Source: a virus. From it: a stretch of DNA of 57,503 bases. The notes under the pieces were generated by a model that saw only the letters and a list, made by a program, of their open reading frames with translations, ran no database searches and was not told the DNA's origin. A program made the translations under genes and the position numbers. This document shows, in pieces, positions 1 to 57,503 of this stretch (position 1 is its first letter; each line of letters starts with the position of its first letter). The stretch covers positions 1 through 57,503 of the IMG/VR virus record IMGVR_UViG_3300022221_000009. One strand, given 5' to 3'.

Positions 1-776
1 CTCTGCATAGGGTGTTGCTGCAACCAATTACCGAACGCATCTGATGACACAATCTCTTGTCGATCAGGATGTCTCTCGTCGATCTGCCGCAGATGGTCTG
101 CCATGGCATTACGATTTTGCATATGCCTGTCTTCAACAATCTGTTCCTGCATCGTGCTAATAACCGGAGTGATCTGGTTTTGCAGATTAGAAACCGTTTG
201 ATTGAGTGCATCGAGAATTGGTCCGACAATATCCGGATAGTCCTGCTGTGCCTTTTCAAGCTCAGCCGTCATCCGAACAACGTGTTCTTGACCGCTCTCA
301 CCCGGTCGCTGCTGGGTGATCTCGATTACGTTTGGTTGCTCACCACCACTCCCTTCACCACCTAAGTCGGTTGGTGTTTGGATTTGCGTGGCATTACCTT
401 CCTCGTTCCGACCAACTGATAGAATTGAGAGGTCACGACGCAACTTGGCATTATCTGCCGCCACTTGATCAGTGTGGGAGCGTAAATTGGCATAACTTTC
501 CTCAGTCTGTTGCCGTTTTTGTGCTTCCTCACGGTACAAGGCCTCGAAGTCAACACTGTTATCCGGATTGGGTTCAGCGGGGACTGCATGTGTGTTGAGA
601 TCTTCCGCGTTGGAAACAACCTCAACAGGCACTGCAGGCGCATCACCTTCACCGGGTACAGCTTGACCTTCTACCGGTTGCTCAGCGGGCTTATCTGGAT
701 TTCCCAGGGCTTCACCACTTTGCAATTGACTTGTCTGTTCTCTGATCTCTTTGGCTTTTTGTGCTGCGTTGGACAT
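1..776 (-). CDS. Scaffold-like protein, N-terminal part (runs off the window)
   Basis: This is the first 258 codons of a hydrophilic, acidic, Gln/Glu-rich protein that starts at the ATG at 776, behind a good AGGAG site, and is open to position 1. The body has coiled-coil character (Gln/Glu-rich helices around residues 80-115 and 175-235) and no hydrophobic segment. Position between the portal and the coat protein, plus this composition, fits a head scaffolding protein; that role is inferred from synteny and not from a recognised motif. The matching C-terminal part lies at 57187-57503, and joining the ends needs two extra bases (modulo 3) to stay in frame. The leader upstream carries a parS-like dyad and repeats. 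Confidence 0.7.
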   Translation of the reverse strand, partial: MSNAAQKAKEIREQTSQLQSGEALGNPDKPAEQPVEGQAVPGEGDAPAVPVEVVSNAEDLNTHAVPAEPNPDNSVDFEALYREEAQKRQQTEESYANLRSHTDQVAADNAKLRRDLSILSVGRNEEGNATQIQTPTDLGGEGSGGEQPNVIEITQQRPGESGQEHVVRMTAELEKAQQDYPDIVGPILDALNQTVSNLQNQITPVISTMQEQIVEDRHMQNRNAMADHLRQIDERHPDRQEIVSSDAFGNWLQQHPMQ

Positions 777-788
777 ACGTTCTCCTAA

Positions 789-909
789 CAGGGCTGACAT
801 AAATGTTTCATGTGAAACATTGACCGCTTATCTGCTCTCAGTTGGGCCAGGGCTACCTTTGGCTTATCTGGCGGTTAAAAATCACAACAGGGCTACCGTG
901 GCTTATCTG
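789..909. repeat. Three related leader repeats, one split by the parS-like dyad
   Basis: Two near-identical direct repeats of 22-23 bp occur at 848-870 and 888-909; both begin CAGGGCTACC and end GGCTTATCTG. A third copy seems split: CAGGGCT at 789-795 and GCTTATCTG at 826-834 flank a segment of about 30 bp that contains the parS-like dyad. No coding frame explains them. They may be protein binding sites or part of a packaging or leader element. Confidence 0.6.
804..819. promoter_or_regulatory. parS-like dyad (ParB-type binding site candidate)
   Basis: The sixteen bases TGTTTCATGTGAAACA differ at one central position from the chromosomal parS consensus TGTTNCACGTGAAACA. The dyad arms extend to 9 bp on each side (802-821). 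It lies 28 bp upstream of the scaffold-like start codon, in a non-coding gap. No parB gene was recognised in the window, so any binder would be host ParB or an unidentified protein. Confidence 0.55.
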
Positions 910-925
910 CTGTGTTGAAAAGGCA

Positions 926-953
926 TAAAAAAAGGCCACTTAAAGTGACCTTT
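926..953 (-). terminator. Intrinsic terminator downstream of the 97-residue gene
   Basis: Read leftward, the sequence forms a stem of about 9 bp (AAAGGTCAC with GTGGCCTTT, loop TTTAA, one G-T pair) followed by four or more further T residues. It lies between the gene ending at 980 and the scaffold-like gene, inside the late operon, and so should reduce or regulate readthrough. Confidence 0.75.
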
Positions 954-979
954 GTTTAAACCGTTTCGATTTGTGATTG

Positions 980-1273
980 TTATATGTGACCGACTCCTGA
1001 ATCATCTTGATCTGTTAGTTCTACTTCCCGGACGGGTTTTGATGCTCGACACATATTCTCAGCCTGCTCAAAGATATGACTCAAAGGTCTAAGTGCCTTA
1101 GCGGATCCTTGCGCCCGATAGACATCCTCACCAATTGCATTTTCCATTTCGTCACGAGCAGCCTTATGCAAGGTTTTTAAAAAGGTTTCTATAGTCCTCG
1201 CAGCCGATGGCATTTCTTGAGCAACCGAGTGAAAAGCCCGCGCCACATCAACATCCAATAACATCGAATTCAC
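980..1273 (-). CDS. Hypothetical 97-residue protein between portal and scaffold
   Basis: Small, mainly helical, acidic protein with no family I recognise. Its start overlaps the portal stop by 4 bp (ATGA arrangement), so it is probably translationally coupled to the portal. An intrinsic terminator follows. The position suggests a head-assembly or virion-associated accessory role, which is inference only. Confidence 0.7.
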   Translation of the reverse strand: MNSMLLDVDVARAFHSVAQEMPSAARTIETFLKTLHKAARDEMENAIGEDVYRAQGSAKALRPLSHIFEQAENMCRASKPVREVELTDQDDSGVGHI

Positions 1274-3168
1274 ATCACACCTCCAGGCGGTAACATTGCT
1301 TGTTGCGGCGCTTGAGGCATCCCCTGCTGACCACCTGACATATCAGGCGCAACCTGGCCTGCCTTTTCTTCATCCGACACCACCATGGTGTCAGGTTTGA
1401 TATCCATACCGTCCGCAATCTCACGCATGGCCTCAGTACTCTTTAGGTCAGGATGACCGGCAAACATCTGCGCGAACTGCATCATCTTCTGGGTCTGGAT
1501 TTCTTTCGCCATGATCGCGGCAGAGCCTTTCGCCCTGACCAACATCTTGCCCAGAATCTCCCGTTTGGGGTTATGCCGCATATTCCAGTCATACATAGCT
1601 TCAATCAACGGCTCCAGGCCAAAGGCATCGATATTGCGCATCACCTTCTTGAGTGATCTGTTGGCATTGGAATTCAGGATACTCATGCCCGTGGCCGTAT
1701 CATTAGTGTTGGTCCCTTCCATGCCTGAGGTCAACGACGGCATAAAGGTTTCTTCGTCCATCAGCTGCCGGAACAGGTGGATGATCTTGATAAACTGATC
1801 TGTGTAGGCTGGTATCTCAAAAACATTGACCGCGCGCTTACTGTTATTACCGTCATGCTTCGAGTAAATCACACGCCAAGCCCGGATATCATCAACCTTC
1901 TCTCCGGGCTGTAATAAATCCATATTCACATCAAGTAATGGACCACTAGCAATCGCCGCGTTATCAATCATGATACGCGCCGCCGCGTTAATCGCGTCTT
2001 GAGAACCTTTACCCAGGTACGGGACGCCTTTCCCGAAAGGCCCAAAGCCAGCCCGTTTCACATATGGGATAATGTTGTATGGGATTCGGCCCTTGTGTTG
2101 CTTGGCCTTCAGTACAAACTGACCGCAGTACCAAATACAACCTTGTGTCTCCAGCGATTGCAATTCATACGGCATCTTGACGCCGGCATTACTTAATTCC
2201 TGTCCGGTGACCGGCCCATGGTAAACAATCACCCGATAACGCTTGCTTGCATTAGGGTCGGCATCGCCCGCGATAGTGCGTAACTCAATCTGATGCGTTT
2301 CAAGATTGGCATTACCCGCTGGAAAGTCTCGCAAGATCCGCAGGACCGAAGACGTATTGAACCCAGACTGCATTGCCAGATCCATCATTTGTGCGCGAGT
2401 CAGGAACAATTCTTCAAATATGCCGTTACCATCCTGAACACTAGTGGCTTCCATGTCCGGATAAAGATTGAAAATAGAGCAATACTTAACGTCCGGCTTA
2501 TGGCCCTGGCGCTCAATTTCGTTGGCGACCACCTCCATATTGGCATCGAACCCGACTTCCCAGTCACTCTTTTTGTCTTTGACCGTAAACGGGCCTTTCA
2601 AAGCACCTGATCCGGTAATCGTCATTTCAAGCACGGCCAGATCCAGATTTTCTGGCAAGTCAACCTCATCCAGCTGATTGCTGATTTCTGTCTTCATCGA
2701 TTCCGTGCGTACTCGCATCTCCTCGCGGATATGCTGAATAGTAATCCCCTGCTGTATCAAAAAAGGATGAAGCTCTGCATCATCCGGTATCGGCGCCGGG
2801 TCCAGGTCCCACGGCTCATCAGATAAGAAGTCCATGATCGCCGCATGCGCAGAATGAACTTTCATCTGCGTCAAACCAACCCACAATTTGGATCGACCAG
2901 CTTTAAACCGGGCCATTACGTTTGGTGAATACTCGTTGTTGTAACGACGGTAAGCATCCAACCACTCTTGTTCAAGTGTTTCACGCCGACGCCGACGTAC
3001 TTCTAATTCAGTATTTAACCTGGCGACCAAGTTACTTGGGCGGGACATTGTTTCCAGTGCTGCACCCAAGGTGTTTTCAACTTCTGCTAAATGTGCAGCA
3101 CGATTAGATAACTGATGATCACTTGGCCGGATAGCCATGGCTTGTACTTGTTGTTGTGGTACAGCCAT
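1270..3168 (-). CDS. Portal protein
   Basis: A 632-residue protein directly after the large terminase, of the length usual for portals of short-tailed phages of the P22/N4-like kind. It has a charged helical N-terminal region (residues 20-110), a mixed central body and a Gln/Met/Pro/Gly-rich C-terminus (about residues 600-632). As a dodecameric ring it would form the DNA entry vertex and contact terminase and the adaptor proteins encoded at 53886-55219. The start codon overlaps the stop of the 40-residue remnant upstream (TAATG). The call rests on size, order and overall resemblance. Confidence 0.85.
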   Translation of the reverse strand: MAVPQQQVQAMAIRPSDHQLSNRAAHLAEVENTLGAALETMSRPSNLVARLNTELEVRRRRRETLEQEWLDAYRRYNNEYSPNVMARFKAGRSKLWVGLTQMKVHSAHAAIMDFLSDEPWDLDPAPIPDDAELHPFLIQQGITIQHIREEMRVRTESMKTEISNQLDEVDLPENLDLAVLEMTITGSGALKGPFTVKDKKSDWEVGFDANMEVVANEIERQGHKPDVKYCSIFNLYPDMEATSVQDGNGIFEELFLTRAQMMDLAMQSGFNTSSVLRILRDFPAGNANLETHQIELRTIAGDADPNASKRYRVIVYHGPVTGQELSNAGVKMPYELQSLETQGCIWYCGQFVLKAKQHKGRIPYNIIPYVKRAGFGPFGKGVPYLGKGSQDAINAAARIMIDNAAIASGPLLDVNMDLLQPGEKVDDIRAWRVIYSKHDGNNSKRAVNVFEIPAYTDQFIKIIHLFRQLMDEETFMPSLTSGMEGTNTNDTATGMSILNSNANRSLKKVMRNIDAFGLEPLIEAMYDWNMRHNPKREILGKMLVRAKGSAAIMAKEIQTQKMMQFAQMFAGHPDLKSTEAMREIADGMDIKPDTMVVSDEEKAGQVAPDMSGGQQGMPQAPQQAMLPPGGVM

Positions 3169-3290
3169 TAGTCGCTACCCAGCAAATCAAACGCATCGAC
3201 ACCAATACCACAGGATGCACATGGATTTTTACCTGAAGCCAATGCACCAATAGCAAAGTCACGTCCACTCCCCCACGCTATAATAGTCAA
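3168..3290 (-). CDS. Miniature Ntn-hydrolase (HslV/proteasome-like) remnant, 40 residues
   Basis: This TTG-started ORF overlaps the terminase stop (TTGA) and the portal start (TAATG), so it sits snugly in the operon. The protein begins MTIIAW, as phage HslV-like Ntn hydrolases do, then jumps to GSGRDFAIGALASGK, the C-terminal signature of that family, and ends with a CGIGVD motif that also belongs to the family's C-terminus. The middle of a normal protein of about 180 residues is absent. I infer an internal deletion that kept the frame. Without the core fold, peptidase activity is unlikely; it may persist for translational coupling or as a microprotein. Confidence 0.6.
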   Translation of the reverse strand: MTIIAWGSGRDFAIGALASGKNPCASCGIGVDAFDLLGSD

Positions 3291-4756
3291 TACCCTGCTC
3301 CTGTATCTGCTGGCTCATGCTGTCGAGAACCGACGCTACCACCGGTTAAAAATGGATTGCCGATCACTTCAAAGCGATACACAGATCGCACGTCATAACG
3401 TAGTGCATCCAGTAAGTGATCGTTTTTCTTCACAATCTTGCCTTTTTCATCTCGGTGATATAAATCGAATTCCTGTAAGGTTTGAACACAATGCCCCATA
3501 ATTTTAAGACGGCCTGTTGCGATACGCTGATAGCAGTCCAATATCCCAGCGGCGACCGAATTGTCAGCCAACTTGATATCAAGTCCGGCTTTCCCGTATT
3601 CCTTAATGACCTTCTTGCCGTCCAGTTCGTTGGACTTGTTACCGGACGGATCCCCCCAGATGGGAATATTGCCGAAGGCCTTGATGGCCGCGGCATGGTT
3701 GACCGGTGGTAACTGGCCCTGCTTGTACTCACCGTAGACGTAGATGATGTCACCCTCTTCGTCATAGCATTGCACACTAGCGGCAGTCCAATTCCAACCG
3801 AAGTCCATTCCAATCCCACGAGGCCAGTTTCTCGGTACCTGGAATGTCGGCACCACAACTTGGTCACGCACAAACGGGTAAATCTTGCCTGCACCCAGTT
3901 GTGGCCGACCATGTTCTCGGGCTTCGAGTTCATGTGGCGGCAATTCCTTGCGCATTTCTTCGACGACTGCCGGCGACAACCAAGGGTTGTCCTGCCAACC
4001 GGCCTGGATGCGATATCGGTTACTGGCATCAAACTCATCACCGAAAAACATCATGGCCACATCGGACATGCCCGACAGCGGCGTCATGGTGAGATACAGG
4101 ATCCCTTCCGTATCGGCTATACGTTGATAGCACTCGTCATAAACACTTTTCGGCGGTTCTTCGTCCAGGTGTATCCAGTGTAGCGATACCGCCTGGAACT
4201 TCTTTCGTCCTTGATCGTACGATTTAAAGTCAATCTCGGAGACACCGCCAGTCACATGCTGGATAGTGACCACATCCACCGCGTCGGCCACACCCCGCTT
4301 GCGCGTGATACTGAGTATCAGGTGTTTGGGTATTAACCCGGTGCCCCACTCACCCGGGGGACCCAGCAGGACACGCTGAATACCATCACGGGTACTTTCG
4401 GCAGTATCCGAAGCGACTCGACCGCGTGTATGCTCAGTAAACCGCCTGCCTTTCCACCACCATGGATACAGCCCGGTGGCGTGATACGCATCCTCGGCGC
4501 CACCACCAACACTTTTCCCAGTGCGGTTACCACCAAAGAAAGCGCGGACCCGGTGCAGGAATCCAGCTAAGTGAAACGCGACCTGCTTATGGTGCGGCCG
4601 GTTGAACTTCTTACCAACCGGATCGTATTGCTCCAGTTTGACCAGCTTACGGCGCTTCTTTAACGCCTCCAGCAGTACCAGCTTACGTTCAAGTGGGTTG
4701 TCCGGTAGCTGCTCGACTAAATCACGGGCGACGCTGGCCGAAACGGGGAAGTTCAT
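3287..4756 (-). CDS. terL: Terminase large subunit (packaging ATPase and nuclease)
   Basis: This 489-residue protein has the two-domain layout of packaging motors. The ATPase domain carries a Walker A motif GGNRTGKS at residues 75-82 and a Walker B motif WIHLDEE near residue 198. The RNase H-like nuclease domain carries the first acidic residue in GMDFGW (about residue 317) and a late acidic motif DHLLDALRY (about residue 450). It pumps DNA into proheads through the portal and cuts concatemers. It follows the small terminase by 9 bp and overlaps the downstream miniature ORF by 3 bp. Confidence 0.95.
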   Translation of the reverse strand: MNFPVSASVARDLVEQLPDNPLERKLVLLEALKKRRKLVKLEQYDPVGKKFNRPHHKQVAFHLAGFLHRVRAFFGGNRTGKSVGGGAEDAYHATGLYPWWWKGRRFTEHTRGRVASDTAESTRDGIQRVLLGPPGEWGTGLIPKHLILSITRKRGVADAVDVVTIQHVTGGVSEIDFKSYDQGRKKFQAVSLHWIHLDEEPPKSVYDECYQRIADTEGILYLTMTPLSGMSDVAMMFFGDEFDASNRYRIQAGWQDNPWLSPAVVEEMRKELPPHELEAREHGRPQLGAGKIYPFVRDQVVVPTFQVPRNWPRGIGMDFGWNWTAASVQCYDEEGDIIYVYGEYKQGQLPPVNHAAAIKAFGNIPIWGDPSGNKSNELDGKKVIKEYGKAGLDIKLADNSVAAGILDCYQRIATGRLKIMGHCVQTLQEFDLYHRDEKGKIVKKNDHLLDALRYDVRSVYRFEVIGNPFLTGGSVGSRQHEPADTGAGY

Positions 4757-4765
4757 TTGTTCCCC

Positions 4766-5392
4766 TTAATTCAATCTTCCACGATGCTCATCCAGTTCCT
4801 TTTCAGCTTCGGCAATCAGCTTTTCAATTTCATCCTCGGGCAGATCAGAAGCCAACCGATCGGTAATCGATGTCGGCTTACCTTCGGCCAGCTGTGAGGC
4901 ATGGTGCACATCACGAATGACCCGAGCGGCTTCGCCTGGACCCACTGTTGATATCTGGCCCACCATTTCCTTGGCAACCACATCATACTTCTCAATTATG
5001 TATCCATTAACCAAACCATCTTTTACGGAATTTAGGGCCAGCATGATGGTGCCCCACGCCTCCTCAACAAACCCTTCACGCTTGGCGGCACGAATCTTTT
5101 GCAACTCATCCATGGGTATTTCATCTTTGATTCGTTGAATCTGCTCGCGGGTAAGACCGGATATGCGGGAAATTTCAGCAATATTGTCAGAGATACCAAA
5201 TAAGGCACGAACCAACTCCTCTTCCTTGGGGCCGGCATGCTGTCCTTTCTTACGCTGCACTGGCTTGATATCAGCTAATTCAGTAATGGGGCGAATGGCT
5301 TGTTTCTTAGCAACTTTCTTCTTAGCCACCTTTTTTTTGGTATGCGCGCGCGTAGAAGTTTGTTTTTTCTGGGGTTTCTTCTTCGCAGCCAT
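4766..5392 (-). CDS. terS: Terminase small subunit
   Basis: A 208-residue protein immediately upstream of the large terminase. The first 40 residues are extremely Lys-rich (repeated KKVAKK), suiting DNA contact. A helix-turn-helix-like segment follows near residues 70-95 (IAEISRISGLTREQIQRI), and the rest is helical and acidic at the C-terminus. It would recognise the packaging site and load the large subunit. The call rests on position plus HTH, as small terminases diverge rapidly. Confidence 0.8.
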   Translation of the reverse strand: MAAKKKPQKKQTSTRAHTKKKVAKKKVAKKQAIRPITELADIKPVQRKKGQHAGPKEEELVRALFGISDNIAEISRISGLTREQIQRIKDEIPMDELQKIRAAKREGFVEEAWGTIMLALNSVKDGLVNGYIIEKYDVVAKEMVGQISTVGPGEAARVIRDVHHASQLAEGKPTSITDRLASDLPEDEIEKLIAEAEKELDEHRGRLN

Positions 5393-5411
5393 AGTTTAGT
5401 TGTCCGCAATT

Positions 5412-5486
5412 TTAGCGACGTTGGGTAACAAGTTCATCACAGTAATCTCTTACCTCGCAGTCTAAGTTTCCAAATTTGATACGCAT
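5412..5486 (-). CDS. Possible 24-residue leader peptide upstream of terminase
   Basis: A short ORF with a plausible GAGG ribosome site 7 bases before its ATG, ending 20 bases before the small terminase start. Its product is charged with two Cys residues and resembles nothing I know. It could be a coupling leader for the late operon or chance. Confidence 0.35.
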   Translation of the reverse strand: MRIKFGNLDCEVRDYCDELVTQRR

Positions 5487-5932
5487 ATCAATCCTCAATT
5501 AAATTCCGCACCCACAGCCGCAGTTCCACATCTCCAGGCCAAAAAAAACCCCGTCCATTTGAATGGCGGGGCTTTAAAACACAGCTAGATGGTCTGAACC
5601 TAACTATTGTTGACGACGATTCGGTGATGAGCAAGTTGTGGTATCAACCAGGAGACCCAACCATGGACCTCCGTAGTCACCTTGCGCAGCATACAGATAA
5701 ATCCTAAAGTAGATTAAACAATAAATCAACCAAATGTAATCTGAAGTAGTATTGTTTGTGATACTTAAAAAGGGTGCCCTGCATCCTGCAAGGCTTGGGA
5801 ATGGGTACAACTTCATGTTGTATTTCTGTCTTGGGAGAAACAGAAATAATAATTTATCACAACAAATTTGTTTGTGTAGCTTATTTTTTCTGGGTATCCG
5901 GATTTTATGATTGATATATGATTTATAGTCGC
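5487..5932. other. Intergenic region between early-left and late operons
   Basis: About 440 bases without a convincing gene. It holds the leftward terminator at 5541-5571, an 8-bp inverted repeat (ATTTCTGT with ACAGAAAT) at 5822-5847, an AT-rich imperfect dyad near 5858-5877, and at the right edge one copy of the promoter/operator inverted repeat described at 5893. A late promoter should lie here or just left of it, but I cannot identify one. A 70-codon minus-strand ORF at 5604-5816 lacks a ribosome site and a protein-like composition. Confidence 0.6.
5541..5571 (-). terminator. Intrinsic terminator ending the early-left operon
   Basis: Read leftward: a GC-rich stem CCCCG-CCATT paired with AATGG-CGGGG with one bulged base and a 2-base loop, followed by eight T residues. 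It separates early-left transcription (genes down to 5933) from the terminase genes, so the late operon needs either its own promoter or antitermination. Confidence 0.85.
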
Positions 5933-5941
5933 CTACAACAG
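5893..5941 (+). promoter_or_regulatory. Left inverted promoter/operator copy flanking the KorA-like module
   Basis: The 16-mer GGTATCCGGATTTTAT at 5893-5908 recurs perfectly inverted at 7453-7468. After it comes TTGATA, a 17-base spacer, and TACAAC, with a GTCGCCTAC element across the would-be -10, in the same order as the strong promoter on the other side of the module but pointing rightward. It overlaps the stop codon of the 66-residue gene. It may be a weak antisense promoter or an operator decoy. Confidence 0.45.
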
Positions 5942-6133
5942 CCTGTTTTTCTCGTCAATCAACAGTCGATTGATGAGGTCTGTCTCTGTCACATCATCCC
6001 CTAATTTGAGGCAGATTTTTAAAGCCTCGTTGGCCTCAGGCGAGAGCCTCCAGGATTTGCGGGCGCCGCCCGCGTGTTTGAGCGCGGCGATAGAGTCGTT
6101 TACTCGCTGCGTGGCTGTGCGTGGTTTAGTCAT
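5933..6133 (-). CDS. Small DNA-binding-like protein, 66 residues
   Basis: Basic N-terminus (TKPRTATQRV) followed by a compact segment with a Lys-Ser-Trp-Arg-Leu strand and two helices (SPEANEALKIC and TETDLINRLLI), the pattern of ribbon-helix-helix or short plasmid-type repressors. It overlaps the KorA/DUF1456-like gene upstream by 4 bp, so the two are co-translated. I infer a co-regulator; no exact family is recognised. Its stop codon lies within the GTAGGCGACTA operator-like sequence. Confidence 0.6.
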   Translation of the reverse strand: MTKPRTATQRVNDSIAALKHAGGARKSWRLSPEANEALKICLKLGDDVTETDLINRLLIDEKNRLL

Positions 6134-6639
6134 TTAGTTGGCTCCAGCGAGCGAAACGCCACACGCTCCATTTTGCGCACCTCGTCGGCCATTTCATCCG
6201 GCACGCAGACAGTGACACATTGACACTCGCGCGGACAGCCCACAATGCCGCGATGTTCGCGCAGGATTTTGTAACACCAGGTCCGCACGTCCTCGCGTTT
6301 TTTGCCTGTGATGTTAGCAACGTGTTTGTGACTGTGCCCCTCCACCAGCACCAGCCGCGCCGCCTCCAGGCTGGCGGGCGCGATCTTGGTGTAGCTGGCG
6401 GCAAGGTCAAATTGCTCGGGGGTCATGACTCGATATTCAAACATACCCTTAATAAATCCATTCAAGATTTCATCCGGCATTTCGGCCGCTCTGTCATTAT
6501 CTAAATCTGTTCGCCAGCCTTTAATTTTTGAATTCGTTGCAACAATGCCGCCGAGTTTGAATATCTCAATCGTTAAGTCTCTATCTCTACCGACGCCCGT
6601 CAAGTGCAGCAATTTTTTAAATATCTCGTTGTTGTTCAT
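6130..6639 (-). CDS. DUF1456-TrfB/KorA-like fusion regulator
   Basis: A 169-residue protein with two parts. Residues 1-68 resemble one repeat of DUF1456 (YehS family), starting MNNNEIFKKL and ending near ILNGFIKGMF. Residues 72-130 resemble the TrfB/KorA helix-turn-helix of plasmid global regulators: MTPEQFDLAAS, then AARLVLVEGHSHKHVANITGK. The C-terminus has a CxxxC pair (PRECQC). KorA-type proteins bind short palindromes at their own promoters; the GTAGTCGCCTAC element at 7425-7436 and its copy at 5926 are candidates here. The fusion is unusual and the DUF1456 part may mediate dimerisation, which is inference. Confidence 0.65.
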   Translation of the reverse strand: MNNNEIFKKLLHLTGVGRDRDLTIEIFKLGGIVATNSKIKGWRTDLDNDRAAEMPDEILNGFIKGMFEYRVMTPEQFDLAASYTKIAPASLEAARLVLVEGHSHKHVANITGKKREDVRTWCYKILREHRGIVGCPRECQCVTVCVPDEMADEVRKMERVAFRSLEPTK

Positions 6640-6665
6640 TATCTGACCCCGCTTACTTATTAGAA

Positions 6666-6682
6666 GCTGCCTATGCGGCAGC
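6666..6682 (-). other. Small GCTGCC/GGCAGC hairpin between module genes
   Basis: A 6-bp GC-rich stem with a 5-base loop lies after the 80-residue gene and before the KorA-like gene. A sister hairpin is at 7014-7028. Neither has a T-run, so they look more like RNA stability or processing elements than terminators. Confidence 0.5.
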
Positions 6683-6712
6683 GTAAATTATCTTTGTATG
6701 AGTCAGTTAGTC

Positions 6713-6955
6713 TTACAAAAGATTCTTTATTTCAAGAACATACCTGATCAAATAATGCTCTAAAGTTTCGCCGTTTTCGTCTTCTTTATCGTCCGGACAA
6801 CGAAACCATACCGCATTAACTGTTTTATACTCTACATCTTCTTCTTTTGACGCCCAATTGAATAAAACTCTTTTGAAACCCTGGTTGTTAAATTCTGCAC
6901 ATTCAAGCATAAATGAATGTGCATCGCTTTCGTTTTTAAAATTTAAGACTGGCAT
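6713..6955 (-). CDS. Hypothetical 80-residue protein with pseudoknot leader
   Basis: The start was set at the ATG at 6955, which follows a GGAG site and gives the protein beginning MPVLNF; the longer upstream reading crosses the structured leader. The product is a mixed alpha/beta acidic protein without known motif. Its leader carries the first RNA pseudoknot (6976-7005), ending 16 bases before the ribosome site, so translation control is likely. It belongs to the module transcribed from about 7415. Confidence 0.65.
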   Translation of the reverse strand: MPVLNFKNESDAHSFMLECAEFNNQGFKRVLFNWASKEEDVEYKTVNAVWFRCPDDKEDENGETLEHYLIRYVLEIKNLL

Positions 6956-6975
6956 TATAAGTTTCTCCGTTTCAG

Positions 6976-7005
6976 TCCCGGCATGACCCCGGCCGGGAAT
7001 CGGGG
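6976..7005 (-). promoter_or_regulatory. H-type RNA pseudoknot 1 in a leader
   Basis: In the leftward RNA the order is CCCCG, AU, UCCCGGC, CGGGG, UCAU, GCCGGGA. Stem 1 pairs CCCCG with CGGGG (5 bp) and stem 2 pairs UCCCGGC with GCCGGGA (7 bp); they interleave, with a 2-base and a 4-base crossing loop, the geometry of classical H-type pseudoknots. A ribosome site follows. Pseudoknot 2 keeps the same design with a compensated base-pair change. Confidence 0.7.
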
Positions 7006-7013
7006 TTTTTAAG

Positions 7014-7028
7014 CTGCCTGCACGGCAG
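7014..7028 (-). other. Small CTGCC/GGCAG hairpin upstream of pseudoknot 1
   Basis: A 5-bp stem with 5-base loop, sharing its stem sequence with the hairpin at 6666-6682. It directly precedes pseudoknot 1 in the leftward RNA, separated by an A-rich linker. Confidence 0.5.
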
Positions 7029-7057
7029 TAAATTTGTTTATTGATACAACACACTAA

Positions 7058-7345
7058 TTAGCTCACATGCACAAAATAAATAGTTTCTCGTGTGAAATCC
7101 TCTCTAACTTCGGATGTGTCGTTATAATCTTGATCTATGTCATCGCCAGATCCGATGTGGTCAGAATAGCCCACGCCATGAATTTCCAGCATTACCTCGT
7201 TTTGTATATCATCAAAACACTGAGCAATAAAATCGCTGTTTTCAAAACCGCTGCCCGCGCCGTGCGGTACAAGCGGTGCTTTAATTGCGGAATCAAAGTA
7301 TTCTTGACACCGCTCAACCATTAACTCTTTTGCATTCGTGCTCAT
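7058..7345 (-). CDS. Hypothetical acidic 95-residue protein with pseudoknot leader
   Basis: First gene of the separately promoted module. The start at 7345 follows a strong AGGAG. The protein is acidic in its C-terminal half (runs of Asp/Glu around residues 65-85) and has no recognisable family; acidic small phage proteins are often DNA mimics or inhibitors, but nothing specific supports that here. The whole leader from the predicted transcript start near 7415 to the ribosome site is occupied by a hairpin and pseudoknot 2. Confidence 0.65.
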   Translation of the reverse strand: MSTNAKELMVERCQEYFDSAIKAPLVPHGAGSGFENSDFIAQCFDDIQNEVMLEIHGVGYSDHIGSGDDIDQDYNDTSEVREDFTRETIYFVHVS

Positions 7346-7363
7346 TAATGTATCTCCTATCGG

Positions 7364-7394
7364 TCCCAGCGTCAGCCCCGGCTGGGAATCGGGG
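7364..7394 (-). promoter_or_regulatory. H-type RNA pseudoknot 2 in a leader
   Basis: In the leftward RNA: CCCCG, AU, UCCCAGC, CGGGG, CUGAC, GCUGGGA, then CCGAUAGGAG and the start. Stem 1 is identical to pseudoknot 1; stem 2 has an A-U pair where pseudoknot 1 has G-C, changed on both strands. The last loop is one base longer. An upstream GAGCT/AGCTC hairpin (7395-7413) fills the rest of the leader. Confidence 0.7.
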
Positions 7395-7421
7395 GAGCTA
7401 AATATCTCAGCTCATTGGTAC

Positions 7422-7450
7422 AGTGTAGTCGCCTACGGTCTATTTGTCAA
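7422..7450 (-). promoter_or_regulatory. Sigma70-type promoter with overlapping operator
   Basis: Read leftward: TTGACA (7450-7445), 17-base spacer, TACACT (7427-7422), an excellent sigma70 match. The near-palindrome GTAGTCGCCTAC at 7425-7436 overlaps the -10 and is repeated at the other end of the module, so a module-encoded KorA-like repressor is a natural candidate binder. The upstream 16-mer at 7453-7468 is the inverted partner of 5893-5908. Confidence 0.7.
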
Positions 7451-7482
7451 CTATAAAATCCGGATACCTTTTTTCTCATCCT

Positions 7483-7740
7483 TTAATTAAACACCATCAC
7501 CCAGGCCGCACGCAGCCGCTGTCGAAAGGTCATCCCTCCTATCAGCTGCGATCCAAGCGACATTAAATGCACAGCCATGACTGGCAAAGGCGTCCCTCGC
7601 TTGGTCTTGAAACCGAAATACTTTAATTGCTTACCGTCGTGGTAGATTATCTGCAACACCTCAACGCCAGTCTGCCGGTGCTTATCCAGCTTGAAGCCTT
7701 TAAACACCGGGCCTTTATAATTTGATTTTTTTTTGCTCAC
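7483..7740 (-). CDS. Hypothetical basic 85-residue protein
   Basis: GTG start at 7740 chosen because GGAG lies 7 bases upstream and the gene then overlaps the preceding stop (ATGTGA). The product starts MSKKKSNYKG, is strongly basic and contains two beta-rich stretches. It has no recognised domain but could bind nucleic acid. Last gene of the main early-left operon before the KorA-like module. Confidence 0.6.
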   Translation of the reverse strand: MSKKKSNYKGPVFKGFKLDKHRQTGVEVLQIIYHDGKQLKYFGFKTKRGTPLPVMAVHLMSLGSQLIGGMTFRQRLRAAWVMVFN

Positions 7741-7931
7741 ATCTCTACTCCAGGAAACCAACGGTGATGATCACCAAGCCGGCGTTGAGTCTCCGGCAAC
7801 ACCTTCTCTTCCATCATTTCATAGTCGTTCAGGGCTTCCAGTACTCGTTCTTCTAACTCTTTTTGTGCCTGAAATTTTTCTATATTTCGTTTAGCTACTC
7901 CCAATTGCTGTTCGACCAGGGTTTCAAACAT
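7737..7931 (-). CDS. Hypothetical coiled-coil 64-residue protein
   Basis: Helical protein, rich in Glu, Gln and Leu (residues 5-50), with the heptad look of a short coiled coil. Its stop overlaps the next start by 4 bp. Function unknown. Confidence 0.6.
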   Translation of the reverse strand: MFETLVEQQLGVAKRNIEKFQAQKELEERVLEALNDYEMMEEKVLPETQRRLGDHHRWFPGVEM

Positions 7932-7999
7932 GTTTGGTCCTTCTGATTTCTTGCGGACTTTGTTCTTTAGTCCCTTATAGCGTTCAATTGCTCGGATGC

Positions 8000-8278
8000 T
8001 TAAAGAGTCTCTTTCTGGATAGCTATACCAAACAAAGCAATCAACTTATTCCTGACCTCAACCCAACCATCAGGGATATCACTCTCCCCGGTTTCATCAT
8101 ATTTAGCGCGTCGATTAACATCGTACAGAATTTCATAGGCATTATTCAGTTCGGCAAAAGTGTCCTTATCGCCACCGCGATCCGGGTGACACCGCATCGC
8201 CAGCCGTTTGTAGGCCGTCTTGATTTCTGCTTGAGTTGCATCCTTAGACACACCCAATACTTCATACGGATTTTGCAT
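8000..8278 (-). CDS. J-domain (DnaJ-like) protein
   Basis: A 92-residue protein that is little more than a J-domain: NPYEVLGV at residues 3-10, helix II, the HPD signature at residues 31-33 followed by RGG, and helix III with [14 protein letters not shown] is required to stimulate Hsp70 (DnaK) ATPase, so the protein can recruit host DnaK, for instance to remodel replication complexes. The ATG at 8278 has an AGGAG site; longer readings do not. A second J-domain protein is encoded at 24417. Confidence 0.88.
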
Positions 8279-8681
8279 TTTGTTTTTTCTCCTGTGTATA
8301 AAGCCAGACATCGATCCAGCGTAGGCCGTCTTTGACTTTGGCTCTAAATGTTGATTTTGATATTCCAAACCACGTGAGGTTATTAGATACACCTTCTAAT
8401 CCGATATAGTTTGCAATCAGGATTTGTGCTAATTCCTTGTAACGAGGATGGTCGCTCATTTCATGCATAGCTTTTTCTATTTGTTCAGCATCATCATTGA
8501 CAGGTGGTAACTTCTGGCCTTTGCTGCGAATCATAACGCCGCCCATTTCGATTAATTCATATTCCAGCGTTTTAGATGCATATCCGTTTAATTCTCCATC
8601 CTCACGCCGACAGGCCCAGTTCGCCCACATCTTAACCAACATATCGATGTATTGGAGCCGCTCGTCATCGTACTGGCGCAT
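8262..8681 (-). CDS. Q-like antitermination protein candidate
   Basis: A 139-residue protein, with start ATG 8681 preceded by GAGG at 5 bases (GTG 8687 is the longer option). It has an N-terminal helical part with WANWACRR and a C-terminal segment (about residues 85-125) resembling the helix-turn-helix of phage antiterminator Q-like/ArpU-like proteins: [17 protein letters not shown] and [19 protein letters not shown]. Position at the end of the early operon, upstream of the late genes and in the same direction, matches lambda Q. Several intrinsic terminators in the late operon would be its targets. Confidence 0.55.
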
Positions 8682-8958
8682 GCTCACCTCTTTTGGATTT
8701 TATCGCTTTATTCAAAATAAGGCGGCAACCATATATCTCTGCTTTTTCCAGATAACTGTAATCGGACTGCTTTGCTGCATAACGCAAATGCCTGGAACTA
8801 TGGCCGTCAGCATAATCAGTGGGTGGTAATACATCAGCTAGTTCATATAGCAAAATAGTAGCCTCGCATTCGTCCAGGATATAAACTAAATCACTGTCCT
8901 TGACGCCACGGTTACGCTGTTCTTCGATATTTTCAAATATGGCTTCCATAACATTCAT
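8665..8958 (-). CDS. Hypothetical 97-residue protein
   Basis: Start placed at ATG 8958, with AAGGAG 8 bases upstream; a GTG at 8967 is possible. Acidic N-terminal helix followed by a basic C-terminus, overlapping neighbours on both sides, as expected of an operon gene. No recognised family. Confidence 0.6.
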   Translation of the reverse strand: MNVMEAIFENIEEQRNRGVKDSDLVYILDECEATILLYELADVLPPTDYADGHSSRHLRYAAKQSDYSYLEKAEIYGCRLILNKAIKSKRGEHAPVR

Positions 8959-9704
8959 GGCTTCCACTCCTTGATTTCCCGTGGCAGGAAATTAAACAGA
9001 CTGTTTTCCAGCGCCCAATCCTGAATTAATCTGGGATGCACGTCGGTCAGAGAATCACAGATAAACACTTTCACAAAAGTTTCATGCGCCCAGCGTTCGA
9101 TATTCTCCATGGCTTTTTTGTCAAACCACTCTCTTGTACCAAGGACACTTTCCCCATCATTGTGTTGTTTCATGTGATATTCATGCTTCATGGGTACCCC
9201 AGAATACTCTGGCTTATAGCTGGTACCTGCCTCACCCGACCGGCGCACATGGCAATACTCGCAACGTGGCTCCAGTCCACCGCCTGGCGTCAGTTCCGCG
9301 TAGTCATAATCACCACTGATAATACAGGGCTGTAGGCGCGTCCAGGCTTGATAGTCTTCATCGGTCCCCAGTGCCTGCCATACTGGTTTAGCTCTAAAAA
9401 AACCATTTCTATGCAACAAATGGGCAAAACGACCCCATTCGCCCTTTTCAGGTTCAACAGGTGTAGCTTGACTCAAATCAACGCCGGACTGTTCATCTTG
9501 GTCACTAATTTGAATAGCGGCATCGAATATTTGCCCGGTAATTTGTTTTTTTCCGGTTCCTTTGGTTACGGTAAATTGCTCGAAAAACTCCACATCTTCA
9601 TCGGACTGCAGGAAAAACTTCACCATTGGCGCCCGACCGCTGCTATCCGACTTTTGCCAGCCTGCCAACTGTAGCTCTAATATTTTTGGTTCATTGTCTG
9701 GCAT
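8955..9704 (-). CDS. Putative HNH-like phage nuclease (Ref/DUF968-like core)
   Basis: A 249-residue protein. The N-terminal 80 residues form a beta-rich domain seen in several phage recombination-region proteins. The C-terminal half holds a zinc/HNH-type signature: CEYCHVRR near residues 148-155, then AGTSYKPEYSGVPM and an HEYHMKQH cluster around 172-180, the spacing typical of small phage nucleases of the Ref/DUF968 type. It may cut DNA during recombination or Holliday processing. It lies next to the DUF2303 gene. Exact family is uncertain; metal-binding residues look intact. Confidence 0.6.
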   Translation of the reverse strand: MPDNEPKILELQLAGWQKSDSSGRAPMVKFFLQSDEDVEFFEQFTVTKGTGKKQITGQIFDAAIQISDQDEQSGVDLSQATPVEPEKGEWGRFAHLLHRNGFFRAKPVWQALGTDEDYQAWTRLQPCIISGDYDYAELTPGGGLEPRCEYCHVRRSGEAGTSYKPEYSGVPMKHEYHMKQHNDGESVLGTREWFDKKAMENIERWAHETFVKVFICDSLTDVHPRLIQDWALENSLFNFLPREIKEWKP

Positions 9705-9942
9705 GGGTATCCTCTAATTGTTTTTGTAGGTCATACCCTTCCCTGGTTAAACTGTACCCGAGTGAAAAACGCTTTGATGAATTGCTTATAGCAACAAGTC
9801 CATCATCATTCAGGTCCCGCAGCAACCGACTCACACGAGCCGGATGCTGCGTTACAGTTTGATTGTTAAATATCTTGTCAAAACTTACCGATGTTTTAAA
9901 ACACGAAAGGTAATTAATGACTTGTTTTGTTAACTTAGACAA
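9691..9942 (-). CDS. Small winged-helix-like protein
   Basis: An 83-residue protein whose layout (helix, ARVSRLLRDLNDDGLVAISNSS, a beta wing, SLTREGYDLQKQL) resembles a minimal winged-helix DNA-binding domain. It overlaps the next gene by 14 bp. It may regulate the early operon, with no direct evidence for a target. Confidence 0.6.
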   Translation of the reverse strand: MSKLTKQVINYLSCFKTSVSFDKIFNNQTVTQHPARVSRLLRDLNDDGLVAISNSSKRFSLGYSLTREGYDLQKQLEDTHARQ

Positions 9943-9946
9943 AAAA

Positions 9947-10753
9947 TTACTTCTTCGTAAATGAGCCGATGAACGTGTTATCTACATTAAGTGTTTTTAG
10001 TAAGATATCTTTGAATTCCTCACACATTTCTTCCTTATGCTTCTCGAATTGAACAACACGCAATACTAACTCTGGCTTTTCATGTCGATTTGTGATCACA
10101 CTCAACCGCATCAGGAAATCGCGTTCTGCCAGTCCATCATATGGTTGACATGTGTATTTAATATAGGCTGGCAAATTTCCTTCATCGTTACGAATATCCA
10201 ACTCCTCCATACCGCTTGCCCTGTGGCCCAGGTTCTTTTCCTCGGTATTACTCTCCGATTTAAATGAAACGGTAATGTTCCGCACGGCTGCGATTACCTT
10301 CTTGATATCAATTGCCTGGCTATCTACTGTCAAGCCGATCATGTAGTCGCGCCAGTCCTCAATCCACTCTGCTAATCCTTGTTGGGTGTAAGGACAACCA
10401 TCAATAGCACACATCACTGTATACGGTGAAAGCTTTTCTAATAACAACTTGGCAGAATGTTCGCCATGGCCTGGTTGATCAACATCACCTAGATCGAAAT
10501 AAGCTTTAGCCGACATACTGTCTGCATCAATAAAGCACTTCGGTATATCCTGTTGACCCACGTATGATTGGAATTCATTAATAATCTTGGTTGAAAAGTC
10601 GCCACGGAAACGGGCAGGTGCTTCCATGTACTTTTCCATATTTTTGACTTCATACCCACTGGCTACTACCAGGGCAGGCACGTTTGTCTCAGGAACCAGA
10701 ATCGGATTTCCGGTTTTCTGAATATGTTCAATTGCAGATTTATCCATTGACAT
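9947..10753 (-). CDS. DUF2303 family protein (YfdQ-like)
   Basis: A 268-residue protein with the family-typical MEKYMEAPARFRGDF segment at about residues 39-53, followed by FIDADSMSAKAYFDLGD and a GHGEHSAKL motif. DUF2303 proteins occur in many temperate phages and prophages near replication and recombination genes; their biochemical role is unknown to me. The companion gene at 10784 is a typical neighbour. Confidence 0.8.
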   Translation of the reverse strand: MSMDKSAIEHIQKTGNPILVPETNVPALVVASGYEVKNMEKYMEAPARFRGDFSTKIINEFQSYVGQQDIPKCFIDADSMSAKAYFDLGDVDQPGHGEHSAKLLLEKLSPYTVMCAIDGCPYTQQGLAEWIEDWRDYMIGLTVDSQAIDIKKVIAAVRNITVSFKSESNTEEKNLGHRASGMEELDIRNDEGNLPAYIKYTCQPYDGLAERDFLMRLSVITNRHEKPELVLRVVQFEKHKEEMCEEFKDILLKTLNVDNTFIGSFTKK

Positions 10754-10783
10754 AATTATTTACCTCATATTTGTTGTATTGAA

Positions 10784-11164
10784 TTAGTCTTGCGTGACAT
10801 CACCCTTCCGATCAATAAAAGACTGTTGATTGCCTGAAATCTTACCGTCAGGAAATAAAGTAACCTTGCCACCGAAACCAACATGCATTGGAGTATTCTT
10901 GGTACTGCTCTCACCTTTAGAGCCATACTTGGACGGCTTCTTAAACTCCGTTGTTGTTTCAAAATTGACTTGTGAACCCTCGCCAATCTGCTTTATCTTC
11001 ATTTTGATATTAACCGTACCCTCTTTTTCGTTCGTCACAACTGCCAGTGCAACATCTGATAAAATCATAGCGAGCTTTTCCTTAAAAACACCGCCATCCA
11101 GATCCTCGATAAACTCATCGACATCAGTAAAGCGACTTGAAACTTCTGTAACATTATCTGCCAT
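10784..11164 (-). CDS. DUF2303-associated hypothetical protein
   Basis: A 126-residue soluble protein with helical N-terminus and beta-rich C-terminus containing Gly-rich turns (HVGFGGKVTLFPDGKI). It sits 30 bp upstream of the DUF2303 gene, and the pair probably works together. No catalytic motif seen. Confidence 0.65.
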   Translation of the reverse strand: MADNVTEVSSRFTDVDEFIEDLDGGVFKEKLAMILSDVALAVVTNEKEGTVNIKMKIKQIGEGSQVNFETTTEFKKPSKYGSKGESSTKNTPMHVGFGGKVTLFPDGKISGNQQSFIDRKGDVTQD

Positions 11165-11180
11165 AATAAATACCCCTAAA

Positions 11181-11363
11181 TTAAATTAACCCTTTTTCCA
11201 TCGCCAACCACTCATGGATAGAAAACCATTTATCATCCACGTTATGCTCGTCTATCTGAGATAACGGGATCCATACTTCTTCATCACAGATCGAAAATAG
11301 GATCGACAGATCGGTGTCGTGGATGATGCTGTCGTATTCGATTTGCACTACATCGCCAGCCAT
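11181..11363 (-). CDS. Hypothetical 60-residue protein
   Basis: The ATG at 11363 with a GGGGGTG ribosome site gives an acidic beta-rich protein with an IPLSQID strand and a C-terminal helix HEWLAMEKGL, a pattern recurring in small phage early proteins. It overlaps the membrane protein gene upstream by 16 bp in another frame. Confidence 0.6.
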   Translation of the reverse strand: MAGDVVQIEYDSIIHDTDLSILFSICDEEVWIPLSQIDEHNVDDKWFSIHEWLAMEKGLI

Positions 11364-11482
11364 AGCAACACCCCCGCCAGTACAAAACCAATAAAAGCTC
11401 CCCCGATAATTCCGGTCTGCGGATACCAAAACATCCACCATTTAGCTCTATGGAGAATCCAGTTTTTTATAAATTGTTTCAT
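11348..11482 (-). CDS. Small single-pass membrane protein, 44 residues
   Basis: Basic and Trp-rich N-terminus (residues 1-20) followed by one strong hydrophobic segment IIGGAFIGFVLAGVLLWLAM to the end. The start overlaps the Dam methylase stop (ATGA). Function unknown; a membrane-acting host-takeover or exclusion role is conceivable. Confidence 0.6.
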   Translation of the reverse strand: MKQFIKNWILHRAKWWMFWYPQTGIIGGAFIGFVLAGVLLWLAM

Positions 11483-12318
11483 GATAGGGCTAACCCCTTC
11501 TGGACTTGATATTTCTCAGCCCGGTCGTTTAGCCAGACGCATTCGGTGCGCAGGCCTGTGCCTCTGCCGGCAGAGATGCGGGCCTTGGTTTCGTGGCGGG
11601 TCCAGTCGGCCAGAAGGTCGTCATATAGTTCGCTTCTATAGCCGGACAGGACGACATAGCCCTGGACTTGATGGAGTACCTGCAGCAGCTGGCGGTGATC
11701 GTCGTCGGTCATTTCGTGGCGGTAGACTAATGAGTGACTCATCTTTCTAGCGTCGTGCGTGTAAGGTGGATCGACATAGTGGAGTGTATCGAGGTCGTCA
11801 TTTGCCTGAATCACATCTATGGCTGGTCGGTTTTCAATTATTACGCCTTCAAGTCGTTCTCCGAAGCTGCGGATGTGTTCGGGATATTTGGCCCAGATGT
11901 GGGCAGCAAGGGAGTAAGCGCGTTTTGAATCACATCGAAATCCGGTTTTTAATCCAGAACTTCCAGCAGACCCGAAGCCTGCCTGTGCTCTGAACAATGT
12001 GCGACAGGCCTGTTCCACTGGGTCGCTGGAAGGCTGGTAGGACAATCTAAACTCATCACGAGAGAAGGGGGTCAGGATGCACTGTTCTATCAGTTTTTCT
12101 CGCAGGGCTTCATCACGCAGCACCCGGAAAACGTTGACTACTTCACCATCGAGGTCGTTATACACTTCGGCATAGCAGCGTTGTTTTTGCATGAGTACGC
12201 TACCGGCCCCGCCAAAGGGCTCGACATAGCATTGGTGTGCGGGGAAGAATTGCATGACCCAGGCAGCCAGTCGGAACTTGCCGCCGTGGTAGCGCATGAT
12301 GGGTGACACGACAGACAT
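11479..12318 (-). CDS. dam: DNA adenine methyltransferase, D12 (Dam) class
   Basis: A 279-residue protein with the MRYHGGK start motif (residues 8-14), SAM-binding motif EPFGGAGS (33-40) and the catalytic DPPYTH motif near residue 185, in the order of alpha-class (D12) N6-adenine methyltransferases. Such enzymes methylate short sites, often GATC, and protect phage DNA from host restriction or affect packaging and replication timing. The start overlaps the stop of the next methyltransferase gene (TAATG). No partner restriction gene is visible. Confidence 0.93.
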   Translation of the reverse strand: MSVVSPIMRYHGGKFRLAAWVMQFFPAHQCYVEPFGGAGSVLMQKQRCYAEVYNDLDGEVVNVFRVLRDEALREKLIEQCILTPFSRDEFRLSYQPSSDPVEQACRTLFRAQAGFGSAGSSGLKTGFRCDSKRAYSLAAHIWAKYPEHIRSFGERLEGVIIENRPAIDVIQANDDLDTLHYVDPPYTHDARKMSHSLVYRHEMTDDDHRQLLQVLHQVQGYVVLSGYRSELYDDLLADWTRHETKARISAGRGTGLRTECVWLNDRAEKYQVQKGLALS

Positions 12319-12797
12319 TACAACCTCGCACTCATACTGGTCAACCGTGCCCCAGTAATCCCTGGCCGAAATATCACAAGACTATTCAGATAGCGGTTAT
12401 TCTTTTGCGGGACTCCGTCCAACTCAAACCAGATCCGATTTTGAATATTTCTTATTTCCGAGGCTTCCTGCAGGATGATGTCATGCCAGTAGTTGGTGTC
12501 GGTTGACGATAAAATCAGGGCCGCGATAGTGTTACCGTACTTGTGACACATGCGGGAACACCATTCGATCCACTTTTCCATTTTGTAATCCGGATCCGCG
12601 TATGGCGGATTCAGCCAGATCCGTTTTTTCTTAAACGTCATACTCAACACATTCTGATCGCGTGTTACGAACTTCTTGTGCTTGGCCGTACTGGGTTCTG
12701 CTGCGGCATCAAGCTGAAAGCGAAACTCTTCGTTACACCGGTTATAAAAATCCCATGGTGTGGCATAGCAGTTCTTGTCAAATTCCACTTCGCTCAC
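12318..12797 (-). CDS. Phage-type DNA N6-adenine methyltransferase (PF05869-like)
   Basis: A 159-residue enzyme beginning at a GTG that overlaps the preceding stop (GTGA). It has the family pattern YATPWDFYNRCNEEF at the start, LDAAAEPSTAKH, and the catalytic NPPYADP near residue 65. It transfers a methyl group to adenine in DNA. With the D12 enzyme and the methylase domain in the giant protein, the phage carries three adenine-methylating modules. Confidence 0.9.
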   Translation of the reverse strand: MSEVEFDKNCYATPWDFYNRCNEEFRFQLDAAAEPSTAKHKKFVTRDQNVLSMTFKKKRIWLNPPYADPDYKMEKWIEWCSRMCHKYGNTIAALILSSTDTNYWHDIILQEASEIRNIQNRIWFELDGVPQKNNRYLNSLVIFRPGITGARLTSMSARL

Positions 12798-13420
12798 ACG
12801 TACCCCCTGATAATCATTAATCGCCTTGCAATTGGATAATCATTTTTCAAGCGAACCAATAAACTCATCGTTTTAAAATCCTTTTCTTCCATATCAGAGA
12901 TTGTGACTTTCTTTATCTCTGCTTTTTTTTGTTTCACTTTACCTTTTGATGATTTCAATTCTTCTCTCACAGTTATTAAACCCTTATGATATTCTTCACG
13001 TTTTTTATCCCGATCATCATTCGACAATAAGCGTGACCGATCCTTTATTGCTCTATAGCAACTGTGATGATACTGAGGTGTGTAGTTCAATTCAAAACTG
13101 TTAACAGCCTCACCTATACACGCCTTCCTAAATTCCTCAGCACTTGGTGGCCAATCACCTTTCCAGTTTTCCAAGCCACGTTTTATATCTTCACCAGTCA
13201 AACCGGCCAACACTTGAGACCATTCTTCGACGGCAATCTTCTCATTGCCTTCAATCCCTGAAGCCCACTTATGCGGATATCGTGCATCGAATTTTTTAAA
13301 TAGCGCACTAATCCAATATTTCGGTAAGCCCGTTTTGTTCAATATCCTGTCTGGCAATTTCGTCGAGTTCATCACTAACCCGTCTTGATCGGCTTCGAGT
13401 TTCTGTATTATTTTTTCCAT
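12794..13420 (-). CDS. Replication P-like protein (helicase loader candidate)
   Basis: Start set at ATG 13420 because AAGGTG lies 7 bases upstream; it overlaps the O-like gene by 113 bp. Residues 30-110 match the phage replication P pattern: a helical LPKYWISALFKKFDARYPHKW, a W-x-x-x-L helix (EEWSQVLAGL), and WPPSAEEFRKAC. The C-terminal half is a long, charged helix. It probably brings the host replicative helicase to the origin bound by the O-like protein. Confidence 0.7.
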   Translation of the reverse strand: MEKIIQKLEADQDGLVMNSTKLPDRILNKTGLPKYWISALFKKFDARYPHKWASGIEGNEKIAVEEWSQVLAGLTGEDIKRGLENWKGDWPPSAEEFRKACIGEAVNSFELNYTPQYHHSCYRAIKDRSRLLSNDDRDKKREEYHKGLITVREELKSSKGKVKQKKAEIKKVTISDMEEKDFKTMSLLVRLKNDYPIARRLMIIRGYV

Positions 13421-14153
13421 TCGATTCACCTTTCTCTGTATTTTCATCCCAGCCTTGAGCCAGGGCGCGTTTACACCAGGATACAAATTTACCGGGCCAG
13501 TTATCGTGGACGGTTTGTTCAGCTGCATGGTGAGCAGCAAAGACTGGTATTTGTCTTTCAACCAACTTGTCATGCAAACCAGACATTTTGCATAAGGCTA
13601 ATCCTTCGGCACTGGGTTGCCAGTGCACATCAATCTGTGAATGACCATCCGGTAATGTAGTTAGATCTGAAGTTGAAATTGAAGATGAAGGGGTTGGATT
13701 TTGCTTATCCTTGGTTTTTGTTTTTTGGTTGTTATTTTGGTTAAGCAAATTAGGATTTCCACCCAATTTCCCTACTTTCGTCCTAATTTTGCGCAATTCT
13801 TCATCACGCACCATTCGTCTACATATCAGGATATTTGTATCTTCTTCACGGGTAGCGACACCGTGTTCTAACAGGGTAGTTAGCGTGGTCGTTAACCCTC
13901 TTTCAATGATTTGGTTGGTGTTTTGCTTATCCAAAATATCAACCAACGGTAAACCCAGTATCCTGGCGAGAACAACATCCGTCATTGGTTTGGTATTTAA
14001 CACAAGTTTTCCTCGTTCTTCTGATTCGTGCATTATCAATAAAATCTCAAACCAGACCCCTTTATCGTGATAATCCAATGATTGAATACCCGGGTCTTTT
14101 CGCCAATCCCCACCATAAAATTGTAAGGCCGGTAATTTTTTCGACTTCGCCAT
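13308..14153 (-). CDS. Replication initiator O-like protein
   Basis: A 281-residue protein. The N-terminal 120 residues (LPALQFYGGDWRKDPGIQ, then helices and a basic wing) look like the DUF1376-type winged-helix of phage initiators. A low-complexity linker rich in Asn/Lys/Thr/Ser spans about 130-165. The C-terminal part has a DnaT-like pattern: HWQPSAEGLAL and NWPGKFVSWCKRAL. The origin often lies inside such a gene; the purine/pyrimidine-skewed tract at about 13670-13750 that encodes the linker is a candidate, but I see no clear iterons. Confidence 0.75.
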   Translation of the reverse strand: MAKSKKLPALQFYGGDWRKDPGIQSLDYHDKGVWFEILLIMHESEERGKLVLNTKPMTDVVLARILGLPLVDILDKQNTNQIIERGLTTTLTTLLEHGVATREEDTNILICRRMVRDEELRKIRTKVGKLGGNPNLLNQNNNQKTKTKDKQNPTPSSSISTSDLTTLPDGHSQIDVHWQPSAEGLALCKMSGLHDKLVERQIPVFAAHHAAEQTVHDNWPGKFVSWCKRALAQGWDENTEKGESNGKNNTETRSRSRRVSDELDEIARQDIEQNGLTEILD

Positions 14154-14497
14154 TATGGTTTTTTACAATACTTTTCTTTCATCGCAAAAACACCACGGGC
14201 TGCTTGAGTAACTAAAGATTCTAAATCTTCGGTAGGGATAATTGTTTCATCTGGCCCATCTAACCTTTCGGATAACTCTGCCGGTACGACAACAAGACCC
14301 AAGGCATCCATAATTTCTTCAAAGTCTGCAATGGTTGTCAGCTTTCCTTTTCCTAAGCGTTCATCGACGGTGGATTTACTTAATCCAATTTTCTTACCTA
14401 GTGTTTCGTACACTAGACCTCTATCGTGCATGCGCCTCAGTAATAGCGTTTCTAATTTTGGTTTCATACCCATTACCTGTAGTTGTGCAGCATTCAT
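14153..14497 (-). CDS. CII/Cro-like helix-turn-helix regulator
   Basis: A 114-residue protein starting at ATG 14497 behind a near-perfect GGAGGTGAT. Residues 14-70 form a lambda-type helix-turn-helix (YETLGKKIGLSKSTVDERLG) followed by a helical tail. As the first sizeable gene of the early-left operon it could be Cro-like or CII-like. It overlaps the O-like start by one base. Confidence 0.75.
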   Translation of the reverse strand: MNAAQLQVMGMKPKLETLLLRRMHDRGLVYETLGKKIGLSKSTVDERLGKGKLTTIADFEEIMDALGLVVVPAELSERLDGPDETIIPTEDLESLVTQAARGVFAMKEKYCKKP

Positions 14498-14610
14498 GTA
14501 TCACCTCCAGATGTGGATCCAGCTTCGTCCGAGTCCGTACAGACATATCCGGTTTCGTCCGGATCAGTCCGGGACAGTTCGATACGGTCTTGTGCAATAC
14601 AGTTTTTCAT
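14494..14610 (-). CDS. Possible 38-residue acidic leader ORF over operator repeats
   Basis: An ATG-started ORF ending in an ATGA overlap with the HTH gene. The product is Asp/Glu/Thr-rich. A ribosome site is weak (GGGA). The same DNA contains an ATCCGG-N6-CCGGAT dyad and related TCCGG repeats, so the apparent ORF may only be a by-product of operator sequence. Confidence 0.35.
   Translation of the reverse strand: MKNCIAQDRIELSRTDPDETGYVCTDSDEAGSTSGGDT
14547..14564. promoter_or_regulatory. TCCGG dyad, operator candidate
   Basis: ATCCGGTTTCGTCCGGAT is a perfect 6-bp dyad around a 6-base centre. Further CGTCCG/AGTCCG half-sites flank it (14525-14575), and a GTCCGGAC palindrome with a second TCCGGAC lies in the repressor coding sequence at 14959-14976. 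It suits binding by one of the two immunity-region HTH proteins. Confidence 0.5.
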
Positions 14611-14756
14611 CGAAAAATCCCGTGTAATCCAGTTTAAGGTTTGGAAGAATTTGTTGAAAAGAAGGGAATGGAGAACACCGGAAGCAAAGCCCGTTGTTTA
14701 AATATCGAAGGTATATATAAGAGTATATGTGCCATGTTTTACCCCATTCCACCGCC

Positions 14757-14786
14757 ACAATACAATAAATCTTGTTATTTAGTCAA
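14757..14786 (-). promoter_or_regulatory. Early-left promoter with operator-like dyad
   Basis: Read leftward: TTGACT (14786-14781), an 18-base spacer, TATTGT (14762-14757). The segment CTTGTT-N8-AACAAG at 14771-14790 is a dyad across the -35. The stretch AATACAATAAATCTTGTT here is closely matched at the right promoter, so the same repressor probably binds both. The rest of 14611-14850 holds no convincing gene. Confidence 0.6.
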
Positions 14787-14850
14787 CAAGTTAACATTTG
14801 TTACAGCGGCATATTTCTTGTTTGTTTTAATTGTGATGGGTAGGTAAATT

Positions 14851-15306
14851 ATGAATCGGGTATTGGAAAAACTGGGTATTGAAAGAATGGAATATTGGGA
14901 GCGGGTTCAGGCCGCGATGGAGTACGCTGGCCTGGGACCAACTAAGGTAGCCGCGATTGTCCGGACATTTCCGGACTGCGAAACTGTCAGCCAGCAAACA
15001 ATCTCACAGATTGGCACTGAGCGGCGCAGAAGCTCTAAATATACCGTGCAGATTGCGATCGCCACCGGCACACGCCCAGAATGGCTTGCAGCAGAGCGTG
15101 GTGACATGATTGATATAGAAACAGCCAAAGATCCCAAGCTGGAAAGTATTGCCCGAGACATGGTTAAAGACGCCCTGACAGCCAGAAAAATTAAATTAGC
15201 CAAAGAAACCATCGACCAACTGGTCGACCTGGCTTACGACGATGTATCCAAAGGCCAACTAACGAAAGCCAAGGTATATAAGCTAATCAAGCTTGTGGCC
15301 GCATGA
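14851..15306 (+). CDS. CI-like repressor without peptidase domain
   Basis: A 151-residue protein with an N-terminal lambda-repressor-type helix-turn-helix (about residues 15-85): ERVQAAMEYAGLGPTKVAAI, VSQQTISQIGT, and the ATGTRPEWLAAERGDM end typical of CI proteins. The C-terminal 60 residues are helical and lack the Ser/Lys self-cleaving peptidase domain, so induction would not follow the RecA/LexA-like cleavage path; an anti-repressor is one alternative. It is transcribed rightward between the early promoters, as expected of an immunity repressor. Confidence 0.8.
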   Translation: MNRVLEKLGIERMEYWERVQAAMEYAGLGPTKVAAIVRTFPDCETVSQQTISQIGTERRRSSKYTVQIAIATGTRPEWLAAERGDMIDIETAKDPKLESIARDMVKDALTARKIKLAKETIDQLVDLAYDDVSKGQLTKAKVYKLIKLVAA

Positions 15307-15507
15307 AATGATCTCCAGGTACTTCAAGTACTGATCCTTACCGCTCAGTCCGTCATTGAGTATTTTCGCTGCCTGAACCGTTTTACGGGCTTCTGCCACG
15401 ATATCTGACTGCGTTGTCAGGATTGTGGCGCCTACCACTATCGTCACCAGTGACGAAACAACCGACACAAACACCAATTTTGTCAGTTCTTTAGTTAATT
15501 CCGACAT
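15283..15507 (-). CDS. Small membrane protein in the immunity region
   Basis: A 74-residue protein with one hydrophobic span at about residues 10-32 (LVFVSVVSSLVTIVVGATIL) and a helical soluble tail. It is convergent with the repressor gene and their 3-prime ends overlap by 24 bp. Membrane proteins next to repressors often act in superinfection exclusion; this is an inference from place only. Confidence 0.6.
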   Translation of the reverse strand: MSELTKELTKLVFVSVVSSLVTIVVGATILTTQSDIVAEARKTVQAAKILNDGLSGKDQYLKYLEIISCGHKLD

Positions 15508-15574
15508 ACCCTACTGCCTCAATACCTACTAAATGTAACAGGTTATCGGCCAGTTAACGCTTTGTCTTCGTTAA

Positions 15575-15727
15575 TTATTGTAATAGAACAAGATATAAGA
15601 CAGTCAGCCCAGCAATAACGCCAATCAAAACCGCTAGTCCATATAGCATCGTGTTGTGTATTTTATTTTTATAAATTTCATTTCCGATTTTTTCTGCTAA
15701 ATCAAGCGTTTCCCCAATATTGCTCAT
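15575..15727 (-). CDS. Second small membrane protein in the immunity region
   Basis: ATG at 15727 is preceded by GGAGG at 4 bases. The 50-residue product has an amphipathic N-terminal half and a hydrophobic C-terminal span (MLYGLAVLIGVIAGLTVLYL). It shares direction with the gene at 15283. The longer upstream reading would cross the right operator region and is not credible. Confidence 0.6.
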   Translation of the reverse strand: MSNIGETLDLAEKIGNEIYKNKIHNTMLYGLAVLIGVIAGLTVLYLVLLQ

Positions 15728-15830
15728 GTAGCCTCCATTATACCCCACTAATTTATACAGCTTTAAAAAATAGGCTAATTTTCTGGATTTAACAACCTGT
15801 AACAATTGAAAATATCGGTACAATCCTGTT

Positions 15831-15878
15831 AATACAATTTTTCTTGTTGACTTAAATACAATTTTTGTTGTATATATT
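15831..15878 (+). promoter_or_regulatory. Early-right promoter with operator-like sequences
   Basis: TTGACT (15847-15852), an 18-base spacer and TATATA (15871-15876) make a plausible sigma70 promoter. It overlaps ATACAA-N6-TTGTAT (a dyad at 15856-15873) and the AATACAAT...TCTTGTT element shared with the left promoter. It should drive the rightward operon beginning at 15911. Confidence 0.6.
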
Positions 15879-15910
15879 ACATATTGAATGGGAAACAGGA
15901 ATGGGTATCC

Positions 15911-16117
15911 ATGTATCAACTCTTCACACAGTGCAACCGCATTACTGAGAAGCCTACCTTTGATGAGGCTGAACGGGCCGCCATTGCCTTCGCCGGGCAA
16001 GAAATGGTGGACGTGATTATCTACGACCCCGACCAAATCCCAGGACACATTGACCGCTGGCTGGTACGCGCTGGACAACCGTTTGTCCAGGCGGCGCATA
16101 CCAAGGTGGCGGCCTAA
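15911..16117 (+). CDS. Hypothetical 68-residue protein, first gene of the right operon
   Basis: Start at ATG 15911 (AGGA upstream). The product contains an FDEAERAAIAFAG helix and a beta segment ending in DRWLVRAGQPF. No recognised family. As the first right-arm gene it may be an early regulator or inhibitor; there is no direct evidence. Confidence 0.6.
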   Translation: MYQLFTQCNRITEKPTFDEAERAAIAFAGQEMVDVIIYDPDQIPGHIDRWLVRAGQPFVQAAHTKVAA

Positions 16118-16204
16118 ATAACGGCATTAATTGGGAGTTCAGGCCTTTTGAGGTATTCCCACGGGCTGTGCGGGTTAAACATTAACAAAATAGGAGATAG
16201 ATTG

Positions 16205-16486
16205 ATGGATATTTCACACCTGAATAAAGCCGATGTTTTGGCTGCTCTGTACAACCATTCACGACCACAAGGTATGGGGTTTTTACATTACACGCCTGAA
16301 GACATGACAACCGAACAGGCGCAAAAACTTTTAGATGATGGCCACACATATTTTGATTACCTGCAAGGCCGAGTAATGAAGATTGATTTGCGTGGCGACG
16401 ATCTGAGAACCGTTCTTTACAACCGTGACAACGGCCCGAACGCTGCGGAAAAAGTGATCGCTTCATTATCTACGAAAACCGCCTAG
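16205..16486 (+). CDS. Conserved hypothetical small phage protein (PQGMGFLHY type)
   Basis: ATG at 16205 is preceded by AGGAGAT. The 93-residue protein has the conserved-looking centre LYNHSRPQGMGFLHYTP, a DYLQGRVMKIDL strand and a NRDNGPNAAEKVI helix. I recognise it as a type of small protein found in phages and plasmids, of unknown role. Confidence 0.7.
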   Translation: MDISHLNKADVLAALYNHSRPQGMGFLHYTPEDMTTEQAQKLLDDGHTYFDYLQGRVMKIDLRGDDLRTVLYNRDNGPNAAEKVIASLSTKTA

Positions 16487-16490
16487 CCGC

Positions 16491-16900
16491 TTCCCTCTTA
16501 CACCTTCTCTGAGGGTGTAAGGGAAAGGGTTAATACATTCGCCAATGAAGTGACTGACTATCACTGAGGCAAACAGTGGGTGGCAAGCATGGGAACTGAC
16601 AAGCCCATGTTAGGACAACAAGGGTTAGCCGGATGAACCGCCGCTTCATCCAGTATCTACCGGCTAGGGTGCTGAACTTGTCATTCAGCGGGTAATTACT
16701 TCTTTGATGTGCCTACGGGATCCAGGGCTGCCCGGCCCACGAACAACCCAGAGAAAGGCCCTGAGCCGGGGCGGAGCAGCCAGGTTGCCAGCCTGGGGAG
16801 AGTGCCAATACGCATCTGACTTCATTCAGTAGAGCGAGATAGCTTGGCAGCGATGTAGCTTACTGAAAGGCCAATGAATTTAATAACAGGAGATATGGGA
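16491..16900 (+). ncRNA. Candidate structured non-coding RNA or long structured leader
   Basis: Over 400 bases with no open frame but many stems: TTCCC/TTACACC hairpin (16491-16525), CATGGG/CCCATG (16588-16609), TAGCC/GGCTA enclosing GGATGAA/TTCATCC (16626-16666), GCTGAA/TTCAGC (16671-16689), GGCTG/CAGCC extended by CCCGGC/GCCGGG (16726-16781), CCAGG/CCTGG (16780-16796, an alternative to the previous stem) and TTCAGTA/TACTGAA (16825-16867). About nine GGA triplets lie in it up to the next gene's start. It matches no RNA family I know. It may be an independent RNA or the leader of the DUF3846-like gene. Confidence 0.6.
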
Positions 16901-16901
16901 T

Positions 16902-17240
16902 ATGGGAACCATGAAAATTTTAAAAACAGACGGCACGCAAACAGACGAAGAATGTGTCGATGTTTACGAAGGGCAATCCTCTATGAGGGAAAGGCTAAAA
17001 GAGATTGTCGGCGGTGATATTGAGCATGTACACGTATTGTATGAAGAAAAACCTGCTTACATGGTTGTCAACGAAACCGGCGCAGTACAGAGCCCACCAT
17101 TACCAGTCAACAAAGAGGCTTCACATATTTATCACGCCGCATCAGCAAAGCGTGAAGGCTTAACGCTTGATCAAGCTTTTAATGAGTACCCGCCAGTGCA
17201 TGGCGATGTTGCTGTGCTGTTTGATTGTAAGGTTCGATAA
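16902..17240 (+). CDS. DUF3846-like protein
   Basis: A 112-residue protein with the DUF3846 pattern: a short basic strand, a central EHVHVLYEEKPAYMVVNETG, PVNKEASHIYH, and the ending PVHGDVAVLF. These proteins are common in phages and plasmids; the function is not established. The start at 16902 lies 9 bases after AGGAG; a second ATG at 16911 is possible. The start region contains three GGA motifs, so CsrA control is conceivable. Confidence 0.7.
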   Translation: MGTMKILKTDGTQTDEECVDVYEGQSSMRERLKEIVGGDIEHVHVLYEEKPAYMVVNETGAVQSPPLPVNKEASHIYHAASAKREGLTLDQAFNEYPPVHGDVAVLFDCKVR

Positions 17241-17245
17241 CGGTC

Positions 17246-17434
17246 ATGCCCCAAATCGCCCAATCCCAAACCATCAACACCCAAACGGTCATCATTGACA
17301 AATATGGGCTCCGGTTCTGTCAGTGCCGATACTGTAACGGTTTAATTCCATTAGGTCCAAATGAAGAACCAAGTCTATTGGGCGAAACATGCTCTATTGA
17401 ATGTAAGTTGCGAGATATCGAACATTACAACTAA
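17246..17434 (+). CDS. Small zinc-ribbon-like protein
   Basis: A 62-residue protein with four Cys residues in two pairs, CQCRYC at about 25-30 and CSIEC near 49-53, which fits a zinc ribbon. Otherwise unrecognised. Confidence 0.6.
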   Translation: MPQIAQSQTINTQTVIIDKYGLRFCQCRYCNGLIPLGPNEEPSLLGETCSIECKLRDIEHYN

Positions 17435-17448
17435 AAAAAGGAAAGGAT

Positions 17449-17601
17449 ATGAAACAGATTAAATTTAAAACCACCGCCAACATCGTCGATGTATGGCATG
17501 CAAATTTAAGGAATGGTCGCGCAATTATCTCTACTGTATCAGTCAAGCGGATGAATCAAGCCGTTATTCGTAATCGCCGCTGTATGGGTATACGGCACTA
17601 A
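17449..17601 (+). CDS. Hypothetical basic 50-residue protein
   Basis: The ATG at 17449 follows a GAAAGGAT site. The product is very basic, with Arg clusters in the C-terminal third (VIRNRRCMGIRH). It may bind nucleic acid. No family recognised. Confidence 0.5.
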   Translation: MKQIKFKTTANIVDVWHANLRNGRAIISTVSVKRMNQAVIRNRRCMGIRH

Positions 17602-17618
17602 CAAAAAGGAAAAATATA

Positions 17619-17792
17619 ATGGAAGTAGAAAAATATATTGGATATATCTACCTGCTTTTTTTATTTGGTTTCGCCTGTTACGCATTAATCATTTTTTTTC
17701 TTTTTCGCAGCGAAGAAGATCACGACAGAACAGAAGATGATGCAGATCAGGTTGTTTATCTGCAAGATTATAAACGCAATAAAGGAGTGTAA
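17619..17792 (+). CDS. Small membrane protein upstream of csrA
   Basis: A 57-residue protein with one strongly hydrophobic span (residues 7-29, rich in Phe/Leu/Ile) and an acidic tail. It follows an AAAAAGGA site and ends 4 bases before csrA, whose ribosome site lies within its last codons. Confidence 0.6.
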
Positions 17793-17796
17793 AAGC

Positions 17797-17982
17797 ATGC
17801 TGATATTAACACGACGAGTTGGTGAAACGCTCATGATTGGTGATGAGGTTACTGTCACGGTCCTGGGTGTAAAAGGTAATCAGGTCCGCATTGGCGTCAA
17901 TGCCCCGAAAGAGATAGCCGTTCACAGGGAAGAGATTTACGACAAGATCAAAGCCGAGAAAAAAACAGCAGTCTCAGGCTAA
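17797..17982 (+). CDS. csrA: CsrA/RsmA carbon storage regulator homologue
   Basis: A 61-residue full-length Csr[11 protein letters not shown] at the start with the RNA-contacting Leu4, Arg6 and Arg7, and VHREEIY with Arg44. CsrA dimers bind GGA motifs in leaders and repress translation or alter mRNA stability. A phage copy can reprogramme host metabolism or tune phage genes; many leaders in this operon carry GGA near their start codons, its own included. The longer reading from 17737 crosses the previous gene and lacks a ribosome site. Confidence 0.95.
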
Positions 17983-18011
17983 ACATTAAATTTACTTAGG
18001 AGTAAAACATT

Positions 18012-18980
18012 ATGGTAACAACAGCAACTGAAGTTTCAAAAGGTATCCCTTATACCGCTATCCCATTCGACACAAACAATCGTGAGGAATGGTTAGCTCT
18101 GCGTGATAAAGGTATTGGCGGTAGCGATGCCTCGATTGCGGCAGGTCTCAATCCTTATAAGACCCCTTATGAACTGTATATGGAAAAAACTGGCCAACTG
18201 AAACCAGAAGACCTCAGCAACAATGAGCGCGTTCACTTTGGGAACGTCCTGGAAGATGTCGTCGCACAGGAATATGTTCGTCGCCGGACTGAGCGTGAGG
18301 ACCGGGAAATCAAGGTACGGCGCGTCAATCGGATCCTGCAATCCAAACAACACCCCTTTATGTTAGCCAACCTGGACCGGGATGTGGTTGGAGAACCGCG
18401 CTTACTGGAGTGTAAGACCGCTGATGTCTATGCCGCCAAACCTGAATTGTGGGGGGAAGAGTTTACTGACGAAGTTCCTGAACACTATCTGATTCAAACA
18501 CAGCACTACATGAGTGTAACCGGTTATGAGGTTGCTGATCTGGCAGTCCTGATTGGCGGTAATACCTACCGGCAATACACTATCGAACGTAATGAAAACC
18601 TGATCACCAACCTGATCATGATCGAGGCCGACTTCTGGGATCGTATCAAAAAAGGCACCCCACCTGAAATCGATTATCTGGCACCCAGTACATACGACAT
18701 GCTGAAACGGCTCTATCCCGGCACCAATGGCGAAACGATTGAACTGGCCCCTGAATTAGCAGCCTGGGTCCAGACTATGAATCAGGCCGCTGAAAGGGTT
18801 AAGCAGTATGAGGCCGTCAAGTCTGGCGCCAAGAATCATATCCTGGCCGAAATGGGCGAGGCTGCCATTGCCCACATCCCCGGTATTGAGGGCGGCTTCA
18901 CACGAAAAATAGTCAATCGCAAAGGTTTTGAAGTTGACGCTACCAGTTATATCGATTTTCGATATAGCAAGAAAGCGTAA
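18012..18980 (+). CDS. YqaJ-type exonuclease (lambda Exo-like)
   Basis: A 322-residue recombination nuclease of the YqaJ/lambda-exonuclease fold. It has WLALRDKGIGGSDAS at about residues 27-41, the HFGNVLEDVVAQEY helix, a D in the ANLDRD segment, the ECKT motif (about 133-136) and QTQHYM near residue 162. It would degrade one strand from double-strand ends to leave 3-prime overhangs for annealing. The next gene probably encodes its annealing partner. It starts behind AGGAG. Confidence 0.88.
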   Translation: MVTTATEVSKGIPYTAIPFDTNNREEWLALRDKGIGGSDASIAAGLNPYKTPYELYMEKTGQLKPEDLSNNERVHFGNVLEDVVAQEYVRRRTEREDREIKVRRVNRILQSKQHPFMLANLDRDVVGEPRLLECKTADVYAAKPELWGEEFTDEVPEHYLIQTQHYMSVTGYEVADLAVLIGGNTYRQYTIERNENLITNLIMIEADFWDRIKKGTPPEIDYLAPSTYDMLKRLYPGTNGETIELAPELAAWVQTMNQAAERVKQYEAVKSGAKNHILAEMGEAAIAHIPGIEGGFTRKIVNRKGFEVDATSYIDFRYSKKA

Positions 18981-19006
18981 CGGTTTTTAAAAGCAAGGAG
19001 ATCATC

Positions 19007-19990
19007 ATGAATCAAGTAGTAACTAATCCGTTTGGTAAAGATAATAACCAAGCAAGTGGTATTGTCCAGGTTGAACAAAGTCGCGCCACGCAGGAAGTAC
19101 AGGCCGCAATGGTTGTTGCAAAAAAATTTCCACGCAATGAAGCCGAAGCGATGGACAGGATTTTAAAAACCTGTACCCGCCCTACTTTGGCTGTACAAGC
19201 TTTGTATGCCTATCCCAAGGGTAACACAACGGTTGCAGGCCCGAGCATCCGCTTGGCCGAGGCAATTGCACAGAACTGGGGGAACATCCAGTTTGGTATA
19301 CGCGAGTTGGAAAGGATGCACGGACAATCCACCATGGAGGCTTATGCGTGGGATTTGGAAACAAATACACGGCAGTCCAAAGTATTCTACGCAGAGCATA
19401 TCCGTCGTGCTAATGGTAAAAATAAATCACTCGATGATCCGCGTGACATTTATGAAATGACAGCCAACCTAGGCGCAAGGCGCCTACGAGCCTGTATTTT
19501 AGGTATTATTCCTGGCGACGTTGTTGATCATGCCGTCAAGCAAGTTGAAGTCACATTAAACAATCAGCATGGCGCACCGGAAGAGCAGATCACAAAGTTA
19601 GTTGAAGCTTTCGCTGCCTTTGGTGTAACGAAAGATATCCTTGCGAAACGGTTAGGTCATCGTGTTGAAAGTTGTATCAGTGCGGAAATTATCAACCTGC
19701 GGACTATTTACACAGCAATTCGTGACTGTGTTGGTAAGCCGGAAGATTATTTTGATATGCCTACCACAAACAACACCACCCCTCCTGCTCAAACCAATAA
19801 CAGCGGATCTCGATCCGATAGTATTGCAACCAAACTTACTTCTATTTCCGAACCTGCGGCACCAGCAGAAGAAGCAACCGCAACAGATGCAAGTGTGGTA
19901 AACGACGATGTACCACCCAATGTCGGTGATTTTGGCTTGCCGGATAATTACGGGGAAGAAAGTGCCGCTGAGTCGCGCCCAGAAGAGTGA
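19007..19990 (+). CDS. Putative single-strand annealing or recombination partner
   Basis: A 327-residue protein downstream of the YqaJ-type exonuclease, the usual place of a RecT/Beta-like annealing protein. The core (about residues 55-190) has SIRLAEAIAQNWGNIQFGI, AYAWDLETNTR and YEMTANLGARRLRACIL, motifs of a conserved phage protein group I associate with recombination operons. A low-complexity, acidic C-terminal tail (about 245-327) resembles tails that bind partners. The function is inferred from context and is not proven by motif. Confidence 0.55.
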   Translation: MNQVVTNPFGKDNNQASGIVQVEQSRATQEVQAAMVVAKKFPRNEAEAMDRILKTCTRPTLAVQALYAYPKGNTTVAGPSIRLAEAIAQNWGNIQFGIRELERMHGQSTMEAYAWDLETNTRQSKVFYAEHIRRANGKNKSLDDPRDIYEMTANLGARRLRACILGIIPGDVVDHAVKQVEVTLNNQHGAPEEQITKLVEAFAAFGVTKDILAKRLGHRVESCISAEIINLRTIYTAIRDCVGKPEDYFDMPTTNNTTPPAQTNNSGSRSDSIATKLTSISEPAAPAEEATATDASVVNDDVPPNVGDFGLPDNYGEESAAESRPEE

Positions 19991-20237
19991 AGCAAACCCC
20001 CTTGCCCGTTTAGAGGAAGTCAAAGCCAAGCATCTACAACTGGCCACCCCTGACTTCCTCGAACGGCACCGGGCCTTTTGTGCTGCGGAAATAGATGATG
20101 ATCGGATCCGCTGCCTGGATTGCGAAAAGTGGGAGTTTAAACCGTATTATAAAAAATGGGAATGTATAGATAACGCTGGGTGTGTGCCAGATATATTACG
20201 CCGCTGTCTCCGATCAATAAAAAAGAAAGAAGGTTGA
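19962..20237 (+). CDS. Small Cys-containing protein, 91 residues
   Basis: GTG start at 19962 chosen, behind a GGGGAAGAA site and with a short overlap with the upstream gene. It contains CLDCEKWEFKPYYKKWECIDNAGC, a four-Cys metal-binding pattern, and a basic C-terminus. No family recognised; probably part of the recombination operon. Confidence 0.55.
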   Translation: MPLSRAQKSEANPLARLEEVKAKHLQLATPDFLERHRAFCAAEIDDDRIRCLDCEKWEFKPYYKKWECIDNAGCVPDILRRCLRSIKKKEG

Positions 20238-20241
20238 ATTA

Positions 20242-20586
20242 ATGATCACAAAGCAAATGAGCATTGCCATACATGTTATGACCACTCTAGCAAGAAAAGG
20301 ATCAACAACAGGACCAGCAATTGCCGCAGAATTGAAGTGTTCACAAACCTATGTGGCAAATATTATGAGAAAGTTAACTGAATCCGGTTATATCGTGGGG
20401 TTTAGTGGGTATGGTGGTGGCCGAATACTGAACGTACAAGCTAACGATATAACGCTGGCTAACATTGTCAGCATCTTTATTAATACTGATAACATCGATG
20501 GTGACGCAAAAATAGTATCTGATTTAATTATCCATAATCTCAACAAGATCACTTTATCAGATTTTGTTACTCGAAAGATGGTATAG
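20242..20586 (+). CDS. Rrf2-like transcriptional regulator
   Basis: A 114-residue protein resembling the winged-helix domain of the Rrf2/IscR family: ITKQMSIAIHVMTTLARKG, PAIAAELKCSQTYVANIMRKL, and a GYGGGRILN wing. The Cys residues that hold the Fe-S cluster in IscR are not present, and the C-terminus is short. It may control phage or host genes. Four bases separate it from the preceding stop. Confidence 0.75.
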   Translation: MITKQMSIAIHVMTTLARKGSTTGPAIAAELKCSQTYVANIMRKLTESGYIVGFSGYGGGRILNVQANDITLANIVSIFINTDNIDGDAKIVSDLIIHNLNKITLSDFVTRKMV

Positions 20587-20588
20587 AT

Positions 20589-20699
20589 ATGTCAAATAAC
20601 GACAACAAATTTTATCTAATAGAAATGGTTGTGGTATCAGTCGGATTACTGATTGTTATTTATTTGCCTGATGTCATAAATTATTTTTTAACATATTAA
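20589..20699 (+). CDS. Small membrane protein, 36 residues
   Basis: ATG three bases after the regulator stop. The protein is almost a single hydrophobic helix (residues 12-35). Too small for family assignment; close coupling supports its being real. Confidence 0.5.
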   Translation: MSNNDNKFYLIEMVVVSVGLLIVIYLPDVINYFLTY

Positions 20700-20719
20700 A
20701 TTTAACAGGAGCATAAACC

Positions 20720-20998
20720 ATGCAACCAACAAACGATCCAAAATACGGCATTAACGAACAAGGTCAAATTTGCAATATCGCCACCGGCAAACCTATTCCG
20801 AATGATGAACCGATAATGATTTTTCGTGGCCAGGATGACTTAGCCGCCCAGGTTATCGCATATTATGAAAACTTGGTTGCTACTGGCGAACACAAAGCAG
20901 CAGTAGAAAGCCGTATTCATGATTTCAACAAATTCAAACGTGATCATCCTGAGCGCGTAAAAATGCCTGATACCGTGTTTCCTTTTCCTGCTGTTTAG
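20720..20998 (+). CDS. Hypothetical 92-residue protein
   Basis: Soluble protein behind an AACAGGAG site, with a beta-rich N-terminus (YGINEQGQICNIATGKPIP) and a helical rest ending in a Pro/Phe-rich tail. This pattern recurs in phage early proteins, but I cannot name the family. Confidence 0.65.
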   Translation: MQPTNDPKYGINEQGQICNIATGKPIPNDEPIMIFRGQDDLAAQVIAYYENLVATGEHKAAVESRIHDFNKFKRDHPERVKMPDTVFPFPAV

Positions 20999-21006
20999 GT
21001 ATCGCC

Positions 21007-22065
21007 ATGACCAAAATCGAATGGACCGACGCCACCTGGAACCCCATCACCGGCTGCACCAAAGTCAGTGACGGCTGCAAACACTGCTATGCCGAACGGG
21101 TCTGGAAACGACTGGCCGGAAACCCGCACTGTGAATACTTCAAGCGGCCCTTTACTGACGTGCAATGCCACCCGGTACGCCTTGGTCAGCCCTTGCGCTG
21201 GAAAAAGCCCCGGATGATATTCGTCAACAGTATGTCGGATTTGTTTCATGAGTCGATACCCTTCGAATACATCGCCTCAGTCTTTGCCATCATGGGAGTC
21301 ACCACCCGGCATACCTATCAGGTACTCACCAAGCGGCCTGAGCGTATGCTGGAGTTTTTTGAATGGATAGATGATTGTGGTGGGATATTTCCGGGCGACG
21401 AAATATGGGAGTACTGGCCAGAGCATGTTAAGTGGAAGGGTTACGACAACTGCGGCCCAGGCTACCCCTTTGAAAACGTCTGGCTTGGCGTATCAGTCGA
21501 AGATCAGAAAACCGCAAACGAACGGATCCCCTTGCTACTCCAGACCCCGGCCGCTGTCCGGTGGTTATCCATCGAGCCCATGCTGGGGGCGATTGACTTA
21601 AGAATTCCATTAAATCTTATGTGGCTTGTTACAACACCATTTAGCGCCCGCACCGGCTATGTGGGGAAAAGCACCTCTGGCTGGCGACCGTCTTACAGGA
21701 TTGATGACCCAGACGAAACGCCTATACCACCCGATATTAACTGGGTAGTCGTCGGCGGCGAATCCGGCCCCAAAGCCCGCCCCATGCACCCCGACTGGGT
21801 CCGTTCCGTGCGCGACCAATGCCAGGCCGCTGGCGTGCCGTTCTTTTTTAAGCAGCATGGTGAGTGGATAGCCTCAGCTTTTTGTGCTGATGATCAAGCA
21901 GATGTCAAATGCCAAGAGGCTTATATCAGGCGGGATGGCTATGTTCATAATGGTGATAACGGCGTTGATTTCTTCGGATCAGACGAGCAAGTGCTTCGTC
22001 TCGGCAAAAAGAAAGCAGGCCGCACCCTCGACGGCAGGACATGGGAGGAATATCCCGATGCGTGA
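21007..22065 (+). CDS. DUF5131 (Gp37/Gp68-like) radical-SAM-type protein
   Basis: A 352-residue protein starting MTKIEWTDATWNPITGC. The Cys spacing CTKVSDGCKHCYAER at about residues 17-31 is the family's putative Fe-S site, followed by FVNSMSDLFHE, LTKRPERM and VVVGGESGPKARPMHPDWVR. Such proteins are common in phages; they resemble radical-SAM enzymes and their substrate is unknown. An insertion-like Trp/Gly-rich segment occurs in the middle. It overlaps the truncated ASCH ORF by 8 bp. Confidence 0.88.
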   Translation: MTKIEWTDATWNPITGCTKVSDGCKHCYAERVWKRLAGNPHCEYFKRPFTDVQCHPVRLGQPLRWKKPRMIFVNSMSDLFHESIPFEYIASVFAIMGVTTRHTYQVLTKRPERMLEFFEWIDDCGGIFPGDEIWEYWPEHVKWKGYDNCGPGYPFENVWLGVSVEDQKTANERIPLLLQTPAAVRWLSIEPMLGAIDLRIPLNLMWLVTTPFSARTGYVGKSTSGWRPSYRIDDPDETPIPPDINWVVVGGESGPKARPMHPDWVRSVRDQCQAAGVPFFFKQHGEWIASAFCADDQADVKCQEAYIRRDGYVHNGDNGVDFFGSDEQVLRLGKKKAGRTLDGRTWEEYPDA

Positions 22066-22186
22066 CCACCCCATCCTATTCAGCGCCGACATGGTCCGGG
22101 CCATCATCCACGGAAATAAGACCCAGACGCGGCGCATTGCAAAACCACTTGATATGAAAGGGCTTGGATTGAGTTATAGCCAATAG
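22058..22186 (+). pseudogene. Truncated ASCH-domain protein, N-terminal 42 residues only
   Basis: It starts with the hallmark of phage ASCH proteins, PILFSADMVRAIIHGNKTQT and RRIAKP, then leaves the family and stops at a TAG that lies in the repeated boundary sequence. Normal members run to well over 100 residues. This looks like a gene cut off when the downstream cassette array joined here. Confidence 0.6.
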
Positions 22187-22202
22187 ATAAGGGTAAATAG
22201 AT

Positions 22203-22454
22203 ATGAATATACATTGCTGGTGGTTTGGATGTGAGCCGCACCCACAAGACCCCGCGCCACCTGAATTTCTGGAATGTGAAAGGTGTGGGGAGATTGTTGA
22301 TTATAGCGATCTTGTTGGCGATACCAGACATAACCGATTTAAAGAATGGTGCAGTTATTATCTATTCAGAAAATGGCTTCCAGAGAAGTGCCCTGATTGC
22401 AACAAACGATGGAACAAGGAAGATTGCAGCCGTTGTGATGGTTTGCCTTTCTAA
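22203..22454 (+). CDS. Small zinc-finger-like protein
   Basis: An 83-residue protein with CWWFGCEPHPQD at the start and three Cys pairs (CERC, CPDC, CSRC), indicating one or two zinc sites. The start pattern is familiar from phage early proteins. Role unknown. Confidence 0.65.
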   Translation: MNIHCWWFGCEPHPQDPAPPEFLECERCGEIVDYSDLVGDTRHNRFKEWCSYYLFRKWLPEKCPDCNKRWNKEDCSRCDGLPF

Positions 22455-22478
22455 CATATACGATAAGGGTAAATAGAT

Positions 22479-22766
22479 ATGAGTGAACATGAATTAAAAA
22501 CAGATTCAAAAGTATTTGACGATGTTGCCGCAGGCTGTAAGTCTTTTGAAATTCGTTTCAATGACCGCGGATACCGGCAAGGCGATTTACTTATTTTACG
22601 GAAAACAAAACATACCGGGAAAGAAATGAAAGAAGGTAAGCCGCTAGAATATATTGGCCCTCCTTTGTATGTATACGTTACTTACATTCTGTATGGCCCT
22701 ATCTATGGGCTAGCTGATGGCTGGGTAATTATGGCAATTAAGCCAAGAGATACCGCTGGCAAGTAA
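22479..22766 (+). CDS. DUF3850 (ASCH/PUA-like) protein
   Basis: A 95-residue protein beginning MSEHELKTDSKVFDDVAAG, then KSFEIRFNDRGYRQGDLLIL, the signature of DUF3850, and ending in a YGLADGWVIMAI strand. The family has an ASCH/PUA-like fold that may bind RNA; the exact role is unknown. Flanked on both sides by the boundary repeat. Confidence 0.85.
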   Translation: MSEHELKTDSKVFDDVAAGCKSFEIRFNDRGYRQGDLLILRKTKHTGKEMKEGKPLEYIGPPLYVYVTYILYGPIYGLADGWVIMAIKPRDTAGK

Positions 22767-22789
22767 CATATACGATAAGGGGAATAGAT

Positions 22790-23083
22790 ATGAGCAAAAG
22801 AATGTGCGATAACCACCCAGATAGGCTGTCAATAAAGCTTGTCCGAATATATCCGTACCCTGACGCGCCTGAATTATTGTATATGTGCACTGAATGCCTA
22901 AAAGAACATGAGCAAGCAGAAAAAGAAAATGCTATTGACAATTGTGACTGGTGTGGCAAAGAGGCTGATAAGTTTCATGCCACCAAAGATATTGACGAAG
23001 GGTTAGCCGGAATATACTACAAGGTTTGCGACCCATGCTATAAAAAATATCAGGCTCAATTACGTCAAGAGCTTGTTGATTAA
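22790..23083 (+). CDS. Cys-rich zinc-binding-like protein, 97 residues
   Basis: It has MCDNHPDRL and MCTEC in the first third, then CDWCGKEAD and VCDPC, suggesting two treble-clef or ribbon zinc sites. Boundary repeats flank it. No named family. Confidence 0.65.
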   Translation: MSKRMCDNHPDRLSIKLVRIYPYPDAPELLYMCTECLKEHEQAEKENAIDNCDWCGKEADKFHATKDIDEGLAGIYYKVCDPCYKKYQAQLRQELVD

Positions 23084-23104
23084 CATATACGATAAGGGGA
23101 ATAG

Positions 23105-23407
23105 ATGATGGATAAGCAAATTGAAGACATGAAGAAGTATACCGATCTTATCCCGTGGTATTGGATTGCTTATGGCGAAAAATGCTATGCGTTTGCTGTG
23201 GTCGAGGCGTTCCAGATAAATGAAGATGACCCGCTTCCCGATCCTGGCAGCATGCTTGAACTAGGGGATGATGGCTGGATTGGTAAAAATGGCACTCGCA
23301 TGATGATTAACGCCTACATCTCTGATATTGAGAGCCAGAACGGCGGGGCTATTTGCGCGTTTATTGCGGCTGCACATGCTCATTTTTTACCAACAGGCAC
23401 ATATTAA
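23105..23407 (+). CDS. Hypothetical 100-residue accessory protein
   Basis: Two adjacent ATGs (23105 and 23108) follow the repeat's AAGGGG. The product is acidic and aromatic-rich (IPWYWIAYGEKCYAF). No recognised family. Confidence 0.6.
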   Translation: MMDKQIEDMKKYTDLIPWYWIAYGEKCYAFAVVEAFQINEDDPLPDPGSMLELGDDGWIGKNGTRMMINAYISDIESQNGGAICAFIAAAHAHFLPTGTY

Positions 23408-23427
23408 CACACCATAGGGGAATAGTG

Positions 23428-23592
23428 ATGGAAATAAAAACTAAGGAAGATTACGAAAAAGCATGTAACGAATATGATGCAGCCCAACGGTTTTATACAG
23501 GTAGTGAAGACCCGGAGGTGATTAAAAAGGCTGGCGAGAGAGTGTCTGAGCTAGAAAAGGCTTTTGAAGATTGCGAATTCACGAACGATTAA
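23428..23592 (+). CDS. Hypothetical helical 54-residue protein
   Basis: Start at ATG 23428 after the second boundary type. Strongly charged and helical, without Gly-rich turns, suggesting a coiled coil. Confidence 0.6.
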   Translation: MEIKTKEDYEKACNEYDAAQRFYTGSEDPEVIKKAGERVSELEKAFEDCEFTND

Positions 23593-23610
23593 CACACCAT
23601 AGGGGGAGTG

Positions 23611-23856
23611 ATGGACAATACCAGCACAGCGACACAAAAAACGGATGACATAATGACAATAGAGAAGATTAATGAAGCTGTCGCATTAATAAAAGCCTTG
23701 GTTCCTAAAGAGGCTCCAGAAGATTGTCATTTAATTAGAGGCGTAACTGGTTTAAATATCATAAAGAATAACATGATGCCAGATGACACCATCATGGTAA
23801 GCAAAAGACTGTTTGATATGATATTTGAGTCAGCACAGGAACAGGATAATGAGTGA
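23611..23856 (+). CDS. Hypothetical 81-residue accessory protein
   Basis: The ATG at 23611 follows AGGGGG in the boundary repeat. Helical, with a central EAPEDCHLIRGVTG segment. It overlaps the next gene by 8 bp. Unrecognised. Confidence 0.55.
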   Translation: MDNTSTATQKTDDIMTIEKINEAVALIKALVPKEAPEDCHLIRGVTGLNIIKNNMMPDDTIMVSKRLFDMIFESAQEQDNE

Positions 23857-24256
23857 TACAGGCAGACCAGATTCAGGGAAAAACATTTACAAGCACGGCA
23901 GACTTAAAACACGTAAAGAAATGGACGAAGATAGAATGAATGAGATGAAAGATATAACAGGAGGAAAGATTGAACAATTAACAGATAAAGCTCTTAATGG
24001 GGCTTTAAGGGATAGCATCAAAGTTGTTGCCAGTCCCGCTGAATTATTGAAACAAATATCCCAACTCCAAACAGAGAATGAAAGGCTGAGGGATGCGCTA
24101 AATGATGCGTATAAGTATATTCACAAACAAGGGACTTTAGGTGATTGGACCTGTAAGCAGTGTCGCCCTAGTAGCGGTATATTAGTTGATGGGTTTGTTT
24201 GTCAATTTCACAAGGCAGAAGCTGCATTACAGGACAATACGGCTGGAGGAAAATAA
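23849..24256 (+). CDS. Hypothetical protein with coiled coil and Cys/His tail
   Basis: 135 residues: a basic N-terminus, a leucine-heptad segment (LLKQISQLQTENERLRDAL, about 70-90) and a C-terminal CKQC...CQFH pattern that could bind zinc. Such small leucine-zipper proteins recur in phage accessory regions. The stop overlaps the next start by one base. Confidence 0.6.
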   Translation: MSDTGRPDSGKNIYKHGRLKTRKEMDEDRMNEMKDITGGKIEQLTDKALNGALRDSIKVVASPAELLKQISQLQTENERLRDALNDAYKYIHKQGTLGDWTCKQCRPSSGILVDGFVCQFHKAEAALQDNTAGGK

Positions 24257-24414
24257 TGGATAAGACTGAAGAACTAACCAAAGCCGCCGAAGCAATTAAC
24301 ACCCTGGCGTTATTATTTCAGGCCGACAGTGAAGAGATCATCGAATTACTGACCGGCACTGTTGTTGATGAAGAAGAAGCGGGACAGTTGAAGTTAATTT
24401 GCGAGGGGGAATAG
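24256..24414 (+). CDS. Hypothetical acidic 52-residue protein
   Basis: Helical and acidic (ADSEEIIELL, VVDEEEAGQ). Its GGAGG site lies in the last codons of the previous gene. Its stop TAG overlaps the next leader. Unknown function. Confidence 0.5.
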   Translation: MDKTEELTKAAEAINTLALLFQADSEEIIELLTGTVVDEEEAGQLKLICEGE

Positions 24415-24416
24415 CT

Positions 24417-25001
24417 ATGAACACCGAAGCATATCCATTGCAATGGCCAGAAGGCCGACCACGGACACCAAAACACAGCAGAATTGATTCTAAAATGTCT
24501 GACAAGTTTACTCAGACCAGAGATCAATTAATAAATGAAATAAAACTCCTAAAAGGTAAATTACCGGTTATATCGTCTTGCTTAATGTTGAGAAAGGACG
24601 GTCTTCCTTTATCTCATCAAAGAGCCCCCGAGGATACTGGTGTAGCTGTTTATTTTACTTACAACGATAAACAAATGTGTTTTGCTTGCGACAAATACAA
24701 AAAGATTGCGCACAACTTACGGGCCATCACTTTAACAATCGAAGCTCTAAGAGGCATTGCCAGATGGGGGACCGGCGACATGATGGAACAGGCCTTTTCT
24801 GGTTTCGCTGCCCTGCCAGACCATAGTGGTGAATCATGGCGGGATATTCTTGGCGCACACGATGTTAACTCTATCTCTGCCATAGAGCATAAATACAAGT
24901 TATTGCGATCAAAATACCATCCAGACAAAGGCGGCGATGCGGTAATGTTTCATAAAATCAATAAGGCTTGGGAACAGGCAAAGGCAGAATGTGAGGATTG
25001 A
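24417..25001 (+). CDS. Second J-domain protein, C-terminal J-domain
   Basis: A 194-residue protein with a soluble N-terminal region, including a CFACDKYKKIAHNLRAI segment (about 87-103), and a J-domain at the C-terminus: WRDILGAHD, IEHKYKLLRSKYHPDKGG (His168-Pro-Asp) and FHKINKAWEQAK. HPD should let it stimulate host DnaK. This architecture, J-domain last, is a known phage form. It differs from the minimal J-domain protein at 8000. Confidence 0.85.
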   Translation: MNTEAYPLQWPEGRPRTPKHSRIDSKMSDKFTQTRDQLINEIKLLKGKLPVISSCLMLRKDGLPLSHQRAPEDTGVAVYFTYNDKQMCFACDKYKKIAHNLRAITLTIEALRGIARWGTGDMMEQAFSGFAALPDHSGESWRDILGAHDVNSISAIEHKYKLLRSKYHPDKGGDAVMFHKINKAWEQAKAECED

Positions 25002-25003
25002 TT

Positions 25004-25150
25004 GTGAGTGATGTAACCTGCCCATACTGCAACAACCTGGCTGAGCTGACCAGTTCAACAGAAGTCTATAACGGGCGCGACTATGGCCCTGTGTATCTCT
25101 GCCGGCCGTGCTGGGCTTATGTCGGCTGTCACTCGGGTACCACACATTGA
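25004..25150 (+). CDS. DUF3268-like zinc protein, truncated at C-terminus
   Basis: GTG start. The 48 residues contain CPYCNNLAEL, EVYNGRDYGPVYLC and CRPCWAYVGCHSGT, the beginning of a DUF3268-type protein. Family members usually continue with a conserved C-terminal half of about 60 residues; here a stop follows directly. Probably a truncated relic, though the zinc knuckle could still fold. Confidence 0.6.
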   Translation: MSDVTCPYCNNLAELTSSTEVYNGRDYGPVYLCRPCWAYVGCHSGTTH

Positions 25151-25308
25151 AAGCAACATGTAAACATAAATTTATTTCTACGGGATACAAAGTTCCGATT
25201 TACCCTCATATTGGGCCACCTCATGTAGCAAAACGTACTCAGCTGAGGTATGCAATTATTTATGAATGTAAATATTGTGGTTTCCAAGAAAATAGAGAAG
25301 CACTTTAA
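25147..25308 (+). CDS. Possible small zinc protein, TTG start
   Basis: An ORF of 53 codons starting at TTG overlapping the previous stop (TTGA). It has a CKH near the start and CKYCGF near the end, suggesting one zinc site. The ribosome site is weak. Uncertain. Confidence 0.45.
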   Translation: MKATCKHKFISTGYKVPIYPHIGPPHVAKRTQLRYAIIYECKYCGFQENREAL

Positions 25309-25314
25309 CTGCTT

Positions 25315-26694
25315 ATGCCAGAACTAACCATCAGCCAATACCAGGGAGTCCTGCGCGAAGCAGGCAAACTGGTACCATCTGCCCGAACGATTAAGCGGGA
25401 GATCGCGTCTGGCCGACTGGGGGGCTACAAGAAACCGGGTCCAACTGGGCGATATGTTGTTGATCCTGATCGCCCGATCTCGGATACTACCCAACCAGAG
25501 GGAATGGGAATGGGTGGAAATCGACTACGGATCCATGATGGGTTGCCGCCTAACTTATATAAGTATAAGAAGAGCGATACTTGGTATTTTAGGTACAAAA
25601 TACCGGAACATATTAAAAATATTCCGGAAAATGAACGCTGGCAACCTTTAGGATCAAACGAATCAAAGGCCATCGATGCGGCCAATCAATTTAACCAGAA
25701 GTTTGGTAAAGGGTCTGATTTAGTGGCCCAGGTATACGCACGTCTGGACTCTATTGATCGCCATTTCGGGAGATATGTACAGAAGTTTCTGACGCAGATC
25801 CTCCCCGCTCGACGTGTTGGTAAGCGTAAAGAGCCTATGAGTCCGAACACTATTACTGAATACACCCGAATTTGTAATGACTTTCTATCGATCTGGAATG
25901 AAAAATACTTTCCGGAAATTACCCAGGCCATCATAGCTGAATACCTGAATAAGCAGGTATCTGCAGCAGTTTATAACAAGCACCGTACTGTTTTAGGGTT
26001 AATTTGGAAATATGCGATCAGCGATGGATTGATTGAAGATAAAGTTAATTTACCATTAGCTATTGTGAAAAGGGATGGAGAAAAGACAAAACGTCACCGA
26101 CTTACATTGGAAGGCTACCAAGCAATATTTGAACATGCTTCCTTTGCTGTTCAATCAGCCATGGAGTTATCGATCAATTGTATTCAAAGGCGATCTGATA
26201 TTCGGATATGGAAATTTGATGATACATTGGATAACGGCATGGTTCGTCGAATTGTTTCAAAAACAAAATCACGAGGAATGGAAGCCTATATAATGATTCC
26301 GATCACGCTTCCTTTGATCCATTCTGAACGAGGATGTAAAACACTCAAAGAATTAATTAATAGCTGTCGTGATAATGTGCCCTCACCTTATCTGGTTCAC
26401 CATAAGCCATACCGTCGAAAGCTATCTAAACAGAAAGACCACTGGACACAATTAAGCAAAGAAGAAATATCAAATGGCTTTGCTGATGCCAGAGAGAGCA
26501 GTGCGTTTTATCAAAAACTACCACCGGAAGAACGTCCCACATTACATGAATGTATTGCCCTTGGTGAACATCTTATGGGAAATGCAGGCTATGATGAAAA
26601 GTGGATACAGCTGCTCCGAGGTCATCAAAAAATTGAGACAACCCGACTTTACCTGGAGGACCATGAATGGACAGTGATACCGATGCCATGTTAA
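25315..26694 (+). CDS. int: Tyrosine-recombinase integrase with unusual active site
   Basis: A 459-residue protein. An excisionase-like or MerR-like helix lies at 18-40, an arm/core-binding SAM-like domain at about 135-230 and the catalytic domain at 250-450. Catalytic Arg I is in CIQRRSDI (292-293), Lys near 317 (SKTKSRG), the second His in RGHQ (H437) and the nucleophile Tyr446 in TRLYLE. The usual H-x-x-R box reads HECI at 411-414, so the second catalytic Arg is Ile. attP with tRNA-Pro sequence follows directly. Confidence 0.9.
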   Translation: MPELTISQYQGVLREAGKLVPSARTIKREIASGRLGGYKKPGPTGRYVVDPDRPISDTTQPEGMGMGGNRLRIHDGLPPNLYKYKKSDTWYFRYKIPEHIKNIPENERWQPLGSNESKAIDAANQFNQKFGKGSDLVAQVYARLDSIDRHFGRYVQKFLTQILPARRVGKRKEPMSPNTITEYTRICNDFLSIWNEKYFPEITQAIIAEYLNKQVSAAVYNKHRTVLGLIWKYAISDGLIEDKVNLPLAIVKRDGEKTKRHRLTLEGYQAIFEHASFAVQSAMELSINCIQRRSDIRIWKFDDTLDNGMVRRIVSKTKSRGMEAYIMIPITLPLIHSERGCKTLKELINSCRDNVPSPYLVHHKPYRRKLSKQKDHWTQLSKEEISNGFADARESSAFYQKLPPEERPTLHECIALGEHLMGNAGYDEKWIQLLRGHQKIETTRLYLEDHEWTVIPMPC

Positions 26695-26975
26695 TTATTG
26701 GCCTCTTATTTGAGGCTCTATCTTGCGAATATCTTGCGAATATCTTGCGAATTAGAAAAAGCTAATATTCTCTAACTTATTGATTTAATTGGTCGGGACG
26801 GCAGGATTTGAACCTGCGACCACCACACCCCCAGTGTGGTATCGAAACGATAGTAAGTTATTGATTTAATTATTAAAAGCACCTGAATTACTCTTGGACA
26901 AATTAGTTATAACTGGTCATATCAATCAATAACTTACAGCTCGATATTGCGAATTGTATTGTAAGCGAAAAAACA
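26695..26975. other. attP region with integrase arm-type repeats
   Basis: A 280-bp non-coding region. It holds three tandem 11-bp repeats ATCTTGCGAAT at 26720-26752, the tRNA-derived core at 26790-26840, and copies of a TTATTGATTTAATT-type element at 26777-26790 and 26857-26870 with an inverted partial copy near 26923-26936. A GCCTC/GAGGC hairpin (26701-26715) just after the integrase may act as a weak terminator. The arrangement is that of a phage attachment site. Confidence 0.75.
26790..26840 (-). other. attP core: 3-prime half of a tRNA-Pro (GGG)
   Basis: Read on the minus strand, 51 bases correspond to the 3-prime part of a tRNA: anticodon arm CCACA-CTGGGGG-TGTGG with anticodon GGG, variable loop, T-arm with GGTTCAAATCC, acceptor strand and CCA end. 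No 5-prime half is present, so this is not a functional tRNA gene but the segment that restores the host tRNA-Pro gene after integration. Confidence 0.85.
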
Positions 26976-27329
26976 ATGAAAAAGATAATTCTATTTTACC
27001 TCATGATCCCCTGGCATGCGTATGCTGATGATTGGTCCACAGCTGACACATGGAGAGAGTCAGCATTCCAGGTTTTAAACTTGGTGGATTTAGGTCAAAC
27101 ATTAAATATTGTTAACCGAAGTGACTTGTATGAACAAAATCCAGTGTTAGGAAAGCATCCAAAAAAAAAGAAGGTGTATACCTATTTTATTGCGGGCGGT
27201 TTTGCCCACTACGGCATTTCAAGGTTTCTGACCCCTAAAAATCGGCAGATATGGCAATATGTGACAATCGGCTTTGGTGTCGGCACAGTCTGGCGTAATT
27301 ATACAATTGGCGTAAATATCGACTTTTAA
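26976..27329 (+). CDS. Exported protein with signal peptide, 117 residues
   Basis: N-terminal signal MKKIILFYLMIPWHAYA with a cleavage site near residue 17. The mature part contains LVDLGQTLNI, NPVLGKHPKKKKV and a C-terminal membrane-like segment, a pattern I know from small phage or prophage envelope proteins of unknown role. Lies beyond attP, so it could be a lysogen-expressed (moron) gene. Confidence 0.7.
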   Translation: MKKIILFYLMIPWHAYADDWSTADTWRESAFQVLNLVDLGQTLNIVNRSDLYEQNPVLGKHPKKKKVYTYFIAGGFAHYGISRFLTPKNRQIWQYVTIGFGVGTVWRNYTIGVNIDF

Positions 27330-27402
27330 ACCATAGACGGATATTTAACACAGTACTCAACTTGTGGTACCTTCCTCGATAAGGTCAAAAGGGGATGGTT
27401 CA

Positions 27403-27780
27403 ATGAGAATAATAACGCTATTAATTGTGGCGGCTTTACTCACCGCTTGCGCATCAGGTTCAGCAATACTTACCGGCACAAAACGCCCACCTATCAAGCA
27501 CACCAAAGTAAAAATCTATTCATCCCCACCATCACAGTATGAAGAAATAGGGCTTGTCCAGGCTGTCGGTAAGAGTGGATGGACAATGCAGCAAAAGCAG
27601 GATTACGCATTAAAGGAACTGAAAACTCAGGCCGCCAAATTGGGTGCCAATGGCGTCATACTGACAAATAATAGTATTGGCGAAGGGAGTAGTGCCGGCG
27701 TCGTTTCTGGGAATATGCTAATGATGGCCCCGGTACGTCATGCCCATCTTTCAGGCAAAGCGATTTACGTCAGCAAATAG
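27403..27780 (+). CDS. Predicted lipoprotein, 125 residues
   Basis: The start at 27403 gives a classic lipoprotein signal MRIITLLIVAALLTACAS with lipobox LTAC. The mature part (about 40-90) resembles small periplasmic lipoproteins with a YEEIGLVQA strand and an AAKLGANGVIL motif. Probably displayed on the inner or outer membrane in lysogens or late infection. The longer 5-prime reading lacks a signal. Confidence 0.75.
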   Translation: MRIITLLIVAALLTACASGSAILTGTKRPPIKHTKVKIYSSPPSQYEEIGLVQAVGKSGWTMQQKQDYALKELKTQAAKLGANGVILTNNSIGEGSSAGVVSGNMLMMAPVRHAHLSGKAIYVSK

Positions 27781-27795
27781 AATAGGTGATATTAA

Positions 27796-27963
27796 ATGTT
27801 TATCTATCCAGGGGTGGCAACGGGAATAGCGACTTTAAATAAAATAAAGATTGATAATGTACGGCATTCACTAGAACGGGAGGAAGCCTTTATTGAAAAA
27901 GAAAGGCGTGATCTGATAAATAAATTATATGACTTGTACCGGCTTAACAATATTTCAGGTTGA
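27796..27963 (+). CDS. Hypothetical charged 55-residue protein
   Basis: ATG at 27796, preceded by a modest AGGTG site. The C-terminal 30 residues form a highly charged helix (REEAFIEKERRDLI). It overlaps the next gene by 35 bp. Confidence 0.5.
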   Translation: MFIYPGVATGIATLNKIKIDNVRHSLEREEAFIEKERRDLINKLYDLYRLNNISG

Positions 27964-28195
27964 GATAGTCAACTTCATTGCCATGGCGATCACCATGGGG
28001 CCAGCCTTATTGGCCGGCCTTTATGTGTTTGCCCGAACTACCCGGAAAGTGGAAAGCCAGTACCAGACCCGGCATGGCTCGATGGAAAGACGAATCGCGC
28101 TAAACTTTGCCCTGATACCGGGCTTGATCGCCTTTGTATTATCCGCGGCCTTTCTTTCACTCCTGACCCAGCACCTTTTTTGCGTGTTCCCGTAG
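27929..28195 (+). CDS. Two-span membrane protein, 88 residues
   Basis: Two hydrophobic segments (about 12-34 and 60-84) joined by a basic loop (RTTRKVESQYQTRHGSMERR). Size and topology are holin-like, but the lysis genes are elsewhere, so another envelope role is equally possible. It converges with the giant gene, the 3-prime ends overlapping by 39 bp, with no terminator visible between them. Confidence 0.6.
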   Translation: MTCTGLTIFQVEIVNFIAMAITMGPALLAGLYVFARTTRKVESQYQTRHGSMERRIALNFALIPGLIAFVLSAAFLSLLTQHLFCVFP

Positions 28196-31100
28196 ATTCT
28201 CCATTTTCCGTTTGATCACCTGCTTCTGTTTCAGGTATTCCTGACCATCAATCAGATTCCGTTTTTTGTCCGACTCCAGCTGGAACATTTGACTACTTAG
28301 TGCACGCTGGATTTGATCGATATCCCGCGCATGCCAGGACAGACCGTATTTCACGTCATGGGGGGCCAGCTTGACACCGGCAGAGGATAAGAAAGCATAG
28401 CCGATCCCGTACTCACGGCCCAGCATGTCACGGCCACCCTTGATCGACCGTTCAATCTTTTGCCAGTACCAGGACTCCGGTATCCAGGGTGCTGCCGGCA
28501 TCCACGATCGCCACGCCCAGCCACCCAGCTTGGCTGCAGACTCCCCAGTGGTATCGATTTTCGAATCGACGATCTCCTTGCCGGTGAAGGCCTGCTTGTT
28601 CAAAGCCAATTCCCCAGCCAACATCAACGGGCCACTTAGCTGCAATGGCGCCGGTATCGGGAGTGCCCACTGACCCTGATTCATATCAAAGACATCCCCG
28701 GCCGGTATCCAGCGACGGATATCCAGGAAGACCGGGTTACCGTGTTCATCGTGCCAGGGCATGCGCATCATGCGAGGCACACCCGGCAGCCAAGTATTCC
28801 CTTGTGCTTGTTCACGCATGGAGCGGCGTTCCTCGTCCTCATCACCGGGCGATAGCATATAACCCAGGGCATTCACCATATAGGCAATCGTGGTGTACTT
28901 GGCCAGCTTCCACGGCCGTTCCGCAATGGATTTGGCGATCACCGGCACGGCCCGGTAGGTGTAGGCGATAAAGGGCAGCACAGTCCCGCGCATGGCGTTG
29001 ACCCAGGGTGCCCGAATATCGTAATTCAGGAACTGTTCACGCGCCGCACGGGCAGAGACATCCGGTTGATCACCGAGGGATAGACGGCGCATATAGGTGG
29101 CCATACGGAAAATCTCATCTTCCATCGAGTACCAGTCAATCATCCGTTTATCAGCCTTACCAACCCATTTCCAGATTGATTCGTACATCTGACTGAGGTT
29201 ATTCAGGCGACCCTCTGCCCCGCTGGCCTCGTCCAGATTCTGGCTTTTCAACTCTTCCAGGAGCGGGTCGAGGATCTGCCGGCGCACTTCCTGATCCACA
29301 AAGTTACTGCCAAACACCCCGTGCTCAACAGCATCCCGGTAGTCCTTGGTTTCATGGCGCAGGGCATACCAACCACGATACAGATCCTGCCAGCGAATAT
29401 CGGCCATATCCATAAAGATGAAGTTGGACATGATGTTATTCATGTGCACCACTGGGTTGCGGGCGGTCTTGTTCAGTTTCCACTGGGTCAGCAGCTTGCG
29501 CCACAAGCCCGGGACCTGGAGCCGACGCAGTTCATTCAGGTCACGCCAGATTTCCGCACGCACATACTTGCCGGCCAGAGGACCCCAGAGGCGTTTCGTT
29601 GTCCCGGGTAAGGTGGATTCTGGGATCTGCACCCATTCATAACCCACATACGTGGCCATGGCCCCCTTGGGGGTGGTGATGGTACCGGAATCGGGCGGTC
29701 CTTCTTCGGACCATACCCAGTTGGGGTTTTTGGCAATATCCGAGTAGAACCGTGCCGTGGACACATCATTGGCCAGCAACATATAGGACTTGGCCAGGAC
29801 ATACCGTGCATCGAGGATTTCCCCCATGGATTCACGCTCAGACTGCGTAAAGTCACGCCAGAGGGTGATCTTGTTGCCCTTGTAGCCGCGGGCCTCCCAG
29901 ATACCCTTGTTGTCCCAGCCCTTGTACATATTGGGCAGAGGCACGTCTGCAGGCCAGTAGCGACGGTCCAGGACACGCGGCTTGCGACCGGGCTCACCCA
30001 TTCCTTCGAAGGTTTCTGTGCCCTGCCCGACAGCCTGCACCTTGTCCAGCACGATAAACTTCATCCCCTGCAGGGAGCCGTCCGTCTTGTTTTTGAATTT
30101 CTGACGGCCCCACCAGTCAACCGGAACCGCATCAAGCAATTTGTCCTGCTCGATATTCATATTCATGCCCCGCTGGCGGAGCTGACTGCCAATCATCTTG
30201 GCTCGGCGGTTGGATAGCTGGTTATTGACCCAACGGCCCAAGCCGGTCTGTTCAATCTCATGCTTTTTGTACGCGCGGTGCAACCAGGTCCCCCGGTGGC
30301 GTTCATAGGTTTCCGCATCCAGCCAACCCAGTTCCACCAGTTCATGCCCCAGCTGGTCCAGGGCCTGACGAACCGGTGCCGCGATATCGTTCCACTCGGA
30401 ATCGGGAATTTGTTCACCTTCCAAAATGGCTTTGAAGACCTTGGCCTCTTTGACATCCATGCCCCGGTTCATCATGGTATTAATGAAATCAGCCCCTTCC
30501 ATCTGGATCCGACGCTTCTCGGCCTCACGCTCGAAGTCACGCTGTTTGTACTCTTCGGTCAGACCGTATCGATCGATCAAACCCGCACGTAAATGTTCAA
30601 GGAAAGGATTCATCCACCCCATATAGCCATCGGTATTGAACTTGCGATCCATCACCAGTTTTTCCAGTTGGTTATAGCCCTTCTTGGTTTTATCGGGCAC
30701 ACCGGCAATGTCGAAGGCCTTGCGGAAGACGCGATCAATTGGCTGACCTTTGCCCAGGCGGTCGAGGAGTTTCTTCTGGTTATCGGGGAGATCGTCGCGA
30801 TGGTCTTTGGAGATAGGGTCACCCAAGGAGAACATGACTTGACCTTGTTCCAGAACGGCGTCACGCATTTTTTTTGAGATATCAATGGAATGGGTAACCA
30901 AAGGATCTAATTGGTTTTCGTTTTTATTTACGAAAGCATCTGCTTCTTCTTCTGAGGCAAAAGTATCAAGGATATTTTCATCCATATCTACTACATGCCA
31001 TTCTCCCCGATTGTTACCCATAGCGAAGAGGCCTTTTAGGTATTTACGTTTACCAATATTAGTTTTACCAACTTTAGCCCCCCATTTTTTGACATACTTG

Positions 31101-34100
31101 TTGACAGCTGAAGGTAGTATTTTATCATAAAACCCTTTCATGCCTTCGCCGCCGACTTTGAGCTGCTCACCTTCTAGGTGATACGATGATCCGCCATTCT
31201 TGTTATCCCATCGTTTATTTTTTATTAATTTGTCCGCCGCTTCCTTCCCGATTAAATCAGGCAAATCTTCTTCTTTTACATCGCTTTTACTGATTACGCG
31301 ATCATGGTCTTTGTAAGCATACAGTGTCTCGGTACCACTATTGTATTCAACACTATCAATCTGCTTACTCAAGTCATACCGATCTGCCTGCTGTTCTCCG
31401 GTAGTCCAGGCGATCCGGTCAAATCCGTTCTCAGCGGCATAGCGGATCATGCGCTTCATAGCCAACAGGGGCCAGGTGGTTTTAAAGGGGGCATCAGGAA
31501 CAGTGTTTTTGGTATAATCTGAATGCTCCATCATCTCCTGTCGATAAGATTCTATATCGGTAACAGTGCTATCTAATTCGAAAAATTGACGCACCTCTGA
31601 ATCGCTAGGCACATCTTTTTTATACCCTTTCTTCCTGCCCTCCTGATGCCAGTCACTCTGTACTTCCTCGACAAATAACACACGTTTGCCCTCTGCGTCT
31701 GTGCGCTCATTGAAACGGATGTGGGCCAGAACATTGGGCTCATCGAAGTGGCTGGACTTGTAACTTTCACCATCCGGTGCGCTCAGTGCCACTTCTGGCA
31801 CCTGGTCTTTAATATCAAGTTTTTCAGATTCGGATAAATCATCCCAGCTAGGTTCGCCACCTTTTCGCATGAAGTTTTCATAGAATTGTTTTGCGCTGGC
31901 ATCTTCTGATAACTTTTTAACAGGCAACGTCAACAACATCTCCCGATAGTTTTTGCCTCCGGGTAATTGATATCCAGCAAATTTTGCTACTGAACTTGGT
32001 CTATGTGCAGCCTCTTGTAGTTTTTGTAATTTTTCTATAGCTGCCTTTGGCCATTCATAGGTTTGAGTTGTGCCGTATTTTATTTCCATTTCACGGCGAT
32101 ATTTATTTAATTCCTCAAGCTCTTTGTATTTGCCTGATATTTTTTCCATCTCTTCGATCTGGATATTATTCACCCGCAGGTAATCCAGCACCTGGTCCTT
32201 GCTTACCTTACCCTCTTGTTCCTGCAGCCACTCAACCAGTCCGGACCATTCCAGTTCTTCCTGTTTGAATTCGCCTTTCTTGGCCCATGACTGCACGGTC
32301 ATTGCCAGTTGCTTGGCTGGACCTGAGTTTGGTAATTTCTTAGCCAGGACAGATTGCAGTTGGCTGTAGAAAATTGGTGCATTAACTGAATACGAGACAC
32401 CTTCGCTTACAGTTTCCCCTGCTACAGCCGTTTCTTTTCGGATATGATTCGCTGCATCCTGCAGGATGACACCCATGTCGGCTTTGGTCAGTTTGAGATT
32501 AAACCCAAGTTGTCGCATCAAATCACGAATCATTGACACAATACGGTCAAAGAGTTGCTTGGCTTTTTTACTCAGAGTGTTGGCATGATAGGATTCAGCC
32601 AGTTTGGCAAGATATTCCTCGACAGCTTTTAATCTGTCGGATTCTTTATCGAGATCGAAATTGTAGCGTTTGGCAATATCGACAAGACTTGATCGACCAA
32701 CAGCCAGATAGACTTGTTTTAATATAGTAACCGCTTGATCACCGAAGCCTTTGAAACCGGCATGCAGTAATACTTCATGGAAGATGGCGCGCTCAACGTC
32801 TGCATCATTTAATAAGTTACCCGCAACCAGATAAACTTCACCGGTTTGATTATCGACAAAGCCCTTGATTCTATTTTCTTTGCCTTTTATTTGATTCTTG
32901 AATTTATCAGGCACGTCCTCGATAGAGGATAGAACGGTGATCTTCGGTTTGTTTTTCCAGCTGCTTGTCAGCCGATCAACAATTTCCTGTACCCCAGAAA
33001 CAGAAAACCCGGTTTGTGGCCGGGTTTCGGTATTGGATAGTTTGGCACTTACTGGTGGTCCTGATCCCTCAGTTCCCTCAGACGCTGCAGACTGTCGCGC
33101 TTGTTTTGCTGCAAGGAGGCGATCTCGGACGGACTCAGTTTCCGGTACCTTGACACGATCGAGGTATCGGGCTTCTGATTCTGTGAGGCTGTCAAATCCG
33201 TAGCCGAATTCTGAGACAAACCATTGTTCAAATTCATTTCCATAGCGTTCACGTAGTTTCTGTAAAATCTCCTGACTTGGTGCAAGTTTAGATGAATACT
33301 GCTTACCCATCAATGCAGACGTTAGAATAACCTCGCCACCCTGAGATTCAATGTAGCCCCGCAGGCTGGCCAGCGTTCCGCCTTGCGTTAAAGTATCGTC
33401 TACAATCAGGTACTTACGGCCTTTTTCCACTTCGCCGGTAAAGGTCGGCTGATTGGCCAGACGGTAGAAGCCATCTGACCCGCCTCGACCAATTTTCTCT
33501 GTCTGAACAATCGACTCGTCAACCTCCAGACCCAATTCATTGCCAATTACTTCGGCATACGCCAGGGGGATCTGGTTCACGCTGACCCGTTCCTCGGCAT
33601 GAATGGCCACCACAATGGGATAGTTATCACCAATAGCCCCGGACAGCTTATTAATGTCTTCATCCTCAATCAGATCCCGGGCCAATCGGTAAGCGGCCTC
33701 GATGTCGCCATCCTTCGCGGCACGGTAATCAGGGTGTCCCTGGGCTTCCTTGGCCGTTTTCAGGATAACTGCATTCGGGTAGTTTTCTGGCCATGGCGTG
33801 CGGACCTTATCACCAAGGGAAAAGCTGACGGATTCATCGCTGGGTAACGCTTCGACCATAAAGGCTTCGGCATTCTCTTTTTCCTTGAATATAAAACCTG
33901 TAGCGTAACGTGAATAATAACCATCATGCTTTTTAGCCAGCGATTTCAATTCCATATAACGATCACGTGGTACCCGGTCAACCATCTTAATGGTCCAGAT
34001 AGGATAATGATCTCTTGTGTGTTCACCCTCCGTCATTTCCAGTCCGGTGCGCTTAGCCTCTTCCTGGGCCTTGGCCTCGGCTTCCTCGGCTTCGCGTTCT

Positions 34101-37100
34101 TCCTTGGTCTTGGTTGGCTCATTCCGTGGATCGATAGAAAAGTCTTCTATTTCATCAAAAAACTCATGAACGGATTCAAAGCTACTGAAATCATAATTCG
34201 CTGACTGTGGCGCATCTTCCGGATTATCCTGTCGGTCCAGCACAACAACCCGTGTAGCCACCTTGGTTGCGGCCCGCTCAAAGGTCGCGGTGGGTAAAGT
34301 AATATCAGCCGCCAGATAAATATTCTCAGTCAACTTGTTGTCATACATAAGTTTATCGAACCGTTTGTCAGCCATACCCCCACGCGGAATGATAGCTGTA
34401 ATCCGGCCACCGTTTTTCAAATGTTTGATCGCTTTCTCGATATGACGAATAGCATCACTCCCGCCTTTACCGAAAGGGGGATTCATGGCGATCACATCAT
34501 ACTTGTTGATCAAATGATGATTTTCAAAGGTATCCCGGATCACCTTACCATTCGTGACAACCGCCAATTCACTGGCCAGTCGGCCGGACGGCTCAATAGC
34601 GGTATTATTTGAATGACCAGGGAAGAACCGCGCAATGGCACCATGACCGCCTGACGGCTCCATGGCATCTTCATTCGGCTTGATATTGGACCACTCGACC
34701 ATCTTTAGACCAAGGGGCTCAGGTGTCGCAAAATAATCCTTGCCCTCAGCGGATTTGTTGCGAGAAGTTTTCTTGCCTCGGGCCAAGTAATAGGTTTTGG
34801 CCCGATCAAAGTCTGATATCTCGCGCTGATTCCGGTCGCCTTCTTTCCCGCCTTTCCCTTGCCCTTCTTTGGGTGATTCTTCTACTGGGTTCAGATAGCC
34901 TTCCTTGAATGCAATATCCATGTCCCTGGCTGTCAAACCCATGGCCAAATTTTCAGCGGTACTGACACGCTGACTGATCGTGTCAGCATAAGCAAATCGT
35001 TCAAAGCTGGTGTTGATCACCGGGTATTCAAAGATTGCATCGGACTGAACACCAATCCGGTACACCCGGCCCTCCATCTGGATCGCGTCAGTCGGACTGG
35101 TCGGCAATCCCAACACCATCACCACACGCTGGCGCTTGCCCGTGATATCGTGAAGACTGATCCCTTCCTTACCCGCCATCTTCTGCACAACAAGAATAGA
35201 TAACTCGTTGTTATCGTTATTAAAATCCTTGATCGCGGCACGTCGGTCCTTTTTCGATTGACGACCATTGAACACCGCCACCTTTTCGCCAAAATGTTTT
35301 AACAGGGTATCAACCACAGGACGCAATCCAGATAGGTCAAGATTCACTAAATCAGAATGATGGTTTTTAAAGTGGGTTATTTCCTGTTCAAGTTCTTCTT
35401 CCCCATTTCCAACAAATCGGAAAGGATGTGCCGGAGCCCCTTCGATATAGTTGTGAAACACAACCACTTTACGTCCCAATGCCAGGTGCTTTTCAATTCG
35501 CTCAATGCTGGCCTTGGCCTTGATCGTTTCCAGTAAGCGATGCTTATAAATCCCCTTGGTTTTCTGACGCAGGTGCTCACTCAGTTTCGGGTAAGATTTG
35601 TGATCAATGACATCGTACATCCCTCGATCAATCTCGGTACCGATATCCGGATCCACCAGCACAAATTCACGGGCATAATCTTGTTCAACTTCAATAGCAC
35701 GACCGGATAATGAACCAGCTTCAACTAACTGCTGATTAAAGTTGCGCTCCAACAAACCGACATCGATACCAGCCTCGGGACGTTCAGCACGGTTATAGCG
35801 CATGTGGTACCCGAAATTCGATACCAGGAACTGATCAAAGTTATCCCCGGCGTTATAGTGGGACGTAGATGATTCGTCATATCCTTCTGTGGTATCGAAC
35901 ACATAGCCATCGGCATAGAACACATTCTTATGACCAGCCCACGGAGTCGCTGACAAAAAGACAACCTTAGTCGGGCTTTCCTCTTCCCATTTGCGGTACT
36001 TGTCGGCCAATTTATCGGCCTGTTTTTCAAGCAATTTGTACTCTTCCTTATATTTTTTTCTGGCCTTATCCTCTGCAGCAAAGCCATTTAATTTTTCTAT
36101 TTCTTCCAGTCGTTCCGCTTCTTTTTTAACCTTGGTTTGATATTTTGCATACTCATCCCGCAATTCATTGCGGCCACGCACCTTGTATTCAAAGTCTCGA
36201 TGATTGGTAATCGTGTAATGCTGCTCAGTGGTATCACTTTTCTTACCCTGCATATTCTCCATAAGCTTGTGAGACTCATCGTACAGAATCAGATCCCAGT
36301 GACGTTCGAGCAGAGCTTTGTTTTGGCGGAAATTGGCATACGTCGTAACGACCGCACCCTCACCAGCTGACACGACATTAGGTAGAGGTTCGGCTTTGAT
36401 AAACAGGTTTTTCGCATCAATCGCCCAATCAGTCACCTTGGCCTCAGAAGGGGTGACGATCAGAATATTGTTCTTACCATCCTTTGCAAACCGTTTGGCT
36501 ATTCCCAGGCCGGTATAGGTCTTACCGGTACCGGTACCATTGGTAAACATCATGCCTTTGCCATTGGCCTCATAAAACCGCTTTTCGGTTTTCAGGACAT
36601 CATCTTGCTGTTCGGGTGTGAGGAACGGGAGAGTTTCACGGATATTATCAATATCCTGGTGAATGTTTTTGATACGTTCAGCTTTGCGCTGGCGATCTAG
36701 TTTGGCTTGGTGCTCAGATTCCGTAGCATACGGTTCAATGTGGAGGCTTGTTTCTGGTTCAGTCTGTACTCCTGCGTCATCAGTTGTGTCGCTTCGTCCG
36801 GTGTCTGTACGTCCGGCAGGGCCTTCCTCAGATCTAAATTGTCCGTCTTGGCTAAATAGGTCGAAATTGCCTGATTCTCCAACATCGGCAGGGCTATCGT
36901 CTGATACGCGACGATCACCTTGTTGTCCACCTTGTCGGCTTTCAGTAGATTGGCTTGATGTTCCAGCGTCCTTTCCAGTTCCTCGTCCTGCATCACGAAC
37001 AGCATCTTCGCTGCCTGGCTCTTGGCCAGTGGTGCTATCTGATTCCAAATTGTCGCCGGTACTTGAAACATTATTGGTCTCCTGCTTTGAGTATAACTCA

Positions 37101-40100
37101 ATCTCTTTGGTGGTCGATAACCCTTTATTATCAAAATCGGGCCAGTGACGTACTCCCTCATACCAAGCACGCAAGTAGGGTTTTACGGCATCCCCCAGAT
37201 CGGCGATCATAGCCTTGGAAAAGTCTGAGAATTTCCGGGCACCGGCCTCGATGTGGTACCCGGCCAGAGTAATACCAGCCTGCATCATTTCCGGATCAAG
37301 GCCGGCACTGACCTGTCCCAGTTTCTTTTTCAGAAGTTCGCGGGCTTTGTCTGCGGCGTCTTGGGTGAAGATGGCATTTGTGCTACCGTAAGTAGCTGGT
37401 TTCTTGGGTTTGGCTTGCTCGACTTCCGCCTCAACCATACCATGACTTTTCAAATAAAGCCGGGCTTCATTTTCCGTTTTAAACTGCTTGGCAGGAACAG
37501 GATCAAGGATAGATGGGCCGCGTGGTTTACGTGACAACACGACTGACTCATGGTTGGCGCCCTTGATGCTAAACCCTTTATTGCCGGCTGGAACTATCTT
37601 GTAAGTCAATGTCTTGCGGGATTTTTTCTTAATCGCCCTCTGCTTATCCGGCTCGGCCACCCGCTTTTTTGTGTCTCCATTGTGTATCCAATCCTTGAAG
37701 GCCTCCAGGGTGTATTCCTTGACGCCACCAATGCCCTGCCAGCCTTTTTCATAGTTAGCCAGGTAAGCCTTGCGTGCGGCCGCTTCATTCTCGAAGCCCA
37801 TCATCACCTTGTGCTCATCGAATCGACGAGACTCGGGATTAACCTGATCGACAACAAACACAGGTAGATCGGCATTCTCGGCCTGATCACTCAGGAACAC
37901 ATCAACGTGATCACCGTCTTTACCTTCGGTTTTCTTGATGTAGCCGTAATGATTGGCCATCTTGATCGACCACTTCTTACCACCTTTATCAGTACCGCTA
38001 CGCTCAGATCCCTTCGGGTTCTCGATGGAGATATCCAGACCATGTAACCGGATATGGCCAAGCTTATAGTTTCCGGCTTTCTTCTGGGCCTGACTGGGTT
38101 CAGGGTGATCGTTGTTTGGGGAAGTGGCGGCTTCGTGAGCAGCTTCGTCGACAGGCTTTGGTTTTTTAGACTCACTTTCTTTTACTCGCTGCCGTGCCTC
38201 TTGCCTTATTTTATTTGCTTTATCTCGGTATGTGACTGCAAGAACGGCATCACCCAGTTCGCCAAGATTCTCTTGCTCCTGAGCCAGTCGGTCATAATTC
38301 GCAGCCCTTCTATCTGCTCCTTTAATGTGTTGTTCTGATGTAGTTCTTTTGATTTTTTGTGAGGATTGCCGCTTTTTACGTTCCTCCCAGAGAATATCCG
38401 GATCTATTGCTTCGTATTCGGATCCTTCTTCAGTTTTACTTGTTATCACAACCCCTGCTTTACGGGCGCTATCGACCTCATCAGACTTGAGGTTCCTGAT
38501 CGGTATCAGCCCCTGTGCAGTGAGAGGAAAATCTGGAAATTCACTAATAAGAGAATCAGGCAAATCAGATAATTGAGCTGACTGTTGGGCGGGAGCCTCA
38601 CCCTGGCTCCCTTTTTTCCTTTCATCCTTGGTTTCGGGCTTCGCGGGTTGTGTATCCTGGGTAGGTTCAGCGGTACGCTTACCTTTCATCTTGGAACGTA
38701 AAGTACGCTGTTTTTCGGTGTCACCTGAACGAAGAGGTTCTTCTTCCAAAGAAAAACCGGCTTGCGCCGGCTTCTTATCTGATTCTGTTTTTACCTTAGA
38801 TCCTGAAGGCTTAGGGGGTTCAGTCTCACTAAGGTCAACATCCTGACCTTGTGGGGCAGGGGTTACTTCTGGCGTGACTTCGGCTTCTTGCCTTCCTGCC
38901 GTTTCTGTCTGAACTCCTGCAGGGCCAGGTCGCGCTGACTCTGTTCCTCCTGCTGGGGTTGCGATGGTTTGGGTTGGTTGTTCATCGGTCTGTCCTGTCA
39001 GTAAGTTGGCCAGGGAACGAAAGGCTGCATCATCTGTGGTTTGGCGTTCCAGAATGGCTTCGGCCTGATCGGCAATATCATCGCCCATTGACCGGGCCTG
39101 TTCAAGCAAATCATAGAACGTCCTGCCCTCGGCATCCATGGCGGGGTGATAATCCTGTTCATCATACTCCCAATTGTCCTCATGGGTGAAGCGACTGAAA
39201 CCATACGTCCGGCGCAATTCACGGGCCTTGTCCAGCTGCTCACGCGCATAGTCCAGGTGTTCCGGGCTGGTACGCTCTCCCTGCACTTCATCCAGGAAGG
39301 CCGTCACGACACGGGCCTCACGTATCCCCAGTTTCTTGGCATTCATAGCCTTATTAATGGCAGTCTGAGCCTGCTCAACTGTGACTTTGGTTTCAGGATT
39401 TGAGGCAAGCGACTGATACCAATCAGGATTAATCGAGGAAGTCCGCCCCGTGATCTTACCGTGTTCATCTTCGATATAACCGATATCACCGCCTTTTATC
39501 AGGGAATCAGCCATTTGCTGGACTTTGACCCGGAAATCCTCACGGGCCAGACGCGGATCAAACAGGTTTTCGGGCAGGCGGGACTGCATGAATCGACGCC
39601 CCTCTTCTACGTCAGTCTCAAGTCCGGCACTGATAGAGGGAGGGCCAGGAGGCGCAGCGGGGCCTACCGTGACTGATTGCATCGGATCCTCGAAATCAAT
39701 CCCCCCTTCATACTTATATATAGGGTTCGCTGGTTGGCCTTGTTGATCCATAGGTTCCAGTTCCAGGTCAGGCGCCGGTTCCACAGGGGTCATTTCCGGA
39801 GCCTCGAAATCAATACCCCCGTCATACTGTACGGATTCATTGATGGCAGGTTCAGGAGTCCCGATCACATCTTCCGCGGCCAAAGGATCGGATAACGAAT
39901 CATTACCCATTGGCTGATCGGCAGCCGATTGACTGTCATTTGGATCACGTTTGCCCTTGTTCAGCTTCATACCCAAGGCTGCACCCAATGAATTCAACAG
40001 GAAACCCAGTGTCCAACCCACTTCCCCGCCACGCTGCACACCTTCGGTCAAATCCTGTTCCGGGTTATAGAGTTGCTGGGCAGCCAGGTTGCCACCAAAC

Positions 40101-41077
40101 TGCTGCATAACTTCTTGAGCCAGTTCCTCAAGCCCGCCCTTGAAGCCTTCTGCCACAATCTTCTTGACACCACCACCGCTGACACGATCAATACGATTCA
40201 ATAGAGACTGAATTGGCAAGGCTTCCATAGCACCTAAAGGGATGCCAGAGGCCATCAACTTGGCGCGAGTACCCGGGTCAACCGCTTCGCCCTTTTGGGC
40301 CTGAAAGTCCTTGTATTCATCGACCAGACCCACCCCTTCCGCAGAGGCACCCAGGCCACCGGCTATCAACCAGCTGGGCATCTTGGCCAGACGGCCGGTT
40401 AAGCCACCCCCCAGAAAACCGAACATTGAGCCAGCACCCGAAGCCAGATCCTGATTAAATTCACCCTGGTACTCGGAATTGGTCGGAAAGTTGTGTTCTA
40501 TCCACTGATCGATTGATTCACCCAGAGAATACAGCGCGGTATCTTCCGGCGTTTTCCCTTCAGGGTTACCTAATACGGGGTTATCACCGAACTGATTGGC
40601 GATAGCCACCGCCCCCTCACTGATCGCCTTGGGGACGGAACTGATCACATGACCGAAGCCCTGCATAAAGGATCCGTAGGCAGACGAGCCACGGCCTTGT
40701 GTAGATGGTATTGTCTCGGCAGGTACCGTGGTCAGCGGATCACTAAACATATCGGCTGTCTGATCAAGGCTGTGTGATCGTGCTTTTGCAGCCGACACCG
40801 CTTCATCGATAGTCTTAAATCCTTCTAGCTGTCGCCCATTTTCCGGATCAACCCCGCCCGCCTGAACTATTTTGTTAATAGCCTCATCCTCTGGCACCTG
40901 TTGACCATTAAACATGCTGGGAATGTTTGTCGGAAGACCATTATTGATTCGTTGATCAGTTACGGTAATAGAACGCTCTGTCGAGAACGTACCATCATCA
41001 TTGCCGACTAATGGACGACCAGAAGCTGTCGGATCACTGAACATATCATCCAGTACCGGCGCAGAATCTTGATTCAT
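28157..41077 (-). CDS. Giant polyvalent protein, 4306 residues (DarB-like)
   Basis: One uninterrupted ORF. N-terminal NGLPTNIPSMFNG module (about 15-115), Gly-rich hydrophobic region (130-370), long Pro/Glu linkers, and an inorganic-pyrophosphatase-like polyvalent module around 1059 (HVDVFLS). A SF2 helicase follows (GTGTGKT near 1517, DESH near 1602, SAT near 1710, QMEGRVYRIG near 2005). Next are an N6-adenine methylase (EPSGGHGA near 2140, NPPF near 2197), a phosphoribosyltransferase (VDDTLTQGG near 2559), a metallopeptidase (HEVLLH near 2767) and a conserved HFDEPN/EEVQSDWH module near 3120. The C-terminal region from about 3870 (TARNPVVHMNNIMSN) resembles large-polyvalent-associated domains. 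Such proteins are packaged and injected to counter host defences. Confidence 0.92.
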   Translation of the reverse strand: MNQDSAPVLDDMFSDPTASGRPLVGNDDGTFSTERSITVTDQRINNGLPTNIPSMFNGQQVPEDEAINKIVQAGGVDPENGRQLEGFKTIDEAVSAAKARSHSLDQTADMFSDPLTTVPAETIPSTQGRGSSAYGSFMQGFGHVISSVPKAISEGAVAIANQFGDNPVLGNPEGKTPEDTALYSLGESIDQWIEHNFPTNSEYQGEFNQDLASGAGSMFGFLGGGLTGRLAKMPSWLIAGGLGASAEGVGLVDEYKDFQAQKGEAVDPGTRAKLMASGIPLGAMEALPIQSLLNRIDRVSGGGVKKIVAEGFKGGLEELAQEVMQQFGGNLAAQQLYNPEQDLTEGVQRGGEVGWTLGFLLNSLGAALGMKLNKGKRDPNDSQSAADQPMGNDSLSDPLAAEDVIGTPEPAINESVQYDGGIDFEAPEMTPVEPAPDLELEPMDQQGQPANPIYKYEGGIDFEDPMQSVTVGPAAPPGPPSISAGLETDVEEGRRFMQSRLPENLFDPRLAREDFRVKVQQMADSLIKGGDIGYIEDEHGKITGRTSSINPDWYQSLASNPETKVTVEQAQTAINKAMNAKKLGIREARVVTAFLDEVQGERTSPEHLDYAREQLDKARELRRTYGFSRFTHEDNWEYDEQDYHPAMDAEGRTFYDLLEQARSMGDDIADQAEAILERQTTDDAAFRSLANLLTGQTDEQPTQTIATPAGGTESARPGPAGVQTETAGRQEAEVTPEVTPAPQGQDVDLSETEPPKPSGSKVKTESDKKPAQAGFSLEEEPLRSGDTEKQRTLRSKMKGKRTAEPTQDTQPAKPETKDERKKGSQGEAPAQQSAQLSDLPDSLISEFPDFPLTAQGLIPIRNLKSDEVDSARKAGVVITSKTEEGSEYEAIDPDILWEERKKRQSSQKIKRTTSEQHIKGADRRAANYDRLAQEQENLGELGDAVLAVTYRDKANKIRQEARQRVKESESKKPKPVDEAAHEAATSPNNDHPEPSQAQKKAGNYKLGHIRLHGLDISIENPKGSERSGTDKGGKKWSIKMANHYGYIKKTEGKDGDHVDVFLSDQAENADLPVFVVDQVNPESRRFDEHKVMMGFENEAAARKAYLANYEKGWQGIGGVKEYTLEAFKDWIHNGDTKKRVAEPDKQRAIKKKSRKTLTYKIVPAGNKGFSIKGANHESVVLSRKPRGPSILDPVPAKQFKTENEARLYLKSHGMVEAEVEQAKPKKPATYGSTNAIFTQDAADKARELLKKKLGQVSAGLDPEMMQAGITLAGYHIEAGARKFSDFSKAMIADLGDAVKPYLRAWYEGVRHWPDFDNKGLSTTKEIELYSKQETNNVSSTGDNLESDSTTGQEPGSEDAVRDAGRGTGKDAGTSSQSTESRQGGQQGDRRVSDDSPADVGESGNFDLFSQDGQFRSEEGPAGRTDTGRSDTTDDAGVQTEPETSLHIEPYATESEHQAKLDRQRKAERIKNIHQDIDNIRETLPFLTPEQQDDVLKTEKRFYEANGKGMMFTNGTGTGKTYTGLGIAKRFAKDGKNNILIVTPSEAKVTDWAIDAKNLFIKAEPLPNVVSAGEGAVVTTYANFRQNKALLERHWDLILYDESHKLMENMQGKKSDTTEQHYTITNHRDFEYKVRGRNELRDEYAKYQTKVKKEAERLEEIEKLNGFAAEDKARKKYKEEYKLLEKQADKLADKYRKWEEESPTKVVFLSATPWAGHKNVFYADGYVFDTTEGYDESSTSHYNAGDNFDQFLVSNFGYHMRYNRAERPEAGIDVGLLERNFNQQLVEAGSLSGRAIEVEQDYAREFVLVDPDIGTEIDRGMYDVIDHKSYPKLSEHLRQKTKGIYKHRLLETIKAKASIERIEKHLALGRKVVVFHNYIEGAPAHPFRFVGNGEEELEQEITHFKNHHSDLVNLDLSGLRPVVDTLLKHFGEKVAVFNGRQSKKDRRAAIKDFNNDNNELSILVVQKMAGKEGISLHDITGKRQRVVMVLGLPTSPTDAIQMEGRVYRIGVQSDAIFEYPVINTSFERFAYADTISQRVSTAENLAMGLTARDMDIAFKEGYLNPVEESPKEGQGKGGKEGDRNQREISDFDRAKTYYLARGKKTSRNKSAEGKDYFATPEPLGLKMVEWSNIKPNEDAMEPSGGHGAIARFFPGHSNNTAIEPSGRLASELAVVTNGKVIRDTFENHHLINKYDVIAMNPPFGKGGSDAIRHIEKAIKHLKNGGRITAIIPRGGMADKRFDKLMYDNKLTENIYLAADITLPTATFERAATKVATRVVVLDRQDNPEDAPQSANYDFSSFESVHEFFDEIEDFSIDPRNEPTKTKEEREAEEAEAKAQEEAKRTGLEMTEGEHTRDHYPIWTIKMVDRVPRDRYMELKSLAKKHDGYYSRYATGFIFKEKENAEAFMVEALPSDESVSFSLGDKVRTPWPENYPNAVILKTAKEAQGHPDYRAAKDGDIEAAYRLARDLIEDEDINKLSGAIGDNYPIVVAIHAEERVSVNQIPLAYAEVIGNELGLEVDESIVQTEKIGRGGSDGFYRLANQPTFTGEVEKGRKYLIVDDTLTQGGTLASLRGYIESQGGEVILTSALMGKQYSSKLAPSQEILQKLRERYGNEFEQWFVSEFGYGFDSLTESEARYLDRVKVPETESVRDRLLAAKQARQSAASEGTEGSGPPVSAKLSNTETRPQTGFSVSGVQEIVDRLTSSWKNKPKITVLSSIEDVPDKFKNQIKGKENRIKGFVDNQTGEVYLVAGNLLNDADVERAIFHEVLLHAGFKGFGDQAVTILKQVYLAVGRSSLVDIAKRYNFDLDKESDRLKAVEEYLAKLAESYHANTLSKKAKQLFDRIVSMIRDLMRQLGFNLKLTKADMGVILQDAANHIRKETAVAGETVSEGVSYSVNAPIFYSQLQSVLAKKLPNSGPAKQLAMTVQSWAKKGEFKQEELEWSGLVEWLQEQEGKVSKDQVLDYLRVNNIQIEEMEKISGKYKELEELNKYRREMEIKYGTTQTYEWPKAAIEKLQKLQEAAHRPSSVAKFAGYQLPGGKNYREMLLTLPVKKLSEDASAKQFYENFMRKGGEPSWDDLSESEKLDIKDQVPEVALSAPDGESYKSSHFDEPNVLAHIRFNERTDAEGKRVLFVEEVQSDWHQEGRKKGYKKDVPSDSEVRQFFELDSTVTDIESYRQEMMEHSDYTKNTVPDAPFKTTWPLLAMKRMIRYAAENGFDRIAWTTGEQQADRYDLSKQIDSVEYNSGTETLYAYKDHDRVISKSDVKEEDLPDLIGKEAADKLIKNKRWDNKNGGSSYHLEGEQLKVGGEGMKGFYDKILPSAVNKYVKKWGAKVGKTNIGKRKYLKGLFAMGNNRGEWHVVDMDENILDTFASEEEADAFVNKNENQLDPLVTHSIDISKKMRDAVLEQGQVMFSLGDPISKDHRDDLPDNQKKLLDRLGKGQPIDRVFRKAFDIAGVPDKTKKGYNQLEKLVMDRKFNTDGYMGWMNPFLEHLRAGLIDRYGLTEEYKQRDFEREAEKRRIQMEGADFINTMMNRGMDVKEAKVFKAILEGEQIPDSEWNDIAAPVRQALDQLGHELVELGWLDAETYERHRGTWLHRAYKKHEIEQTGLGRWVNNQLSNRRAKMIGSQLRQRGMNMNIEQDKLLDAVPVDWWGRQKFKNKTDGSLQGMKFIVLDKVQAVGQGTETFEGMGEPGRKPRVLDRRYWPADVPLPNMYKGWDNKGIWEARGYKGNKITLWRDFTQSERESMGEILDARYVLAKSYMLLANDVSTARFYSDIAKNPNWVWSEEGPPDSGTITTPKGAMATYVGYEWVQIPESTLPGTTKRLWGPLAGKYVRAEIWRDLNELRRLQVPGLWRKLLTQWKLNKTARNPVVHMNNIMSNFIFMDMADIRWQDLYRGWYALRHETKDYRDAVEHGVFGSNFVDQEVRRQILDPLLEELKSQNLDEASGAEGRLNNLSQMYESIWKWVGKADKRMIDWYSMEDEIFRMATYMRRLSLGDQPDVSARAAREQFLNYDIRAPWVNAMRGTVLPFIAYTYRAVPVIAKSIAERPWKLAKYTTIAYMVNALGYMLSPGDEDEERRSMREQAQGNTWLPGVPRMMRMPWHDEHGNPVFLDIRRWIPAGDVFDMNQGQWALPIPAPLQLSGPLMLAGELALNKQAFTGKEIVDSKIDTTGESAAKLGGWAWRSWMPAAPWIPESWYWQKIERSIKGGRDMLGREYGIGYAFLSSAGVKLAPHDVKYGLSWHARDIDQIQRALSSQMFQLESDKKRNLIDGQEYLKQKQVIKRKMENLREHAKKVLGQE

Positions 41078-41080
41078 GAA

Positions 41081-42592
41081 TTAACCTTTGAGTGATTGCT
41101 TGAGTTGTTTTTTCAGTTTGACGGCTTCCTGCAGTTCTTTGCCATCCAGGTAGGGCATGGCATCTTCAACCGTTTTTAATGCTGAATGAGCAGGCCGTCC
41201 TGCCCTACTACTACCACCTCCAGGCAAGGATTTTCCACGCAGCTTGGTCAATAACTTCTGATAGGCTGCAACCTTTTTATCTTTGAGAGCCGTTTTCGCT
41301 TTACTGGGAACGCTGCCCTTTACTGATTCATTGGGACTCGCTATACCGCCAGGCACGCCGGTTGTCGCCATGGCTGGGTTTTGTGTCGGAGCTGGAGCCT
41401 GGATCGGATCAGGGAAATACTGTTTCACCTTCTGTTCCAGTTTATCTGCCGGCGTGTCTGGCCACATCTTACTCATAAGCGAACGATACGCATCCGGGCT
41501 TTGTTTAGCCTGAGCTTGTTCTTGCGCAGAAGGTGAATAGAACGGTTGCCGTTGTCCGGTTAAAGATGAATAGAACGGTTGCCGTTGTCCGGTTACAGGT
41601 TGTTTAACACCTTGTGTACTGGCACTCAATCCTTCATCCCTGTACTGCGTTTCCCCACTGGCAATATACTGTTTCACGTTATTTTCTGCTTTCGCTTGGC
41701 TCTCAGCGACCAGCTGCTGTGCCCGTTGCTGTATCCATTGATCGCGCTCCATACCAAAATCGGTTTGATCGGTAGTCCCCAAGCGGGCTTTGCTCTCGGC
41801 TTCTTGTTGCGCCATGGCCGTTGCCTCACTAACCGACAAAATCTGACTGGCCGCCTTACGCCCAATAGAAGCCCAGACTCCAGCTGGTTCGGGATTACCC
41901 CCGGCCTGTTGTTTACGCTGCACATCGGCATGATGTAAGCGTTGAGCCACGTTTAGGGCATAATCAAACTTATCGACCTGATCGGGTGGGATAAACAACT
42001 GATCGAGTTTGCTGTTATAGTTCCCACCGAACTCACCGGCCAAGACCCCTTTGATCTGATTATCCACGGTAGTCATGTTGTATTTTGCATACCCGCCACC
42101 ACCGACACCACCGATCTTTGGATTTTCGGCAATCAAGTCACCTTTGTCAGTAAAGGCTTTATTCCCCGGCGCCAGCGAGTTGAATCCCGGATCTTTTTTC
42201 TGAAACAGTTTGGCTGAGTTTTGTGGGCTTGCCAGGACCAACATAGTCGAACCAAACTCATCACGATCTTTAAAGGTTTTAGTAGGCAAGCCGCCCCCTT
42301 CAATCGTAATACTGCCATCATTATTTTTGTACGCTTTGAGAGGATCTTCTGTCCCAAATAAATTACTGGCCCAATCCGCTACCGGCTGCGGATCATCTGT
42401 CATCAGGAATTGGCGCATAGCGCCATCCAGGGCAGTAGTAATTTCACGATGTTTTGTTGCAAAGCCACGATCTTCTCTCGACCATTCGGCACGTTCATTG
42501 CGCAGTTTCTTTTCATCCTGCGCATCCATTTCATCCGTAATACCACGCAAACCCAAACCCGTTGTAGGTAAGCCACCTGCAAGCATGCTCAT
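41081..42592 (-). CDS. Internal virion-like structural protein, 503 residues
   Basis: Hydrophilic, Gln/Ala/Pro-rich protein between an ejection-like protein and the giant protein. The N-terminal third is helical and charged; the centre has KTFKDRDEFGSTMLVLASP; residues about 320-350 carry an 11-residue tandem repeat (TGQRQPFYS). The C-terminus is basic and helical. It overlaps the preceding stop (ATGA). Probably a virion-internal protein, inferred from order and composition. Confidence 0.65.
   Translation of the reverse strand: MSMLAGGLPTTGLGLRGITDEMDAQDEKKLRNERAEWSREDRGFATKHREITTALDGAMRQFLMTDDPQPVADWASNLFGTEDPLKAYKNNDGSITIEGGGLPTKTFKDRDEFGSTMLVLASPQNSAKLFQKKDPGFNSLAPGNKAFTDKGDLIAENPKIGGVGGGGYAKYNMTTVDNQIKGVLAGEFGGNYNSKLDQLFIPPDQVDKFDYALNVAQRLHHADVQRKQQAGGNPEPAGVWASIGRKAASQILSVSEATAMAQQEAESKARLGTTDQTDFGMERDQWIQQRAQQLVAESQAKAENNVKQYIASGETQYRDEGLSASTQGVKQPVTGQRQPFYSSLTGQRQPFYSPSAQEQAQAKQSPDAYRSLMSKMWPDTPADKLEQKVKQYFPDPIQAPAPTQNPAMATTGVPGGIASPNESVKGSVPSKAKTALKDKKVAAYQKLLTKLRGKSLPGGGSSRAGRPAHSALKTVEDAMPYLDGKELQEAVKLKKQLKQSLKG
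41533..41595. repeat. 33-bp in-frame tandem duplication
   Basis: A 30-bp identical segment (GAATAGAACGGTTGCCGTTG and following bases) occurs twice with a 33-bp period, encoding two TGQRQPFYS units. Exact nucleotide identity suggests a recent duplication. Confidence 0.8.
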
Positions 42593-44403
42593 ATTAAACC
42601 CCCTGCTCTATATTGAAGACCGAGATTATTCATTTCGTCAAGCCTGTCCTTACCATACAGATCGACTGCCGCTTTACTAAAAATATACTCACCGTCACTC
42701 ACTCGGATTGGCCGACCGTCATTTGCCTCAACAGCAGGAATAGAGTCTGATGTCCCTGTTCCTGGACCATTAATTAACCCATAGTCAACATCATCATCAC
42801 CGATTGCCCCACCTTCAGCAAATCCAAATTTGGCAAACCCAAATTTTGTAATCGGTGAAGTAACGGATTTACCTTTGTTCCATGTGTCGATCATTCGAGG
42901 TGCAGCAGTCATCGGTGATTTTGACGCCATTTTGTTTATGACGTTAGATTGGATTGAATTACCAGATGGCTTATAGAAAGGCAGCATATGTATGGAATTA
43001 TTGCTTGATGCGTTAACCGGCAAAGTGGAATTATTGCTTGATTGATTTTTACTTTTGTAATTCTTGTATGGATTATAACCAAGCTTAGTTTGATCAAAAG
43101 TTCCATCTTTTTTATAATAATCACTGCCATATTTACCTTCCCTCATAGCATCTTCCGGCATATTTTCATCCATAACCCATCCTGGCTTTAGACCCGGCCA
43201 ACCATATTGACGGATATATTGCTGTACCTGCGGTGGTGGACGGATCCCTTTTTTCATGTCGCGCATATATATTTCGGCTGGAACAGCAAACGGCCAGTCA
43301 CCTTCCCCTACGCCGCCATAACCACCATGCTCATTTTGCTTATACTGCCATGGTGCAGGTCCTCGCGTATCTGTCCAGACACCACCCTGATTGCCGGATT
43401 GTTGAGGGAAGTTTCTTGCTATTGATCCAGCTCCTGCGTTAATGTTGTTTCCAACTAATTTATTGTATCCAGCTGATAAAAGCGGATTTGAAGAGACAAC
43501 CGCGCTGGTTATCGGATTGCTGTTGACGACACCTTTTGCGAAAGACTTTACTCCACCCCCAACCATGCCGCCAATTGTGCCACCCCAACCGTATCTTTCG
43601 TCTTGGCCGACAAGCCCTCCGGCTGCAAAATCATCAAAATCATCATAATTATAATTATAATCATCTTCATAACTGTAGCCTTGATTTTGACCAGGGTAGG
43701 ACTCAGTGCCACTACTCTTAAATAAATCGCCAGTACGATAAATTAGATTCGTTAATGCCCTGTTTTGATTGTATTGGTTCTGAGACAGAGAGTTATTCAT
43801 CGCCATATTATTACGCATTGCATTACTCATCGTGACACCGGCACCACCTGCTGAATTGCCTGCCTGACCAGCCATAGCGGCCGCCTGACTTGGAAGACCT
43901 TTACCCATCGAGGCCACATCAAACCGCTTGCCCCACGTTAAATTTTCTGCGCGATCACGTTCACCCTGACGAGCCAGATTTCGACCAGCCACCAAATCCT
44001 TGGTTTTTGAACGATTTCGCTTTTCCATCATCGAAGCATATTGTGGATCGGATGGGTTTAAACCAGACCGTTCCAGGTTTCGATTAAACGACTCTTCGCC
44101 CAGGTTATAGGCCTGCTCAACATCAGCCGTCACATCACCCAGTCGCTCATCATACCGTGGCTCGACGCCGGTCATCGCTTCCATCGATAACATTTCATTT
44201 AGTGGCTGATATGTTGTCAGATAGTTATTCCATTGCTCTTTTGCAAGGTCGAGCTGTTCCCTGGATATCTGCATCTGCATTTCGGCAATTTCCTTGGCTT
44301 GCGCCTGCCCTGCTGCGTTTTGTGCTGCTGCCTCTTTATTGGCCTTTCCTCCTTGAACGATACCATAAAGGCCCACCGCCGCTGCTGCCCATGTTGCTGG
44401 CAT
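42589..44403 (-). CDS. DNA ejection/internal virion-like protein, 604 residues
   Basis: It starts with an Ala-rich hydrophobic helix (MPATWAAAAVGLYGIVQGG) and a long coiled-coil (20-75), then a RSGLNPSDPQYASMMEKRNRS segment and an Asn/Met/Gln-rich stretch, as in phage ejection proteins. The C-terminal 60 residues (GPGTGTSDSIPA, SDGEYIFSKAAVD, AGG ending) match a module common at the end of phage internal and tape-measure-like proteins. It has a good AGGAGG site. Confidence 0.75.
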   Translation of the reverse strand: MPATWAAAAVGLYGIVQGGKANKEAAAQNAAGQAQAKEIAEMQMQISREQLDLAKEQWNNYLTTYQPLNEMLSMEAMTGVEPRYDERLGDVTADVEQAYNLGEESFNRNLERSGLNPSDPQYASMMEKRNRSKTKDLVAGRNLARQGERDRAENLTWGKRFDVASMGKGLPSQAAAMAGQAGNSAGGAGVTMSNAMRNNMAMNNSLSQNQYNQNRALTNLIYRTGDLFKSSGTESYPGQNQGYSYEDDYNYNYDDFDDFAAGGLVGQDERYGWGGTIGGMVGGGVKSFAKGVVNSNPITSAVVSSNPLLSAGYNKLVGNNINAGAGSIARNFPQQSGNQGGVWTDTRGPAPWQYKQNEHGGYGGVGEGDWPFAVPAEIYMRDMKKGIRPPPQVQQYIRQYGWPGLKPGWVMDENMPEDAMREGKYGSDYYKKDGTFDQTKLGYNPYKNYKSKNQSSNNSTLPVNASSNNSIHMLPFYKPSGNSIQSNVINKMASKSPMTAAPRMIDTWNKGKSVTSPITKFGFAKFGFAEGGAIGDDDVDYGLINGPGTGTSDSIPAVEANDGRPIRVSDGEYIFSKAAVDLYGKDRLDEMNNLGLQYRAGGLI

Positions 44404-44404
44404 A

Positions 44405-44917
44405 TCAACCTCCTACCTTTAGTTCGTGAAATATATTACGCATTGCAAGATGATCAATATCAAACACATCTTGAACCTGAATATTCATTTTAATTAACTG
44501 TTTCCCACGTAAATCGTTATAAGGGTCATCAGAAAGGTAAGACCATATTTCTGGTAGCCTTTCATTAATCGATTGAAACGGGATCCGTAACCCATTAAGA
44601 CCATCCATAATACTTTTAAGTTGATCGATTGTTTTTGTTCCGTCTATCCCGTGAGTTTGCCGCATAAACTCAATCGCCCTTTTTGGATCTCTTTCAATAA
44701 TCAATATTTTTGCGTCAGGAAAATGTTTTTTATAATCCAGCAAAAGGCACGCTGGCCCACTATCGCCACCACTCCCAATTTTTTTCTTGTATTCATCCAT
44801 GTTATGACATCCGTTCAAACCTTCATGAAGACAATTCGACTTTCCATGCGTCATAAACACAGAAAGCCATGCCGTCCTACTTCTTGGCAGGCCGACGATG
44901 AAAAAATTATCAATCAT
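44405..44917 (-). CDS. Sulfotransferase-like P-loop protein
   Basis: A 170-residue protein with an N-terminal GLPRSRTAWLS (residues 8-18), like the 5-prime-phosphosulfate-binding loop of sulfotransferases, and IERDPKRAIEFMRQTHG (about 73-89) resembling the 3-prime-phosphate motif. It is shorter than usual enzymes. In a tail region it could modify host surface glycans or phage proteins, or be a tail-associated relative without activity. Two bases from the ejection-like gene. Confidence 0.65.
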   Translation of the reverse strand: MIDNFFIVGLPRSRTAWLSVFMTHGKSNCLHEGLNGCHNMDEYKKKIGSGGDSGPACLLLDYKKHFPDAKILIIERDPKRAIEFMRQTHGIDGTKTIDQLKSIMDGLNGLRIPFQSINERLPEIWSYLSDDPYNDLRGKQLIKMNIQVQDVFDIDHLAMRNIFHELKVGG

Positions 44918-44921
44918 TATT

Positions 44922-46481
44922 TTATTTTTCTTGTAAGAATTTCAAAGTATGAACATGGAAGTTACTATCGCCGGTTACAGCCCCATTATTAAATGACTCT
45001 GCCAGCACTATGTAATAAGCGTATGTCGTTCCACTAGGCAAATTTGTGGTTACCGTTCCAAGTAACGATCCATTTTGATAAAACTTAGCATTAACCCCTG
45101 AAGTAAATATAATCTCAAATTCATTTGTAACAGGCACTGTAAAGCCGGTAGTCAAAAGACTTGTAGTACAGGTTGTACCATCACAACAAACACCGTATAG
45201 ATTGCCACTTTGAACCAGAAAGTAAATTGATCTCCATGTTCCTGTGTACGATACACGACCAAACCCAAACCGTACTTCATGGTTTGCAAGTGTTGCATCT
45301 GTATCAAATTCCAGTATCGCTCGAAGCCTTCTGTTTTTATTCCAGGTAATCTTAGTTAAATTTTGTTGCTGACCTAATTGGGCGGTTGCTCTATCAAAGT
45401 TATTAATCCCTGTGTAAAGCCTTAAAAAACCTGCTCCACCAGACTTTTCCGTTGTTGCCGTTCCATTTGTACTTATTGCCCAATTTGCGTATCCGCCACT
45501 AAAAGAATAGTAAACAGCCTCATTATTATATGAGTCCGATCCTAAAAACTCAGTATCGACCCCTAGTGTTATCTCCCCTGTACTCGACTCGAACTTAATG
45601 TATTTTTCAGCACCATTCCCTGCATAAAACCTTGGATTTCCCGTGTTGTAATCAAGCTGGATACCAGATGCACCAAACGCACTGCCGCCTAGCGTCAACT
45701 TACCGGTCATGATCAACGCTGCTGTAATGGTCCCAGCTAATATTTTATTTGCACTCAAACTATCCACCTTTGCATCTGTTATGGCTAAATCTGCTATCTG
45801 GGCTGTACCTACTGACAAAAGACCAATCTTTGCGGTTACCACAGCAAGATCAGCAATCAACGCACTGGTGATCGCTGCTAATTTAATCTTTGCTGTCCCA
45901 ATCGATAGATCTTCTAAATCATTTTCGGCAACCTGGCTGGCTGTTACCACGGACCCTTTAATCGCGTTATAATCACCATCTTTATTTTTATTTGAGACAA
46001 ATCGCACCCAGTAATAATAAGTTACCCCTGTTCCAATATCATCAACATACAAAAAGTGCGGTGAGTTGCCGATTAACTCTGCCTGACCAATATCATCTAC
46101 CGACGCGCGATAGATTTCGGTATACGCATGATTACTGTATTGGCTGCGCGGATCCTTCCATTTAAGAATCACCACACCAATCGCCGCTGCGGCCTCAAAG
46201 TTTTCCGGCCTGGGTGGCCTGTCTAAATCAGGCGGACTATCAATAGTCGGCGCATTATCATTCACTAACTTGTCAGCGGATTGCAGTGTGCCCGTTTTTC
46301 CGCTAGTGGTATAACCAGCTTTTTGTAGTTCACGTATCGTTACAAACCGATCAACTACATCACCCGTAAAACCGGAACGAACCTCAATATGCTGCTTGAC
46401 CGAATCAAGGAAAGATTTTAATGCCGGATCGATATTATCCGGTATCTGTAGACCGGGCAGTAATGTTTGACGTTTAGCCAT
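44922..46481 (-). CDS. Tail protein with FnIII-like and lambda-J-like C-terminal modules
   Basis: 519 residues. An N-terminal helical domain (1-75) is followed by a fibronectin-III-like domain (about 85-190: PPRPENFEAAA, LKWKDP, YEIYR-type strands). A repetitive DLSIGTAKIKLAAIT/SVGTAQIADLAIT segment (195-260), typical of lambda J C-terminal regions, comes next, then a beta-rich lectin-like C-terminal domain with CCDGTTC. Probably a host-recognition or tail-tip protein. Confidence 0.75.
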   Translation of the reverse strand: MAKRQTLLPGLQIPDNIDPALKSFLDSVKQHIEVRSGFTGDVVDRFVTIRELQKAGYTTSGKTGTLQSADKLVNDNAPTIDSPPDLDRPPRPENFEAAAAIGVVILKWKDPRSQYSNHAYTEIYRASVDDIGQAELIGNSPHFLYVDDIGTGVTYYYWVRFVSNKNKDGDYNAIKGSVVTASQVAENDLEDLSIGTAKIKLAAITSALIADLAVVTAKIGLLSVGTAQIADLAITDAKVDSLSANKILAGTITAALIMTGKLTLGGSAFGASGIQLDYNTGNPRFYAGNGAEKYIKFESSTGEITLGVDTEFLGSDSYNNEAVYYSFSGGYANWAISTNGTATTEKSGGAGFLRLYTGINNFDRATAQLGQQQNLTKITWNKNRRLRAILEFDTDATLANHEVRFGFGRVSYTGTWRSIYFLVQSGNLYGVCCDGTTCTTSLLTTGFTVPVTNEFEIIFTSGVNAKFYQNGSLLGTVTTNLPSGTTYAYYIVLAESFNNGAVTGDSNFHVHTLKFLQEK

Positions 46482-48580
46482 TATTCGTTTGGTAACCCGG
46501 CAATGTCGTCGGGTGTTTCCCCAAGCAAAATTTGTTTAACCACATCCGTGCCACTGACATTGGCGTAATATCGTGTCGCCAGATAACCGTCAGGCAAAGG
46601 GAATATTTCACCGTTTGTCACAACCTCGGTATGCTTTAACACATCGTCGGCATACAACTTAAAGGTTAAATCCGTGTAGGATTCTGCGATAACCTGTGCA
46701 GCTCCCAGATTGATCGGACTTGAGGCCCGAAAGGCTTTGGATTGCCATTCATGCGACAGCAGACTTAAACTATCAAACCGCTGTACCTTGTCATCGATAA
46801 TCAGGTACAGGCTGTCGGTTTCTACATCGGTCCAGCCACCATCGGCATATAATCCCAAATGTACAAAGGCCTGATTTTTCTTAAAAGGATCAAATATGAA
46901 TCCGGCTTGTGTCGTGCCATTATCATAAAAACCGATATACTGGTTATTGTAATAAAACCCCCTGATTGACTTCGGATTAAAATCAGACCATTGATCGCGC
47001 GTAAAGTAATCATCTGTCGCAATACGGATCCCGTTGACACCAATCGCAATCAGTCCGTCTTGACTGGCATATGCCACACCAAGGTCACCAAGCGAAACGA
47101 TACTTTCCTCGCTCACGCAGGCCTGTTCAAGCTGGGCCTTGGCCGGTGTTGTTGTCAGCGGATCGACCGCCGACATAACGTAAGGCAGCCCACGGGTACA
47201 AACAACAATAGTCTGCAGATAATACCCCAGTCCAACCGGCTCATAATCTGTCGTTTTTTTATAATCTGTCGGCCAGGCATGCGGCATATTGGGCACACTC
47301 ATGCACACCTGATTCTTTGATATTCCTGCCAGCACACCATTGGGCAAGGAGATCAAACCCTTCAAGTCGGTCGGTGGTGGCAACCAGTCCTCAGTCGGCA
47401 AGATTTCATTTAGTTCGCTGTCCTTTTTGGTGTCGTTATACGTCGTGACAGCAAGTGCAATCTCGTCGACATACTGATATTCGGCATTGAACGTGCCAGT
47501 ATTCAAGCGGTATATTCGCTTACGGTCCAGGTTATAGCCGCCGCCCGGCCCCGTATCCATCGCGCTTAGATCGACCTGCTGATCAAATCCGGCCGCAACA
47601 ACAACCGAATCCGGCGATGGCGGGCCTTCTTCACCTACGACAGAAACATACGTGTAAACATAGGTCCGCTCCTCAATATCACCCTCATCATAAATCTGTT
47701 TCCAGGTGCCACCACTGGTGTAAGTGGTATGGTTAACCCCATCCTCAGCATCGAGATAGAAGATGTCAGCATTGATGACGGTTACTCTAAATTCCCGATC
47801 ATTGATTTCTGTCATGCCACCGACACCAGTAATCAATACCAGATCGTTATCCTCCAAACCGTGCGCCGTGCTTTCAATGGCGACCGGGTTACTCTTGGTG
47901 GCATCGATAATAGAGCCTGTCCGATCAACCAGAACAACTGTCGCAGCCGTAGCAGGTGCCGGCACACCCAGGTTGTATGAATTATTGGGATAGTCTGTAC
48001 CGCCGCCTGATACCGCTATCGGGCTATAAGTCATCTTGGGTCCACCATCCCCGGTGTAATACACACGCTCTGTGGTATCTGCTGCTATCGCCCCTTTCAC
48101 AATATTGACCAGGGTAGTCCAATGGAACCAATAGCCGTTTTCATAGAACCAGTATCCGCCACTCGTGTAAGCAGCGTAACCCGTGCCGTTGACCCCATCC
48201 AGCGTAAAGGTGTCCACGCCGGTCACAGTGATAGCAAAGGTTAAATCATTGATTTCCGTCATACCGACCACACCGGAAATAAACACACGTTCCCCCGTTG
48301 TGCGGCCATGACCAACGCTGGTAATACTGACCGGATTGGCTTGTGTTGCCCCGGTTATCACGCCCTCAGCGTCCTTGCCGGCCACGGAACCCCACCGATA
48401 GATAGTCTGTTTCGTGCCTGCTTTAGAGGGCTTATTGACGGCCTGCACCCCTTTAAATGACTGAATTTTGCCGTTCAATAACTTGGTGTTTTTGGCATAC
48501 GACGCATAGGTGCGCGGTAGCAATTCATCCGACTTCGCGGGAATCATCCCTTTGAAATCAAGAATACGAATAGCAACCAT
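46481..48580 (-). CDS. Large tail protein with E1_FCCH-like repeats
   Basis: 699 residues from ATG 48580. It has two related modules (about 75-145 and 220-290), each starting with an NPVSITSVGHG or NPVAIESTAHG strand and containing GVVGMTEIND and YTSGGYW, the so-called E1_FCCH-like pattern of phage tail proteins. The later part (300-560) is beta-rich and resembles tail hub or P22 gp10-like proteins. It starts four bases left of the spanin gene and overlaps the next tail gene by one base. Probably a tail tube or hub part. Confidence 0.7.
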   Translation of the reverse strand: MVAIRILDFKGMIPAKSDELLPRTYASYAKNTKLLNGKIQSFKGVQAVNKPSKAGTKQTIYRWGSVAGKDAEGVITGATQANPVSITSVGHGRTTGERVFISGVVGMTEINDLTFAITVTGVDTFTLDGVNGTGYAAYTSGGYWFYENGYWFHWTTLVNIVKGAIAADTTERVYYTGDGGPKMTYSPIAVSGGGTDYPNNSYNLGVPAPATAATVVLVDRTGSIIDATKSNPVAIESTAHGLEDNDLVLITGVGGMTEINDREFRVTVINADIFYLDAEDGVNHTTYTSGGTWKQIYDEGDIEERTYVYTYVSVVGEEGPPSPDSVVVAAGFDQQVDLSAMDTGPGGGYNLDRKRIYRLNTGTFNAEYQYVDEIALAVTTYNDTKKDSELNEILPTEDWLPPPTDLKGLISLPNGVLAGISKNQVCMSVPNMPHAWPTDYKKTTDYEPVGLGYYLQTIVVCTRGLPYVMSAVDPLTTTPAKAQLEQACVSEESIVSLGDLGVAYASQDGLIAIGVNGIRIATDDYFTRDQWSDFNPKSIRGFYYNNQYIGFYDNGTTQAGFIFDPFKKNQAFVHLGLYADGGWTDVETDSLYLIIDDKVQRFDSLSLLSHEWQSKAFRASSPINLGAAQVIAESYTDLTFKLYADDVLKHTEVVTNGEIFPLPDGYLATRYYANVSGTDVVKQILLGETPDDIAGLPNE

Positions 48581-48583
48581 CAA

Positions 48584-48835
48584 TTAATCCCTGCGATCCA
48601 ATAATTCAATCAATGTGTTGTGCCGCTTTGCGCATGCGTCGTAGATCTGATCGTTCTTCAGCCCAGTTCTGAGCAACGTGGAACGTCTGCCGTCTGCGGC
48701 TGGCAGCAAGGTTTCTGCGCATCTGACACGCATATTGGCGGGTACGGGAGCGCATTCACTGTAGACGGTTGGCGTTGAACAACCGCAAAGCATCAGTATC
48801 AAAACAGACAGGATCGTCACTTTGTAATTCAACAT
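48584..48835 (-). CDS. Outer-membrane spanin (Rz1-like lipoprotein)
   Basis: ATG at 48835 with GAGG 9 bases upstream. The 83-residue product has a lipoprotein signal ending in lipobox LCGC at about residues 16-19, then a Cys/Pro/Arg-rich mature part. It overlaps the Rz-like gene in another frame, the usual spanin arrangement. It would link to the inner-membrane spanin to fuse membranes at lysis. Confidence 0.8.
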   Translation of the reverse strand: MLNYKVTILSVLILMLCGCSTPTVYSECAPVPANMRVRCAETLLPAADGRRSTLLRTGLKNDQIYDACAKRHNTLIELLDRRD

Positions 48836-49037
48836 AGCGAATAACCTCATTTTCTTGTTTCTCGGATTGTTTACGTCCTGATTGCAGTAGCGTTTCCAGC
48901 TCCATGGACTGACGGACAGAGTCACGAATTTCCTTCTCTTTGGCATCGAGTGCCTGGCTCAAATCATAACCATGACGCCAATCTGCAATTGTCCAGGTCG
49001 CAACAGCCGTTACCATAACTAAAGCAAGGTATTTCAT
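48756..49037 (-). CDS. Inner-membrane spanin (Rz-like)
   Basis: 93 residues from ATG 49037, overlapping the upstream stop (ATGA). An N-terminal transmembrane segment (MKYLALVMVTAVATWTIA) precedes a periplasmic coiled coil (KEKEIRDSVRQSMELETLL and beyond). It pairs with the embedded Rz1-like gene and acts after holin and endolysin. Confidence 0.82.
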   Translation of the reverse strand: MKYLALVMVTAVATWTIADWRHGYDLSQALDAKEKEIRDSVRQSMELETLLQSGRKQSEKQENEVIRYVELQSDDPVCFDTDALRLFNANRLQ

Positions 49038-49393
49038 ATTACCCAGCCAATCAGCCTGTAAATCAGCCATACCATGCCAATAAAAATAATGACAAACACA
49101 ATCGGATGGTCGTTTGATTTATAATTATCAAAGTCGCGCTTTTTCGATTGACAGTGATTCTTGTCGATTAGATGCAATATCTTGCAACCGTAATAAGCAA
49201 ACGCATTACTGCTCATATTCTTAGCCATCCGTGAACTCATGGTTTCACGCGGATCACCAAACAAGATGGTGTTTGCCAGAATATCGAGCTTGATCAAGAT
49301 CCAAACAATATAATTTCTATTTGAGCCACCCATGAAGGCAGAAAAAAAGCCCCGAAGGGCTTTAGTTACATTCAAAAACCAATCTGTAATCAT
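49034..49393 (-). CDS. Lysis-cassette membrane protein, 119 residues
   Basis: Contains WILIKLDILANTILFGDPRE and CKILHLIDKNHCQS, a conserved-looking pattern in phage lysis regions, and a C-terminal hydrophobic span (IVFVIIFIGMVWLIYRLIG). It may be a holin partner or regulator. A complete intrinsic terminator lies within codons 11-17 (49342-49363). Overlaps both neighbours by 4 bp. Confidence 0.65.
   Translation of the reverse strand: MITDWFLNVTKALRGFFSAFMGGSNRNYIVWILIKLDILANTILFGDPRETMSSRMAKNMSSNAFAYYGCKILHLIDKNHCQSKKRDFDNYKSNDHPIVFVIIFIGMVWLIYRLIGWVI
49342..49363 (-). terminator. Intrinsic terminator inside a lysis gene
   Basis: Read leftward: AAAGCCC, TTCG tetraloop, GGGCTTT, then further T residues, a textbook intrinsic terminator. 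It encodes the KALRGFFS segment of the 119-residue protein. It lies between the holin/endolysin genes and the spanins and tail proteins, so readthrough is needed for the downstream late genes. Confidence 0.85.
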
Positions 49394-49605
49394 GTATCTT
49401 CTCCTGTCTGTTTATCTCGATAGGCTTCAGAAAACTTGCTGACACCTTCGCTTGCAATGTAAGTAATCACCGATCCGTTAGTAACATACAACCACGCAGT
49501 TTCTGTGATCACGTGAAAAACGAGAAAATCACTCGCTACAGCAAACACACACAGAGCAAGCCATAAGCGGGTACTTTTGCCGCCTTTGTAATCAAGATTT
49601 TTCAT
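49390..49605 (-). CDS. Holin-like or lysis-associated membrane protein, 71 residues
   Basis: A basic N-terminus (KNLDYKGGKSTR) followed by two hydrophobic stretches (about 13-32 and 36-55) and an acidic tail. The topology is holin-like. It is located just after the endolysin. Whether it or the 101-residue protein at 50104 is the main holin cannot be decided from sequence. Confidence 0.65.
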   Translation of the reverse strand: MKNLDYKGGKSTRLWLALCVFAVASDFLVFHVITETAWLYVTNGSVITYIASEGVSKFSEAYRDKQTGEDT

Positions 49606-50102
49606 TGCGCACCCTCCCGAATAAAATCACGCCAGTTCGCATCCGGCGCTTGCAGGTGTGGAAATTCTTTAAACGATCGCCAGGTACCAGCCCACTCTAA
49701 GCCGGAAGCCATTGCTATTTTACCGTAGGTTTGCCATAACGGATCTTTTTTACTCCAAACTGGCTTGCCACCCACCATCGGACAGCCATCCAGAGCTAGA
49801 TGATAATGGTGATTAGACTGTCCAGGACCAGCATATGTTTTTATTTTATCTCCCATCTGCGGTCCAACATCAATTAAAATTTGACTTAAATCAGGCCGAT
49901 TCCACTTCCGATCAAGTTCATCAACCTTTACCATAATTTTGGCTAATGTTCTTCCTTCACGGAATAATTTAGCCTGTTCTACAAAATCTCGATAAGTGCA
50001 GTAAATCAAAAAAGAAAAACCAGCTTTATTGCTGGCTTCTTTCATATTGTAGACTTTTTCCCTTGTGTCAGGTTCAAGGTCACTTAGTTTTCGACTAGCC
50101 AT
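49602..50102 (-). CDS. Endolysin, M15-type L-Ala-D-Glu peptidase
   Basis: 166 residues from ATG 50102. It contains the zinc peptidase motifs of the VanY/M15 family: SNHHYHLALD (about 94-103, with His and Asp ligands, though a His stands where Gly is usual) and EFPHLQ near 146-151. It cleaves peptidoglycan stem peptides. It has no signal peptide, so a holin is needed for release. Starts just after the 101-residue holin gene. Confidence 0.88.
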   Translation of the reverse strand: MASRKLSDLEPDTREKVYNMKEASNKAGFSFLIYCTYRDFVEQAKLFREGRTLAKIMVKVDELDRKWNRPDLSQILIDVGPQMGDKIKTYAGPGQSNHHYHLALDGCPMVGGKPVWSKKDPLWQTYGKIAMASGLEWAGTWRSFKEFPHLQAPDANWRDFIREGAQ

Positions 50103-50103
50103 A

Positions 50104-50409
50104 TTATTTCCCCTCACGAATGGCGCGAGACAATTTGATGAATTGTTCAATTAACCGGACACCACCCAGTCCACCCAAACCGCCGAGTATCAACATCTGG
50201 TAAAAATCCATTTGTTGCAGCATCCCGAAGGAATACAAAATCACAGCACCGACAATAGCCAGACACACCTCACCTGTGAATTTTCGCCAATCAAAAGGCT
50301 CATTTGATACCAGGATACGACCGATGGCGGCGACCATAAACAAACCAATCATCGTCAGCATAGTCTTATCAATTCCGGTGGCATGATTTATGATCTCTTT
50401 TTCGGACAT
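50104..50409 (-). CDS. Holin, 101 residues
   Basis: A charged N-terminus, then hydrophobic spans at about 16-35 (MLTMIGLFMVAAIGRILV), 45-65 (EVCLAIVGAVILYSFGML) and 70-85, and a basic C-terminus (LSRAIREGK), the usual holin layout. Directly upstream of the endolysin. The family number is not assigned. Confidence 0.8.
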   Translation of the reverse strand: MSEKEIINHATGIDKTMLTMIGLFMVAAIGRILVSNEPFDWRKFTGEVCLAIVGAVILYSFGMLQQMDFYQMLILGGLGGLGGVRLIEQFIKLSRAIREGK

Positions 50410-50419
50410 ATTTTTTCCT

Positions 50420-52159
50420 TTAGTGAATGGTTACATCTGTTATTATTTGTGGAACGCTTACTTTTTCATCTAAAACATCTATCGATACAGTTGTTAAAGT
50501 ATTAATATTTTCAATTATATTTGTTGTATAAGCTTCTATTTTGTCTATTTCAGTATACAAATAATATATCTTAATCCCAATATTTCCAGGCTCAGAATGT
50601 GTTGGATCTTCCACGGAGCCTAACATTTGATCGTTAAAATAAACTGTAATAGTTGCATCAACTATTTTGGCGGTAAAATAATTAGTATCAAAGTAAGATG
50701 GATCAGGAGTATATCCACCTCCCAAATAGGTTGAGACTCCAGCATCAATCCTTCTAATATACCAGTTTTTAGATAAATGTATGGTCCCTATTTCGTATCC
50801 ACTAATTTCTGTGGTAAATCTTACTAATATTGCTACATTATATTCATAACCTAAATGAACTGTAACAATTTGATTGGCTGAAACAGGGTTTTCATTACCT
50901 AGTGTTCTTCCGTTTCCAGTATTATCCTCAAAATAAACTTTCCCTAAGCTATTAATAGAAAATTTTTCTGTCTGCAACCCGCTCCATCCACCGCCAATAT
51001 CAGAATTATGAGACTCTAATGGAACTGGAAAGCCTGTATCGTTTTTAAAAGTGTCTATTTTTATTGGTTCAAACTGAGCCACGTTGTTTTTAAACGATAC
51101 ATTACTGCTTGCTGATCGCAACACAACAGCAGACCGAGCATTAATAATATCGGCATAGATATCAAGAAAACCTACATACCCAGCTATATCTGCATTGCTT
51201 CTGAGTGCTTCCTGATTAATGCCTAATGCCATATCAGCAACAAATGACTGTATATCAACGTCACTTCTGGCACCTAAACCATTAAAACCGTGAATTAACG
51301 ATCCAGTAAAGTCCGCTATATCTCCCTCACTCCTGACACCAATACCCTGGTATCCGGCATGCACATCAGGCAATAGATAGTTGGTAATACCTGCATCTGA
51401 TCTGACGGCAGACTGACTAAACCCAACAGTAAGATCCGGCGTAAAGCTATTTACATCAACAAAACTGTGTTGCACCTCATTACTGATTCCTGAAACCAAT
51501 CCGGATACACCACCTGAATTGTCCGATTCTGATCGAACGGCAACGCCGGTAAAAGATGTTCCGCCAACAATATCTTCGACAAGCAGATTGTCAATATGGT
51601 AACCGGTTCCGGAAAAATTATCATTGCAACGAATCCCCGTTTTGTTTGCGACCGTGATACGACTAGCTGAGGTATCAGCATAACTAATCAATGGAGATCC
51701 GCTGATCTCGGGGACACTTAACTCGATATCGACTTGAGATCCGGAGGTGACCACTGATCCAATTATCGTGTAATCATTACCCGCTGTCAGCGTCTGCACG
51801 CTGCTCGCCAACAACGCATAAGTCCCTGCGTTTATACGATAAAGCTGGAAGGCTGTGGTGCCTGCTTTGCCCCAATATCTAAAAAGGTACCCCGTATCGG
51901 CCGATGTGCTAAATCGCAACACAAAACCAGAATGAGGGTTACCGTTAGCCACAGCACGGATGATCATCGTGCCTTTTTGATCTGGCCCGGCAGGTGTCCA
52001 GGTGTGGGTATACGCCGAAGTACCTGTTGCAGATTGAATGAGTCGGTTATTTAAAATTTCAGAATTAACAGTATAGCTTGGATGTTTTGACCAATCCGAG
52101 TTGAAAACAGATAACTCTGTACCGTTGACACCATTGAAGGTTTCATTATTTGACGGCAT
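50420..52159 (-). CDS. Receptor-binding or tail fibre protein with lectin-like ends and internal repeats
   Basis: 579 residues. The N-terminal 195 residues look like a concanavalin/LamG-type beta-sandwich (HTWTPAGPDQKGTMIIRA, GYLFRYWGKAG). The middle (about 200-345) contains about five 22-24-residue repeats centred on V/A-RS-D/E-x-x-I (AVRSDAGI, GVRSEGDI, GARSDVDI, ALRSNADI). The C-terminal 200 residues form a second lectin-like domain. It probably recognises host surface glycans. Confidence 0.7.
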   Translation of the reverse strand: MPSNNETFNGVNGTELSVFNSDWSKHPSYTVNSEILNNRLIQSATGTSAYTHTWTPAGPDQKGTMIIRAVANGNPHSGFVLRFSTSADTGYLFRYWGKAGTTAFQLYRINAGTYALLASSVQTLTAGNDYTIIGSVVTSGSQVDIELSVPEISGSPLISYADTSASRITVANKTGIRCNDNFSGTGYHIDNLLVEDIVGGTSFTGVAVRSESDNSGGVSGLVSGISNEVQHSFVDVNSFTPDLTVGFSQSAVRSDAGITNYLLPDVHAGYQGIGVRSEGDIADFTGSLIHGFNGLGARSDVDIQSFVADMALGINQEALRSNADIAGYVGFLDIYADIINARSAVVLRSASSNVSFKNNVAQFEPIKIDTFKNDTGFPVPLESHNSDIGGGWSGLQTEKFSINSLGKVYFEDNTGNGRTLGNENPVSANQIVTVHLGYEYNVAILVRFTTEISGYEIGTIHLSKNWYIRRIDAGVSTYLGGGYTPDPSYFDTNYFTAKIVDATITVYFNDQMLGSVEDPTHSEPGNIGIKIYYLYTEIDKIEAYTTNIIENINTLTTVSIDVLDEKVSVPQIITDVTIH

Positions 52160-52164
52160 TAGAT

Positions 52165-52530
52165 TTATACCATAACCGATTTAATCATACTAACTATGTC
52201 ACCTACCGTCACAGCAGCGCCAACATCAACGGTGATACCAAATGTATCCAGTTTGTTCTGTATTGAATTTTTTTGACCATTACTTAAAATACTTTCAAGC
52301 GGTAAAGCGTCGATATAATAATTATCTGTTATAGCGTCGATTACACTGTAATCAGATACACCATCTATCGACACTAAACACCAGTTATATTTTGGAGTTT
52401 GATCGCCATTTTGCGACATCCACTGGTTTATAGTTACACCGCTCGAAACAACATCAGCAGGTAGGTCTGGTTCATAAAACAGAAATCCATCCTCTAACCT
52501 TGTTTTTATTTTGCAAAGGTAGATACGCAT
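52165..52530 (-). CDS. Small tail-associated protein, 121 residues
   Basis: Beta-rich N-terminus (MRIYLCKIKTRLEDGFLFYE) and a helical C-terminus (NSIQNKLDTFGITVD, VGDIVSMIKSVM). It lies two bases from its upstream neighbour and five from the fibre gene. No recognised family; probably a virion accessory. Confidence 0.6.
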   Translation of the reverse strand: MRIYLCKIKTRLEDGFLFYEPDLPADVVSSGVTINQWMSQNGDQTPKYNWCLVSIDGVSDYSVIDAITDNYYIDALPLESILSNGQKNSIQNKLDTFGITVDVGAAVTVGDIVSMIKSVMV

Positions 52531-52532
52531 TT

Positions 52533-53474
52533 TTACCCAACGGCCGTTAAACCATTTGTCGGTATCGTCATACCAAAATCAGAACTTGAAGAATACGCTT
52601 CCGTATTTGAGTTAAGTTGCGTCCATCGGCCAGAGCGGCCAGATAATGGATAGGTTAATGTATTACCAATCTGATAAGTATTTGCGGCAACACCCGCAAT
52701 GGTATGAATAGTACGATTCACATCGACCATATCGGACTGCATGATAGAAATCACATCCGAATTAGCCAGGCCATGGCCTGCAGAAGTAACAACGCCGGGA
52801 TTAGCCACGGTGATATCAGTGATATCCCCGCCATTTTCATTCAAGTCCGTCCAGCCGAGTATCAAATCACTGGCTGCAGGTGCCGCTGCTGTCCCCTCGA
52901 TGATATACAGATACTTCGCCGCCAGGGTAACGGTTGTACCAAATGAAATATTGTCGCAATCAAAAGAACGACGCTTACCGTCAGTAATCACAGTATTGTT
53001 GGTCAGGGCCTGCCGGACATACCCAGTCTGCGCGCTGATCTCCAGTGTTTCATAGCCTGTGCCACCACTGGTGTACGCGGTGAAGCCGGTACCATCAACA
53101 TCCGTATTGGTGTAACTGTTAGCCCCATTCACCGCGACAGTCTGTAATGAATACGTGTCAGCCGATAAAGTCGTAATATGATACGTGTTGCCATTCAGCT
53201 CAGTCATGCCGACAACACCCGTGATCGCCACGTGGTCACCGGTTGTCAATCCATGGCCAACACTGGTGATCACTACCGGGTTTGCCTGGGTGGCACCAGT
53301 GATTGAATGGCTTGAGATTTGTGCCAGGTTCGCATACGTTGTATTTGCCGCAGCCGGCTGGTGACCCCCAAGCAGCAATATCGCGTAGAAATTCGCCGCA
53401 AGATCAAGATCCAATTGCGCCCGCATTATTTTATCGTACGCATTATCTTGAACAAAAAATGGGCTGAGTGTCAT
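52533..53474 (-). CDS. Tail protein with one E1_FCCH-like module
   Basis: 313 residues. Helical N-terminus with LDLDLAANFYAILLLGG. Residues about 57-145 carry the module SITGATQANPVVITSVGHGL, GVVGMTELNG, YTSGGTG that also occurs twice in the protein at 46481. A second, weaker repeat (NPGVVTSAGHGLANSDVIS) lies at about 222-240. Probably a tail structural protein. Confidence 0.7.
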   Translation of the reverse strand: MTLSPFFVQDNAYDKIMRAQLDLDLAANFYAILLLGGHQPAAANTTYANLAQISSHSITGATQANPVVITSVGHGLTTGDHVAITGVVGMTELNGNTYHITTLSADTYSLQTVAVNGANSYTNTDVDGTGFTAYTSGGTGYETLEISAQTGYVRQALTNNTVITDGKRRSFDCDNISFGTTVTLAAKYLYIIEGTAAAPAASDLILGWTDLNENGGDITDITVANPGVVTSAGHGLANSDVISIMQSDMVDVNRTIHTIAGVAANTYQIGNTLTYPLSGRSGRWTQLNSNTEAYSSSSDFGMTIPTNGLTAVG

Positions 53475-53496
53475 AATCGTGTCCTCATGCTAAAAA

Positions 53497-53886
53497 TCAA
53501 ACTGGGTTAATCGTAATGGACGGATATACTGTAACCGGTCCTCTGGCTACCGCTGTCGGCTCACTTGTTGGACTGATAATAAATAAATCATACTCAGACG
53601 AATCAAATGACCAATCACCTGTCACCGCTCCGGGTATTTTAATATCTACGGCATAAATCGGATCTGAATTCACATCCACGTCCCCGCTATCTACAACAGA
53701 TAACTCTCCATTACCCGTTGTAGACTGATGTAATACGGTTGCCGAATCGGTGTCGGCACGCATTTCCAGCATTGCGGTATAGCCGATCAGATTGATCGCG
53801 GTCCCGTCTTCATTGGTGATCTTGATACGATGGGTATAAGTACTTTCCTGATAGATATACAATTCAACAATATCAACGGGGTTCAT
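53497..53886 (-). CDS. Virion structural protein, 129 residues
   Basis: Start at ATG 53886, overlapping the upstream stop (TAATG). All-beta, Ig-like look (VELYIYQESTYTHRIKITN, YTAMLEMRAD, YDLFIISP). Such small proteins near adaptors are often tail or head-completion components. Confidence 0.65.
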   Translation of the reverse strand: MNPVDIVELYIYQESTYTHRIKITNEDGTAINLIGYTAMLEMRADTDSATVLHQSTTGNGELSVVDSGDVDVNSDPIYAVDIKIPGAVTGDWSFDSSEYDLFIISPTSEPTAVARGPVTVYPSITINPV

Positions 53887-54542
53887 TATGGCCACCCTTG
53901 TTCAATACAGTTAGGTTCAATGAAGGTAGACTTATTGGTAAAATCTTTCGAGGCATCAACGCGGGCTTCCGCTACTTTAGTGCCGAATTTCTCCTGATAC
54001 AGCAATGCACGTTCAGCGTCGGTCCATAGTTTGTCTTTCATCATCAGCACTTCACCCAGAGCCCCATACTCCAGGGCCTTTCGGTACCGTGTGGCAATAA
54101 AGTCATCGATTTCTGTCGCACTGTCTGTCGGTTTAATAATGACATCGATGTACAGACGGTCCTGTATTGTTTCAGGTGGATACGGGACCAGTCGCACGAC
54201 AGGTTGACTCTTGTCGTTAAACTTCAAATAGTAATAATGCGCCCAATTGGATTGAGCTTCCCGCCATGCCGGATAATTTTTATCGAGCCAGTCCTTCGAC
54301 TTGGGTAATACCGGTTCACCCATATGTTCCATCCGCTCGATACGCATTAACTCAGTATTGTCGGGCATCTTCAGAATGTACTCAGACTGCTTGCGTAAAT
54401 AGAGGGGCGTCAGTTCCTTTTTCCAGCACTCGGCATCATTACAAAGTTCAATCGCCGCATCGCGCAAGGCATTGGTAATCGTCGGGACAGGACAGCCAGA
54501 CGCATGGCGTTCGATATACCGGGTCATATCCGCAAACTTCAT
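53886..54542 (-). CDS. Head-tail adaptor/neck-like protein, 218 residues
   Basis: An N-terminal helical domain (ADMTRYIERHASGCPVPTITNALRDAAIELC) followed by beta strands and a helical C-terminus, a common layout of adaptor proteins in short-tailed phages. The order (after coat proteins, before tail fibres) supports it. Overlaps the preceding gene by 4 bp. Confidence 0.65.
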   Translation of the reverse strand: MKFADMTRYIERHASGCPVPTITNALRDAAIELCNDAECWKKELTPLYLRKQSEYILKMPDNTELMRIERMEHMGEPVLPKSKDWLDKNYPAWREAQSNWAHYYYLKFNDKSQPVVRLVPYPPETIQDRLYIDVIIKPTDSATEIDDFIATRYRKALEYGALGEVLMMKDKLWTDAERALLYQEKFGTKVAEARVDASKDFTNKSTFIEPNCIEQGWP

Positions 54543-55219
54543 GACATCACCGCCTGTTTACGTTGCGCCTTGCCTGACGGATCGTGTACCGCTTCGGCCC
54601 GGTCTTTTAAACCCAATTCCATGAAAAACGATTGCAGGTTAGCCGTCGACCGTTGCTGATTGGCCATAACAGCATTATTCTTGGCGTAGGCCTTGTGCAA
54701 TATCCAGTACAACAGTGCCTGACGGTACTCATCGGCCAAGCTGATATTGTTACCACCCCCTATTACCGCGTCGACGGGCGCCTTGGAATAGACCTCTTCG
54801 ACATGACCTTGGCTGGCAGCCGGTTGGGGGGGCCAGACATAAAACGCCTTGGGATCATCCTCAGCAAACAGGTAATGCACCGTCACACTATCCGCTGTGT
54901 CATTATGCCAATCCGGGTTATCGGCATTCATAGCGTCCATGTCTGCAATGCGAATCCCTTTGCCGGGTGTTGCACCATCGGTTCCCATGTTGCGGTTTAA
55001 GCGCAGGAACTGAATACCGCCTGACGGCAAGGCCTGTCGTGTCCCGGCAGCCAATTGAACAGCCGCAACGACGGTATTGGCCTCGGGCTTGAGACTCACC
55101 AGTTCCAACTGACCGCTATTAAGGTGACCCAATAGCTCAGTCTCTGACCAGCGAGTACGCGCCTCATCCATCAGTAGCGTACTCGCTTCGGTCAAAATGG
55201 CATCGGTTTCAATTGCCAT
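54539..55219 (-). CDS. Adaptor-like protein (DUF6682 type)
   Basis: 226 residues. The first 110 residues follow the pattern of DUF6682-like phage proteins: a helix with TEASTLLMDEARTRWSETEL, LNSGQLELVSLKPEA, AAGTRQALPSGGIQFLRL. It then has a beta part ending in FYVWPPQP. Probably a portal-connected adaptor. The next gene overlaps by 4 bp. Confidence 0.7.
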   Translation of the reverse strand: MAIETDAILTEASTLLMDEARTRWSETELLGHLNSGQLELVSLKPEANTVVAAVQLAAGTRQALPSGGIQFLRLNRNMGTDGATPGKGIRIADMDAMNADNPDWHNDTADSVTVHYLFAEDDPKAFYVWPPQPAASQGHVEEVYSKAPVDAVIGGGNNISLADEYRQALLYWILHKAYAKNNAVMANQQRSTANLQSFFMELGLKDRAEAVHDPSGKAQRKQAVMS

Positions 55220-55222
55220 GGA

Positions 55223-55750
55223 TTAATAGCCTTTGTAGTCGCCTTGTGGGGCCTGGCACGGGACCAAATCCATGCGTTCGCGTAATGCCGGTGTGGCCTC
55301 AAATACGCATTTGGTTTTCGGGTTATACAACCACTTGGTATCCGCTGGCCAACGTCTTATATCTTTTTCTTTACCGATTTGGATCACTTCAGGCTGAACA
55401 TTTGTTGCGATAATTTGTTCAGCTTTACTGGCATCAACCGTTTGGACAACTTCAGGGATTGAACCGGTTGGGACCGGTTCAGGCAAAATAACTTCCGCGT
55501 CATCGTCTTTTAAAGTGTTATCAGCCGCTTGTAGCAGTGACTCACCCATCGGGGTGTCACTATTGTCTGACGTTTGCGCAACCTCAGCGACCGCCAGGTC
55601 TTCAGGCACCTCCTGTCGCTTCGCGTATAAGGCTTCCAGCCCTTTCAAGACATCTGTCTTGTTGCCGTTGAGTTGTACATTAAACGTCTGCTTGGCGTGT
55701 CCAATCAACGCTGTTTTGTCTTTGGTGCGTAATTCTGCAGGCATCTGCAT
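55223..55750 (-). CDS. Hypothetical virion protein with HeH-like N-terminus
   Basis: 175 residues. The N-terminal 50 residues (ALIGHAKQTFNVQLNGNKTDVLKGLEAL) resemble a HeH/LEM-type helical motif seen at the ends of phage head proteins. The middle is acidic and disordered; the C-terminal 60 residues (RRWPADTKWLYNPKTKCVFEA) look folded. Lies between terminator-bounded decoration and adaptor genes. Confidence 0.6.
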   Translation of the reverse strand: MQMPAELRTKDKTALIGHAKQTFNVQLNGNKTDVLKGLEALYAKRQEVPEDLAVAEVAQTSDNSDTPMGESLLQAADNTLKDDDAEVILPEPVPTGSIPEVVQTVDASKAEQIIATNVQPEVIQIGKEKDIRRWPADTKWLYNPKTKCVFEATPALRERMDLVPCQAPQGDYKGY

Positions 55751-55781
55751 AATTCATTACCTCTTGTTGATAAAAGAAAAA

Positions 55782-55803
55782 ATGGGTAGCCGGAGCTACC
55801 CAT
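55782..55803 (-). terminator. Intrinsic terminator after the decoration-like gene
   Basis: Read leftward: ATGGGTAGC, loop TCCG, GCTACCCAT and then TTTTT. The base of the stem is just past the decoration-like gene, so transcripts of coat and decoration genes can end here. Confidence 0.85.
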
Positions 55804-55814
55804 ACAGACTTAGG

Positions 55815-56249
55815 CTATATATTCAATGATGCTTGTTTTGTCAGCCTGATACAGACCGCCTGAATATCGATAATAGCCGCATCCAGAAGGATTGTCGGTG
55901 TGATATCGATATTGTCATCGGCTGCGTAATACTTACCACCGGAATAACCGGTTACCGTATTCGGTGCACCCTCAGTTAGAACGACAGGACCGGATACACC
56001 TTCACCCAACGCATTAACATCGGCTGCCGCAATAAAGCCATTCGGATCCGTGCCATCACCCATATCAAAGGTACCGGCAGCACCCTCGACGGTTTTGACT
56101 TCCCATCGCGTCAACATGACAAAGGTCCCGGCCTCAACCGCAAGTGCCGGCGCTGCCACCGCGGCGGCCAGATTTGTTTTTGAGCAGTCAATCGTCTTTT
56201 CAATCACGAAAATACGATCAAGTGCATCAGCAGAAACTTGATTACCCAT
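55815..56249 (-). CDS. Capsid decoration-like protein, 144 residues
   Basis: A small, beta-rich, Ala/Gly-rich acidic protein directly after the coat gene, flanked by two terminators, as abundant capsid decoration or stabilising proteins often are. Motifs such as AVEAGTFVMLTRWEV and GKYYAADDNIDI suggest a beta-tulip or barrel. The role is inferred from context. Confidence 0.6.
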   Translation of the reverse strand: MGNQVSADALDRIFVIEKTIDCSKTNLAAAVAAPALAVEAGTFVMLTRWEVKTVEGAAGTFDMGDGTDPNGFIAAADVNALGEGVSGPVVLTEGAPNTVTGYSGGKYYAADDNIDITPTILLDAAIIDIQAVCIRLTKQASLNI

Positions 56250-56280
56250 AATAAATTCCTCTTGTTACAGAAACAGTGAA

Positions 56281-56300
56281 AGCCCCTCAGTCGAGGGGCT
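56281..56300 (-). terminator. Intrinsic terminator after the coat gene
   Basis: AGCCCCTC, loop, GAGGGGCT forms an 8-bp GC-rich stem; a short T-run (TTTC) follows leftward. It would set the ratio of coat transcripts to downstream genes. Confidence 0.7.
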
Positions 56301-56304
56301 ACAG

Positions 56305-57174
56305 TTACACAATCTTGATACCGGCCTTAATCAGCAAGGATGGCTGTGTCACCATAAAGTCATACACCTGCAGACCACGCACCAGGTCGCCAAAGGCGTT
56401 CGGGTTACGCAGTTTCTCAGTCTTAACAAATTGAGTTGCAAAGGTAATAGCTTGTGGATGACCGGCCAACACAATGTCATAAGCCCCGGGCTTGGCCAGC
56501 AGACTGGTTGAATAGACCTTCATGCGGTCCAGTGTCCCCAGTATGCCATTGCGCAAAATGGAAGTATCATCCCCCATCTTTTCAGCACTCAGGAAGTCCG
56601 GGTTTTTCTTGATTTCTCCTTTCATCCAGTGGGGCACAATGATCCATCGCTGTCCATCGTCCGGAATAAACGCTTCGTCCATTTTAACGCCGACATCAGC
56701 AATAAAATCGACGGCACTCGCTTTATTGACAACAGCATCCGCAATGATGTTGGCCGCAGGCACGTCAGCATAAACCGTGCTGAGCATCTGCTTATCAATC
56801 CAAAGTTTGTTCTTGATTGAAGCGTTGCTTGTTACCTTCTCAACCCAGGGAATATCGGACTGACGACGTTCAACATCATCGACCGGGAAGTTGTAATAAA
56901 TCCCCTTTTCAATCGGGAATTCAATACCTTCATCTTCCACGGCTTGCGTTTCGAGCTTCATGCCCTTGTAGTACTGATAGATTTCAACTTCAGGGTCGCG
57001 GCGAATAATCACCTTGGAACCAATATCGCTGATTTCACCTTCGAAGTCGGTATTGCAGATATCCATGCACATCGCGACTTCGTAGTAATTGGCCAGCATG
57101 TTGCCACTCCAGATGTGTGGAGCGAACTGACCATTGGGTACCTGATTGTACCCAGCAGCAGCAGGATAGTTCAT
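56305..57174 (-). CDS. Major capsid (coat) protein
   Basis: 289 residues, close to the size of small HK97-fold coat proteins. N-terminal arm (NYPAAAGYNQVPNGQFAPHIW), an E-loop-like part (DIGSKVIIRRDPEVEIYQYYKG), spine helix region (KNKLWIDKQMLSTVYADV), and a P-domain/A-domain finish with GILGTLDRMKVYSTSLL and a DIVLAGHPQAITFATQ strand. Preceded by GAGG and the scaffold-like gene. The fold is inferred. Confidence 0.85.
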   Translation of the reverse strand: MNYPAAAGYNQVPNGQFAPHIWSGNMLANYYEVAMCMDICNTDFEGEISDIGSKVIIRRDPEVEIYQYYKGMKLETQAVEDEGIEFPIEKGIYYNFPVDDVERRQSDIPWVEKVTSNASIKNKLWIDKQMLSTVYADVPAANIIADAVVNKASAVDFIADVGVKMDEAFIPDDGQRWIIVPHWMKGEIKKNPDFLSAEKMGDDTSILRNGILGTLDRMKVYSTSLLAKPGAYDIVLAGHPQAITFATQFVKTEKLRNPNAFGDLVRGLQVYDFMVTQPSLLIKAGIKIV

Positions 57175-57186
57175 GAGATTTACCTC

Positions 57187-57503
57187 TTAAACGATTTTCC
57201 CAGCGGCTTGAGCGGCGTAGACCTTTGCCTTATTTTTACGCCAAAGAACAGGATCTTTCGACCACTCTTCCACCTGGGCTTGTGTAATAGTTTCAACCTC
57301 ACCCACAACCGCTGGCGCAGCAGGTGACGACGGTATACGACCGTTATCATCTGCCTGAGCAGCAGCAGCACGTTGATCGGCTGCCTGTCGTTGAGCAAGA
57401 TCCGCTTGATTAGCCGGGCTGGCTTGTTTGAATTCATCGAGGATGGTAATTATTTCTGACGCATTCCCGCCCACTTCACCGGCTTGGCGATTAGGGAACA
57501 ATG
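57187..57503 (-). CDS. Scaffold-like protein, C-terminal part
   Basis: Open from the window end to a stop at 57187; 104 in-frame codons plus two bases. It begins with FPNRQAGEVGG and continues with an ITILDEFKQ helix and a Gln/Ala-rich coil, then a short basic C-terminal segment (WRKNKAKVYAAQAAGKIV), typical of the coat-binding end of scaffolds. It follows naturally on the N-terminal part at 1-776 if two bases are missing at the junction. The first in-window start-like codon (TTG at 57501) is probably not the true start. Confidence 0.7.
   Translation of the reverse strand, partial: LFPNRQAGEVGGNASEIITILDEFKQASPANQADLAQRQAADQRAAAAQADDNGRIPSSPAAPAVVGEVETITQAQVEEWSKDPVLWRKNKAKVYAAQAAGKIV

What the first reader, a model, noticed from the sequence alone, without database searches (positions are those of the whole stretch)
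6976..7394. Two covarying H-type RNA pseudoknots upstream of ribosome sites
Two leaders 390 bp apart share the order CCCCG-AU-(7-base arm)-CGGGG-(4-5 base loop)-(7-base arm), giving interleaved stems of 5 and 7 bp with classical loop lengths. Stem 2 reads UCCCGGC/GCCGGGA in one and UCCCAGC/GCUGGGA in the other: a compensatory change on both strands. Each ends 6-16 bases before a Shine-Dalgarno sequence and is preceded by a small hairpin. I know no phage element of this sequence. It could be an autoregulatory protein site, a metabolite-sensing element or a translation enhancer.
Basis: partly seen in the sequence, partly recalled or inferred. Interest (0 to 1): 0.8.

Follow-up and report, generated by a model that had tools for sequence, protein, structure and literature searches.

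The report
Duplicated pseudoknot leaders beside CRISPR-repeat mimics
A bacterial virus carries the same small knotted RNA shape just before the ribosome sites of two neighbouring small genes, in a gene cluster that also holds two imitation CRISPR repeats, so the knots probably tune the making of two small, possibly anti-CRISPR, proteins.

Summary
On the minus strand, PK A (7005..6976) and PK B (7394..7364) each form a complete 5 bp + 7 bp H-type pseudoknot. They are the only two loci of that kind in the window; shuffles give 0.3. One S2 pair is changed on both sides (G-C to A-U), and the last loop differs in length (4 or 5 nt). Similarity between the leaders is confined to a PK + Shine-Dalgarno cassette ending 20 and 18 nt before the start codons.

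A second repeat-like hairpin precedes the next gene, which encodes a DUF1456 + KorA-type regulator. The cluster reads promoter - hairpin/PK B - 95 aa - repeat/PK A - 80 aa - repeat - regulator. It resembles an acr-racr-aca locus, though neither small protein matches a known anti-CRISPR.

Best explanation: paired pseudoknot translational control sites, working like the T4 gene 32 operator and read by a protein, most economically the operon's own regulator. No homologue was found in IMG/VR or GTDB patterns, so covariation rests on one base pair and function is inferred.

The parts
6976..7005 (-). Pseudoknot A: S1 CCCCG/CGGGG, L1 AU, S2 UCCCGGC/GCCGGGA, L3 UCAU
   Evidence: direct reading; only two such loci in the window; pair counts
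7364..7394 (-). Pseudoknot B: S1 CCCCG/CGGGG, L1 AU, S2 UCCCAGC/GCUGGGA, L3 CUGAC
   Evidence: 19-nt core repeat with 1 difference
7006..7033 (-). Solitary type I-F CRISPR repeat (SRU A), AUUUACUGCCGUGCAGGCAGCUUAAAAA, abutting pseudoknot A
   Evidence: Rfam CRISPR-DR4 36.7 bits, gathering 35; 24/28 identity to GTTCACTGCCGTACAGGCAGCTTAGAAA
6660..6681 (-). Second I-F repeat-like hairpin (SRU C), CUGCCGCAUAGGCAGCUUCUAA, before the regulator gene
   Evidence: exact match to CTGCCGNNNAGGCAGCTTNNAA; CRISPR-DR4 22.4 bits, below gathering
7395..7413 (-). Hairpin GAGCU-9-AGCUC directly before pseudoknot B; not a CRISPR repeat
7422..7450 (-). Sigma-70-like promoter TTGACA-17-TACACT; the predicted start, about 7415, puts the hairpin and PK B at the 5' end of the mRNA
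   Evidence: 10 of 12 matches; the number of such sites in the region is not above shuffles
7058..7345 (-). ORF2, 95 aa, pI 4.15, no family; GGAG at 7357..7354
6713..6955 (-). ORF1, 80 aa, pI 4.7, no family; GGAG at 6968..6965
6130..6639 (-). Regulator, 169 aa: DUF1456 N-terminus + KorA/TrfB helix-turn-helix; Aca-like position at the end of the small-gene cluster
   Evidence: Pfam KORA 3e-10, DUF1456 2.2e-5; ArdK and KorA matches in PDB

Best explanation
The two elements are duplicated 5'-UTR H-type pseudoknots that act at the RNA level on translation initiation of two small phage genes. Each is a cassette of pseudoknot, 5-7 nt, then Shine-Dalgarno. The folded knot ends about 18-20 nt before AUG, so it leaves the ribosome site free by itself and most likely serves as a docking site for a protein that then blocks (or stimulates) initiation, as the T4 gene 32 pseudoknot does. 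The most economical candidate reader is the operon's own DUF1456-KorA regulator, which would make this a pseudoknot counterpart of the RNA-binding Aca proteins. The same transcript carries two solitary type I-F CRISPR-repeat hairpins, so the operon is most likely an anti-CRISPR locus combining RNA mimics with small, possibly anti-CRISPR, proteins. Shown by sequence: the pseudoknot pairing, the duplication confined to PK + SD, the I-F repeat identity, the gene order. Inferred: folding in vivo, protein binding, identity of the binder, anti-CRISPR function.
For: Only two such pseudoknots in 57.5 kb, both immediately before an SD. Similarity is limited to PK + SD while upstream and coding flanks are unrelated. 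12/12 pairs kept, with a compensated S2 change and a free L3 length. Pseudoknot favoured over the nested fold by about 6-7 kcal/mol in a rough model. A promoter directly upstream puts hairpin + PK B at the mRNA 5' end. KorA/DUF1456 regulator two genes downstream. I-F repeats at A and C: both exact for the 17 specified core bases, shuffle expectation for up to 3 mismatches 0.14. Two other phage records carry single I-F repeats with the same wording, TTTACTGCCG...AGGCAGCTTAAAAA. Published: racr genes cluster and can be co-transcribed with acr genes (PMC10651486); a ~28-nt pseudoknot 5' of the ribosome site is the gp32 operator (PMC535899).
Against: No third homologue: the only other record, L002, is the same virus at 100% identity around the leaders. 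Covariation is one base pair. Nothing shows that the regulator binds RNA; the leader of its own gene lacks the pseudoknot, which is unexpected for autoregulation. ORF1 and ORF2 match no known anti-CRISPR. The host and its CRISPR type are unknown. The energy estimate is crude.
Confidence: 0.45

Rival explanations
1. The pseudoknots are passive 5' caps: stable folds that protect the small-gene mRNAs from decay or keep the ribosome site open. PK B guards the primary 5' end and PK A guards the end left when host Cas6f cuts the adjacent I-F repeat (predicted product 5'-CUUAAAAA-PK-SD).
For: PK B lies at about +22 of the predicted transcript, and PK A starts 8 nt after the predicted Cas6f cut, inferred from the I-F repeat architecture. 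RacrIF1 is cut by Cas6f and its inhibitory part lies upstream of the cut, so the downstream half is free to be an mRNA.
Against: A passive cap needs no sequence conservation, yet 18 of 19 core bases are kept between copies with unrelated flanks.
Confidence: 0.25
2. The 19-bp core is a DNA operator (interleaved inverted repeats) for a transcriptional repressor such as the KorA-type protein, and the RNA pseudoknot is incidental.
For: KorA and ArdK are DNA-binding repressors; site B lies just downstream of a promoter; the CCCCG-N9-CGGGG spacing is identical in both copies.
Against: The second dyad has different spacing (9 and 10), acceptable for an RNA loop but awkward for a dimeric HTH. Site A has no promoter found by the scan. 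The constant tie to the SD (5-7 nt) is an RNA-level feature. No KorA-operator-like palindrome lies at either site.
Confidence: 0.15
3. Translation enhancer or standby site read by the ribosome (for example through protein S1), with no regulator.
For: Position 18-20 nt before AUG, outside the expected 30S footprint; a 5'-end pseudoknot is essential for standby translation of tisB (title and abstract of PMC7708055).
Against: Nothing specific here; the SDs are already good (GGAG), so the need is unclear.
Confidence: 0.12
4. Metabolite-sensing riboswitch.
For: Small H-type pseudoknots beside an SD occur in riboswitches (general knowledge).
Against: No Rfam riboswitch match at the thresholds used; no metabolic gene downstream; S2 and L3 vary between copies.
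Confidence: 0.03

Closest known systems
T4/RB69 gene 32 translational operator (pseudoknot, autogenous repression by gp32)
   Same: Phage mRNA; compact ~28-30 nt H-type pseudoknot 5' of the ribosome site; proposed protein docking
   Different: No ssDNA-binding protein gene recognised here; one knot before each of two unrelated small genes; knot closer to the SD, with no UUAAA/UAAA spreading tract seen
Aca2 control of acrIF8-aca2 mRNA (Birkholz et al. 2024, Nature 631:670; only the reference seen, rest from own knowledge)
   Same: Phage operon of small genes ending in an HTH regulator; RNA structures at the ribosome site; type I-F setting
   Different: Aca2 reads stem-loops, here pseudoknots; the regulator is KorA/DUF1456, not Aca2; RNA binding not shown
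RacrIF1-type RNA anti-CRISPRs (solitary repeat units)
   Same: Solitary intergenic I-F repeat hairpin, near small genes in a phage, intact Cas6f-type stem and loop
   Different: Two copies inside one operon, one fused to a pseudoknot leader; no terminator after the repeat; expression and inhibition untested

Membership tests
Type I-F CRISPR repeat / Racr-type solitary repeat unit (element 7006-7033) | Sequence and structure match to a type I-F repeat | tested here: met
   CRISPR-DR4 36.7 bits, above gathering; 24/28 identity
Type I-F CRISPR repeat / Racr-type solitary repeat unit (element 7006-7033) | Solitary and intergenic, not part of an array | tested here: met
   no other repeat within 300 nt; only one further exact core, 347 nt away; both lie between the ORFs as called from their SD-preceded ATGs
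Type I-F CRISPR repeat / Racr-type solitary repeat unit (element 7006-7033) | Small RNA that binds Cas6f and Cas7f and inhibits immunity | not testable with these tools
   needs expression and interference assays
Phage pseudoknot translational operator (gp32 kind) | H-type pseudoknot 5' of the ribosome site of the regulated gene | tested here: met
   (sequence level)
Phage pseudoknot translational operator (gp32 kind) | Cognate protein binds the pseudoknot and represses translation | not testable with these tools
   no binding data; ORF1, ORF2 and regulator show no ssDNA-binding family in Pfam or PHROGs
Aca (anti-CRISPR-associated) regulator | HTH protein encoded with acr genes | tested here: inconclusive
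   KorA HTH protein ends the small-gene cluster, but no gene matches a known Acr
Known Rfam cis-regulatory element | Match above gathering score over the pseudoknot | tested here: not met
   only CRISPR-DR4 passes; nothing for the pseudoknots

The most novel reading that the evidence does not exclude
A two-layer RNA counter-defence operon: Racr-type CRISPR repeats are built into mRNA leaders so that host Cas6f itself cuts the phage transcript, and the adjacent pseudoknot caps and controls the freed small-gene mRNA. Anti-CRISPR protein output would then be coupled to the presence of the host's type I-F machinery.
Probability: 0.12. Interest if true: 0.85.

Novelty: new variant of a known kind. 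Interest (0 to 1): 0.5.

Why it matters
If right, it is a pseudoknot-based translational control shared by two small genes in a probable anti-CRISPR locus, next to RNA mimics of the host's CRISPR repeats. That would extend RNA-level control of anti-CRISPR genes to a new RNA fold and a new regulator family, and it nominates two orphan proteins (80 and 95 aa) and a KorA/DUF1456 protein for anti-CRISPR and Aca testing.

Tried and rejected
Homologue searches for the pseudoknot: three IMG/VR patterns and one GTDB pattern gave only L002, which is the same virus. The other hits fail S1 or S2 complementarity, have other loop and stem geometry, or lie in unrelated contexts. The CCCCGATTCCGTGCCGGGG group (L003, L005-L008) has no matching 7-bp S2 and is a different element.

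Relatives of ORF1, ORF2 and the regulator: none beyond L002 in viral contigs, and no convincing match in phage records. TerL relatives L027 and L028 carry no I-F hairpin.

The pseudoknot as another CRISPR repeat (CRISPR-DR18, 20.2 bits, gathering 50, E 1.2): rejected as chance. A plus-strand terminator reading of copy A (CGGGG followed by TTTTT): rejected because copy B lacks the T run and no plus-strand gene is apparent there.

Single-sequence structure models: ORF1 pLDDT 62, regulator pLDDT 52, usable only for the KorA domain. Genome-wide searches centred on Gammaproteobacteria could not be set up.

Full report
What is there. The window is a 57.5 kb virus record with an integrase-like protein (my reading of the 25315..26694 ORF) and a repressor-like gene (14851..15306). 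The genes around the finding run on the minus strand. Reading that strand, a sigma-70-like promoter TTGACA-17-TACACT (7450..7422) is followed within a few bases by a hairpin GAGCU-9-AGCUC, pseudoknot B, GGAG and the ATG of ORF2 (95 aa, 7345..7058). After ORF2 come a hairpin, pseudoknot A, GGAG and the ATG of ORF1 (80 aa, 6955..6713). Then another hairpin precedes a 169-aa protein with DUF1456 and KorA/TrfB domains (6639..6130; Pfam 2.2e-5 and 3e-10; KorA and R388 ArdK in PDB). Upstream of the promoter lies a gene with weak similarity to Q-like antiterminators (phrog_79, 1.3e-5), and downstream come terminase and further minus-strand genes.

The hairpin attached to copy A is a type I-F CRISPR repeat: Rfam CRISPR-DR4 at 36.7 bits (gathering 35), 24 of 28 bases identical to a typical repeat. 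A second hairpin with the same stem, loop rule and CTT flank lies before the regulator gene (exact core; 22.4 bits, below gathering). They are the only two exact cores in the window. In IMG/VR the pattern also finds two records, L030 and L032, with a single I-F repeat of the same wording (TTTACTGCCG...AGGCAGCTTAAAAA) directly followed by a CCCC...GGGG-TTTT terminator; other hits are true arrays. This is the organisation of the RNA anti-CRISPRs (Racr) described by Camara-Wilpert et al. (PMC10651486), which cluster with acr genes and can be co-transcribed with them. In the window the repeat is followed by a pseudoknot and a gene instead of a terminator.

How it most likely works. Pseudoknot B has no CRISPR repeat, so the knots are not part of the repeat mimic; they travel with the ribosome sites. 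Because they end outside the expected 30S footprint, they do not hide the SD by themselves. Sequence-level conservation of stems and the AU loop points to recognition by a protein. The best-known phage precedent is the ~28-nt pseudoknot upstream of T4/RB69 gene 32, the nucleation site for autogenous repression (PMC535899). The HTH regulator at the end of the cluster is the most economical reader, by analogy with the RNA- and DNA-binding HTH protein Aca2 (Birkholz et al. 2024; paper not held, reference seen, content from my own knowledge). Binding is untested, and the regulator's own leader lacks a knot, which weakens strict autoregulation. The main rival is a passive cap protecting the 5' ends, including an end made by Cas6f cutting the neighbouring repeat. 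A DNA operator is less likely because the second dyad changes spacing and the cassette is tied to the SD.

Limits. No third copy of the pseudoknot was found by pattern in IMG/VR or GTDB genomes. L002 is the same virus. ORF1, ORF2 and the regulator have no close relatives outside it, and the small proteins match no known anti-CRISPR model. The host is unknown. Pattern searches miss diverged sequence, so absence is only absence at that sensitivity.

Verdict. The structure is real at sequence level and more than chance. The kind of element (phage pseudoknot translational site) is known, the duplicated form inside a probable anti-CRISPR operon with I-F repeat mimics is a new variant, and its function is inferred.

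Noticed in passing
7006-7033 and 6660-6681 (minus): Two type I-F CRISPR-repeat hairpins in one phage operon (candidate RNA anti-CRISPRs), 347 nt apart.
   Followed up: yes
L030:2150 (minus) and L032:12069 (plus): Two other phage or prophage records carry a single I-F repeat with CTTAAAAA handle, directly followed by a terminator hairpin and next to small convergent ORFs: further Racr candidates.
   Followed up: partly
L029, L033, L031: IMG/VR records that contain full type I-F CRISPR arrays (10-15 repeats), either phage-encoded or host sequence at record ends.
   Followed up: no
6130-6639 (minus); L002 1936-2492: Fusion of DUF1456 with a KorA/TrfB helix-turn-helix. In L002 the sequence breaks at the domain junction (two BLAST segments), reading as two separate ORFs.
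   Followed up: partly
8262-8687 (minus): Q-like antiterminator/PA0613-family similarity just upstream of the leader promoter, suggesting that the cluster could head a late transcript.
   Followed up: no
L003, L005-L008: A recurring CCCCGATTCCGTGCCGGGG-gtttaccgacgggcac element beside an ATGAAATACTTGACGCTGG... ORF in several viral contigs; unrelated to the window's pseudoknots.
   Followed up: no
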